Below the pieces are notes generated by a model. The model searched no databases. It was not told the DNA's origin and was given only the letters and a program-made list of their open reading frames with translations. Positions 1 through 38,704 of a stretch of 38,704 nucleotides of DNA are shown here, piece after piece (positions within the stretch are counted from its first letter, which is position 1; every line of letters begins with the position of its first letter). The stretch spans positions 1 through 38,704 of the forward strand of contig JAICJD010000013.1 in NCBI GenBank assembly GCA_025928645.1, given 5' to 3'. The position numbers were made by a program, and so were the translations under genes. This stretch comes from Gemmatimonadales bacterium. GTDB lineage: Bacteria; Gemmatimonadota; Gemmatimonadetes; Gemmatimonadales; GWC2-71-9.

Positions 1-65
1 CAACGGCAAGGCAGGTCGCCGCCTGATGCGGGGCCGCTGCGCTTAACCATCCCAGGCCAATGATG

Positions 66-98
66 GCAGCACTGATCGACTTCCAGATCACTGTCTGC
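66..98. repeat. imperfect hairpin with bulge, possible degenerate attC core
   Basis: Bases 66-77 pair with 86-98 (11 pairs, one C-C mismatch at 72/91, one extra base at 94) around an 8-base loop. A RYYYAAC match (GCTTAAC, 41-47) lies upstream and a GTTGCCG (112-118) downstream. This loosely resembles a folded attC with an extrahelical base. The downstream box does not fit GTTRRRY and pairs poorly with the upstream box. The hairpin is seen directly; the recombination role is speculative. Confidence 0.25.
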
Positions 99-318
99 AT
101 ACCAAGCTCCGGTTGCCGCCTAACTATCAATGTGTTGCAACTCCCAAACCCGCGACCAGTCCATTGGCGACCCAGCCCATCCCCCATTCCCATCCCCCCC
201 ACGCGTTAGCCTGCATCCAACGCAGCTATACCCCCGAGATCGAATTGCCAGATTGGGAACGATGCGCTCGGCCTGACCGCCCAGCCCCAAATTTGAAACA
301 AGCGCGGCCCCAGCATAA

Positions 319-356
319 GGCCCCGTTTGCGACAGGCCGAGGCCCGTTTTGCGACA
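319..356. repeat. two 16-base direct repeats near the 3' end of intI
   Basis: Copies at 319-334 and 341-356 agree at 14 of 16 positions and share the ending TTTGCGACA-like block. Their start-to-start spacing of 22 bases is about two helical turns, so both would face the same side of the DNA. In attI1 of class 1 integrons, IntI1 binds two direct repeats besides the core site. The position, about 80 bases beyond the end of this integrase gene, fits that by analogy only. Confidence 0.5.
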
Positions 357-434
357 TGTCTGGTCTGGGAATGCAAGGCCCTGCGCGCCGAGGGGTGTCG
401 GGGATTGGAACGACCTCCCGGATAGCCCGCCGCG

Positions 435-1487
435 TCACCGCGGCCGCCCCAGCCGGTCCGCTGGACTGCGCACCCCGTACCCACCCCGGTTCAGCACGTG
501 CGTGTAGATCATCGTGGTCGCCACGTCGCGATGCCCCAGCAGGTCCTGCACGGTGCGGATGTCGTACCCGTCCTGCAGCAGGTGGGTGGCAAAGGAGTGG
601 CGCAGCGAATGGCACGTCACCCGCTTCGCCAACCCGGCCCCCGCCGCCGCCTGCTTCACCGCCCGCTGCACGACCGATTCGTGGAGGTGATCCCGGCACA
701 TGCGCCCCGAGCCGTCCACGTACCGGCGCCGCGCCCGGAACACGAACTGCCACGCCCACTCGGTCGACGCGCTGGGGGACTTGCGCGCGAACGCATCCGG
801 CAGCCGCACCGCACCGGCACCCGCCGCGAGATCCCGCCGGTGCAGCCGCCGCACCCGCTCGAGCTGCCGCTCGAGCTCGGCGCCCACCGCCTCGGGCAGC
901 ATCGTCACCCGATCCTTGCCGCCCTTGGCCCGCCGGACGACTAGTTGGCGCATGCCGAAATCCACGTCCTTGACCCGAAGCTCGAGCGCCTCCAGCAGCC
1001 GAAGCCCGCTTCCATACAGAAGGAGGGCGACTGTGTGCGGCATGCCCTCCAGCCCGGCGAGCAGGCGGTCCACTTCGTCCCGGTCGAGCACCACCGGCAG
1101 GCGGGTCGGCTGTTTGGCCCGCCAGGCCCGGTCCAGCGGCCCGATGTCCTGCTGGAGAACGTCACGATAGAGGAAGAGGAGGGTGCTCAGCGCTTGGGCT
1201 TGGCTGGAGGCGCTGAGCTTCGCCTGGTCAGCCAGCTCGACGAGAAAGCGTTGCACCCCGGCGGCACCAAGCCCGCCAGGATGGCGCAGCCGGTGAAACC
1301 GGACGTAGCGCTTCACCCAGGCGACGTAGCATTCCTCCGTCCGCCGGCTGTAGTGCCTCACCCGGATCGCCAGCCGGACCCGGTCGAGGAGTCTCGGCGC
1401 ACTGGCTGCGAGCGCGACGAGGTCAGCGGAGAGCGGGCAGGGCTGCGGAGACCAGGTAACCTTCGCCTTTTGGGAAGCGCCGCTCAC
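435..1487 (-). CDS. intI: integron-type tyrosine recombinase (IntI)
   Basis: A site-specific recombinase of the integron integrase family, which catalyses cassette insertion and excision at attI and attC sites. The 350-residue product has an N-terminal SAM-like DNA-binding domain (about 30-115) and a C-terminal catalytic domain. The catalytic set is visible: R163 (YGSGLRLLE), Lys in RRAKGGKDR (188/191), H293 and R296 ([13 protein letters not shown]), H319 ([10 protein letters not shown]) and nucleophile Y328 (MIYTHV). The diagnostic IntI extra segment between the catalytic patches is present around 240-275 ([10 protein letters not shown] and CRDHLHES), which separates it from XerC/XerD. The chosen GTG start overlaps the MOSC stop as GTGA, implying translational coupling. 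A much longer frame upstream only antiparallels nothing useful and runs through the MOSC gene. No cassette array is visible. All key residues are intact, so it is probably active. Confidence 0.92.
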
Positions 1488-2164
1488 CCCTCCCGCCGAT
1501 ACCCCTCCTTCGCCAGCCGGATCCGCCAGTCCTGCGCCAGCGCCGAACACCGCGCCAGCGCGATCGCCTCGTCGCGCCGGTCCGTCCGGTGCTGCATCGC
1601 CAGCGCCGCCCGGCGCACGGTCATGCCCTCGCACCCGCGCCCCACCAGCCGGATCTCCTCACCCGCCTCGATCACGCCCGGCGTGAGCACCCGGAGATAC
1701 CAGCCGGACCGCCCGGTGGCGCGGACCAGCTGGATGAGGTCCTCGCGCCGCTGATACCACGCCAGCCGGTTGCACGGGCTTCGGGGCTTCGTCACCTCGA
1801 CCAGCGCGGTGCCGATCGCCCAACGGTCGCCGATCCTCACCGTGGTCTCATCCGCCCCCTCCACGGTCAGGTTCTCGCCGAACCCGCCCGCCCCGACGTC
1901 GTCCCGTCCCCACTCGGCGCGCCAGCGCGGGTAGTGCGACGCCGCGTAGGCGAGCAGCGCCTGCTCAGGGCCACCGTGCACCCGGGTGTCCTCGACCTGA
2001 TCGCCGGCGAGGCCCAGGGTGGAGAGCTCGACCGGCCCCGTGACGGCCTGCTTGGCGATGGCGCTGCGGAAGACGCGAGGCTCGGAGGGGTCCTCGTCCT
2101 CGGCGGCTCTCGCAGGGATGGGGAGGAGCGCGGGCCGTCCGACCTGCACGAAGATGAGGCGCAT
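1484..2164 (-). CDS. MOSC domain protein (YiiM-like)
   Basis: A 226-residue MOSC-domain protein. The family (beta-strand-rich, related to the C-terminal domain of molybdenum cofactor sulfurase) includes E. coli YiiM and YcbX, which act with molybdenum cofactor in reducing N-hydroxylated bases. Visible marks are the [12 protein letters not shown] block (about 62-73), the [11 protein letters not shown] block (about 93-103) and the conserved cysteine in PRSPCNRLA (about 131), the predicted cofactor sulfur ligand. The ATG is preceded by an AAGG-like element. It is the upstream partner of the integrase gene, overlapping it by four bases. That is an unusual pairing and may reflect chance juxtaposition, since MOSC proteins have no known role in recombination. 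The substrate cannot be told from sequence. Confidence 0.88.
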
Positions 2165-2369
2165 GACGCCTTGAACGTCATCCGGGGCTGCCCGGTTCCC
2201 GCGCCCTCAGGCAGCTTGGACGATATCGTCGCCGTCGTGGTCGAACGTGATCGCGTTGGGACGATCGACGTCCCATAGCGTGTCGCGCGGGGGATCGGGT
2301 CCGGTGTTCGGCGAACCATCCGCCCCCACGCGGCGTTCAAAGAGACTTCACCCGTCGAGCGAGAACTCA

Positions 2370-3908
2370 ATGCGGGAAGAATCTGGAGCCAGGGCGACCC
2401 GCCGGGAGTGGATCGGCCTGGCCGTTATCGCGCTTCCCTGCATGCTCTACTCGATGGACCTCACGGTCTTCGACCTGGCCGTGCCCCGGCTGAGCGCAGA
2501 CCTCCGGCCGACGGGGACCGAACTGCTCTGGATTCTGGACATCTACGGGTTTCTGGTCGCGGGCTCGCTGATCACGATGGGCACCCTGGGCGACCGGATC
2601 GGCCGCCGCAAGCTGCTGCTCATCGGTGCCGGCACCTTCGGGGCGGCCTCCATCCTGGCGGCGTTTTCCACCAGCGTGCCGATGCTCATCGCCGCGCGCG
2701 CCCTGCTCGGGATCGCCGGGGCCACGCTCGCGCCGTCCACCCTGTCCCTGATCCGCAGCATGTTCCGCGACGCCGAGCAGCGCACGGTCGCGATCGGGGT
2801 CTGGGTCACCAGCTATTCGGTGGGCGCCGCCATCGGGCCGCTCTGCGGCGGCATAGTGCTGGAGCACTTCCGCTGGGGCGCGGTGTTCCTTCTCGGCGTG
2901 CCGGTGATGCTGCTGTTGCTGGTGACCGGGCCGGTCCTGCTGCCCGAGTACCGGGACGACGAGGCGGGGCGGCTCGACCTCACGAGCGCGGCCCAGTCGC
3001 TCGTGGCGGTGCTGCTGGCGATCTACGGGCTCAAGCGCATGGCAGAGTACGGACCGAGCGCCCTGGCCCTGGCGACCATCGCCCTGGGCGCCGTGGTCGG
3101 CGCGGCCTTCGTCCGCCGGCAGCGGACCCTGCGGGATCCGCTGATCGATCTCGCTTTGTTCCGTGCCCCGGCGTTCAGCGTGGCGCTCGCCACCTACGCG
3201 GTCGGGACCTTCGTCGGGTTCGCGATGTACCTGTTCCTCGCCCAGTACCTGCAGCTCGTGCTCGGCCTTTCACCGCTCCGAGCGGGGCTCGCCACCGTGC
3301 CGTCGATGCTGATCTTCATCGCGGGCTCCGCGCTCGTGCCGCGGCTCGCCCGGCGAATCCGGCCGGCCTCCGCGATCGCCGGCGGTCTGGCCGTGTCCGC
3401 CGCCGGCTTCGCCGTGCTCGGCGGGGCCGTCGCGCCGGGGCTCGCGTGGCTGGTCGCCGGCTCGGTCATCTACTCCGTGGGGCTCACACCCGTGGTGATC
3501 CTGGCGACCGACCTCATCGTCGGCAGCGCGCCCGTCGAGCGCGCCGGCGCGGCGGCCGCGATCTCGGAGACGAGCTCGGAGCTGGGCGGCTCGCTCGGCA
3601 TCGCGCTGCTCGGCAGCGTCGCCACGCTCGTCTATCGGCGCGCGATGGCCGAGTGGATGCCGGCGGGTGTTCCCCCGGAGATCGGCAGGGCGGCCCGCGG
3701 AACGCTGGGCGGGGCGATCGAGGTCGCGAAGGGGCTGGCGCCGCTGGAGGGAAGGGAGCTGGTCGAAGCGGCGCGCGCAGCGTTCACCCAGGCGTTTCAG
3801 GTGACGGCGCTCGTGTGTGCGGCGCTGGCGCTGGTGGCCGCGGCGGGGACGGTGCTGGTGCTCAGGGAGCGCGGGGCGCGGGCGGAGGCCGCAGTGCCGG
3901 TGGGGTGA
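2370..3908 (+). CDS. MFS drug exporter, DHA2 (14-helix) family
   Basis: A 512-residue inner-membrane proton-driven efflux transporter. About 14 hydrophobic helices are visible. The loop 2-3 motif appears as GDRIGRRKLLL (about 68-78), the helix 1 acidic motif as MDLTVFDLAVPRL (about 24-36), and the proline/glycine-rich antiporter motif C region near SYSVGAAIGPLCGG (about 144-157). Overall it resembles SmvA/QacA-type multidrug exporters; substrates are often quaternary ammonium compounds or dyes, but none can be named here. I chose ATG 2370 because the frame upstream of it (from 2247) encodes a Ser/Arg-rich tail atypical for MFS. It is divergent from the MOSC gene across a 205-base gap, which would hold both promoters. 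No adjacent TetR-type regulator is seen. Confidence 0.88.
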   Translation: MREESGARATRREWIGLAVIALPCMLYSMDLTVFDLAVPRLSADLRPTGTELLWILDIYGFLVAGSLITMGTLGDRIGRRKLLLIGAGTFGAASILAAFSTSVPMLIAARALLGIAGATLAPSTLSLIRSMFRDAEQRTVAIGVWVTSYSVGAAIGPLCGGIVLEHFRWGAVFLLGVPVMLLLLVTGPVLLPEYRDDEAGRLDLTSAAQSLVAVLLAIYGLKRMAEYGPSALALATIALGAVVGAAFVRRQRTLRDPLIDLALFRAPAFSVALATYAVGTFVGFAMYLFLAQYLQLVLGLSPLRAGLATVPSMLIFIAGSALVPRLARRIRPASAIAGGLAVSAAGFAVLGGAVAPGLAWLVAGSVIYSVGLTPVVILATDLIVGSAPVERAGAAAAISETSSELGGSLGIALLGSVATLVYRRAMAEWMPAGVPPEIGRAARGTLGGAIEVAKGLAPLEGRELVEAARAAFTQAFQVTALVCAALALVAAAGTVLVLRERGARAEAAVPVG

Positions 3909-3987
3909 GGGGCGAGATGAGGGCGCTCGTCAGGCCGGGAGTCGGGGCTGGGGGTCACCCGGGGCGGAGGAGTCACCCTGAGTCACC

Positions 3988-4061
3988 GGAGTCACCCTGA
4001 GCGGAGCGAAAGGGGCCATGCGTCAGCTCATGCCCCCTTTCGCTTCGCTCAGGGTGACTCC
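3988..4061. repeat. long palindrome (33-base arms, 8-base loop), family A
   Basis: The left arm 3988-4020 and right arm 4029-4061 are complementary at 31 of 33 positions, with the core GAGCGNAGCGAAAGGGG. Extra partial copies of GAGTCACC flank both sides (3970-3990 and 4062-4072). It sits between the convergent MFS and gyrB genes, so it can serve as a bidirectional RNA hairpin. A nearly identical element occurs at 28678-28752, so this is a dispersed repeat and not a one-off terminator. Confidence 0.9.
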
Positions 4062-4086
4062 AGGTGACTCCATCGCCACCCCCGGC

Positions 4087-7410
<3,324 letters not shown>

Positions 7411-7411
<1 letters not shown>

Positions 7412-7815
7412 TATTCGATGTTGATGTGGCGGCTGACGATGGCGCCGATGTCGCCCAGACGGTCGACGGCGTGCACCTGGACGGTCAGCCGCGCGCCCGA
7501 CTGATCGATCGTCGAGAGCTGGACGGCGAAGTTCACGGTGTCGTCTCCTCCGCCCAGGATCGGCGCGAATCCCTGATTGATCCCGGACAGGTCGACGTAG
7601 ACCGTGTCCACGCCATCGGGATCGAACGCCCGCCCCTGGATGATGAGCAGGTCGCCCGACGTGACCACCGTATCCTGCGCCAGCGGGTGGGTGACCTCGC
7701 TGATCGGGCCCCGGTCGTTTCCCGTGTTCTCTGTGGGAAACGTCAGCCGCTCCCGCGTACCGCACGCCGCCAGCATGAGCAGGCCGGCCCACCGAAATGC
7801 CCGTCCGGGAATCAT
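7411..7815 (-). CDS. small lipoprotein with Ig/cadherin-like strand pattern, function unknown
   Basis: A 134-residue predicted lipoprotein. The first 18 residues form a lipoprotein signal, with lipobox LAAC and Cys18 as the lipidation site. The mature part is beta-rich, with a repeat-like VDTVYVDLSG / DDTVNFAVQLS / ARLTVQVHAVDRLGD pattern reminiscent of bacterial Ig-like or cadherin-type modules. I recognise no named family. It lies 35 bases after ech and overlaps recF by one base, so it is cotranscribed with replication genes. Whether that has functional meaning is unclear. The start ATG was chosen because it begins directly with the signal peptide. Confidence 0.72.
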
Positions 7816-7850
7816 GGAAAAATAGCCGGTTGCAGGGTGAAATTGCAGGC

Positions 7851-8633
7851 TCAAGTCCCGGTGAAAACAGGCTTTCGCTTGTCCAGGAAGGCCCGGGTGC
7901 CCTCCCGCATGTCGGCCGTCGCGCTGAGGACGCCGAACCATCCGGCCTCGAGGCCGAGCGCCTGGTCCAGCCCCATGTCGAGCCCCGAGTCTACCAGCTC
8001 CAGGCAGGCCCTGACGGCCAGGGGCCCGTTCTCCAGGATGGTTCGGAGCAGCGCGGTGGCTTCGGCCATCAGCCGGTCGGCCGGGACGACCCGGTTCACC
8101 AACCCGATGCGCCAGGCCTCCTGGGCGTCGATCATGGCGCCGGTGAGCAAAAGCTCGAGCGCCCGCCCGCGGCCGACCAGCCGCGGCAGCCGGACCGTAC
8201 CGCCGTACCCCGGGCCGATGCCGAGCTTGACCTCGGGCTGGCCGAACTTGGCCGTGGCGCTGGCGACCCGAAGGTGGCAGGCCATGGCCAGCTCGCAGCC
8301 GCCGCCGAGGGCGAATCCGTTGACCGCCGCGACTACCGGCTTTCCGCACCGCTCGAACCGGCGCATCATCCGCTGGCCTCGCAGCGCCCGCGTCTGCCCG
8401 TCGCTCGCGCCCTGCCCGCCGATCTCGCCGATGTCGGCGCCGGCCACGAACGCCTTGGGTCCGGCGCCGGTGAGCAGCACGCCGCGGATCTCGGGCTCGC
8501 GCTCGACCCGGCCGGCGGCGTCGTCGAGCTCACCGATGACGGTGGCGTTCAGCGCGTTCAGCTTGTCGGGACGGTTGATCGTGATGGTCGCGATGCCGTC
8601 GGCGAGGTCGAAGAGCAGGGTGGAGTAGGCCAT
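7851..8633 (-). CDS. enoyl-CoA hydratase/isomerase (crotonase family)
   Basis: A 260-residue crotonase-fold enzyme that hydrates or isomerises a CoA thioester in the cytoplasm. The oxyanion-hole blocks are present: FVAGADIGEI (about 62-71) and NGFALGGGCELAMACHL (about 105-121). Both catalytic glutamates of true hydratases are conserved, one in GGGCE and one in GQPEVKLGIGPGYGGT. The C-terminal helices end in AFLDKRKPVFTG, typical of EchA/PaaF/FadB-like short hydratases. It heads the minus-strand run leading into recF and gyrB and is divergent from mtnA. No other beta-oxidation gene is nearby, so fatty-acid, amino-acid or phenylacetate catabolism remain possible. Confidence 0.9.
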   Translation of the reverse strand: MAYSTLLFDLADGIATITINRPDKLNALNATVIGELDDAAGRVEREPEIRGVLLTGAGPKAFVAGADIGEIGGQGASDGQTRALRGQRMMRRFERCGKPVVAAVNGFALGGGCELAMACHLRVASATAKFGQPEVKLGIGPGYGGTVRLPRLVGRGRALELLLTGAMIDAQEAWRIGLVNRVVPADRLMAEATALLRTILENGPLAVRACLELVDSGLDMGLDQALGLEAGWFGVLSATADMREGTRAFLDKRKPVFTGT

Positions 8634-8689
8634 TGGTAGTCACGGGTGAAAGGGAGAGCGGCCGCAGGGGACAGGCAAACATAATCCGC

Positions 8690-8697
8690 TATCTTTG
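8690..8697 (+). promoter_or_regulatory. TAnnTTTG -10-like element of mtnA
   Basis: TATCTTTG ends four bases before the mtnA ATG. It matches the TAnnTTTG element known from Bacteroidota promoters, and TAnnTT recurs before other genes in this window. Transcription from it would start at or next to the ATG, giving a leaderless mRNA. No good -35 is seen upstream, which lowers confidence. Confidence 0.4.
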
Positions 8698-8701
8698 CCC
8701 C

Positions 8702-9715
8702 ATGCCCGTTCCACGCCCCATCGACTGGACCCCCACGCGCGCGGTCCGCATCCTCGACCAGACGCTCCTGCCCGACACCGAGCGCTACCTCGACCTCGAC
8801 ACGGTGGACGCCGTCGCCGAGGCGATCCGCACACTGCGCGTGCGGGGCGCGCCCTTGATCGGGATCGCGGCGGCCATGGGTCTCACGCTCGTCTCGCGCG
8901 AGGGTCCCGCGACGCTCGAGGCGGTCTGCGCCGCGTCCAGGACCCTCGGCGCGACTCGGCCGACCGCGGTGAACCTGCGCTGGGCGCTCGAGCGGATGGA
9001 GCGGCGCGCGGCCGACGCCGCGGCGGCGGGCGACGACCTGGTCCCGGCGCTCCGCGCGGAGGCGACCGCGATCTGGGACGAGGACCGCGCGATGTGCGAG
9101 CGGATCGGCCGGTTCGGCGCGGAGCTGATCGGCGGCGACGCGCTGGTGCTCACGCACTGCAACGCCGGGGCGCTCGCGACCGGCGGGATCGGGACGGCGC
9201 TCGCCCCGGTGTACGCGCTGCACGACGCGGGGCGGCGGGTGGCGGTGGTGGCCGACGAGACCCGCCCCCTGCTCCAGGGCAGCCGGCTCACCGCGTGGGA
9301 GCTGAGCCGCGCGGGCGTGCCGGTGACCGTCATCGCCGACGGCATGGCGGCGAGCCGCCTCCGCCTCGGCGACGTGACCTGCGTGATCGTGGGCGCCGAC
9401 CGCATCGCGGCCAACGGCGATGTGGCCAACAAGATCGGCACCTACGGCGTGGCGCTCGCGGCGCGGGCCCACGGCGTCCCCTTCTACGTCGCGGCGCCGA
9501 GCTCGACGGTGGACCCGGCGACGCCCGACGGCGCGCGCATTCCGATCGAGGAGCGGGCCGCGTGGGAGGTCGCGGGGTGGCGCGGGCACCAGGCCGCGCC
9601 GGCCGAAGCGCAGGTGTGGAATCCGGCCTTCGACGTGACGCCCGCGGCGCTGGTGACGGCGATCATCACGGATCGTGGGGTGTTCGCGCCGCGGGACGTG
9701 GCCGGGGCGGGGTGA
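8702..9715 (+). CDS. mtnA: S-methyl-5-thioribose-1-phosphate isomerase
   Basis: Converts methylthioribose 1-phosphate to methylthioribulose 1-phosphate in the methionine salvage pathway. The 337-residue product has the family blocks RGAPLIGIAAAMGL (about 48-61), the catalytic cysteine in LTHCNAGALAT (about 155) and the catalytic aspartate in VGADRIAANGDVANKIGTY (about 233-251), and is of usual length. The alternative reading as eIF2B-like regulatory subunit or ribose-1,5-bisphosphate isomerase is disfavoured by the HCNAG-GADRI combination. The ATG at 8702 was preferred over an upstream GTG-like frame that would overlap the divergent ech gene. No other methionine salvage gene is in the window. 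Confidence 0.94.
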   Translation: MPVPRPIDWTPTRAVRILDQTLLPDTERYLDLDTVDAVAEAIRTLRVRGAPLIGIAAAMGLTLVSREGPATLEAVCAASRTLGATRPTAVNLRWALERMERRAADAAAAGDDLVPALRAEATAIWDEDRAMCERIGRFGAELIGGDALVLTHCNAGALATGGIGTALAPVYALHDAGRRVAVVADETRPLLQGSRLTAWELSRAGVPVTVIADGMAASRLRLGDVTCVIVGADRIAANGDVANKIGTYGVALAARAHGVPFYVAAPSSTVDPATPDGARIPIEERAAWEVAGWRGHQAAPAEAQVWNPAFDVTPAALVTAIITDRGVFAPRDVAGAG

Positions 9716-9741
9716 GGGTGGGGTTGCGTAAGCGAGGCGCT

Positions 9742-9843
9742 CTTCATCCCGAGCGAAGCGAGGGACCTTCTCCGCCTGGCTGGACGGATGCCGAGGAGTT
9801 CGAGCCGCAGCGGGCAAGGTCCCTCGCTCCGCTCGGGATGAAG
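9742..9843. repeat. long inverted repeat (28-base arms), family B
   Basis: Arms at 9742-9769 and 9816-9843 are complementary at 27 of 28 positions, around a 46-base spacer. The arm core CCGAGCGAAGCGAGGGA shares GAGCGAAGCGA with the family A palindromes at 3988 and 28678. It lies between mtnA and glpK, both on the plus strand, and could terminate mtnA transcripts as a hairpin, although no U-tract follows. Confidence 0.85.
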
Positions 9844-9903
9844 GCTGAACGCTCAGGATGAGCGCCCGATGAAGATCTTTCCCCACCCACCCACGCTCCC
9901 CTG

Positions 9904-11385
9904 ATGCCCGCCATCCTCGCGCTCGACCAGGGCACCACCGGCAGCACCGCGCTGCTGGTGCACCAGGACGGCACCGTCCTCGGCCGCGGCTACCGCGAGT
10001 TCACCCAGCACTATCCCCGGCCCGGCTGGGTCGAGCACGATCCGGAGGAGATCTTCCGCGTCTCGCTCGAGGCCATGCGCGAGGCGCTCGCGGGCGATGG
10101 CGGCCCGCCCGCCGGCCTCGGCATCACCAACCAGCGCGAGACCGTGGTGCTCTGGGACCGGCGCACGCTCGCGCCGGTCTCGCCGGCCATCGTGTGGCAG
10201 GACCGTCGCACCAGCGACCGCTGCCGCGAGCTGCGCGAATCCGGCGTCGAACGCCTGCTGCGCGAGCGCACCGGCCTCGTCGCCGATCCCTACTTCTCCG
10301 CGACCAAGCTGGAGTGGCTGCTGCGCGACCCCGGGCTCCGGCGCCGCGCCGAGCGGGGGGAGCTCGCCGCGGGCACGGTCGAGAGCTGGCTCGTCGTGCG
10401 GCTGAGCGGCGGCCGCGCCCACGTCACCGACCACACCAACGCCTCGCGCACGCTGCTGTACGGCCTCGCGGCGAAGGCGTGGGACGCGGAGCTGCTCCGC
10501 GTGTTCGACGTGCCGCGCGAGGTGCTGCCGGAGATCGTGCGGTCGTCGGGCGTGGTGGCGGAGACCGACCCGTCGCACCTGGGCGTGAGCCTGCCGGTCG
10601 CCGGGCTGGCCGGCGATCAGCAGTCGGCGCTGTTCGGCCAGGGCTGCTGCACCGAAGGGTCCGCCAAGAACACCTACGGCACGGGCGCGTTCCTGCTCGT
10701 GTTCACCGGCGGGCGGCTGCCGTCGCCGGCGCCTGGGGTGCTCGCCACCGCGGCGTGCGGCCCGCTCGGCGAGCCGGCCTACGCGCTCGAGGGCAGCGTG
10801 TTCATCGCCGGCGCCGCGCTGCAGTGGCTGCGCGACGGGCTTGGCGTGCTCGAGACCGCGGGCGAGTCCGACCGGCTCGCCCGCAGCGTGGCCGATACCG
10901 GCGGCGTCCACTTCGTGCCCGCCTTCGTGGGGCTCGGCACGCCGCACTGGGAGGCGGAGGCGCGCGGGACGATCACCGGGATCACCCGCGGCACCTCGCG
11001 CGTGCACCTGGTGCGGGCCGCGCTCGAAGCGATGGCCTTCAGCAGCGCCGAGCTGCTCGAGGCGATGGCCGCCGAGGAGGCGCTCGACGTGCCGGCGCTT
11101 CGGGTGGACGGCGGCGCCGCCGCGAACGACTGGCTCATGCAGTTCCAGGCCGAGGTGCTGGGGATTCCTGTGGAACGCCCTGACATGGTCGAGACCACGG
11201 CGCTCGGCGCGGCCGGGCTCGCCGGCATCGCGCTCGGCGTCTGGAGCGGGCCGTCCGAGTTCCTCGCCGGCCGGCGCTTCCGCCGGTTCGAGCCGACGAC
11301 CAGCGAGGCGGAGCGCCGCGAGCTCCGACGCGGCTGGGCGCGGGCGGTCGCGGCGGCGCTCGCGTGGGCAAGGGCGGAGCGGTGA
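9904..11385 (+). CDS. glpK: glycerol kinase
   Basis: Phosphorylates glycerol to sn-glycerol 3-phosphate with ATP, in the cytoplasm. The 493-residue FGGY-family product has the N-terminal phosphate-binding loop LDQGTTGSTALL (6-17), the substrate residues in ITNQRET and IVWQDRRT (about 77-102), the catalytic aspartate in GLAGDQQSALFG (about 238), the TYGTGAF loop, and the C-terminal DGGAAANDWLMQFQAE adenosine-binding block. The length matches GlpK and the QDRRT block separates it from xylulokinases. No glpF or glpD neighbour is seen; it stands alone between two non-coding repeats. There is no obvious promoter and only a weak ribosome-binding site before the ATG. Confidence 0.95.
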   Translation: MPAILALDQGTTGSTALLVHQDGTVLGRGYREFTQHYPRPGWVEHDPEEIFRVSLEAMREALAGDGGPPAGLGITNQRETVVLWDRRTLAPVSPAIVWQDRRTSDRCRELRESGVERLLRERTGLVADPYFSATKLEWLLRDPGLRRRAERGELAAGTVESWLVVRLSGGRAHVTDHTNASRTLLYGLAAKAWDAELLRVFDVPREVLPEIVRSSGVVAETDPSHLGVSLPVAGLAGDQQSALFGQGCCTEGSAKNTYGTGAFLLVFTGGRLPSPAPGVLATAACGPLGEPAYALEGSVFIAGAALQWLRDGLGVLETAGESDRLARSVADTGGVHFVPAFVGLGTPHWEAEARGTITGITRGTSRVHLVRAALEAMAFSSAELLEAMAAEEALDVPALRVDGGAAANDWLMQFQAEVLGIPVERPDMVETTALGAAGLAGIALGVWSGPSEFLAGRRFRRFEPTTSEAERRELRRGWARAVAAALAWARAER

Positions 11386-11429
11386 CCGTTGCGTCGAGTT
11401 CTGTCGGTGGAGTTCTTGGTCCGCGACGG

Positions 11430-11769
11430 TTCACCACGGAACCACGGAAAACACGGACAACGGCCACGGAAAACAGCCTTTGGTCAACGGCACACCGGTG
11501 GGGTTCCGTCGCTAGTTGGAAAAGCGAACCACGGAGACACGGAGGCGGCCACGGAGAACAGCAGGTGGTCAACAGCACGCCAGCGGGGCCTCACTTTCCT
11601 CAACGACGCTGGTGTGCTGTCACCCCAAGCTTTCTCCGTGGCTCTCCTCCGTGTCTTCCGTGCCTCCGTGGTGAATGCTTTTCCTTCGGACCCCGAACCC
11701 CACCGGTGTGCCGTTCCCAAGAGTTGTTTCCGTGGCCGTTGTCCGTGTTTTCCGTGGTTCCGTGGTGAA
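11430..11769. repeat. 340-bp nested inverted repeat built from CCACGGA-rich units
   Basis: Outer arms 11430-11472 and 11727-11769 are perfectly complementary over 43 bases. A second arm pair, 11486-11506 with 11695-11715, is perfect over 21 bases. Inner arms 11523-11565 and about 11620-11690 pair imperfectly. The centre pair 11573-11585 with 11607-11619 matches 12 of 13 around a 21-base loop. Each half holds two direct copies of one unit (CCACGGA repeats, then CGGCCACGGA, then AACAGC, GGTCAAC and a CACCGG/GGGG end), so the element is four related units, two per strand. The whole stretch 11386-11863 has no credible gene; its open frames simply translate the repeat. Confidence 0.92.
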
Positions 11770-11801
11770 TCGGTGGAGCACGAAGCCCGGGCGACCGAGG
11801 G

Positions 11802-11830
11802 ATGACTGCACCCCGAACACCGCCTAGATT
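11802..11830 (+). promoter_or_regulatory. predicted promoter of the ccm operon
   Basis: ATGACT (11802-11807), a 17-base spacer and TAGATT (11825-11830, followed by AG) lie 34 bases before the first gene of the cytochrome c maturation run. The -10 has the same TAnnTTAG form as the promoters before mscS and the 28831 gene. Confidence 0.4.
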
Positions 11831-11863
11831 AGCCGCCGTGACAGCCACCCGGCGGACCTCGCG

Positions 11864-12646
11864 TTGACAGCAGCCACGGCTTGCGCCGCCTGCGGCCGGC
11901 GCTCGAGCGGCCGCTATTGTCCGACCTGCGGCGCGCCGATGGGCGCCGCGGCGTGCCGCGGCTGCGAAGCCGAGGTCCCCCCCGGCGTCCGATTCTGCAC
12001 GTCATGCGGGCTGCCCGTCGGGGTGCCGCCCTCCGGCGCCGATCGGACGCCGTGGATCATCGCCGGCGCGGCGCTGGTCGCGCTGCTCGGCGCGCTCCTG
12101 GTCATGCTGGCGCGCGGGTCGGCCGCACCGGCGGTGACGGCGGAGCTGCCCCAGGCCGCCGAGAGCGACGCCGCGCCGGCGCCGGACATCAGCGCGATGT
12201 CGCCCCGCGAGCGGTTCGACCGGCTGTACAACAGGGTGATGGGCGCGGCGGAGACCGGCGACGAGACCACGGTGACCCGGTTCACGCCCATGGCGCTGGC
12301 CGCGTACGCGCAGCTCGACTCGGTCGACGCCGACGCGCGTTACCACGCGGCCCTGCTCGAGATCCACACCGGCGACGTCACCGGTCCCGCCGCCCTGGCC
12401 GACACGATTCTGGCGCGCGAGCCCGGACACCTGTTCGGCTACGTCATCCAGGGCACCGTGGCCCGCTGGCGCCGGGACGACGCCGCGCTCGCCCGGGCGT
12501 ACGCCGACTTTCTGGCGCACTACGACGCCGAGCTCGCCGCCGGCCGCCCCGAGTACGCCGAGCACCGGCCGGCGCTCGAGCAGTTCCACCGGCAGGCGCT
12601 GGACGCGAAGCCGGGCGCGCCGAGTCCCGGCGCGCCGGGTACTTGA
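11864..12646 (+). CDS. double zinc-ribbon, single-pass membrane protein with helical C-terminal domain
   Basis: A 260-residue protein starting at a TTG (no in-frame ATG is available upstream). Two zinc ribbons come first: C7, C10, C19, C22 and C31, C34, C45, C48. A membrane helix follows at about 64-86 (WIIAGAALVALLGALLVML), then an Ala/Pro linker and a helical region (about 108-245) with a TPR-like pattern of acidic and aromatic helices. The zinc ribbons should lie in the cytoplasm and the helical part in the periplasm, which would resemble the TPR domain of CcmI. It immediately precedes ccmE and likely shares its transcript. A role in cytochrome c maturation (apocytochrome handling or assembly) is inference from position only. 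Confidence 0.75.
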   Translation: MTAATACAACGRRSSGRYCPTCGAPMGAAACRGCEAEVPPGVRFCTSCGLPVGVPPSGADRTPWIIAGAALVALLGALLVMLARGSAAPAVTAELPQAAESDAAPAPDISAMSPRERFDRLYNRVMGAAETGDETTVTRFTPMALAAYAQLDSVDADARYHAALLEIHTGDVTGPAALADTILAREPGHLFGYVIQGTVARWRRDDAALARAYADFLAHYDAELAAGRPEYAEHRPALEQFHRQALDAKPGAPSPGAPGT

Positions 12647-12701
12647 ATCCCCGGGCGCAGGCGGGAAACTTTCGGGTCGGGACCACGAGGCCGGAGGGGC
12701 C

Positions 12702-13115
12702 ATGAAGGCCGGACACAAATTCCTGCTGGGCGCAGCGCTGATCGTGGGGAGCGTGGGCTTCTTGATCGGCGAAGGCGTGAAGGAGACGGGCGTCTACTTC
12801 CTGACGCCGGCCGAGCTCGCCGCCAAGACGGCCGCGGACCCGACGTTCGTGGAGAACGTCGGGTTCAAGGTCGGGGCCAAGGTCGTCCCCGGCTCGGTCC
12901 GCCGGGACGCCGCCGCCCGCACTATCGATTTCAAGGTGTCCGACGGGATCAAGACCTACCCGGTGACCTACCACGGGCTCGTGCCCGACACTTTCACCGA
13001 CGCGAACGACATCGAGGTCGTCGTCGAGGGCCGGCTCGGCCGCGACGGCGTCATCCGCGCCACCGACGTGCTCGCCAAGTGCGGTTCCCGCTACGAGGCC
13101 GTCCCCAAAGCCTGA
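12702..13115 (+). CDS. ccmE: CcmE heme chaperone, CxxxY (cysteine) variant
   Basis: A periplasmic heme chaperone that carries heme from CcmABCD to the CcmF/H ligation complex. The 137-residue product has an N-terminal membrane anchor (7-24), an OB-fold beta barrel with the V.YHG.VPDTF block (about 88-98) and EVVVEGRLG, and the heme-binding tail. The canonical HxxxY is replaced by C127-GSR-Y131, so the heme-attaching residue is cysteine. This CxxxY form is known from Desulfovibrio and archaea and binds heme covalently through the cysteine. A GGAGGGG ribosome-binding site lies just upstream of the ATG. ccmF follows after seven bases. ccmA-D are not in the window. Confidence 0.93.
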   Translation: MKAGHKFLLGAALIVGSVGFLIGEGVKETGVYFLTPAELAAKTAADPTFVENVGFKVGAKVVPGSVRRDAAARTIDFKVSDGIKTYPVTYHGLVPDTFTDANDIEVVVEGRLGRDGVIRATDVLAKCGSRYEAVPKA

Positions 13116-13122
13116 GACCGGC

Positions 13123-15186
13123 ATGACGCTCCTTGGACAATTCGCGCTGTGGTCCGCGTTCCTGCTTGGAGTCTGGGGCGCGGTCATCGCCTTTTCGGGC
13201 CGCTGGCAGGACCGGCCCGAGCTCGCGGCCACGGTGACCCGCTCCGTGTACGCGGTGTTCGGCTGCCTCGTCGTCGCGTCGCTCGCCCTGTGGAAGGGGC
13301 TCATCACCCACGACTTCAACATCGAGTACGTGGCGGCCTACACCAGCCGGAACCTGCCGCCATACTTCGTGGTGTCGGCGTTCTGGGCGGGCCAGAAAGG
13401 CTCGCTCCTGTTCTGGGCGGTGGTGCTGTCCCTTTTCGCCAGCCTGGCCCAGCTGCTCACGCCGCGCCGCTTCTCCGCGCTCATGCCGTACGTCGCGGCG
13501 GTGACCTCGACGGTCATCGTCTTCTTCCTGAGCGTCATGCTGTTCGGCTCGAACCCGTTCGAGCGGCTGCCCTACACGCCGGCCGACGGGCGCGGGCTCA
13601 ACCCCCAGCTCCAGAATGTCGGCATGGTCATCCACCCGCCGATGCTGTACCTGGGCTACATCAGCATCACCATTCCGTTCGCCTTTGCCGTGGCGGCGCT
13701 GCTCTCGCGCCGGCTCGACGCGGGCTGGATCCAGGCGATCCGGAAATGGACGCTGGTGAGCTGGCTCTTCCTTTCGATCGGCATCACGCTCGGCATGTGG
13801 TGGGCCTATGTCGAGCTGGGATGGGGCGGGTACTGGGCCTGGGATCCGGTGGAGAACGCCAGCTTCCTGCCCTGGCTCACAATGACGGCGTTTCTCCACT
13901 CGGTCATGATCCAGGAGAAGCGCGGCATGCTCAAGCGCTGGAATCTGGGCCTGATCGTGGGGACCTTCCTGCTGAGCATCTTCGGCACGTTCATCACCCG
14001 CTCGGGCGTGATCGCGAGCGTGCACAGCTTCACGCAGTCGAACGTCGGCTACTTCTTCCTCGCCTTCCTGACCGTGGCGGCGGTGCTCTCGTTCACACTG
14101 CTCTACACCCGGTGGCCCGCGCTCCAGGCCGATGTCCAGCTCGAGTCGATGCTGAGCCGGGAGGCGGCCTTCCTGTTCAACAACCTGCTGCTGGTGGGGA
14201 TCGCCTTTTCGGTGCTGTGGGGCACCTTGTTCCCGATCCTCTCCGAGGCGGTGCGCGGGACCAAGATCACCGTGGGCCCGCCGTTCTTCGACCGGGTCAA
14301 CGTGCCGCTCGGGCTGCTGCTGCTCGCGCTCACCGGCATCGGGCCGCTCATCGCGTGGCGCAAGGCCTCGACCGCCAACCTGCGGCGGCAGTTCGTGGGG
14401 CCCGTGGCGAGCGGCGTGGTGGCGCTCGTCGCCCTGCTCGCGGCCGGCGTGCGCGACGGGTATGCGGTCATGGCGCTCGCGCTCGCCGCGTTCGTGGCCG
14501 GCACCGTGCTGCAGGAGTTCTACCGCGGCGTCCGGGCGCGGCGGCGGATGCACGGCGAGTCGGTGCCGGTCGCGCTGTTCCGGCTGATCGAACGGAACCG
14601 GAGGCGCTACGGCGGGTACATCGTGCACGTGGGCGTGCTCATCTACTTCGTCGCCTTCGCCGGCATGGCGTTCAAGGTGCAGCGCGAGGCCACGCTCAAG
14701 CCGGGCGACTCGGTCGAGCTCCGGAGCCCGTTCGGGCATACCTACAAGTTCACCCACGTGGGGATCTCGCAGTACGAGGCGCTCAACCGGGTGGTGAGCG
14801 CGGCCACGGTCCAGGTCGAGGTGGACGGCCACCCGGCCGGGCTCCTCACCAGCGAGAAGCGGCAGCACGTGGACAGCTTCAAGCGGCCGACCTTCGAGCC
14901 ATCGACCGAGGTGGGCATCCGGAGCGGGCTTCGCGAGGACCTGTACCTCGTCTTCGCCGGCGCGGTGAACGGCACGGAGGAAGCGGTCTACCGCTTCAAC
15001 ATCAATCCGCTGGTGTGGTGGGTCTGGTTCGGCGGCTTCGTGCTCGCCTTCGGCGGCATCATCACGATGTGGCCGGGAGGCGGGCCCGTGGTCTCGCGCT
15101 CCCGTCCGGCGCAGAGCGGCTACGGCGTGACGCTGGTCGGGACCGGCACCGAGTCGGGGGCGGCGGCGGGGGCGGGGACCGAATGA
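13123..15186 (+). CDS. ccmF: CcmF cytochrome c heme lyase subunit
   Basis: A large inner-membrane protein that with CcmH attaches heme to the CxxCH motifs of apocytochromes c. The product is 687 residues with about 14-15 membrane helices. The heme-handling WWD signature is clear at about 226-254 (WGGYWAWDPVENASFLPWL), preceded by NPQLQNVGMVIHPPMLYLGY with a heme-ligand histidine, and followed by GTFITRSGVIASVHSF. The long periplasmic loop (about 525-615) before the final helix is normal for the family. The start is ATG 13123. The stop overlaps the ccmH start (ATGA). The C-terminal Gly/Ala-rich tail is probably not functional. Confidence 0.96.
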   Translation: MTLLGQFALWSAFLLGVWGAVIAFSGRWQDRPELAATVTRSVYAVFGCLVVASLALWKGLITHDFNIEYVAAYTSRNLPPYFVVSAFWAGQKGSLLFWAVVLSLFASLAQLLTPRRFSALMPYVAAVTSTVIVFFLSVMLFGSNPFERLPYTPADGRGLNPQLQNVGMVIHPPMLYLGYISITIPFAFAVAALLSRRLDAGWIQAIRKWTLVSWLFLSIGITLGMWWAYVELGWGGYWAWDPVENASFLPWLTMTAFLHSVMIQEKRGMLKRWNLGLIVGTFLLSIFGTFITRSGVIASVHSFTQSNVGYFFLAFLTVAAVLSFTLLYTRWPALQADVQLESMLSREAAFLFNNLLLVGIAFSVLWGTLFPILSEAVRGTKITVGPPFFDRVNVPLGLLLLALTGIGPLIAWRKASTANLRRQFVGPVASGVVALVALLAAGVRDGYAVMALALAAFVAGTVLQEFYRGVRARRRMHGESVPVALFRLIERNRRRYGGYIVHVGVLIYFVAFAGMAFKVQREATLKPGDSVELRSPFGHTYKFTHVGISQYEALNRVVSAATVQVEVDGHPAGLLTSEKRQHVDSFKRPTFEPSTEVGIRSGLREDLYLVFAGAVNGTEEAVYRFNINPLVWWVWFGGFVLAFGGIITMWPGGGPVVSRSRPAQSGYGVTLVGTGTESGAAAGAGTE

Positions 15187-15815
15187 GCGACGCCATGGAC
15201 CGGAGCCGCCGGCAGTTTCTCCGCTACGCGCTCGGCGCGGCGGTGACGCCGCTCCTGGGGGCGGCCGCTGTACCGGGCCACGCCGCCGCGCGCGCCCCGG
15301 CCACGGCGCTTCAGGACTCGCTCGCGGGCCGGGGCCGAATCGGAACCCTGGCCGACCCGGGAGCGGCCGGCGCCGCGCGCGCGCCGACCGAGGGGGACGA
15401 GAATGCCGCCGAGATCCAGGCGATCGAGACCCACCTGGCGTGCAACTGCGGCTGCACGCTCGACGTGTTCACCTGCCGGACGACCGACTTCTCCTGCACC
15501 TACTCGCCGCGCCTTCACCGTGAGGTGCTGGCGCTCCGGTCGCAGGGGCTGACGGCGCAGCAGGTGCTCGACGCCTTCGTGGCCAAGTACGGCGAGAAGG
15601 CGCTGATGGCGCCCAAGCCGAAGGGCTTCAACCTGGCGGGCTACCTGGTGCCGGGCGCGGCGATCGCGGGGGTCGGCGCCGCGCTGGTGATGATCATCGG
15701 ACGCCGGCGGACCGCGGTGACGGCCGCTCAGGCGGGGGCCCCGCAGGCCGAACTGCAGGCGACGCCGGAGGAGCTGGAGCGGTTGCGGCGCGCACTGGCC
15801 GACGTGGAGGACTGA
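15183..15815 (+). CDS. ccmH: CcmH-like thiol protein with twin-arginine signal and cysteine-rich site
   Basis: A 210-residue membrane-anchored periplasmic protein, the likely thioreduction/heme ligation partner of CcmF. The N-terminus carries a textbook twin-arginine motif SRRQFLR (8-14) and a hydrophobic stretch, where CcmH normally uses a Sec signal. The active-site region reads LACNCGC (C87, C89, C91) with further cysteines C98 and C105, instead of the classical LRCxxC. The following helices (HREVLALRSQGLTAQQVLDAF, KYGEKALMAPK) are typical CcmH, and a C-terminal membrane helix lies at about 155-175. The ATG overlaps ccmF. An alternative ATG at 15195 would still retain the twin arginines. 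Confidence 0.87.
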   Translation: MSDAMDRSRRQFLRYALGAAVTPLLGAAAVPGHAAARAPATALQDSLAGRGRIGTLADPGAAGAARAPTEGDENAAEIQAIETHLACNCGCTLDVFTCRTTDFSCTYSPRLHREVLALRSQGLTAQQVLDAFVAKYGEKALMAPKPKGFNLAGYLVPGAAIAGVGAALVMIIGRRRTAVTAAQAGAPQAELQATPEELERLRRALADVED

Positions 15816-16324
15816 TGACCCTCGAGATCGTGGCCGCCGCCCTGGTCGGGCTGGCCGCGGTGTGGGGGATTCTGCAGCCTCTGTTCGGCGGCACCCGCGT
15901 GCGGGCGGCCGCCTACGAGCCGCCCGATCCGGAGGACACCCCCAAGGGTGTGGCGCTCGCGGCGCTCAAGGAGATCGAGTTCGACCGCGAGACCGGCAAG
16001 CTGTCGGACGAGGACTACGCCTTTCTCAAGAACAAGTACACCGGAGCCGCGCTCGAGGCGCTCCGGGCGGAGAGCGGTGGGGAGCCCGATGATGTCGAGG
16101 CCATGATCGCTGCCAGGGTCCGAGCCCTCCGCTCCGCTGCGACCTCGGCACCACCGGGGGCGCCCACCTGCCCGGTCTGTGGCCCGCGTCCGGAGTCGGA
16201 CGCGGTGTTCTGCAGCACCTGCGGCCGCCGCGTGGCGGAAGGCGGCGCCTGCGCGAGCTGCGGCGCCTCGCTTGGCGCCGACAGCCGGTTCTGCGCGCAG
16301 TGCGGGGCCGGCGTGGCGGCGTAG
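15815..16324 (+). CDS. CcmI N-terminal-like segment fused to double zinc ribbon
   Basis: A 169-residue protein. Residues 1-22 form a membrane helix. The segment KEIEFDRETGKLSDEDYAFLK (about 52-72) matches the cytoplasmic helical hairpin of CcmI/CycH proteins, which bind apocytochrome during heme attachment. In place of the CcmI TPR domain there are two zinc ribbons (C119, C122, C133, C136 and C146, C149, C160, C163). The start overlaps the ccmH stop (TGATG). Together with the zinc-ribbon gene at 11864 it brackets the ccm genes, and the two may divide the usual CcmI architecture between them. Family call is moderate; function is inferred from context. Confidence 0.75.
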   Translation: MTLEIVAAALVGLAAVWGILQPLFGGTRVRAAAYEPPDPEDTPKGVALAALKEIEFDRETGKLSDEDYAFLKNKYTGAALEALRAESGGEPDDVEAMIAARVRALRSAATSAPPGAPTCPVCGPRPESDAVFCSTCGRRVAEGGACASCGASLGADSRFCAQCGAGVAA

Positions 16325-16367
16325 GCCCGCTATAGGACCCCACCATCAGGCGCCGACGCCGTCTCCG

Positions 16368-16415
16368 TAGACTGCTCCTTTCTTAGACTGCTCCTTCCTT
16401 AGACTGCACCTTGGT
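16368..16415. repeat. three tandem 16-base repeats
   Basis: Three head-to-tail copies at 16368-16383, 16384-16399 and 16400-16415 begin TAGACTGC and differ at a few positions (unit 1 and 2 by one base). They lie in the 131-base gap between two convergent genes, so they are unlikely to be a promoter element. No other copy is seen in the window. Confidence 0.85.
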
Positions 16416-16455
16416 GCCACTCACGGCGGCACCGCAGGCGCGCGATAAGCCGCTG

Positions 16456-17058
16456 CTACAGTCGATACCGCAACGATCCCGCGATTTCCCGCCGCCACAG
16501 CGCTCGCGGCTCGAACGACGATTCGAGATCGGCCTCGGTGAACGGTGAGCTGGGGGTGACCGCCCCGCCCGCTCGCACTGCTCCAGCCCACCGGTGGCCG
16601 AAGGGGATCTCGAGACTTAGTGCGGCAGCGACACCGAGGCGGGTGCGGGAGACCTCGTCGCCCAGGTCCCAGACTTCGAGCAGCGGGCCGCCGGAGAGCC
16701 GGAGGATCCCCTCCTGCCCGACGTGTGTCAGCCGGATGGACACCTCCGGCTGAGCACCGTAGACGGACAAGGCATCTTTCACCGCGGCGATACCGTCATC
16801 GCCTTCGAGCGCCAGGCTACTCGACGCGTAGTGAAGCCGCAGACCCACGCCCACTCGACCCCCTTCACGCTCCAAGCCGAGCTCGAACACCGTCGGCCGG
16901 TACGGCCGCAGCGACCTCCCGCTGGCGGACTCGACCGCGCCTCCGGCGAATCTTGGGGCGCGGACGCCTCCGCTCAGGCTCCACTGTGCACGGAGAGCAC
17001 TCGGCATGATGAGCAGCCAGGACGCGAGCGCCGCATGGGCCCAGGTACGCAGTGTCAT
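16456..17058 (-). CDS. small outer-membrane beta-barrel-like protein, unknown function
   Basis: A 200-residue protein with a Sec signal peptide (MTLRTWAHAALASWLLIMPSALRA, likely cleaved before Gln25). The mature part alternates polar and hydrophobic residues in short strands with turns (ELGLEREGGRVGVGLRLHYAS, SIRLTHVGQEGILRLSGGPLL) and ends in the aromatic/leucine SLRYRL, the usual signature of an outer-membrane barrel of about eight strands. I recognise no named family. It begins four bases after the stop of the lipoprotein gene at 17063, so the two form an operon. Confidence 0.7.
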   Translation of the reverse strand: MTLRTWAHAALASWLLIMPSALRAQWSLSGGVRAPRFAGGAVESASGRSLRPYRPTVFELGLEREGGRVGVGLRLHYASSSLALEGDDGIAAVKDALSVYGAQPEVSIRLTHVGQEGILRLSGGPLLEVWDLGDEVSRTRLGVAAALSLEIPFGHRWAGAVRAGGAVTPSSPFTEADLESSFEPRALWRREIAGSLRYRL

Positions 17059-17062
17059 CGGT

Positions 17063-18304
17063 TCACCGCATCTCGAGTTTGAGCCAGCCGTTGGTCACAT
17101 TGTTCTCGCCGCGCACAATCCAGTTCGCGTTGGCGTGGAACTCGTTGACGACCTTGTCTTCGATAGCGTTTCCGATCAGGTCGTCCTGGGAAGTGATGAA
17201 CGAGTACGCGGCTTTCAGAATGCGCTGGAGCGCATTGGCCCGGCGGAAGATCCTGGCGATCCCGCTGACCGAATCCTTGCCGCCCGTCACGTTGGGATAC
17301 GCGTTCTGGAGCGTATTCTGGAAGGTCTTGAACCGATCGCCGTCCAGCCGGATCTGACAGGCTCCGTCGTCGTCCTCGATGGCCACGATCCGAACGCTCT
17401 GGCCCGGATGGGACAACTTGTACGAATTGAGCTGGCCCTGCGTGAAGAGCAGCACGCTGCCGCTCCAGTCCAGCTCGTTCTGGTCGAAGGCGTAGGCGGA
17501 TGCGGCGTGCTCCCCGGCGCACTGATAGCTGGTGAGCGAATCCGACGCGCCGGCCTGGCCCATGACATGGATCTCAAACTCGGGACTGCCCTTCAACCAA
17601 CCCTCAAAATCCTGCACAAAATGGGAGTAGGTCATGTACAGGCCCGTGGGATTGGTGGGCGGCGGGCTGCCGCCACCCCCGCCACCCCCCTCTTCGGGAC
17701 CCGGGTACATGTTGGCCACGGGCGCGGCGTCGAAGTTGGTCTCCACCGGGACCACGGCCAGCACCGGCGTGGCCGGCGGGGAGTCAGGGCTCAGGAGGTG
17801 ACGCCGCCCCCGAGTGTCGAAGGCGACCGGCGCCTCGTGGTCCTCCCGCTCGGTGGCGACCAGGATGTCCTCGCCGCCCCTCCAGGCTGCCCGGTGCCCC
17901 GGCACGGGCAGGTAGAACTCGAGCGCCGGCGCGGTGGCGACGTCGGCATCGACGGCCGCCTCGGCCTCGCGGCTGGCGCCGGCCAGCGCCCGGAGCGCGC
18001 GGCGGTCGGCCGAGCGAAGCCAGCGCTGCAGATGGAGCTTGTGCTCGACCACGGTTGAGCGGTCGAGCGATTGCTTCACGTACGCCCGGAAGTCCGCGTT
18101 GGCCAGGGCGAGCGCCACGCGCCGCGCCAGACGCTCCTGCGCGGCGCGTTCGGCCGCGGGGTTGCCACCGCGCCCCGGCGTGACCGGCAGCACGCGCACG
18201 GCCGGTGCGTCCGGCGGCGCGGTGGGGCCGGAGCTCGAGCGGTCGCTGCAGCCGCCGGCTCCGGCCAGCAGCGCGAGAATGGCGAGTCGGGATGAACGTG
18301 ACAT
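17063..18304 (-). CDS. secreted lipoprotein of unknown function
   Basis: A 413-residue predicted lipoprotein with signal MSRSSRLAILALLAGAGG and lipidation Cys19. A helical N-terminal domain (about 50-130) is rich in Arg/Ala/Asp. A beta-type middle (about 130-210) ends in a Gly run plus PPPTNP linker (about 210-225), and a C-terminal globular domain (about 228-413) contains DWSGSVLLFTQGQL, VRIVAIEDDDGACQI and a tail with NEFHANANWIV. Two cysteines in the last domain may form a disulfide. I do not recognise the family with confidence. An AGGAGGAG ribosome-binding site precedes the ATG. It is followed by a beta-barrel gene, suggesting an outer-membrane or surface role (inference). Confidence 0.75.
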   Translation of the reverse strand: MSRSSRLAILALLAGAGGCSDRSSSGPTAPPDAPAVRVLPVTPGRGGNPAAERAAQERLARRVALALANADFRAYVKQSLDRSTVVEHKLHLQRWLRSADRRALRALAGASREAEAAVDADVATAPALEFYLPVPGHRAAWRGGEDILVATEREDHEAPVAFDTRGRRHLLSPDSPPATPVLAVVPVETNFDAAPVANMYPGPEEGGGGGGGSPPPTNPTGLYMTYSHFVQDFEGWLKGSPEFEIHVMGQAGASDSLTSYQCAGEHAASAYAFDQNELDWSGSVLLFTQGQLNSYKLSHPGQSVRIVAIEDDDGACQIRLDGDRFKTFQNTLQNAYPNVTGGKDSVSGIARIFRRANALQRILKAAYSFITSQDDLIGNAIEDKVVNEFHANANWIVRGENNVTNGWLKLEMR

Positions 18305-18363
18305 GGCTCCTCCTGGAGTGAGTCGCTCGCGCTGACGGCCGCGCCGGGTCCGACGGCGAGCGC

Positions 18364-18369
18364 AAGCTA
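18364..18369 (-). promoter_or_regulatory. TAGCTT -10-like element of the lipoprotein gene
   Basis: On the minus strand TAGCTT lies 59 bases before the 17063-18304 start codon. The same hexamer serves in the predicted uvrA and mscS promoters. A -35 at the usual spacing is poor, so this is a weak call. Confidence 0.3.
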
Positions 18370-18417
18370 GGAGGCGCCTTCAACGGTCTTCGGATCGTCT
18401 GTTTGCCGGGGGGAACG

Positions 18418-18441
18418 AAAAAGGGCGGCCGATGGCCGCCC
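18418..18441 (-). terminator. intrinsic terminator of the macro-ABC-ltaE operon
   Basis: Bases 18434-18441 and 18423-18430 form a perfect 8-base-pair GC stem with a 3-base loop. On the minus strand the stem is followed directly by five T (18422-18418). It begins 26 bases past the threonine aldolase stop. This is the clearest factor-independent terminator in the window. Confidence 0.88.
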
Positions 18442-18466
18442 TGTTGTTCACGGTCGGTGGTTCGAA

Positions 18467-19507
18467 TCAGCCCCGCAGCGCGGATCGCGCGGCGCTCAAG
18501 GCCCGTTCGACGCCGTCGGGCGGCACGTCGAGATGCATGACCGCCCGGACCAGGGTGGGTCCGAGCACGCTGAACCGGACGCCCGAGCGCTCGGTGCGCC
18601 GGGCGAACTCCTCCCCCGTGATCCCGGTGCCGCGCACGTCGAAGATGACGATGTTCGTATCGACCCGCTCCGCGTCCACCGCGACGCCGGACAGCTCGCC
18701 CAGGCCGCGCGCCAGGTCCCGGGCGCGCTCGTGGTCCTCCGCCAGCCGGTTCACGTGGTATTCGAGGGCGTAGATGCCCGCCGCCGCGATGATCCCCGCC
18801 TGCCGCATCGCGCCGCCGAACCGCTGCTTGAACACCCACGCCGCCTCGATGAAGGCCTTGGAGCCGGCAACCACCGCGCCGACCGGTGCGCCAAGCCCCT
18901 TGGTCAGGTCCAGCCACACGCTGTCGAACAGCCGGCCGAAGCTCCGCGCCGGCGCGCCCGAGGCCACCACCGCGTTCATCAGCCGGGCGCCGTCCATGTG
19001 GCACGCGAGCCCGGCCGCGTGGCCGGCGGCGCAGACCTCCTCGATCTGGGCCAGCGGCCAGCAGACGCCTCCGGCGATGTTGGCGGTCTGCTCGATCGAA
19101 AGCGCGCGCGTGCGCGGCATGAAGTGCACCTGCGGGCGCACGGCCTGACGCACCTGCTCGGCCGTGAACATCCCGCGGGCGCCGGGCAGAGGGCGCATCA
19201 CGGCGCCGATCATGGCCGACGGGCCGCCCGCTTCGTACAGGAGCGGGTGCGCCGTCTCGTGCAGCAGGACCTCGTCGCCGGGCCGGCAGTGCACCGCGAA
19301 GGCCACCTGGTTGCACATCGTGCCCGACGGCAGGAACAGCGCGGCCTCCTGGCCCAGCAGCTCGGCGACCATCGCCTGCAGGCGGTTGACCGTCGGGTCC
19401 TCGCGGTTCTGCTCGTCGCCCACTTCCGCGTCGGCCATCGCGCGGCGCATCGCGGGGGTGGGTCGGGTGACCGTGTCGCTGAAGAGGTCGACCGTGATGC
19501 CGCTCAT
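18467..19507 (-). CDS. ltaE: low-specificity L-threonine aldolase
   Basis: A pyridoxal-phosphate enzyme that splits threonine or allo-threonine to glycine and acetaldehyde. The 346-residue fold-type I product shows the opening [18 protein letters not shown], the [14 protein letters not shown] block, [10 protein letters not shown] (cofactor phosphate site), [11 protein letters not shown] (cofactor aspartate, about 172) and the Schiff-base lysine K203 in [14 protein letters not shown]. Length and motif order match the family. It starts one base after the ABC permease stop and ends before a strong terminator, so it is the last gene of a four-gene operon. Its tie to an ABC exporter is not explained. 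Confidence 0.94.
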
Positions 19508-19508
19508 G

Positions 19509-21209
19509 CTACCACTCCATCAGCTCCAGGCGCCGGGCGCTCAGCCGGAGCGGCATCAGCGTCGCCGCGGTGCAGATGGCCACGACGGCGGCGCCCGCGG
19601 CGAGCAGCTGCGGCGTGGCCTCGAGCCGCTGGCCGTGCTGCCAGGCCCGGAGCTGCGCCGCGACCGGCAGCGCCTCGATCATGATGATCACCGCGAGCAG
19701 GCACAGGCTCGCCATCATGTACACCACGCCCCCGTAGCTGGTGGGAATCTGCGCCGCGTTCTCGGTACCGAACTGGGGATAGAACACCCCGAAGGTGAGC
19801 GCGAGCGCGCTCACGGCGGTCGTGTACAGCACGATGGTCATCAGGCTCGCGGCCATCATGAACGGGCTCACCGCCAGCAGCGCGTTGGTGAGCGCCGTAA
19901 TCGCCACCGCGAGCACGAGCAGCGGGATCGTCCCCATCCAGTACTTGCTCCACAGGATGGCGCGCGGGTCGAGGGGGCTCGAGCGGAGCAGCCACATCTG
20001 GCGCCCCTCGAGCGAGACGCCGGGGAAGATGAACCGCGCCGCCACCGCCGACAGGACGAACCCCGCCAGGCCGAGGTTGAGGAAGGAGATCATCGTCACC
20101 AGCGCGAACGGGATCCGCTCGCCAGTGTGGATCGGCAGCGACTTGATGTTGAAGATGTAGATCGCCACCAGCACCACCAGCAGGATGAGCTGGCTCCACT
20201 GGGTGTTGTCGCGGAAGAACAGCCGGAGGTCCTTGAACAGGAACTCGCGCTTCTGCGGCGGCAGCCAGGCGAGGAAAGTCGCCGCGGGCCCACGCAGCGG
20301 GCGGCGCAGCTTGCGCGACGCCCCCTCCTGCGCCTTCGAGTACCCGTGATGGAACAGCCGCCGATGCACCGCCGCGCCGAGCCCCACGCCGAGCAGGCCC
20401 GCGCCCCAGAGCTTGGCGATGGGCCGCGGATCGGCGATCCGGGTGAGCCAGTTCATCACCATCTCGGCCGACCACTCGCTCGGAAGCCACGGGCTGGTCG
20501 GGGCGCGCAGCACCTTGAGGTAGTCGAGAAAGCTGCGGAAGCCCTCGGGGCGCGCGAGCTGCTCGGGGCGGATGAACCGGAACAGCAGCACCAGCACCGC
20601 GACCGCCCCCAGGCCGACCAGCCCGAGCAGCTCGCGCGTGCGGCGGGCGGGGAACACGTTGACCAGGACCACGGTGAAAACCGTGCCCACGACCGCCGGC
20701 AGCACGAGGTACGGCACGATCGCGGCGACCGCCACCAGCGGGAACAGGACGCCGCCGTGGAACACCGTCCCGTACGCGGTCAGGATCGGCAGGGCGAGCA
20801 GGCCGACCATCCACGACGAGTGGACCACCGTCTCGCCGAGCTTGGCGAGGTAGAGCCGGAGCCAGCCGATCGGCGCCGCGACCAGCAGGTCGAGGTCCTT
20901 GGCGAGGAAGAACGTGCTGAGCGCGGTGATGACGTTGGAGAGGAGCAGGATGGACAGGAACGCGAGCAGGATGACGCTGAGCATCTTGCCCGCGAGCGGT
21001 GTCCCCAGGTCCGGCACCTGGCGGATATAGGACAGCACCCGGTAGGCGATGCCGAACACCGCGGTCCAGAACCCGACGCCGATGAGGCCGAGCACCACGA
21101 ACTTGGCCGGCGACCCGCTGCGCTCGTGGCGCAGCCGCACCAGCACGCCCCGCCACTTGGGCGTGAGCACGGTCCAGAGACTCGGCTGGGCCCGGGCGGG
21201 CGCGGTCAC
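19509..21209 (-). CDS. ABC-2 type exporter permease
   Basis: A 566-residue membrane protein with about 12-14 hydrophobic segments, partner of the ATPase encoded upstream. A GTG start overlaps the ATPase stop (GTGA); the frame further upstream only translates the ATPase gene out of frame. Large soluble loops are seen around 225-300 and 335-350, the latter with [19 protein letters not shown] just ahead of the second membrane half, an arrangement seen in double-length ABC-2 permeases of the ABC_export/DUF type. The substrate is unknown. Confidence 0.85.
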
Positions 21210-21964
21210 GCGTCGAGGACGGTGTCGAGCCGCGGCATCTGGTGCCCGCCGGTCAGCTTGAGGAACAGGTCCTCGAGGCTCATCCCCTCCGAGGAGGTCT
21301 GCGCGCGGAGCTCCGACATGGTCCCGTGCGCCGCGATCCGGCCGCGGTACACGATGGCGATCCGGTCGCACATGACCTCGGCGATCTCCATCGTGTGCGT
21401 GCTCATGAGCACGGTGCCGCCGCGGGTCACGAACTCCCGGAACAGATCCTTGAGCAGCCGCGCGCTCTTGGGATCGAGGCCCACCATCGGCTCGTCCACC
21501 ACGATCACCTCGGGCCGGTGGACCAGCGCCCCGGCGATGATCAGCTTCTGGCGCATGCCGTGGCTGTAGGTCTCGGTCAGTTCGCCCTTCCAGGGGGCGA
21601 GCTCGAAGAGCTCGAGCAGCTCGTCGATGCGCCGCTCGATCGCCGGGCCCTGCATGCCGTAGAGCGCGGCGACGAACCGCAGGAACTCGCCGCCGGTCAG
21701 CTTGTCGTAGACGAACGGGCGGTCCGGGATGTAGCCCAGCCGCGCCTTGGCCTCGAGCGGGCGGGCCTGGATGTCGATGCCGCCGACCATCACCGTGCCG
21801 CTGGTGGGACGGAGGATCCCGGCGATCATGCGGATCGAGGTCGTCTTGCCGGCGCCGTTCGGGCCGAGCAGGCCGAACAGCTCGCCGCGCGGCACGTCGA
21901 GATCGATGCCGTCCACCGCCGTGAACTTGCCGTAGCGCTTGGTCAGTGCCTGCAGCCGGATCAC
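21206..21964 (-). CDS. ABC transporter ATP-binding protein
   Basis: A 252-residue ATPase energising the permease encoded just downstream. Motifs: Walker [10 protein letters not shown] (about 34-42), Q-loop replaced by the [18 protein letters not shown] region typical of ABC-2 exporters, signature SHGMRQKL (about 135-142), Walker [14 protein letters not shown] (about 155-167), and H-loop STHTMEIAE. The signature has SHGM in place of SGGQ, a common exporter variant. The GTG start overlaps the macro-domain gene stop. Likely exports a small molecule or peptide, or lyses a membrane stress agent; nothing specific can be read. Confidence 0.93.
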
Positions 21965-22452
21965 CCCTGCGTCCTCCCCACGATGGCGTCGACCGCGGAC
22001 CGCGCGGCGGCGTCCACGATCACGCGAAGCTCGCGCGCGGAACCGTCGCGCGGAAAGGTCTCGACCAGCAGCTCCGCCGCTTCCTCCTCGGTGAGCGGCC
22101 CGCCGGCCGCGCCCACCAGCGGCGCGGCCAGGCGGGCGAGCCCCCAGTCGTCGGCGCGCTGCCAGGCGGAGACCAGGGCGCGCCGGATCTTCTCCCGCGG
22201 CGCGGGGCCCCGCTCGTCCGCGACGACCACGTGCAGCACGTAGGCCGCGGCGAGCTCACCCCCGCCGGTCACGACCGCCGCGCCCGACTCCAATGGTGTC
22301 GCCGTGCGCCGCTGGTCGGCGAAGCGCGGGCCGCCGATCTCGTCCAGCCGGAGCGCATCGGCGCCCACCGGCTCGAGCGCCGCGCCGGCGGGCCGGAGGA
22401 CGGCGTCCACCGGCTCCCGGGCGAGATCGCCGGTGACGACGGTGATCAGCAT
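21961..22452 (-). CDS. macro domain protein (ADP-ribose-binding type)
   Basis: A 163-residue single-domain protein resembling macro domains, which bind or hydrolyse ADP-ribose derivatives. Visible parts are the opening strand [20 protein letters not shown], the [14 protein letters not shown] strand corresponding to the usual YVIHAVGP region, the acidic helix [29 protein letters not shown], and the closing [15 protein letters not shown]. The canonical NAAN loop is not recognisable (RPAGAALEP stands there), so substrate binding may differ. It is first in the macro-ABC-ltaE operon and divergent from uvrA. Confidence 0.75.
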
Positions 22453-22505
22453 ATGGTCATGGTGGCCGCTGAATGCTAAAGGCCGCCCCCGTCTACGGGA
22501 ACCCG

Positions 22506-22535
22506 TTGACCCTCGGTGCCGGCTTCGGGTAGCTT
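22506..22535 (+). promoter_or_regulatory. predicted uvrA promoter, near-leaderless
   Basis: TTGACC (22506-22511), an 18-base spacer and TAGCTT (22530-22535). A start about seven bases beyond the -10 would fall at about 22542, two bases from the uvrA ATG at 22544, so the mRNA would be essentially leaderless. The same hexamers and spacing occur before mscS. Confidence 0.55.
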
Positions 22536-22543
22536 TCGGGGCT

Positions 22544-25492
22544 ATGGCTCAGGAATACCTGGTGGTACGAGGCGCCCGCGAGCACAACCTCAAGAACGTC
22601 TCGGTCTCGATCCCCCGCAATCGCCTCACGGTCATCACCGGGCTCTCGGGCTCGGGCAAGTCGTCGCTGGCCTTCGACACGATCTACGCCGAGGGGCAGC
22701 GGCGCTACGTGGAATCACTGTCGGCCTACGCGCGGCAGTTCCTCGGGCTCATGGAGAAGCCCGACGTGGACGCGATCGAGGGCCTCTCGCCGGCGATCTC
22801 CATCGAGCAGAAGACCAGCGGGCAGAATCCCCGCTCGACGGTCGGCACCGTCACCGAGATCTACGACTACCTGCGCCTCCTCTGGGCCCGCGTGGGCGTG
22901 CCGCACTGCCCGAACGACGGCACCCCGGTGGCGCGGCAGAGCGCCGGGCAGATCACCGACGCGGTGCTCGCCTGGCCGGAGGAGACCCGCATCGAGGTGC
23001 TGGCGCCCATCGTGCGCGGCCGGAAGGGGGAGTTCCGCGACCTGCTCGAGGACGTGCGCAAGCGCGGCTTCGTCCGGGTGCGGGTGGACGGCGAGACTTA
23101 CGACCTGAGCGAGGTCCCCGCGCTCAATCGCCGGCAGAACCACGACATCGCGGTGGTGGTGGACCGGCTCGTGGTGCGCGCGGCCGACCGCTCGCGCCTG
23201 GCCGACTCGATCGAGACGGCGCTCAAGACCACGGATGGGATCGTCGAGGTGGTGCGCCCCGGGCGCACGCCCGCCGAGCGCGAGTCGGTGGTGTTCTCCG
23301 AGCGCTTCGCCTGCCCGGTGTGCGGCCTCTCGCTGCCCGAGCTCGAGCCGCGCCAGTTCTCGTTCAACTCTCCGTTCGGCGCGTGTCCCGATTGCCACGG
23401 CGTGGGCACCCGGCGCGAGGTCAACGCGGACCTGGTCCTCGGCGACTCCAGCATTTCCATTCTCGAGGGCGTCGTCCTGCCGTGGGGCGAGCCGACCGGC
23501 TACCTGCGCAAGGTCGTGCTGCCCACCCTCGCCAAGGCGTTCAAGTTCGACCTCAACGCGCCCTGGGGCGAGCACAGCGCCGCGGCGCAGCACGCGCTGC
23601 TGCACGGCGCCCCCGGTACCTTCAAGTTCCAGACCGACGGCGGCCGCGGCCGGTCGGAGTACGAGAGCGAGTGGGAAGGCATCCTCCGCAACGTCGAGCG
23701 CCGCTACGAGGAGTCGGGCAGCGACGCGGTGCGCGTGTCGCTCGAGGAGTTCATGATCGAGCAGCCGTGCCAGACCTGCGGCGGCAAGCGGCTCAAGCCC
23801 GAGAGCCTGGCGGTCCTGGTGAACGGGAAGGGCATCGGCGACGTGGTAGGCCTGCCGGTGGAGCGCGCGATCGAGTTCTTCGAGAGCATCCCGCTCCGCG
23901 GGCGGGGCGCGCCCCAGGGCGGGGTCGATGCGGACATCGCGGGCCCCATTCTCAAGGAGGTGGTGGACCGGCTCCGCTTCCTCCGCGACGTCGGGCTCGA
24001 CTACCTGACCCTCGGCCGGGGCGCCACGTCGCTCTCCGGCGGCGAGACCCAGCGCATCCGGCTGGCGACCCAGATCGGCTCGCGCCTGGTGGGCGTGCTC
24101 TACATCCTGGACGAGCCGAGCATCGGGCTGCACCAGCGCGACAACGAGCGGCTGCTGGCCACCCTGCGGGGCCTGCGCGACCTGGGCAACACGGTCATCG
24201 TGGTCGAGCACGACGCCGACACCATCGAGGCGGCCGACCACGTGATCGACCTCGGGCCGCGCGCGGGCCGGTTCGGCGGCGAGGTCATCGCCGAGGGCAC
24301 GGTCGAGGACATCCGTAGCCACCCGTCGTCGCTCACGGGTCGCTATCTCCGCCAGGAGCTCCGCGTGCCGGTGCCCGGCGGGCGGCGCGAGGCCGAGCCG
24401 AAGCACCGGCTGCGCGTGGTGGGCGCCCGGGCCAACAACCTGCGCAACCTGACGGTAGACATTCCGCTCGGCGTGTTCACCGCGGTCACCGGCGTCTCGG
24501 GCTCGGGCAAATCCACCCTCGTCACCGACATCCTGTACCAGGCGCTGGCGCGACACTTCTACCGGGCCAAGGTCGTGCCCGGCGCGCACACGCGGATCGA
24601 AGGGCTCGACCGGATCGACAAGGTCATCGACATCGATCAGAGCCCGATCGGCCGGACGCCGCGCTCCAATCCGGCGACGTACACCGGCCTGTTCACGCCC
24701 ATCCGCGAGCTGTTCACCCAGCTCCCCGACGCCAAGCTGCGCGGCTACGGGCCGGGACGGTTCTCGTTCAACGTGAAGGGTGGCCGGTGCGAGGCGTGTC
24801 AGGGCGACGGGCTGGTGAAGATCGAGATGCACTTCCTGCCCGACGTTTACGTGCCCTGCGAGGTCTGCAAGGGCCGCCGCTACAACCGCGAAACGCTCGA
24901 GGTGCGCTACAAGGGGCGGAGCATCGCCGACGTGCTGGATCTCACCGTCGCCGACGCCATGGACTTCTTCAGCAACCAGCGGCGGATCGCGGAGAAGCTC
25001 GAGCTCCTGAACGACGTGGGCCTGGGCTACATCCACCTGGGCCAGGCGGCCACGACGCTGAGCGGCGGCGAGGCCCAGCGGGTGAAGCTCGCGACCGAGC
25101 TGGCCAAGCGGGATACCGGGCGCACCCTCTACATCCTGGACGAGCCGACGACCGGACTCCACTTCGAGGACGTGCGGCTCCTGCTCGAGGTGCTCCACCG
25201 GCTGGTGGACAAGGGCAACAGCGTGGTCGTGATCGAGCACAACCTCGACGTCATCAAGACGGCGGACTGGATCATCGATCTGGGCCCCGAAGGCGGCGAG
25301 AACGGCGGCCGGATCGTGGCGGCGGGGACGCCGGAGGACGTGGCCGACGTATCCGAGAGCCACACGGGACGGTTCCTGCGCAAGGCGCTGGAAGGCGTGC
25401 CGGCGGACCAGGAGTCTCGGTTAGCCGGGGCCGAGGGTCCTATTTCGGCGTCGCCGCGAACGTCGGCGTCTTCGCAGCCGGGTCGATCTTGA
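22544..25492 (+). CDS. uvrA: UvrABC excinuclease subunit A
   Basis: The damage-sensing ATPase of nucleotide excision repair, which loads UvrB onto lesions. The 982-residue product has two ABC modules: Walker [11 protein letters not shown] (about 32) and [10 protein letters not shown] (about 650), signatures LSGGETQRI and [12 protein letters not shown], and Walker B with [10 protein letters not shown] and [10 protein letters not shown]. Zinc-binding pairs CPVC...CPDC (first module) and CEAC...CEVC (second module) are intact. A frame extension upstream of ATG 22544 is Arg/Pro-rich noise. The last 17 or so codons are antisense to the 3' end of the convergent copper-protein gene, and the Ser/Pro tail there is not conserved UvrA sequence. 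Confidence 0.97.
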
Positions 25493-26192
25493 ACCAGATC
25501 CACATGCCGCCCACCGCGTGGCCCGGCACCCCGCAGATGATGCGGTACGTGCCCTGCGCCGGCGCGGTAAACTTGATGACGTCCGTCGCGCCCTGGGGCA
25601 ACCCTTCGACGACCTTGTTCGTGTAGGCCCGCGGGATCGCGGGGTTGCCGCCCGAGTTCGGCACCTGGCCTTCGCCCGAGTCGATCTCGGCGCTGTGCGG
25701 GGTGCCGTCGCCCTGTTCGAAGTTCCACACGTTGTTGCTGCCCGGCGGCACCGTGAGCGTCGCGCCGCCGCTCGCATAGTCGTTGAACTTGAACGGCCCC
25801 GCCACCAGACGGAACGTCACGGTCTTCGTGGCCTCGTCGTACTTGACGTAGCCGGTGTCGGCCTGGCCGCCGGACGCGCCGGTGGACGATGAGGCGCCCG
25901 CCGGATTCGGATTCATCTCGGAGGGCAGCTCGGCCGTGGTGTCGCCGGGGGAGGAAGTCGCCCCGCTCGCGGAGTCGGCGGCGGTGTCGGCCGGCGCGGC
26001 CGAGGGAGCCGCGGCCGACGAGGCTCCGGCGCTATCGGCAGGTGCCGCGGCGGGGCTGGTGCTGTCGGCCGACGTCGCCGCCGGCGCCGGCGCGGCTGCC
26101 GCCTCCCCGGCAGAATGGGACGAGCACCCCGCGACGGCCAGGACTGCCGCGGCGAGCGCGAGCGCCGGCCGGTCGAAGTTCCAGGTCCTCAT
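25440..26192 (-). CDS. sulfocyanin-like blue copper lipoprotein
   Basis: A 250-residue predicted lipoprotein (Cys23 in VAGC) with a type 1 copper domain. Residues 24-110 are a low-complexity Ala/Ser/Pro/Thr linker, which would tether the domain above the membrane. The cupredoxin domain (about 112-250) has [19 protein letters not shown], then copper ligands H166 (GTPHSAEI), C220, H225 and M230 ([11 protein letters not shown]). The FNxY...VPxG opening resembles sulfocyanins and aerobic respiratory copper carriers. A strong GGAGGG ribosome-binding site fixes the ATG. It is divergent from the peptidase gene and convergent with uvrA, overlapping it by 53 bases. An electron-carrier role is inferred; no oxidase genes are present here. 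Confidence 0.88.
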
Positions 26193-26325
26193 GTTACCCT
26201 CCGCTTTGGGCGGCTGGCGCCCGGTGAAACCCACGCGACCCTTCAGCCGAAGTATTGCCGTGCGGCCAGAAGGGATAGACGCTACCATTTCGCTCCGCAA
26301 CCAAAACCCTGCACCGGGACCCGCC

Positions 26326-28626
26326 GTGATCTGTTACCATCGTGTCCGACTGACTGCCGTGCTCGCCGTCACCTGCGCCCTCGCGGCGGGCTCTCCCGCG
26401 AGCGCGCAGCAGGCCGACTCGAGCCTGCTCACCCTGACCCGGATCTACGGCTCGGGCGAGTTCGCGTCGCAGCCATTCGGGCCATCCCGCTGGCTGGGGG
26501 ACGGGAGCGCCTACACGACGCTCGAGCCCGCCGGAGACGGGCGGGGCCAGGACATCGTCCGGTACGACGTCGAGACCGGCCGGCGCGACGTGCTGGTGAC
26601 GGCGCGGCAGCTCACCCCGTCCGGCGCCGAGGGCCCGCTCGACGTCGAGGACTACGCTTGGTCGCCGGACCTGGGCCGGCTGCTGGTGTTCACCAACACC
26701 AAGCCGGTCTGGCGGCTCAACACCCGGGGCGACTACTGGGCGCTCGACCGGAACAGCGGCCGGCTGATCCAGCTCGGCGGGCGCGACGCGGAGCCGTCGA
26801 CCCTCATGTTCGCCAAGTTCTCGCCCGATGGCGGGCGGGTGGGCTACGTGCGCGAGAACAACCTCTACGTCGAGGACATCGCCTCGGGCGCGATCACGCC
26901 GCTGACCACCGACGGCTCGCGCACGATGATCAACGGCACGTTCGACTGGGTCTACGAAGAAGAGCTGATGGACAACTACGCCGACGGGTGGCGCTGGAGC
27001 CCCGACGGCCGCGCGATCGCGTACTGGCAGCTCAACGCCGACCGGGTCCGGAACTACGACCTGATCAACGACACCGATTCCCTGTACTCGCGGGTCACGC
27101 CGGTGCAGTACCCCAAAGTGGGCGAGCAGAATTCGGCCGCCCGCGTGGGCATCGTATCGGCCGGCGGAGGCCCGACGCGCTGGCTCGACATCCCGGGCGA
27201 CCCGCGCGAGCATTACATCCCCCGGATGGACTGGGCGGCGGGCTCGGACGAGGTGCTGCTCCAGCGGCTCAACCGCCTGCAGAACACCAACGAGGTCATG
27301 CTGGGCGACGCCCGGACGGGCCGGGTCCGTACCGTGCTCACCGAGCGGGACTCTACCTGGGTGGATGTAGTCAACGACGTGGTCTGGCTGCGGCGGGGTA
27401 AGGAATTCACCTGGGTCAGCGACCGCGACGGCTGGAAGCACGTCTACGCGGTTTCGCGCGACGGGGGAGCGGTCCGCCTGATCACCCGCGGCGACTTCGA
27501 CGTGCTCGAGGTCAAGGGCATCGACGACAAGGGCGGCTGGCTGTACTACGTCGCGTCGCCGGACAATCCCACGCAGAAGTACCTGTTCCGCACTCGGCTC
27601 GACGGGAAGGGCACGCCGCAGCGCATCAGCCCGAAGGCGGAAGCCGGCACCCACGTCTATGACCGGTCGCCCAGCTACCGCTACGCCATCGAGAACTACT
27701 CGCGCCTTGGCACCCCGCCCGTGATCCGGCTGGTTCGCCTGCCGGGCAACGAAGTGATCCGCACGCTGGTGGACAACGCGGAGCTCCGAACCCGCGTCGA
27801 GGCGCTCCGGCGTCCGGCGGTGGAATGGCTGACCGTCCCCGCGGCGGACGGCTCCAGGATGCCGGGCGTCCTGCTCAAACCTGCCGATTTCGACTCCACC
27901 AGGAAGTATCCACTCCTCTTCTTCGTCTACGGCGGCCCCGGCAACGCGGAAGTCGAGGACCAGTGGGGCGGCTACTACCTGTGGCACTCGATGCTGACGC
28001 AGAAGGGCTATCTCGTCGCGGTCGTGGACAACCGGGGCACGCCGGCCCCGCTGGGCCGGGCCTGGCGCAAGGCCGTCTACGGGCAGCTCGGCGTGCTGGA
28101 AACGCAGGACCAGGCGGCCGCTGCGAAGGCGCTGTCAGCGCGGTCCTACGTGGATCCGACCCGGATCGGCATCTGGGGCTGGAGTTACGGCGGCTTCATG
28201 ACGCTGAACGCGCTGTTCCGGCATCCTGACCTCTACCGCATGGGCGTGGCGGTTTCTCCTGTGACGCATTGGGCGCTGTACGACAACGTGTACACGGAGC
28301 GGTTCAACGGGCTCATCACCACCAACCGCGCCGGATACGACCGCGGATCGCCGATCTCCTACGTCAACGGCTTCAAGGGTGACCTCCTGCTCGTGCACGG
28401 AAGCGGCGACGACAACGTGCACTTCCAGAACAGCGAGCTCCTGATCAACGCCCTGGTGGCCGCGAACAAGCCGTTCGAGATGATGGACTATCCCAACCGG
28501 ACGCACTGCATCTGCCAGGGCAAGAACACCACGCTGCACCTGTTCACGCTCATCACCCGGTTTCTCGACGAGCATCTGCTCGGCGCGCCGCCGACGCCCC
28601 GGCAGCAGGCGTCGACGGGGAACTAG
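26326..28626 (+). CDS. dipeptidyl-peptidase IV-type serine peptidase (S9B)
   Basis: A secreted proline-specific exopeptidase, 766 residues from GTG 26326. The signal peptide (LTAVLAVTCALAAGSPASA) is followed by an eight-blade propeller (about 40-480), including the DWVYEEEL block whose glutamates bind the substrate N-terminus. The C-terminal hydrolase has the serine in GWSYGG (about 621), the aspartate in GSGDDNVHFQN (about 696) and the histidine in YPNRTHCICQ (about 728). All catalytic parts are intact. Alternative starts further upstream would run over the copper-protein promoter and read Arg/Ala-rich noise; the ribosome-binding site is weak. The stop is followed by a long palindrome at 28678. 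Confidence 0.93.
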   Translation: MICYHRVRLTAVLAVTCALAAGSPASAQQADSSLLTLTRIYGSGEFASQPFGPSRWLGDGSAYTTLEPAGDGRGQDIVRYDVETGRRDVLVTARQLTPSGAEGPLDVEDYAWSPDLGRLLVFTNTKPVWRLNTRGDYWALDRNSGRLIQLGGRDAEPSTLMFAKFSPDGGRVGYVRENNLYVEDIASGAITPLTTDGSRTMINGTFDWVYEEELMDNYADGWRWSPDGRAIAYWQLNADRVRNYDLINDTDSLYSRVTPVQYPKVGEQNSAARVGIVSAGGGPTRWLDIPGDPREHYIPRMDWAAGSDEVLLQRLNRLQNTNEVMLGDARTGRVRTVLTERDSTWVDVVNDVVWLRRGKEFTWVSDRDGWKHVYAVSRDGGAVRLITRGDFDVLEVKGIDDKGGWLYYVASPDNPTQKYLFRTRLDGKGTPQRISPKAEAGTHVYDRSPSYRYAIENYSRLGTPPVIRLVRLPGNEVIRTLVDNAELRTRVEALRRPAVEWLTVPAADGSRMPGVLLKPADFDSTRKYPLLFFVYGGPGNAEVEDQWGGYYLWHSMLTQKGYLVAVVDNRGTPAPLGRAWRKAVYGQLGVLETQDQAAAAKALSARSYVDPTRIGIWGWSYGGFMTLNALFRHPDLYRMGVAVSPVTHWALYDNVYTERFNGLITTNRAGYDRGSPISYVNGFKGDLLLVHGSGDDNVHFQNSELLINALVAANKPFEMMDYPNRTHCICQGKNTTLHLFTLITRFLDEHLLGAPPTPRQQASTGN

Positions 28627-28677
28627 GGAAGCGGAAGGCGGCCGAGGTCCATCGGACACGGCAGTCAGCCTGAGAGG

Positions 28678-28752
28678 GGAGTCACCCTGAGCGAAGCGAA
28701 AGGGGGGCATGCCTCGGCTCATGCCCCCTTTCGCTTCGCTCAGGGTGACTCC
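28678..28752. repeat. long palindrome (33-34-base arms, 8-base loop), family A
   Basis: Left arm 28678-28711 and right arm 28720-28752 are complementary except for one extra G on the left. The sequence is nearly identical to the element at 3988-4061. It lies between the peptidase stop and the promoter of the Psp-like operon and could act as a hairpin terminator insulating the two. Confidence 0.92.
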
Positions 28753-28772
28753 ACTTCTCTAGTCCTCCCGCG

Positions 28773-28802
28773 TTGCGGCTCCGGCTGTTCACGGCCTACA
28801 TT
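28773..28802 (+). promoter_or_regulatory. predicted promoter of the Psp-like operon
   Basis: TTGCGG (28773-28778), an 18-base spacer and TACATT (28797-28802, followed by AG). The predicted start near 28809 leaves a short leader to the ATG at 28831, with a GGGGGA ribosome-binding site. No sigma-54 type GG-N10-GC element, typical of E. coli psp, is seen. Confidence 0.5.
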
Positions 28803-28830
28803 AGGGGTCCCACCTGCCCTGGGGGACCCA

Positions 28831-29046
28831 ATGACCTACGAAGACATCGTGCAGGTTCTCGGCTACGCCGGTGGTCACGAGCAGCGCGTCCGGATCATGA
28901 CGACGGACCGGACCGAGGTCATCGGCATTCCGACGAGTGTGGATACCCACATCACGGCCCACGAGGTCTACCTCAGACCCGCCGGCAACGATGAAACCGA
29001 GATCGCGGTCTCTCTCGGCGCGATCGAGGCCGTCGAGCTCGTCTGA
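28831..29046 (+). CDS. small beta-rich protein heading the Psp-like operon
   Basis: A 71-residue soluble protein with no signal or membrane segment. The first 20 residues look helical (YEDIVQVLGYAGGH); the rest reads as alternating strands (RVRIMTTDRTEVIGIP, HEVYLRPA, ETEIAVSLGAIEAVELV), a pattern like small SH3/Sm-like barrels. I do not recognise the family. It is the first gene after the predicted promoter and lies 76 bases before the first PspB-like gene, which has its own strong GGGAGGT ribosome-binding site. A regulatory or adaptor role is possible but not shown. Confidence 0.68.
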   Translation: MTYEDIVQVLGYAGGHEQRVRIMTTDRTEVIGIPTSVDTHITAHEVYLRPAGNDETEIAVSLGAIEAVELV

Positions 29047-29122
29047 TCCAACCCCGCCTGGCGTTCCGCGTTGAAACATCGCGAGGGTAGCCGACGTAGG
29101 GGGCGGACCGGGAGGTCGATTC

Positions 29123-29380
29123 ATGGATATGGAAGGCATACTCGCGATCACGTTCATCTTCGGGGGAGGGACTCTCTTCCTCCTGTCGCTCAGTCCCGTA
29201 GGGAAGGCGCTGGCCGACCGCATCCGTGGCAAGGAAGCCATCCCCACGCCGGATCCGGAGCTGCTCGCGGAGGTGGAGGCCCTCCGGGCCGAAGTGTCGG
29301 AGCTGCACGAGCGGATGGACTTCGCGGAGCGGCTGCTGGCCCAGCGGCCCGAACCCGGCAAGGTGGGAGCTGGAGAGTGA
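29123..29380 (+). CDS. PspB-like mini-membrane protein, paralogue 1 of 4
   Basis: An 85-residue protein. Membrane helix about 5-23, then the basic motif SPVGKALADRIRGK, then a coiled coil (about 46-72) ending ELHERMDFAERLLAQ. The plan (one N-terminal helix, basic stop-transfer, C-terminal coiled coil) is that of PspB, the inner-membrane partner of PspC and PspA, although sequence identity to E. coli PspB is not obvious. It overlaps the next gene by four bases (GTGA). A strong ribosome-binding site (GGGAGGT) fixes the ATG. Confidence 0.8.
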   Translation: MDMEGILAITFIFGGGTLFLLSLSPVGKALADRIRGKEAIPTPDPELLAEVEALRAEVSELHERMDFAERLLAQRPEPGKVGAGE

Positions 29381-29637
29381 GCCCCGACCAGGTCTTCGCC
29401 ATCGTCATGGGATCGATCGCCGCCTGGACGATCGCCCGCGTCTTTCGTGGCCCGCTCGGCGAGGCGCTCGCCCGCCGCATCGGGGGCACGCACGAGCCGC
29501 CCGCTGGCCGGGGGGACGAGCAGGTGGCCGAGTTGCAGGCCCGTCTGGCCGAGCTCGAGGAGCGGCTCGACTTCGCCGAGCGCGTGCTGCTCCAGGAGCG
29601 GTCGCCCGGCGAGCTGGACCGAGGGAGCGCGCCATGA
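29377..29637 (+). CDS. PspB-like mini-membrane protein, paralogue 2 of 4
   Basis: An 86-residue protein from a GTG that overlaps the previous stop. Membrane helix about 5-22 (VFAIVMGSIAAWTIARVF), motif GPLGEALARRIGGT, then coiled coil ending AELEERLDFAERVLLQE. It shares both blocks with its neighbours and is clearly a tandem duplicate. The start choice depends on the shared architecture: an earlier start would read out-of-frame sequence from the first paralogue. The stop overlaps the next ATG (ATGA). Confidence 0.8.
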   Translation: MSPDQVFAIVMGSIAAWTIARVFRGPLGEALARRIGGTHEPPAGRGDEQVAELQARLAELEERLDFAERVLLQERSPGELDRGSAP

Positions 29638-29975
29638 TCCTGCTTCAGGCTGTCCCGGTGCCGCCCACGCCGCCGGACATTCCGGTGGATCCGAACCTGC
29701 TCGCCAGCCACATGTCAGGGCCGACGATGGTGCTGATCGCGTTCGCATTTCTTGCGGCGCTGACCATCGTGCTCTGGCCAATCGCGCGGGCCCTCGGCCG
29801 GCGGCTCGAGGGGAAGTCCACCGACGCGGAGCTCCGGGGCGAAGTCGAACAGCTCCAGCAACGGCTGGGCGAGGTCGACGCACTGCACGCGCGCATGGCG
29901 GAGCTGGAGGAGCGGCTGGACTTCACCGAGCGGCTCCTGGCCCAGGCCCGCGAGCCGGACCGGCTGGAGCGCTAG
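29634..29975 (+). CDS. PspB-like mini-membrane protein, paralogue 3 of 4
   Basis: A 113-residue protein, longer at the N-terminus by a Pro/Val-rich stretch (about 1-28) that would lie outside the membrane. The membrane helix is about 31-50, followed by WPIARALGRRLEGK, a longer coiled coil, and MAELEERLDFTERLLAQ near the C-terminus. The extra N-terminal segment is the main difference from the other three and might give it a periplasmic face. The ATG overlaps the stop of paralogue 2. Confidence 0.8.
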   Translation: MILLQAVPVPPTPPDIPVDPNLLASHMSGPTMVLIAFAFLAALTIVLWPIARALGRRLEGKSTDAELRGEVEQLQQRLGEVDALHARMAELEERLDFTERLLAQAREPDRLER

Positions 29976-29984
29976 AGCGCCGCC

Positions 29985-30242
29985 ATGTCGTTCACGGGGC
30001 AGGACGCCGTCGCCATCGTGGCGATTGCCGTCGGACTGGTGAAGATCCTGGGGCCGATCGTCGGCGCGGTCGCGGATCGGATCCGCGGGGGCGGCCAGGA
30101 GGCAGCCGACGGAGCGCTGGCCGCCGAGGTAGACCATCTGCGCGGCCGATTGGCCGAAGTCGAGGAGCGGTTAGATTTCGCCGAGCGTCTCCTGGCCCAG
30201 GCGCGCGAGGCCGACCAGTTGCCGGGGGGAGCCCAGCCATGA
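29985..30242 (+). CDS. PspB-like mini-membrane protein, paralogue 4 of 4
   Basis: An 85-residue protein. Membrane helix about 8-28 (AVAIVAIAVGLVKILGPIV), motif GPIVGAVADRIRGG, coiled coil ending LAEVEERLDFAERLLAQ. It starts nine bases after paralogue 3 and its stop overlaps the next start (ATGA). The last block is almost identical in all four proteins, while the membrane helices differ, which suggests the coiled-coil end contacts a common partner. Confidence 0.8.
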   Translation: MSFTGQDAVAIVAIAVGLVKILGPIVGAVADRIRGGGQEAADGALAAEVDHLRGRLAEVEERLDFAERLLAQAREADQLPGGAQP

Positions 30243-30634
30243 TCACCCGCGAGGACATCCAGTCATTTCTCGATCGGCTCGACGGCGGCGGGCTGACCGT
30301 CAAGGAGGTCGAGCCGAACCTGTGGATCGCCCGGACGCCGGACGACGCCGAGGTGGTGGTTCACTACGCGCCGCCGGTGATCATTCTCCGGGTGCGGGTC
30401 ATGGAGCTGCCCGCCAGCGAGCCGCGGCGCGGCGAGCTGTTCCGCCAGCTGCTCGAGTACAACGCGCGGGACCTGGTGCACGGGTCGTACGGGCTCGAGG
30501 GCGACCACGTCGTGCTCACCGACACACTCGAGCTGGAGAACCTCGACTTCAGCGAGTTCGAGGCCAGCTTCGATTCGATCACCCTGGCGCTGGCCTCGCA
30601 CCTGACGGCGCTCGCTCCGTACCGGGAAAGGTGA
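30239..30634 (+). CDS. YbjN/CesT-like protein
   Basis: A 131-residue soluble protein with the helix-strand plan of the YbjN family, a fold shared with type III secretion chaperones (CesT). It begins ITREDIQSFLDRL, continues with strands TVKEVEPNLWIARTP and PPVIILRVRVMELP, a central helix RGELFRQLLEYNARDLVHGSYG, and a long C-terminal helix FDSITLALASHL. Such proteins usually bind an unfolded or helical partner. Its place between the PspB-like genes and pspA suggests a chaperone or sensor link between them (inference). Confidence 0.75.
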   Translation: MITREDIQSFLDRLDGGGLTVKEVEPNLWIARTPDDAEVVVHYAPPVIILRVRVMELPASEPRRGELFRQLLEYNARDLVHGSYGLEGDHVVLTDTLELENLDFSEFEASFDSITLALASHLTALAPYRER

Positions 30635-30640
30635 CGGGAC

Positions 30641-31417
30641 ATGGGACTCTTTGATCGCCTCTCGGCGCTGGTCCGGTCGAACATCAACGACCTGATTTCG
30701 CGGGCCGAGAACCCGGAGAAGATGCTCAACACGCTGATCGTCGACATGAAGACGCAGCTCGCCAAGGCCAAGCAGCAGGTGGCCTCGGCCATCGCCGACG
30801 AGAAGAAGCTCCAGGCCGACGCCGAGAACATGAAGAAACAGGCGGAGGACTGGGAGCGCCGCGCGATGCTGGCCGTGCAGGAGGGCCGCGACGACATGGC
30901 CAAGCAGGCGCTCGGCCGCTACAACGAGCAGCTGCAGGGCGCGCAGCAGCTCCAGGAGACCTGGCTGCGGCACAAGGCCGAGACCGACGCGCTCAAGCTG
31001 TCGCTGCGCCAGCTCAACGACAAGATCGAGGAAGCCAAGCGGAAGAAGAACATCCTGGTGGCGCGCGCCAAGCGGGCGGAGGCGCAGCAGCGGATCCAGG
31101 AGACCATGTCGGGCATGTCGGACAAGAGCGCCTTCGAGTCGTTCGAGCGGATGGCGGAGAAGATCGAGGCCAGCGAGCGCAAGGCGCTCGCCGCCGCGGA
31201 GCTCAACGAGGAAGTCTCGGGCGACCGGCTGATCCAGCAGTTCGAGGCGCTGGAGTACAAGGGCAGCTCGGACCAGCAGCTCGTCGAGCTCAAGCAGCGC
31301 ATGGGGCTCATCGCGCCCGGGGCGCCGCAGCCGAACCGCCAGCTCAACAAGGGCGCCGCGAACGACGTCCACGACGCCGAGCTCGTGGAAGAGGGAGACG
31401 AAGGACCCACCCGCTGA
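30641..31417 (+). CDS. pspA: PspA/IM30 (Vipp1) family membrane-stress protein
   Basis: An ESCRT-III-like coiled-coil protein that polymerises on damaged inner membrane. The 258-residue product has the family opening MGLFDRLSALVRSNINDLISRAENPEKML (amphipathic helix plus first helix), long hairpin helices (about 30-145) and the further helices ESFERMAEKIEASERKALAAAEL. The C-terminal tail, about 45 residues past the last helix, is acidic (VEEGDEGPTR), reminiscent of the Vipp1 extension but without its hallmark helix. It starts seven bases after the YbjN-like gene. E. coli-type PspF or PspC genes are not seen nearby. Confidence 0.95.
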   Translation: MGLFDRLSALVRSNINDLISRAENPEKMLNTLIVDMKTQLAKAKQQVASAIADEKKLQADAENMKKQAEDWERRAMLAVQEGRDDMAKQALGRYNEQLQGAQQLQETWLRHKAETDALKLSLRQLNDKIEEAKRKKNILVARAKRAEAQQRIQETMSGMSDKSAFESFERMAEKIEASERKALAAAELNEEVSGDRLIQQFEALEYKGSSDQQLVELKQRMGLIAPGAPQPNRQLNKGAANDVHDAELVEEGDEGPTR

Positions 31418-32550
31418 TGGCGCGAGCGATCGACGACGGCCGGCGCGGCCTGCCCATCGGGCGGCTGCTGCTGGTCGTCGTGCTGGTGGCGCTGGTCGTC
31501 AAGACCATCGACCTGCTGCTGGTCGTGTTCCTCGCCATCATCTTCGCGATCTATCTCGATGACCTGACCGATTTCCTCGACCGGCGGCTGGCCGTGCCCC
31601 GGCCGCTGGGTCTGCTCATCGGCCTCGCCGCGACGCTCGGCGCCCTGGTGGGCATCGTGTTCCTGATCGCCCCGCCGGTCAGCGAGCAGGTGCAGGACCT
31701 GCTCACCAACCTTCCGCAGTACCTGACCAACCTGGACGCGAACATCACCTCCCTCATGCGCAACATCCCGGTCCTCCGCCGGGAAGCCACGCCGGGGGGC
31801 GGCGGCCAGCCGGGTCTGCTGGCCACGGCGCTCGAAGAGATCCTGGGATTCCTACGCGGGGCCGCTGTTCCCTACCTCAAGGGAGGCGTCGAGGTCCTGA
31901 TCGAGGGCGTCAGCGTGCTGGTCATGGCCATTTTCATGGCCCGCCACCCGACGGTCTACACCGAAGGCGTCGTCGCCCTGGCACCGCCCCGCCGGCGCCC
32001 GTTGGTCCGGGCGATCCTGCAGGACGTGAACCTGACGATTCGCTCCTGGGTGTTGGGCCAGATCATCGCCATGGTGCTGCTCGCCGCGCTGACCACGCTC
32101 GGGCTCTGGGCGCTCGGCATGCCTTATTTCCTGGCGTTCGGCGTGTTCGCCGGCGTGGCCGCGATCGTGCCGTTCTTCGGCGTGCTGCTCTCGACCATCC
32201 TGCCGGCGCTCTTCGCACTCGGCGCGTTCGGGATCACCAAGGCGCTGCTGGTGGCCGCGCTCGGCGTGATCGTGCACATCATCGAGGCGAACTTCGTGGC
32301 CCCCCTCGTGATGGAACGGCAGGTCAACCTCCCACCCGTGGTGACGATCGCGGGTGTGCTCATCATCGGAAAGCTGTTCGGGCTGGGCGGGCTCATCATC
32401 GCGGTGCCGATCCTCGCGCTGGTGATGATCCTGGTCCGCCACATCCTCATCGGCGAGGTATACGGCGATCCCGTCGGCGCGGTGAAGCCGTCGGGGACGG
32501 TGCCCACCGAGGCCGAGCCCACCATCCAACCCGCACCCACCACCGGATGA
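31417..32550 (+). CDS. AI-2E family transporter (UPF0118)
   Basis: A 377-residue inner-membrane protein with about 7-8 helices. The family blocks are visible: LLLVVFLAIIFAIYLDDLTDFLDRR at the start and the repeated glycine-rich hydrophobic region with PLVMERQVNLPPVVTIAGVLIIG toward the end. Members export or move autoinducer-2 or sodium/other ions; the substrate cannot be assigned here. The ATG overlaps the pspA stop (TGATG), so it is in the same operon. Its C-terminal Pro/Thr tail is disordered. Confidence 0.9.
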   Translation: MARAIDDGRRGLPIGRLLLVVVLVALVVKTIDLLLVVFLAIIFAIYLDDLTDFLDRRLAVPRPLGLLIGLAATLGALVGIVFLIAPPVSEQVQDLLTNLPQYLTNLDANITSLMRNIPVLRREATPGGGGQPGLLATALEEILGFLRGAAVPYLKGGVEVLIEGVSVLVMAIFMARHPTVYTEGVVALAPPRRRPLVRAILQDVNLTIRSWVLGQIIAMVLLAALTTLGLWALGMPYFLAFGVFAGVAAIVPFFGVLLSTILPALFALGAFGITKALLVAALGVIVHIIEANFVAPLVMERQVNLPPVVTIAGVLIIGKLFGLGGLIIAVPILALVMILVRHILIGEVYGDPVGAVKPSGTVPTEAEPTIQPAPTTG

Positions 32551-33620
32551 CCCCCCCGCGCTTTCTGATTGTGGCCGACGGCGACTTCTCGCCCATGACC
32601 TCCAAGACCGCCAACTCCGTGATCCGCTTCCTGCCCGACCGGACGGTCGGCGTGCTCGACCGGGCGCAGGCGGGGGAAACCGTGCAGGACGTGCTGGGCT
32701 TCGGCGGCGCGCTGCCGATCGTGGGCTCGATGCGCGAGGGGCTGGCGCTCGGCCCCACGGCCGTGTTGATCGGCATCGCGCCGCAGGGCGGACGCATGCC
32801 CCAGGAATGGCGCGCGTGGCTGGCCGAGGCGCTGGATCACGGCTGCGATCTCTGGAGCGGGCTCCATACGTTCCTGGGCGATGACCCGCTGCTGGCGGAG
32901 AAGGCGCGAGCCAATGGCCGGAAGATCTTCGACCTGCGGCGTCCGCCGGCGGACCTCCCGATCGCATCGGGGCTGGCCAAGACCGTGGACCCGCTGGTCG
33001 TGCTCACGGTCGGCACCGACTGCAACGTGGGCAAGATGACCGCCCAGCTCCAGCTCACCCGAAAGCTCAACGAGCGGGGCGTGCGCACCCGATTCGTGGC
33101 CACGGGGCAGACCGGGATCATGATCGAAGGCTGGGGCATCGCCGTGGACGCGGTGGTGGCCGACTTCATCGCCGGCGCGGCGGAGCGTCTGGTGCTGGAA
33201 GGCGCCAAGGACGCGGACGTGGTGCTGGTGGAAGGGCAGGGGAGCATCAACCATCCGGGATACTCGGGGGTCACGCTGGGCCTCCTCCACGGCTCGTGCC
33301 CGGACGCGCTCATCCTGTGTCATCAGGCGACCCGCGAATACATCGGCGACTACCGGCAGGCGGCGTGGCTCCGGATTCCGCCGCTCGCCGAGTACATCCG
33401 GCTGTACGAAATGATCGGCTCGGCGGTGCACCCGACGAAAGTCATCGGGATCTCGCTCAACACCTACGACATGGGCGATGCCGAGGCACGCCGGGCGTGC
33501 GAGGCGGCGGGTCGCGAGACCGGGCTCCCGGCGACGGACCCGGTGCGGTTCGACCCGGCGCCGCTGGTGGACGCGATCGCGAGCGAGCGGACCCGGCACC
33601 AGGGGCGGCGCTCGGCGTAG
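32547..33620 (+). CDS. DUF1611 (DgcN-like) P-loop protein
   Basis: A 357-residue P-loop protein with a two-domain plan: a Rossmann-like N-terminal domain (1-145) and a nucleotide-binding C-terminal domain with VGTDCNVGKMT (155-165), then ATGQTGIMIEGWGIAVDAVVADF and VLVEGQGSINHPGYSGVTLGLLHG. Family members include DgcN, reported as a D-amino acid N-acetyltransferase acting with the epimerase DgcA. No dgcA neighbour is seen, so D-glutamate use is only a possibility. The start overlaps the AI-2E gene (ATGA), and it likely ends the operon. Confidence 0.88.
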   Translation: MTPPRFLIVADGDFSPMTSKTANSVIRFLPDRTVGVLDRAQAGETVQDVLGFGGALPIVGSMREGLALGPTAVLIGIAPQGGRMPQEWRAWLAEALDHGCDLWSGLHTFLGDDPLLAEKARANGRKIFDLRRPPADLPIASGLAKTVDPLVVLTVGTDCNVGKMTAQLQLTRKLNERGVRTRFVATGQTGIMIEGWGIAVDAVVADFIAGAAERLVLEGAKDADVVLVEGQGSINHPGYSGVTLGLLHGSCPDALILCHQATREYIGDYRQAAWLRIPPLAEYIRLYEMIGSAVHPTKVIGISLNTYDMGDAEARRACEAAGRETGLPATDPVRFDPAPLVDAIASERTRHQGRRSA

Positions 33621-33716
33621 GGAGGGAGCCACGCCGCTGGCTCACTGCGATGTTTCGCACCGGGTGGCGGCGATACAATGGCGCCCGGGCCGGTGGTCGC
33701 GACCATTCTTGCCCCC

Positions 33717-34172
33717 ATGCTCCCCGGCGCCGTGTCCCGCCTCCCATCCGCCTTCCCGCTCCGCCGCGCGCTCGCTCACGCACACCCCGGGGATCCTCTC
33801 GGCGCCTGGGTGCGGGTGAGCCGGTGGCCCCTCCACCTGCGCGCCGGCGGGCGCGTTCTTCTCGTCGGCCACGATCTGGGCTATCTGCTGCGCCGCTGCG
33901 CGCGCGTGCTGGTCTCGCGCGGGGGTCGAGCCGCCGCGCTTACCGCCGAGCAGCTCATCGCCTGGCGAACGCTCCAGATCGCCATCGCGAGCCCCTATAT
34001 CCCGGAGGTCGAACAGCTGCGCGCCTTGCACCCGCGTCTCCGCGTCACCCCAGGCCGCATCGCGCTGCCGCTCGGGCTCGACGGCGCCGAGACGGCGCTG
34101 GCGTTCTGCGCCGCCGCTCGCATTCCCGTCTCCGCCACGTGGATCGAGTATCAGGACGCCGGTTCCGGTTGA
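33717..34172 (+). CDS. small protein of unknown function
   Basis: A 151-residue protein with no signal peptide or membrane helix. It has an Arg-rich N-terminal half (RVSRWPLHLRAGGRVLLVG), an Ala/Leu helix (LTAEQLIAWRTLQIAIASPY) and a C-terminal strand-helix (IALPLGLDGAETALAFCAAARIP). I recognise no family. I prefer ATG 33717 to the in-frame ATG at 33678 because a TACAAT -10-like hexamer (33674-33679) overlaps the earlier one. A promoter for mscS lies over its 3' end. Confidence 0.5.
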   Translation: MLPGAVSRLPSAFPLRRALAHAHPGDPLGAWVRVSRWPLHLRAGGRVLLVGHDLGYLLRRCARVLVSRGGRAAALTAEQLIAWRTLQIAIASPYIPEVEQLRALHPRLRVTPGRIALPLGLDGAETALAFCAAARIPVSATWIEYQDAGSG

Positions 34173-34198
34173 CGCGCGCCCGGCGGGGCCTCTAGCTT
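34169..34198 (+). promoter_or_regulatory. predicted mscS-cysS promoter
   Basis: TTGACG (34169-34174), an 18-base spacer and TAGCTT (34193-34198, followed by AG). The -35 overlaps the stop codon of the upstream gene. Hexamers and spacing match those before uvrA, supporting both. The transcript would begin about 18 bases before the mscS ATG. Confidence 0.6.
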
Positions 34199-34222
34199 AG
34201 GTTCCGCTCACGATCCAGGCCT

Positions 34223-35167
34223 ATGCTCGTACTCAACCTCGCCCCGCTCTTTACCTTCGGCGAAGTCATCCGCCGTCTGGCCGCCATCCTCCGCATCGAC
34301 GGCGAAGAGCTCATCCGAAGCGGCGTGCGGGTCCTCGGCATCTGGGTACTCGCCTGGCTCGCGTACCGCGTGGTACGGCTTGCGGCGCGGCGGATCGAGC
34401 TCGCCGTGGACGACGGCGACGATTCGGTCACCACCCTGCGGGAGCGCCGCGGCCAGACCATCGCCCAGCTCCTCCGCAGCGTGGGGCGGGTCGTCGTCCT
34501 GGCCATCGCCGTCCTGCTCACCTTCAACGTCTTCATCGACATCGGGCCGATCCTGGCCGGCGCGGGCATCCTCGGCCTCGCCGTGTCGTTCGGCGCGCAG
34601 AGCCTGGTCAAGGACGTCATCAGCGGCTTCTTCATTCTGTTCGAGAACCAGTTCGCCATCGGCGACGTCATCGAGGTGGCCGGGAAGAGCGGTGTGGTGG
34701 AGAAGATGACGCTCCGCGTCGTGCAGCTGCGCGACGGAGAAGGCATCATGCACGTGGTGCCCAACGGCGAGATCAAGGTGGTGAGCAACAAGACCCGCGG
34801 CTGGGCCCGGGCCGTGGTGGACGTGGGGGTGCCCTACGACGAGAGCGTCGACCGGGCCATCGACGTGCTCAAGGACGAGGCGGCCCAGTTCTCCACCGAC
34901 AAGACCTGGGGCGCGCAGCTCGACGGGGCGGTCGAAGTCCTTGGGGTCGAGTCGCTGAGCGACAGCGCCGTGGTGCTCCGCACCGTGATCCGCACGCAGC
35001 CAGGGTCGCAGTGGAACGTCGCACGCGAGTTCCGCCGGCGCATCAAGAACCGGTTCGACCGCGAGAGCCTGGAGATCCCGTACCCGCAGCGTCGCGTGCA
35101 TGTGCACATCGACGGCGGGCCCGACACCGATCCGATCGCCCACGCCGCCGGGGCCGCCGGCGGATGA
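34223..35167 (+). CDS. mscS: small-conductance mechanosensitive channel (MscS family)
   Basis: A 314-residue inner-membrane channel that opens under membrane tension to release solutes on osmotic downshock. Three membrane helices are visible: about 33-52, 84-103 and the pore-lining helix with GAGILGLAVSFGAQSLVKDVISGFFILFENQFAIGDVI (about 108-148), carrying the small-residue packing pattern typical of MscS. The beta domain with VPNGEIKVVSNKTRGW and an alpha-beta C-terminal domain follow. The stop overlaps the cysS start (ATGA). Confidence 0.94.
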   Translation: MLVLNLAPLFTFGEVIRRLAAILRIDGEELIRSGVRVLGIWVLAWLAYRVVRLAARRIELAVDDGDDSVTTLRERRGQTIAQLLRSVGRVVVLAIAVLLTFNVFIDIGPILAGAGILGLAVSFGAQSLVKDVISGFFILFENQFAIGDVIEVAGKSGVVEKMTLRVVQLRDGEGIMHVVPNGEIKVVSNKTRGWARAVVDVGVPYDESVDRAIDVLKDEAAQFSTDKTWGAQLDGAVEVLGVESLSDSAVVLRTVIRTQPGSQWNVAREFRRRIKNRFDRESLEIPYPQRRVHVHIDGGPDTDPIAHAAGAAGG

Positions 35168-36669
35168 CCCTGCGCCTCTACAACACGCTCACCCGCCGCG
35201 TCGAGCCGTTCGAGCCCCTGGAAGCGGGGCGCGTGTCGCTCTACACCTGCGGGCCCACGATCTACAGCTACGCCCACATCGGGAACTTCCGCACGTTCCT
35301 GTTCGAGGACCTGCTGCGGCGCTGGCTCGAGGCCAGCGGCTACGAGGTCTTCCACATCATGAACCTGACCGACGTGGACGACCGCACCATCGCGGCCGCC
35401 AGCGGGAAGGGGGTCAGCCTCCGCGAGCATGTGGACCCGTTCGCGCGCGCGTTCGAAGAGGACCGGAACTGGCTCCGGATCAAGCCACCCACCGAGCAGC
35501 CGCGCGCCACCGAGTACATCGGGGCCATGGTCGAGCTGATCCAGGGCCTGCTGGACCGGGGCTTCGCCTACGCCGGCGAGGACGGCTCGATCTACTTCGC
35601 CATCGCCCGGTTTCCGGCCTATGGTCGACTGTCGCAGCTCGACCGGCGCGAGCTTCGGACCGGCGCGAGCGAGCGGGTGCGCGCCGATGAGTACAGCAAG
35701 GAGGACGCGCGCGACTTCGTACTGTGGAAGGCCGCGGAGCCGGAGGACGAGGCGGTGGGCGCGGCCTGGGACACGCCGTTCGGGCGCGGTCGCCCCGGGT
35801 GGCACATCGAGTGCTCGGCCATGGCGCTCGAGCTCGTCCGGCGGAGGTTCGGGACCGACGTGCTCGACATCCATGCGGGAGCCGTGGACCTGATCTTCCC
35901 GCACCACGAGAACGAGATCGCCCAGAGCTGCGCCTTCACCGCGCGCGACACGTTCGCGCGGTTCTGGCTTCACGGCGAGTTCCTGAAGACCGGCGGGACC
36001 AAGATGTCCAAGCGTTACGGGAACATCACGACCGTGCGCGACCTGCGCGAGGACGGGATCGATCCCGGCGCGGTCCGCCTGCTCATGTTCCAGGTGCACT
36101 ACCGCAAGCAGCTCGACCTCACCGACGAGGCCATGGCGAGCGCGCGCGAGGGCTCCCGGCGGCTGGGCGAATTCCAGAACCGCCTGCTTGGCGCGGCCGG
36201 CCCCGCGGATGGTCCTGGCCTGCTCGAGGCGTCGGGGCGGCTGGAGCGGGAGATGGCGGAGGCGCTGGACGATGACCTGAACGCGCCCCGCGCGGTGGCG
36301 GCGATGTTCGCGTTCGCCACGGCCGGCAACGCGGCGCTCGATGGCGGGGAAGCGGCCGGCCCCCGCGCGCTCGCCGCGTGGCGCCGGGCCGAAGGCGTGC
36401 TCGGCGTGACCTCGGCGGTGCAAGCGGTAAAGGTTGGGGCGGCCGTTCCGCTCGGGGCCTCGGATGTGGCGCTTGCGGACACTCCGCCTGCGGGCGGCGA
36501 GGACGCCGAGCGCAGTTGGGCGATCGCGTGGGCCGTGCGGCGGAAGGAGGCCAAATCGGCCAGGAACTACGGCGAGGCCGACCGGATCCGCGGTGTTCTC
36601 CGAGGGGCGGGCTGGGAAGTGCGGGACAATCGGGACGGGTCGATCGAGGTGGTGCGGGCGGCGAGCTGA
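35164..36669 (+). CDS. cysS: cysteinyl-tRNA synthetase
   Basis: Class I aminoacyl-tRNA synthetase charging tRNA-Cys. The 501-residue product has the zinc/substrate cysteine C29 (TCGPT), HIGN (about 38), zinc ligands in HIECSAMALE (about 217) and HHENEIAQ (about 247), and KMSKR (280-284). The C-terminal anticodon-binding domain is present, with an Ala/Gly-rich link around 395-455. The ATG overlaps mscS; the frame upstream translates mscS in another frame. Its stop lies 20 bases from the convergent oxidoreductase stop. Confidence 0.96.
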   Translation: MTLRLYNTLTRRVEPFEPLEAGRVSLYTCGPTIYSYAHIGNFRTFLFEDLLRRWLEASGYEVFHIMNLTDVDDRTIAAASGKGVSLREHVDPFARAFEEDRNWLRIKPPTEQPRATEYIGAMVELIQGLLDRGFAYAGEDGSIYFAIARFPAYGRLSQLDRRELRTGASERVRADEYSKEDARDFVLWKAAEPEDEAVGAAWDTPFGRGRPGWHIECSAMALELVRRRFGTDVLDIHAGAVDLIFPHHENEIAQSCAFTARDTFARFWLHGEFLKTGGTKMSKRYGNITTVRDLREDGIDPGAVRLLMFQVHYRKQLDLTDEAMASAREGSRRLGEFQNRLLGAAGPADGPGLLEASGRLEREMAEALDDDLNAPRAVAAMFAFATAGNAALDGGEAAGPRALAAWRRAEGVLGVTSAVQAVKVGAAVPLGASDVALADTPPAGGEDAERSWAIAWAVRRKEAKSARNYGEADRIRGVLRGAGWEVRDNRDGSIEVVRAAS

Positions 36670-36689
36670 CGCCGGCCGCCGGCTGCCGG

Positions 36690-37706
36690 TCAGGCGGTCG
36701 GGACGAGCGGCACCTCGCATTCGAGCGAGCCCTCCGCGAGGGAGCGCCGGACGGCGTCTGCCGCCAGCAGGGCAGCCAGCCCGTCGGTCGTCCCGGGCGC
36801 AATCTTCGCCCGCGCGCCCACGGCATCGACGAAGGCCTGAAGCTGCCGTTCGTAGGATCGGGCCAGGCTGTCCTGGGCCGAGGCCAGTTTCCTCCCGGTG
36901 GCATCGGCGATGTCGATGGCCGCGCGGGCGGTGCCGCCCGAAGGCCGCGCGCGGTCGGAGCCGGCCCGCAGCTCGAAAGCCCGGTTGCCGGCCCGAATCA
37001 GCACCCGCTCTTCGGCCCGCTCGGCCCGGCCGGCCCGGCAGGAGGCAGTGCCCCCGCCGTGGAAGGTGGCCTGCACCTGGACCTGCTCGAGCGGATCGCG
37101 CCGAGCGCTTAAGGAGGAGATCTCCCGGCCCATGAGGTGGCGTAGCAGATCAAGGTAGAAGTCCAGGTCCGCCAGCAGCGCCGCGTCGAGGCCGGCCTCG
37201 CTTCCGGTACCGGCGCCGGGCTCGCTCCGCCGCAGGATGGTGCTCTCGATGGAGGGCGCCGGCTCACCTTCCGCCGGGTTGGAGGCCAGCGCCCGTCGGA
37301 CCACCTCGACCGGCCTCCACCTCCGGCGATTGTACCCCACCATGACCGGCAGCCGGGCGATCCGCTCGGCGTCCCGAATCCAGAGCCCCTCCTCCGTGGA
37401 GGCCGCCATCGGCGGGTCGATGAGGACGGGCACTCCGGCGCCGAGCGACTGCACGGCGAGAGACGCCCGCTTTGCCAGCGGCGCCGCGACGATCACCGCA
37501 TCCACGGCCCGCGTCTCGAACAAGGCCTCGGGCGACGGCACCGGCCGGCAGCCCGGGGCCATCCGGGCGATCGAGTCCCTCCGCTCGGGCGAGGGGTCGT
37601 AGGCCGCGGTGAGCCTCACACTCGGCAGCGCCCGTATGGCCGGCAGGTGAACCCGCTCGGCTCGGGGCCCACAGCCGAGCAGGCCCAGGAGAACGGTTCC
37701 GCTCAC
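36690..37706 (-). CDS. Gfo/Idh/MocA family oxidoreductase
   Basis: An NAD(P)-dependent dehydrogenase-like protein of 338 residues. The Rossmann motif GLLGCGPRAERVHLPAIRAL (about 7-26) and the following YDPSPERR (cofactor ribose) and AVDAVIVAAPLAKRASLAVQSLGAGVPVLIDPP (about 75-107, equivalent of the EKP motif but with IDPP) are seen. The Lys of the usual EKP is replaced, so catalysis may be altered. The C-terminal dimer/substrate domain is beta-rich. GTG 37706 was chosen because the frame upstream is low-complexity. Substrate is unknown; sugars and inositols are usual for the family. Confidence 0.82.
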   Translation of the reverse strand: MSGTVLLGLLGCGPRAERVHLPAIRALPSVRLTAAYDPSPERRDSIARMAPGCRPVPSPEALFETRAVDAVIVAAPLAKRASLAVQSLGAGVPVLIDPPMAASTEEGLWIRDAERIARLPVMVGYNRRRWRPVEVVRRALASNPAEGEPAPSIESTILRRSEPGAGTGSEAGLDAALLADLDFYLDLLRHLMGREISSLSARRDPLEQVQVQATFHGGGTASCRAGRAERAEERVLIRAGNRAFELRAGSDRARPSGGTARAAIDIADATGRKLASAQDSLARSYERQLQAFVDAVGARAKIAPGTTDGLAALLAADAVRRSLAEGSLECEVPLVPTA

Positions 37707-37941
37707 GTGGCCGGGTCGGGGGCGACGGTCGAAAGCAGAGAAACGGCGGATTGAGGCTGAATCGTGCGGCTCCAGGGTAGCGCTCGATCGAGTGCGGGCG
37801 GGCGCGCCGGGTGACCAAGTTAGCGGCGCCAGAGGCGAGGGCAACGGCTCGCGTACCCGGTGCGGCCGCTCACCCGACCTGCCCTCGACGCCTGCCGCCG
37901 AGACGGGCGGCGGCGGACCGCTCATGGACGAGGTAACCCCA

Positions 37942-37970
37942 TTGACTCATGCCAACTTGCCCCCTATGAT
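37942..37970 (+). promoter_or_regulatory. strong sigma-70-type promoter of the tRNA-tuf operon
   Basis: TTGACT (37942-37947), a 17-base spacer and TATGAT (37965-37970), each one base off the consensus. The predicted start near 37977 is about 21 bases before the first tRNA. This is the best promoter in the window. It lies within the 291-base gap 37707-37997, in which I see nothing else. Confidence 0.85.
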
Positions 37971-37997
37971 ACGGGTCTGTCTTGTTCGGCCTGTTCC

Positions 37998-38070
37998 GCT
38001 GGCGTAGCTCAACTGGCAGAGCACCCGCCTTGTAAGCGGGAGGTTAGGGGTTCGATTCCCCTCGTCAGCT
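37998..38070 (+). tRNA. tRNA-Thr (anticodon TGT)
   Basis: A 73-base cloverleaf: acceptor GCTGGCG/CGTCAGC with one G-U pair, anticodon loop CTTGTAA on a perfect CCCGC/GCGGG stem, T arm AGGGG/CCCCT with TTCGATT, discriminator T. No CCA is encoded. First gene of the tRNA-tuf cluster. Confidence 0.95.
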
Positions 38071-38214
38071 CGGTGACGCCGACACGCTCACTGCTATGGA
38101 CCCCGCTCTCTCGCCGGCGGGGTTCTGTCTCAGAAGAGGGTGATCCTGTTCGAGGTGATCGGTCGGGTGATCCTTCTCAGCGGTGACGCCGGCGCGAGGG
38201 TGAGTGGAAGGCTC

Positions 38215-38298
38215 GGTGGGGTGACCGAGTGGCTAATGGTAGCAGACTGTAAATCTGCCGGGCTCTGCCCTACGTAGGTTCGAATCCTACCCCCACCA
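38215..38298 (+). tRNA. tRNA-Tyr (anticodon GTA)
   Basis: An 84-base type II tRNA with long variable arm: acceptor GGTGGGG/CCCCACC, anticodon loop CTGTAAA on a GCAGA/TCTGC stem, T arm GTAGG/CCTAC with TTCGAAT, discriminator A. The 144-base spacer before it contains a short hairpin (ACCCCGC/GCGGGGT near 38100-38125) and a repeated CGGTGACGCCG (38071 and 38190). Confidence 0.95.
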
Positions 38299-38354
38299 TG
38301 GCGGGTGGTCAGACGAGCGGGACGCGCGAAACGCTCGAGCGGTGCACGCGGTCT

Positions 38355-38427
38355 GCGGGTGTAGCTCAGTTGGTAGAGCATCAGCCTTCCAAGCTGAGGG
38401 TCGCGGGTTCGAGCCCCGTCGCCCGCT
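38355..38427 (+). tRNA. tRNA-Gly (anticodon TCC)
   Basis: A 73-base cloverleaf: acceptor GCGGGTG/CGCCCGC with one wobble pair, anticodon loop CTTCCAA on a TCAGC/GCTGA stem, T arm GCGGG/CCCGT-type with TTCGAGC, discriminator T. Confidence 0.95.
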
Positions 38428-38459
38428 TCGCAGGAACGGTGAAGGCGAAGGAGACGGGC

Positions 38460-38532
<73 letters not shown>

Positions 38533-38579
38533 TGCAGGCCGTCCACACAGGTAACTCAACGGAATCGGGACAGAGCACA

Positions 38580-38704
38580 ATGGCCAAGGCCAAATTCGAG
38601 CGGACGAAGCCGCACGTGAACGTCGGGACGATCGGGCACGTGGATCACGGGAAGACGACCACGACGGCGGCGCTGACCAAGGTGTCGGCCGACAAGGGGT
38701 GGGG
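38580..38704 (+). CDS. tuf: elongation factor Tu, 5' fragment (cut by window end)
   Basis: The first 41 codons of EF-Tu, the GTPase that brings aminoacyl-tRNA to the ribosome. It opens [19 protein letters not shown] and has the P-loop GHVDHGKTT (19-27) followed by [13 protein letters not shown]. The frame is open to the last base of the window. It follows four tRNA genes, likely in one transcript. Confidence 0.96.

Follow-up and report, generated by a model that had tools for sequence, protein, structure and literature searches.

The window, by which we mean the whole analysed stretch of 38,704 nucleotides (contig JAICJD010000013.1 of a Gemmatimonadales bacterium), carries a nested palindrome of 340 bases at positions 11430-11769. 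The palindrome is located 44 nt past the stop codon of an FGGY-family kinase gene, with a zinc-ribbon gene and then ccmE beyond it. The double-zinc-ribbon gene (window 11864-12646), which stands between the element and ccmE, is either an extra gene of this lineage or one that was lost elsewhere.

Structure of the palindrome

The window copy consists of two complete layers and the remnant of a third. In layer 1, the left outer arm (11430..11472, plus strand), which is of the TTCACCACGGAACCACGGAAAACACGGACAACGGCCACGGAAA type, is complementary at 43/43 positions to the right outer arm (11727..11769, minus strand); once extended, the outer arms match at 49/57 positions, and the pair 11427-11483/11716-11772 is recorded as 57 nt at 89%. 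The second arm pair of this layer, AACGGCACACCGGTGGGGTTC on the left (11486..11506, plus strand), is complementary at 21/21 positions to its right partner (11695..11715, minus strand). Between the layers lie a left spacer of type A (11507..11527, plus strand) and a right spacer of type B (11676..11694, minus strand), which do not match each other. The inner layer 2 has a left arm of 16 nt, CCACGGAGACACGGA (11528..11543, plus strand), that is 94% complementary to the right arm (11657..11672, minus strand). The innermost stem is formed by CAGCACGCCAGCG (11573..11585, plus strand) and its partner (11607..11619, minus strand), complementary at 12/13 positions and paired in the DNA fold, around a loop at 11586-11606. 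Outside layer 1, the outer-shell remnant GGTGGAGTTCTTGGTCCGCGACGG (11406..11429, plus strand) represents the consensus GGGTTCxxGGTCCxxGACAG that flanks other copies.

An earlier, sequence-only reading of the window had described the palindrome at the same coordinates, with outer arms identical over 43 bases, a second pair over 21 and a centre pair over 12 of 13. All of these values were reproduced, and the palindrome is confirmed as genuine. The repeated units that it reported in each arm are also present: there are seven CACGGA units on the left side and eight on the right, and a direct repeat of 43 nt has halves that are 81% alike. The DNA fold of the element has an energy of -154.5 kcal/mol, compared with -68.0 +/- 4.6 for 100 shuffled sequences (z -19), none of which folded as well. 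Among all exact 16-mers of the window with a reverse complement at most 450 nt downstream, 34/51 lie inside this element.

Other inverted repeats occur in the window. A second long hairpin, AGTCACCCTGAGCGAAGCGAAAGGGGGCATG...CATGCCCCCTTTCGCTTCGCTCAGGGTGACT, is found at 28678-28752, after a DPP IV/S9 peptidase gene; CCTGAGCGAAGCGAAGGG is presumably another repeat scattered through environmental genomes. A short perfect inverted repeat with arms of 16-17 nt, about 70 nt apart, was picked up by the exact 16-mer scan at 20551-20638.

Copies in the source genome

The source genome is a 3.89-Mb assembly of 294 contigs that is 97% complete and has breaks in these repeats. The outer arm TTCACCACGGAACCACGGA was found in it at 61 + 53 sites (at most two mismatches) against 0 in the control, and a BLAST search with the window element gave 98 matches. 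From a first look at 89 candidate loci, 40 were scored, and the stretches around those 40, the window among them, yielded 31 complete elements of 178-367 nt, the window copy included, with the ends TTCACC/GGTGAA. Pairwise identity among 26 aligned copies is about 97% in the outer arms, whereas flanks, spacers and core reach 52-61%; conservation ends abruptly at TTCACC and GGTGAA. From the outside in, a shell comprises CCACGGA-type repeats, GGTCAACGGCACACCGG, and GGGTTC with a variable spacer, after which comes another CCACGGA shell. An extra outer shell, often incomplete and reading GGGGTTCxxGGTCCxxGACAG, is present in many copies. Two-sided changes across the copies were seen in 4/54 predicted pairs, a weak covariation that is due to the near-constancy of the outer arms. 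The earlier description of a gene-less, multi-copy and probably mobile element is upheld, and the repeated insertion that it suggested fits the nested shells.

The spacers on the two sides of an element never match. Five spacer types were set by eye ahead of counting; after 4/31 elements were dropped (shorter than 235 nt, or L022), 20 of the 27 left had both spacers typed, and the same type stood on both sides in 0/20, compared with a permutation mean of 4.2 (P 0.0066). A fresh inverted duplication would not produce spacers that differ between the sides. The never-matching halves may have a biological cause, the instability of long perfect palindromes, or may stem from an assembly filter: exactly 141 nt are common to two contig ends, pointing to a k-mer assembler unable to cross long perfect palindromes.

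Six loci (L009, L010, L011, L012, L013 and L015) have pairs of elements separated by 1.3-3.5 kb that hold ordinary genes, and our impression is that the elements are packed more closely than even spacing would suggest. The idea that close pairs form cassettes was rejected at three of these loci (L009, L012 and L013), where the genes between look by eye like ordinary chromosomal ones. At L012, GGTGCTGAGG, to the left of the first element (3227-3539), is the complement of CCTCAGCACC, to the right of the second (4902-5248), as if recombination between copies had opened one palindrome around 1.4 kb.

Placement and insertion sites

The copies are intergenic. With genes called by a codon-usage script, and with 5/31 elements excluded that had no called gene on one side, the flanking genes of 26 elements are convergent in 12 cases, tandem in 12 and divergent in 2, compared with 10, 44 and 14 for the element-free gaps longer than 40 nt in the same stretches. 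Convergent genes are therefore enriched around the elements (12/26 vs 10/68; P 0.0024, convergent vs rest).

The sequence-only reading had proposed comparing copies for target-site duplications and empty sites. No duplication of 2-9 nt was found at the TTCACC/GGTGAA boundary in 30 elements (0/30), and at the orthologous site of the window the palindrome is absent, by eye, in 9/9 congeners, seven of which have the kinase followed directly by ccmE. The flanks just beyond TTCACC are complementary within loci at 331/600 positions, vs 264 +/- 19 between loci; instead of insertion into a hairpin, this could mean that the outer shell is longer than drawn. The corresponding cross-phylum test gave 425 vs 353 +/- 16, in a count that used the nearest rather than the outermost right arm, a register fault, and included one multi-copy Planctomycetota genome; we place no reliance on this count.

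Relatives in other genomes

The long element was found in its own genome only, among 61 genomes (its own and 60 relatives); ten others match over short stretches, and the short matches examined were for the most part hairpins with one layer, of the TTCACCACGGAGGCACGGAG kind. In GTDB species contigs, a scan for ACCACGGAGNCACGGAGN{0,3}CACGGAG listed at least 118 stretches from many phyla, in keeping with the earlier remark that CACGGAG-type sequence is scattered through environmental bacteria. The taxa include Acidobacteria, Planctomycetota, Verrucomicrobia, Lentisphaerae, Chloroflexi, Nitrospiria and Myxococcales, as well as Geobacter and its relatives, Spirochaetes, Bacteroidetes, one cyanobacterium and others. 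When translated, the CACGGAG repeats give HGDTEDTE-type frames, which are widespread in databases as spurious protein entries. The Planctomycetota isolate OFTM393 has many CACGGAG hairpins (L087, L089, L135, L139 and L146), several with a genome-specific outer arm, TGACATCCTGCTCGCCGA, which may represent another burst, independent of the first and with a shell of its own.

Arms around GxxExxY genes

In the at least 118 listed stretches, seven arm pairs lie 400-900 nt apart, and six of the seven enclose a GxxExxY ORF; 24 forward arms have no partner. HMM matches in the same stretches amount to 10 domain hits in 9 GxxExxY genes, the broken gene at L072 being counted once. Arms are present on both sides within 300 nt for 8/9 of these genes, vs 6/3000 random intervals. 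One (L130) is a gene remnant enclosed by arms 234 nt apart, and at another (L095) two nested shells surround the gene.

The genes enclosed by arms score above the cut-off for both PF13366 (PDDEXK_3) and TIGR04256 in 8/8 cases, and D67, E77 and K79 are invariant in 7/7 aligned proteins. Membership in the PD-(D/E)XK family, together with the invariant D and ExK, suggests a nuclease. A structure model of the protein is poor (pLDDT 66), a Foldseek search with it returned nothing at E <= 0.001, and a search of PDB sequences with the GxxExxY profile gave no match. The name GxxExxY occurs in 2 of 5.39 million papers, and PMC8934634, in the part cited here, merely names the domain. Among titles and abstract openings on the arm sequence, palindromic repeats, GxxExxY, intervening sequences (IVS) and four-helix-bundle repeats, we recognised no description of these elements.

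PF13366 is present in 75/249 genomes drawn from the window's phylum. At the best 30 GxxExxY loci of the phylum, mostly one per genome, CACRGA arms stand on both sides in 8/30 and on at least one side in 12/30, and are missing from one or both sides in 22/30; three of the loci (L187, L194 and L204) are one orthologous site, and two of these are within the eight. Arms of this motif on both sides were found at 0/30 four-helix-bundle loci, 0/29 Y1 transposase loci (one of 30, L269, was dropped for too short a flank) and 0/582 background intervals. A strict motif-free test for inverted arms (score >= 14) was positive at 14/30 GxxExxY, 24/30 four-helix-bundle and 15/29 Y1 loci. As background, other places within these loci were positive in 1/378 (GxxExxY) and 0/441 (four-helix-bundle) cases, comparisons between loci in 28/870 and 11/870, and intervals taken at random from the window in 3/600. 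A lenient flank scoring was dropped, as random window intervals scored as high (226/400 at >= 20). Inverted arms often frame all three gene families, and the CACRGA motif goes with GxxExxY. This association of arms and gene is a new link, measured here, for which we found no describing paper. At a locus from the same family of organisms (L189), the arms around the GxxExxY gene are very like the outer arm of the window and in nearly the same order.

Within the genus, one orthologous site holds a GxxExxY element in three genomes (G002, G004 and G008) and lacks it in four (the source genome, G003, G005 and G006), and the flanks of filled and empty sites differ strongly. This rests on seven loci read out of nine matches, a partial one (L247) and a weak second one (L248) being left out; G007 and G009 gave no match. 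PF13366 has no match in the source genome, which has the most copies of all. A hidden GxxExxY copy is possible, as the assembly has a completeness of 97% and is broken at these repeats. A scan of viral sequences listed 82 stretches with such hairpins; of the 80 loci covered, the GxxExxY gene was found in 0/80, where about eight were expected at the rate of genome contigs.

The four-helix-bundle genes of the phylum (L210-L239) are framed by inverted arms in the 24/30 cases given above, with tandem motifs of 7-10 bases that vary between elements (AGTCAGG, GTATCAGG, GACGGTA, GGATTAG and others). The source genome itself has such genes (TIGR02436) at three loci: L177 (G000:C203:8377-11691), where inverted arms of the GACGGTCA type stand on both sides of the gene, and L178 and L179, which are identical over 141 bases at contig ends, as a sign of a repeated four-helix-bundle gene.

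Alternative explanations

A chance local rearrangement, that is, an inverted duplication at one site, would account for the self-symmetry of the window element by itself and is hardly conceivable: it is refuted by the copies (114 arm sites in the genome, control 0), and the relatives across phyla and the differing spacers of the two sides also speak against it. The sequence-only reading had named the lack of a second copy and of covariation as signs of such an event; many copies were found, and covariation is weak (4/54 pairs). A selected function at gene ends, as a strong bidirectional terminator, an RNA-stability hairpin or a protein-binding array, would agree with the convergent-gene bias (12/26 vs 10/68), the very stable stem and the conservation of the arms above the rest. 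We consider it unlikely, given that the orthologous site in nine congeners is without a copy, that there is hardly any covariation and the sequence itself is conserved, and that purifying selection, acting on insertions in front of genes, gives the convergent placement equally well. The structured RNA suggested earlier likewise gained no positive support: no Rfam family reached its gathering score with the window element, and two miRNA models scored 35.3 and 32.1 bits, far from their cut-offs of 168 and 137.

Two kinds of known mobile element remain to be weighed. A MITE whose parent is an ordinary DDE insertion sequence, moved by a transposase acting in trans on TTCACCACGGA ends, would have conserved inverted ends and a variable interior, as observed; as 30/30 elements lack a target-site duplication where TTCACC marks the boundary, we regard it as improbable, PF01797 being the one transposase family searched in the source genome. 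A REP/REPIN-type element, mobilised through single-stranded hairpins by a transposase of the Y1 kind (RAYT or TIRYT), would be palindromic, intergenic and multi-copy like the window element. Y1 genes flanked by terminal inverted repeats (TIRYTs), with repeat families of those repeats, are described in Acidobacteria and others in the part of PMC3733652 cited here; Y1 genes of the window's phylum often have inverted arms (15/29 loci, score >= 14), and such genes are present in the congeners G003 and G007. Against this, the Y1_Tnp search (PF01797) found 0 matches in the source genome and matched 5/14 control genomes, CACRGA arms occur at 0/29 Y1 loci, the elements are 178-367 nt long, compared with 20-40 bp for REPs in the same part of PMC3733652, and the ends TTCACC/GGTGAA have no GTAG or CGTC tag. 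Such an origin is improbable overall, and RAYT/REP was rejected for the source genome on account of the missing Y1_Tnp gene and the arms at 0/29 Y1 loci. What stands of the MITE or REP-like mobility proposed earlier is a gene-less, multi-copy, probably mobile element; a strict REP with Y1_Tnp/RAYT and a MITE with target-site duplications (0/30) are not supported.

Proposed origin and mechanism

We propose that the window element is a non-autonomous, interspersed mobile palindrome, and a nested derivative, devoid of a gene, of hairpin elements of the GxxExxY type, with a probability of about 0.5. It is called a derivative rather than a full member because it has no gene and the source genome has no PF13366. 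The hairpin copies and the likeness of their arms to the ends of GxxExxY elements point to a little-known kind of mobile DNA.

In this proposal, the relatives elsewhere would be short elements in which inverted arms of roughly 8-base CACGGAG-type repeats, typically ending in TTCACC...GGTGAA, enclose one GxxExxY gene, and loss of the gene would leave a bare hairpin. New copies would tend to land at the tip (centre) of existing hairpins, their own kind included, so that palindromes would come to be nested like Russian dolls. The arms would be extruded into a hairpin or cruciform, near whose tip a GxxExxY-type nuclease would cut, and repair would copy in another element; copying-in by repair would leave no target-site duplication. 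We infer that GxxExxY moves the arms, that bare hairpins arise through gene loss, and every step of cutting and repair; cutting at hairpin tips with copying-in would explain both the nesting and the missing duplications. The strongest counter-points are that the GxxExxY gene is missing from this assembly and from the viral set.

A wider proposal, which we offer tentatively and think somewhat unlikely, is that an undescribed class of mobile elements, spread across phyla and homing into DNA hairpin tips, has GxxExxY proteins as its enzymes, and that S23/IVP genes are a parallel class. The proteins would cut the tips of cruciforms or hairpins and thereby get themselves copied in, with gene-less relatives piling up as nested palindromes. 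If this is true, S23/IVP four-helix-bundle genes with other arm motifs of 7-9 bases would use the same kind of address. GxxExxY is a common and essentially unstudied protein family, and CACGGAG hairpins litter environmental genomes; joining the hairpins and the protein gives one testable mobile-element hypothesis. Long palindromes are unstable in bacteria, and the hypothesis would help to account for the growth there of palindromes to lengths of hundreds of bases.

Comparison with known systems

REP/REPIN elements with RAYT or TIRYT, as described in the cited part of PMC3733652, are palindromic, intergenic, multi-copy and gene-less like the window element, which differs in being far longer, in having no tag tetranucleotide and in belonging to a genome without a Y1_Tnp gene. 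A MITE has the same non-autonomous look, conserved inverted ends and variable core, and terminal inverted repeats are indeed present (43/43 in the window copy, about 97% among 26 copies); the window element differs by the absence of a target-site duplication and of a known parent insertion sequence (PF01797 alone searched), and by its nested layers. The IVS of 23S rRNA with an S23/IVP four-helix-bundle ORF, in the part of PMC4990558 cited here, is bounded by a hairpin, holds one small ORF and sits in an existing helix, and the four-helix-bundle genes of the window's phylum are also framed by inverted arms (24/30). Window-type elements go with another gene family and lie outside rRNA, the window copy being located between the FGGY-kinase and zinc-ribbon genes, and CACRGA occurs at 0/30 four-helix-bundle loci; the IVS serves as a functional analogy only. 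With the GxxExxY hairpin elements, the window element has the inverted CACGGAG-type arms in common; the window copy is unlike them in having no gene and two full shells, and nesting is also found around the gene, at L095.

Follow-up and report, generated by a model that had tools for sequence, protein, structure and literature searches.

The array and its neighboring genes

We analyzed a stretch of 38,704 nucleotides (hereafter, the window), which comes from one contig of a Gemmatimonadales genome assembled as 3.9 Mb in 294 contigs (genome G000, contig C38). Four small genes lie side by side on the forward strand of the window between positions 29123 and 30242: array genes 1 (29123–29380; 85 aa), 2 (29377–29637; 86 aa, with a GTG start), 3 (29634–29975; 113 aa) and 4 (29985–30242; 85 aa). 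The span of these genes (29123–30242) and the range of their lengths (85–113 residues) are those given by an earlier reading of the sequence alone (the sequence-only reading), which had also described them as overlapping or nearly abutting. Indeed, overlaps of 4 bp are found between genes 1 and 2, between genes 2 and 3, and between gene 4 and the ybjN-like gene that follows.

The four proteins are built on a common plan, in which a single membrane helix is followed by a basic P-x3-A segment and then by a coiled coil that terminates in ERxDFxERLLA. Their alignment presents 15 invariant columns, which include P25, A29, R33, G36 and those of the block E-R-x-D-F-x-E-R-x-L. Protein 1 carries an FGGG-type membrane helix, a class that is present in most arrays, and protein 3 carries a proline-rich N-terminal tail ahead of its membrane helix, with similar proline-rich stretches found upstream in related copies. 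A profile built from the four proteins recovered each of them in their own genome with E < 1e-34 (next match, 1.7e-11), but these four sequences are the training set of the profile and the independent test is therefore provided by the relatives. Nearly all sampled genomes of the family have the same array upstream of pspA, and the four proteins are homologous. No Pfam family covers them at the curated level. The AlphaFold2 model of protein 1 (pLDDT of 82, with a low pTM of 0.36) consists of a helix at residues 3–23, a break at S24-P25, a helix at residues 25–36 and a coil helix at residues 45–74. The coiled-coil tail is predicted to be cytoplasmic because a net positive charge follows the membrane helix. 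Among solved structures, the array proteins matched nothing more specific than generic coiled coils and the tails of channels, and a fold search with the array protein model returned no match.

The genes that follow, all on the forward strand, were confirmed by Pfam matches to come in the order previously proposed. The YbjN/CesT-Tir-like gene (30239–30634; 131 aa) belongs to the CesT/Tir-like chaperones both by family score (PF22550; E = 7.4e-26; 91.1 bits for a cut-off of 27) and by fold. Its AlphaFold2 model (pLDDT of 90) presents the type III secretion chaperone (CesT) fold, and Foldseek matched this model to SicP (1jyo; E = 1.6e-6; TM 0.76), BacA (8q8o) and YbjN (6vu7). The next gene, pspA (30641–31417; 258 aa), scores above the curated cut-off of PspA/IM30 (PF04012; E = 4e-45; 154.6 bits for a cut-off of 33.9) and is the sole PF04012 match in its genome. 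An AI-2E family permease gene (31417–32550; PF01594; E = 1.6e-51) lies within the run of overlapping genes and went undetected in some genera. Finally, a DUF1611/DgcN-like gene (32547–33620; PF07755; E = 3.3e-76) closes the run.

A conserved ECF-type promoter

A predicted ECF (sigma-W-like) promoter is located on the forward strand at 29072–29098, with TGAAAC at 29072–29077, a 17-nt spacer and CGTA at 29095–29098. This pair of elements is invariant in the window and in six close relatives, within an otherwise diverged spacer upstream of gene 1. The arrangement TGAAAC-N16/17-CGTA, the sigma-W consensus of B. subtilis, is thus conserved ahead of the operon. The search for sigma-70-like promoters at the locus found none in excess, so that the promoter proposed ahead of the array by the sequence-only reading stands as an ECF-type site and not as a sigma-70-like one. 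No sigma-54 site was found at the operon start; sigma-54 itself is present in the genome.

Across 1.19 Mb of related loci, all 67 strict sites were found on the coding strand, and 42 of them were located at most 260 bp upstream of the first array copy. The two sets of loci examined are partly shared, such that not all of these counts are independent. Every strict site among 79 named loci preceded either the first or the last copy, or was positioned between the latter and ybjN/pspA. Many loci devoid of ybjN place pspA and its adjoining copy behind one shared ECF-type site, and a GGAAAC variant precedes the last copy in further loci of this kind. The entire 3.9-Mb genome contains 10 strict sites, and others are found ahead of genes that, judged by eye, encode an M48-type peptidase, a TolC-like protein and a small regulator. 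One of these sites (TGAAAC-N17-CGTA; contig C41:3495–3521) overlaps the stop codon of an ECF sigma factor gene and is located 40 bp before a gene for a zinc-finger-type anti-sigma factor. This ECF sigma factor is a candidate for controlling the array, or the site may occur there by chance.

Several other sequence elements were observed around the promoter. Doubled −35-like elements (TGAAACATTCTGAAACGT), about 10 bp apart, are found in the ECF promoter of several relatives (loci L124, L139, L121 and L189). An ORF of 71 aa (28831–29046) is conserved ahead of the array in many relatives, with 80–84% identity within the genus, and has no Pfam or NCBIfam match. A separate conserved stretch, CTA[CG]ATTAGG, precedes this ORF, which lies upstream of the ECF promoter, since the latter is located between the ORF and the array. 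Further upstream, a long and nearly perfect inverted repeat (GGAGTCACCCTGAGCGAAGCGAAAGGGGGCATG with its complement; 28678–28752) is located between this ORF and a peptidase gene.

Distribution of the array and linkage to pspA

Of 150 genomes sampled from the phylum, 134 were found to encode pspA, usually as a single copy. Within the family to which the window belongs (f1; Gemmatimonadales), the array is found directly upstream of pspA or ybjN-pspA in nearly every genome with enough contig. The number of copies ranges from 1 to 11 per locus, the maximum being reached in genome G087. One exception within this family, genome G103, possesses ybjN-pspA without an adjacent array, as well as 13 dispersed copies. 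The sister family f3 presents a three-gene array and families f6 and f7 a single copy ahead of ybjN-pspA, and no copy adjoined pspA in the loci examined from families f2, f4 and f5. Scanning public genomes yielded 79 loci, ranked by likeness to array protein 1 and hence no measure of frequency, and all are titled as Gemmatimonadota or Gemmatimonadales MAGs or as bin HR33. The array runs into pspA in most of them, and in most of the others the contig ends earlier. Both the linkage to pspA and the homology of the proteins, on which the sequence-only reading had staked itself, thus came out clearly in the comparison of profiles and loci, and its proposal of a Psp-type locus in which a membrane component has been multiplied is supported.

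Using a profile of 32 sequences, we detected relatives of the array proteins in 133 of the 150 genomes, some of which gave 10 to 17 matches each. Both pspA and the array family were found in 130 genomes, pspA only in four, the array family only in three and neither in 13, such that their presence and absence agree in 143 genomes (Fisher's test, P = 7e-13). This P value overstates the independence of the observations: the 13 genomes with neither gene span several separate lineages, but most of them are small and five come from one family. For the losses shared with pspA, small genome size and family f9 are confounding factors.

The CesT-like family (PF22550) was detected in 105 of the 150 genomes and is missing from many genera of f1 whose array abuts pspA. 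This weakens the candidacy of the CesT-like protein as a necessary partner of the array, and the YbjN-like protein is unlikely to be its sole partner.

The end block away from pspA

The end block of the array is also present in proteins encoded at a distance from pspA within the same genome, some of them fusions to TM2 domains. This suggests that the partner of the block may be something other than PspA, or that the proteins may pair with one another. One alternative is a hetero-oligomeric membrane scaffold, in which the paralogs bind each other through the end block into a membrane-organizing coat or microdomain and PspA is co-regulated without contact. The sharing of the block by array copies, dispersed copies and TM2 fusions, its resemblance to a coiled-coil pairing code and the 10 to 17 matches of some genomes all favor such a scaffold. 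However, the presence and absence of the family follow those of pspA also in genomes where the two are not neighbors, and the single ECF-type site ahead of pspA and its adjoining copy at many ybjN-less loci also argues against it. We consider the scaffold a minority possibility, albeit the strongest of the alternatives.

We observed two TM2-domain proteins (PF05154) with a C-terminal ERxDFxERLL block that are unlinked to pspA, one in the same genome as the window (locus L009, contig C191) and one in genome G013 (locus L114). In family f2, dispersed membrane proteins end in the related block ERISEGQRFxTKLLAER (loci L093, L094, L101, L102 and L109), and in some of these the membrane helix is preceded by a long N-terminal part.

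Relation to PspB

The array proteins had been labeled PspB-like, and they do resemble the PspB of proteobacterial pspABC operons by their size (about 75–110 aa), by a single N-terminal membrane helix followed by a cytoplasmic helical tail, as predicted from the structural model and the charge bias, and by sharing an operon with pspA. The NCBIfam family most often matched was that of PspB (TIGR02976), with 10 of 32 members matching at E ≤ 0.1 and none of 32 shuffled sequences, a control in which both the composition of each segment and the pattern of hydrophobic residues in the coil are preserved. These matches indicate that a PspB-like function and a distant homology are possible. In contrast to PspB, the array comprises 1 to 11 different paralogs and its best-scoring protein in the window reaches 16.5 bits for a family cut-off of 51.7 (TIGR02976/PF06667). 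PF06667 was found in none of 41 genomes searched, and PspC (PF04024) is absent from the genome of the window and was found in two of the 41. The profile alignment to E. coli's PspB covers only 24 columns of the coil, with a probability of 17%, and where control by PspF and sigma-54 would call for a sigma-54 site, the operon start carries the conserved ECF-type site. Membership of PspB/PspC is thus rejected, and a reading of these proteins as PspB working with PspC is not supported; what survives of the label is a weak resemblance that exceeds the shuffled control. Given this balance, a true but diverged PspB, multiplied within a classical PspABC system, appears improbable.

Age and divergence of the paralogs

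We further compared 384 copies from 92 loci, of which 375 are located in arrays. The best match of 359 of these 375 copies (96%) was found in another genome rather than in their own array, so that the paralogs are old and have been kept; recent duplicates are few. The membrane half is 51% identical between reciprocal best pairs of different genomes when the pairs are chosen on the full sequence, 41% when they are chosen without the membrane half, and 32% between paralogs of the same genome. For the end block, the identity reaches 59% among paralogs and 65–66% among these orthologs of different genomes, and a block resembling ER[LVMIQ][DE]F[ATS]ER[LM]LA was recognized in 133 of 146 copies of family f1. 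The variable membrane half and constant coiled-coil end noticed in the window therefore hold among paralogs in general (respectively, 32% and 59% identity).

If a short coiled-coil gene had simply been duplicated in tandem, neutrally and with no separate roles for its copies, the range of 1 to 11 copies and the few recent duplicates would fit. Against this reading stand the affinity of nearly all copies to those of other genomes, the conservation of membrane halves between orthologs and the presence of an FGG-type copy in 69 of 75 arrays with three or more copies, and we regard it as unlikely. That the array proteins are clients of the YbjN/CesT-like chaperone, as its type III secretion chaperone fold and the adjacent, overlapping genes of the window might suggest, is very improbable, as the many genera that lack the PF22550 gene keep array and pspA together.

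Comparison with other pspA-linked systems

Duplicates of PspB in psp operons are on record (PMC11237479), and our search of open-licence papers found no array of the present kind. A CesT/Tir-PspA dyad has already been described (Ravi et al. 2024, PMC11237479) and the pspA-linked bac operon of Pseudomonas encodes BacA (PMC10948618), whose fold resembles that of the YbjN-like protein. As in these two systems, a gene of the CesT/YbjN fold directly precedes pspA in the window; unlike in them, an array of membrane proteins stands in front, and it is this array that is retained where the CesT/Tir partner is missing. The pspA-ydjGHI genes of B. subtilis are controlled by sigma-W, with pspA belonging to its regulon (PMC3498285), and share with our locus an ECF-type promoter before pspA and the presence of companion proteins, but these companions come from unrelated families. 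One of them, an SPFH-domain protein, is reported to connect PspA with the membrane (PMC3498285; PMC8581546).

A possible repertoire of membrane adaptors

The best reading of our results is a lineage-specific, ECF-controlled Psp-type system whose membrane adaptors, perhaps interchangeable as anchors or sensors, share one docking tail. We give about even weight to the more specific view that the array constitutes a repertoire of single-pass inner-membrane adaptors serving the one PspA that these bacteria possess. In favor of this view are the position of the array beside pspA across the family, the best matches of its copies in other genomes, the constant end block with its paralog-specific membrane half, the agreement in presence and absence with pspA, the retention of the array in genera devoid of the CesT-like family, the strand-specific ECF promoter, the lack of PspB and PspC in the genome, the weak resemblance to PspB, the predicted topology and the analogy with the sigma-W regulon of B. 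subtilis. Against it stand the end blocks encoded away from pspA, the dispersed copies of genome G103, the f2 loci in which no copy adjoins pspA and the confounding of the shared losses. PspA is an ESCRT-III-like membrane-remodeling protein. Under the adaptor model, envelope damage would lead an ECF sigma factor to activate pspA jointly with the array. The C-terminal block that the paralogs have in common would pair them with one another and dock PspA, with the CesT-like protein acting, where present, as an assembly chaperone. The differing membrane and N-terminal segments would direct PspA to, or trigger it at, distinct sites or types of damage. The array proteins would thereby fill the role of PspB/PspC, or that of YdjG/H/I in Bacillus, while not belonging to those families. 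We infer that they may bind PspA directly. More tentatively, the array could form a combinatorial repertoire of sensors or anchors, with up to 11 diverged single-pass proteins using one C-terminal docking code that is also carried by the TM2 proteins.

How PspA and ESCRT-III proteins are recruited to damaged membranes is an open question, and the partners of PspA are mostly unknown outside Proteobacteria, Actinobacteria and Firmicutes. The lineage with the array consists of uncultured Gemmatimonadales, which are soil bacteria, and its many natural variants of one putative adaptor, in which the docking block stays constant while the membrane parts vary, offer a ready-made mutational series for finding the docking surface and the inputs. 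If the repertoire reading is true, a single ESCRT-III-like PspA would be recruitable in these bacteria by many different membrane or periplasmic inputs.
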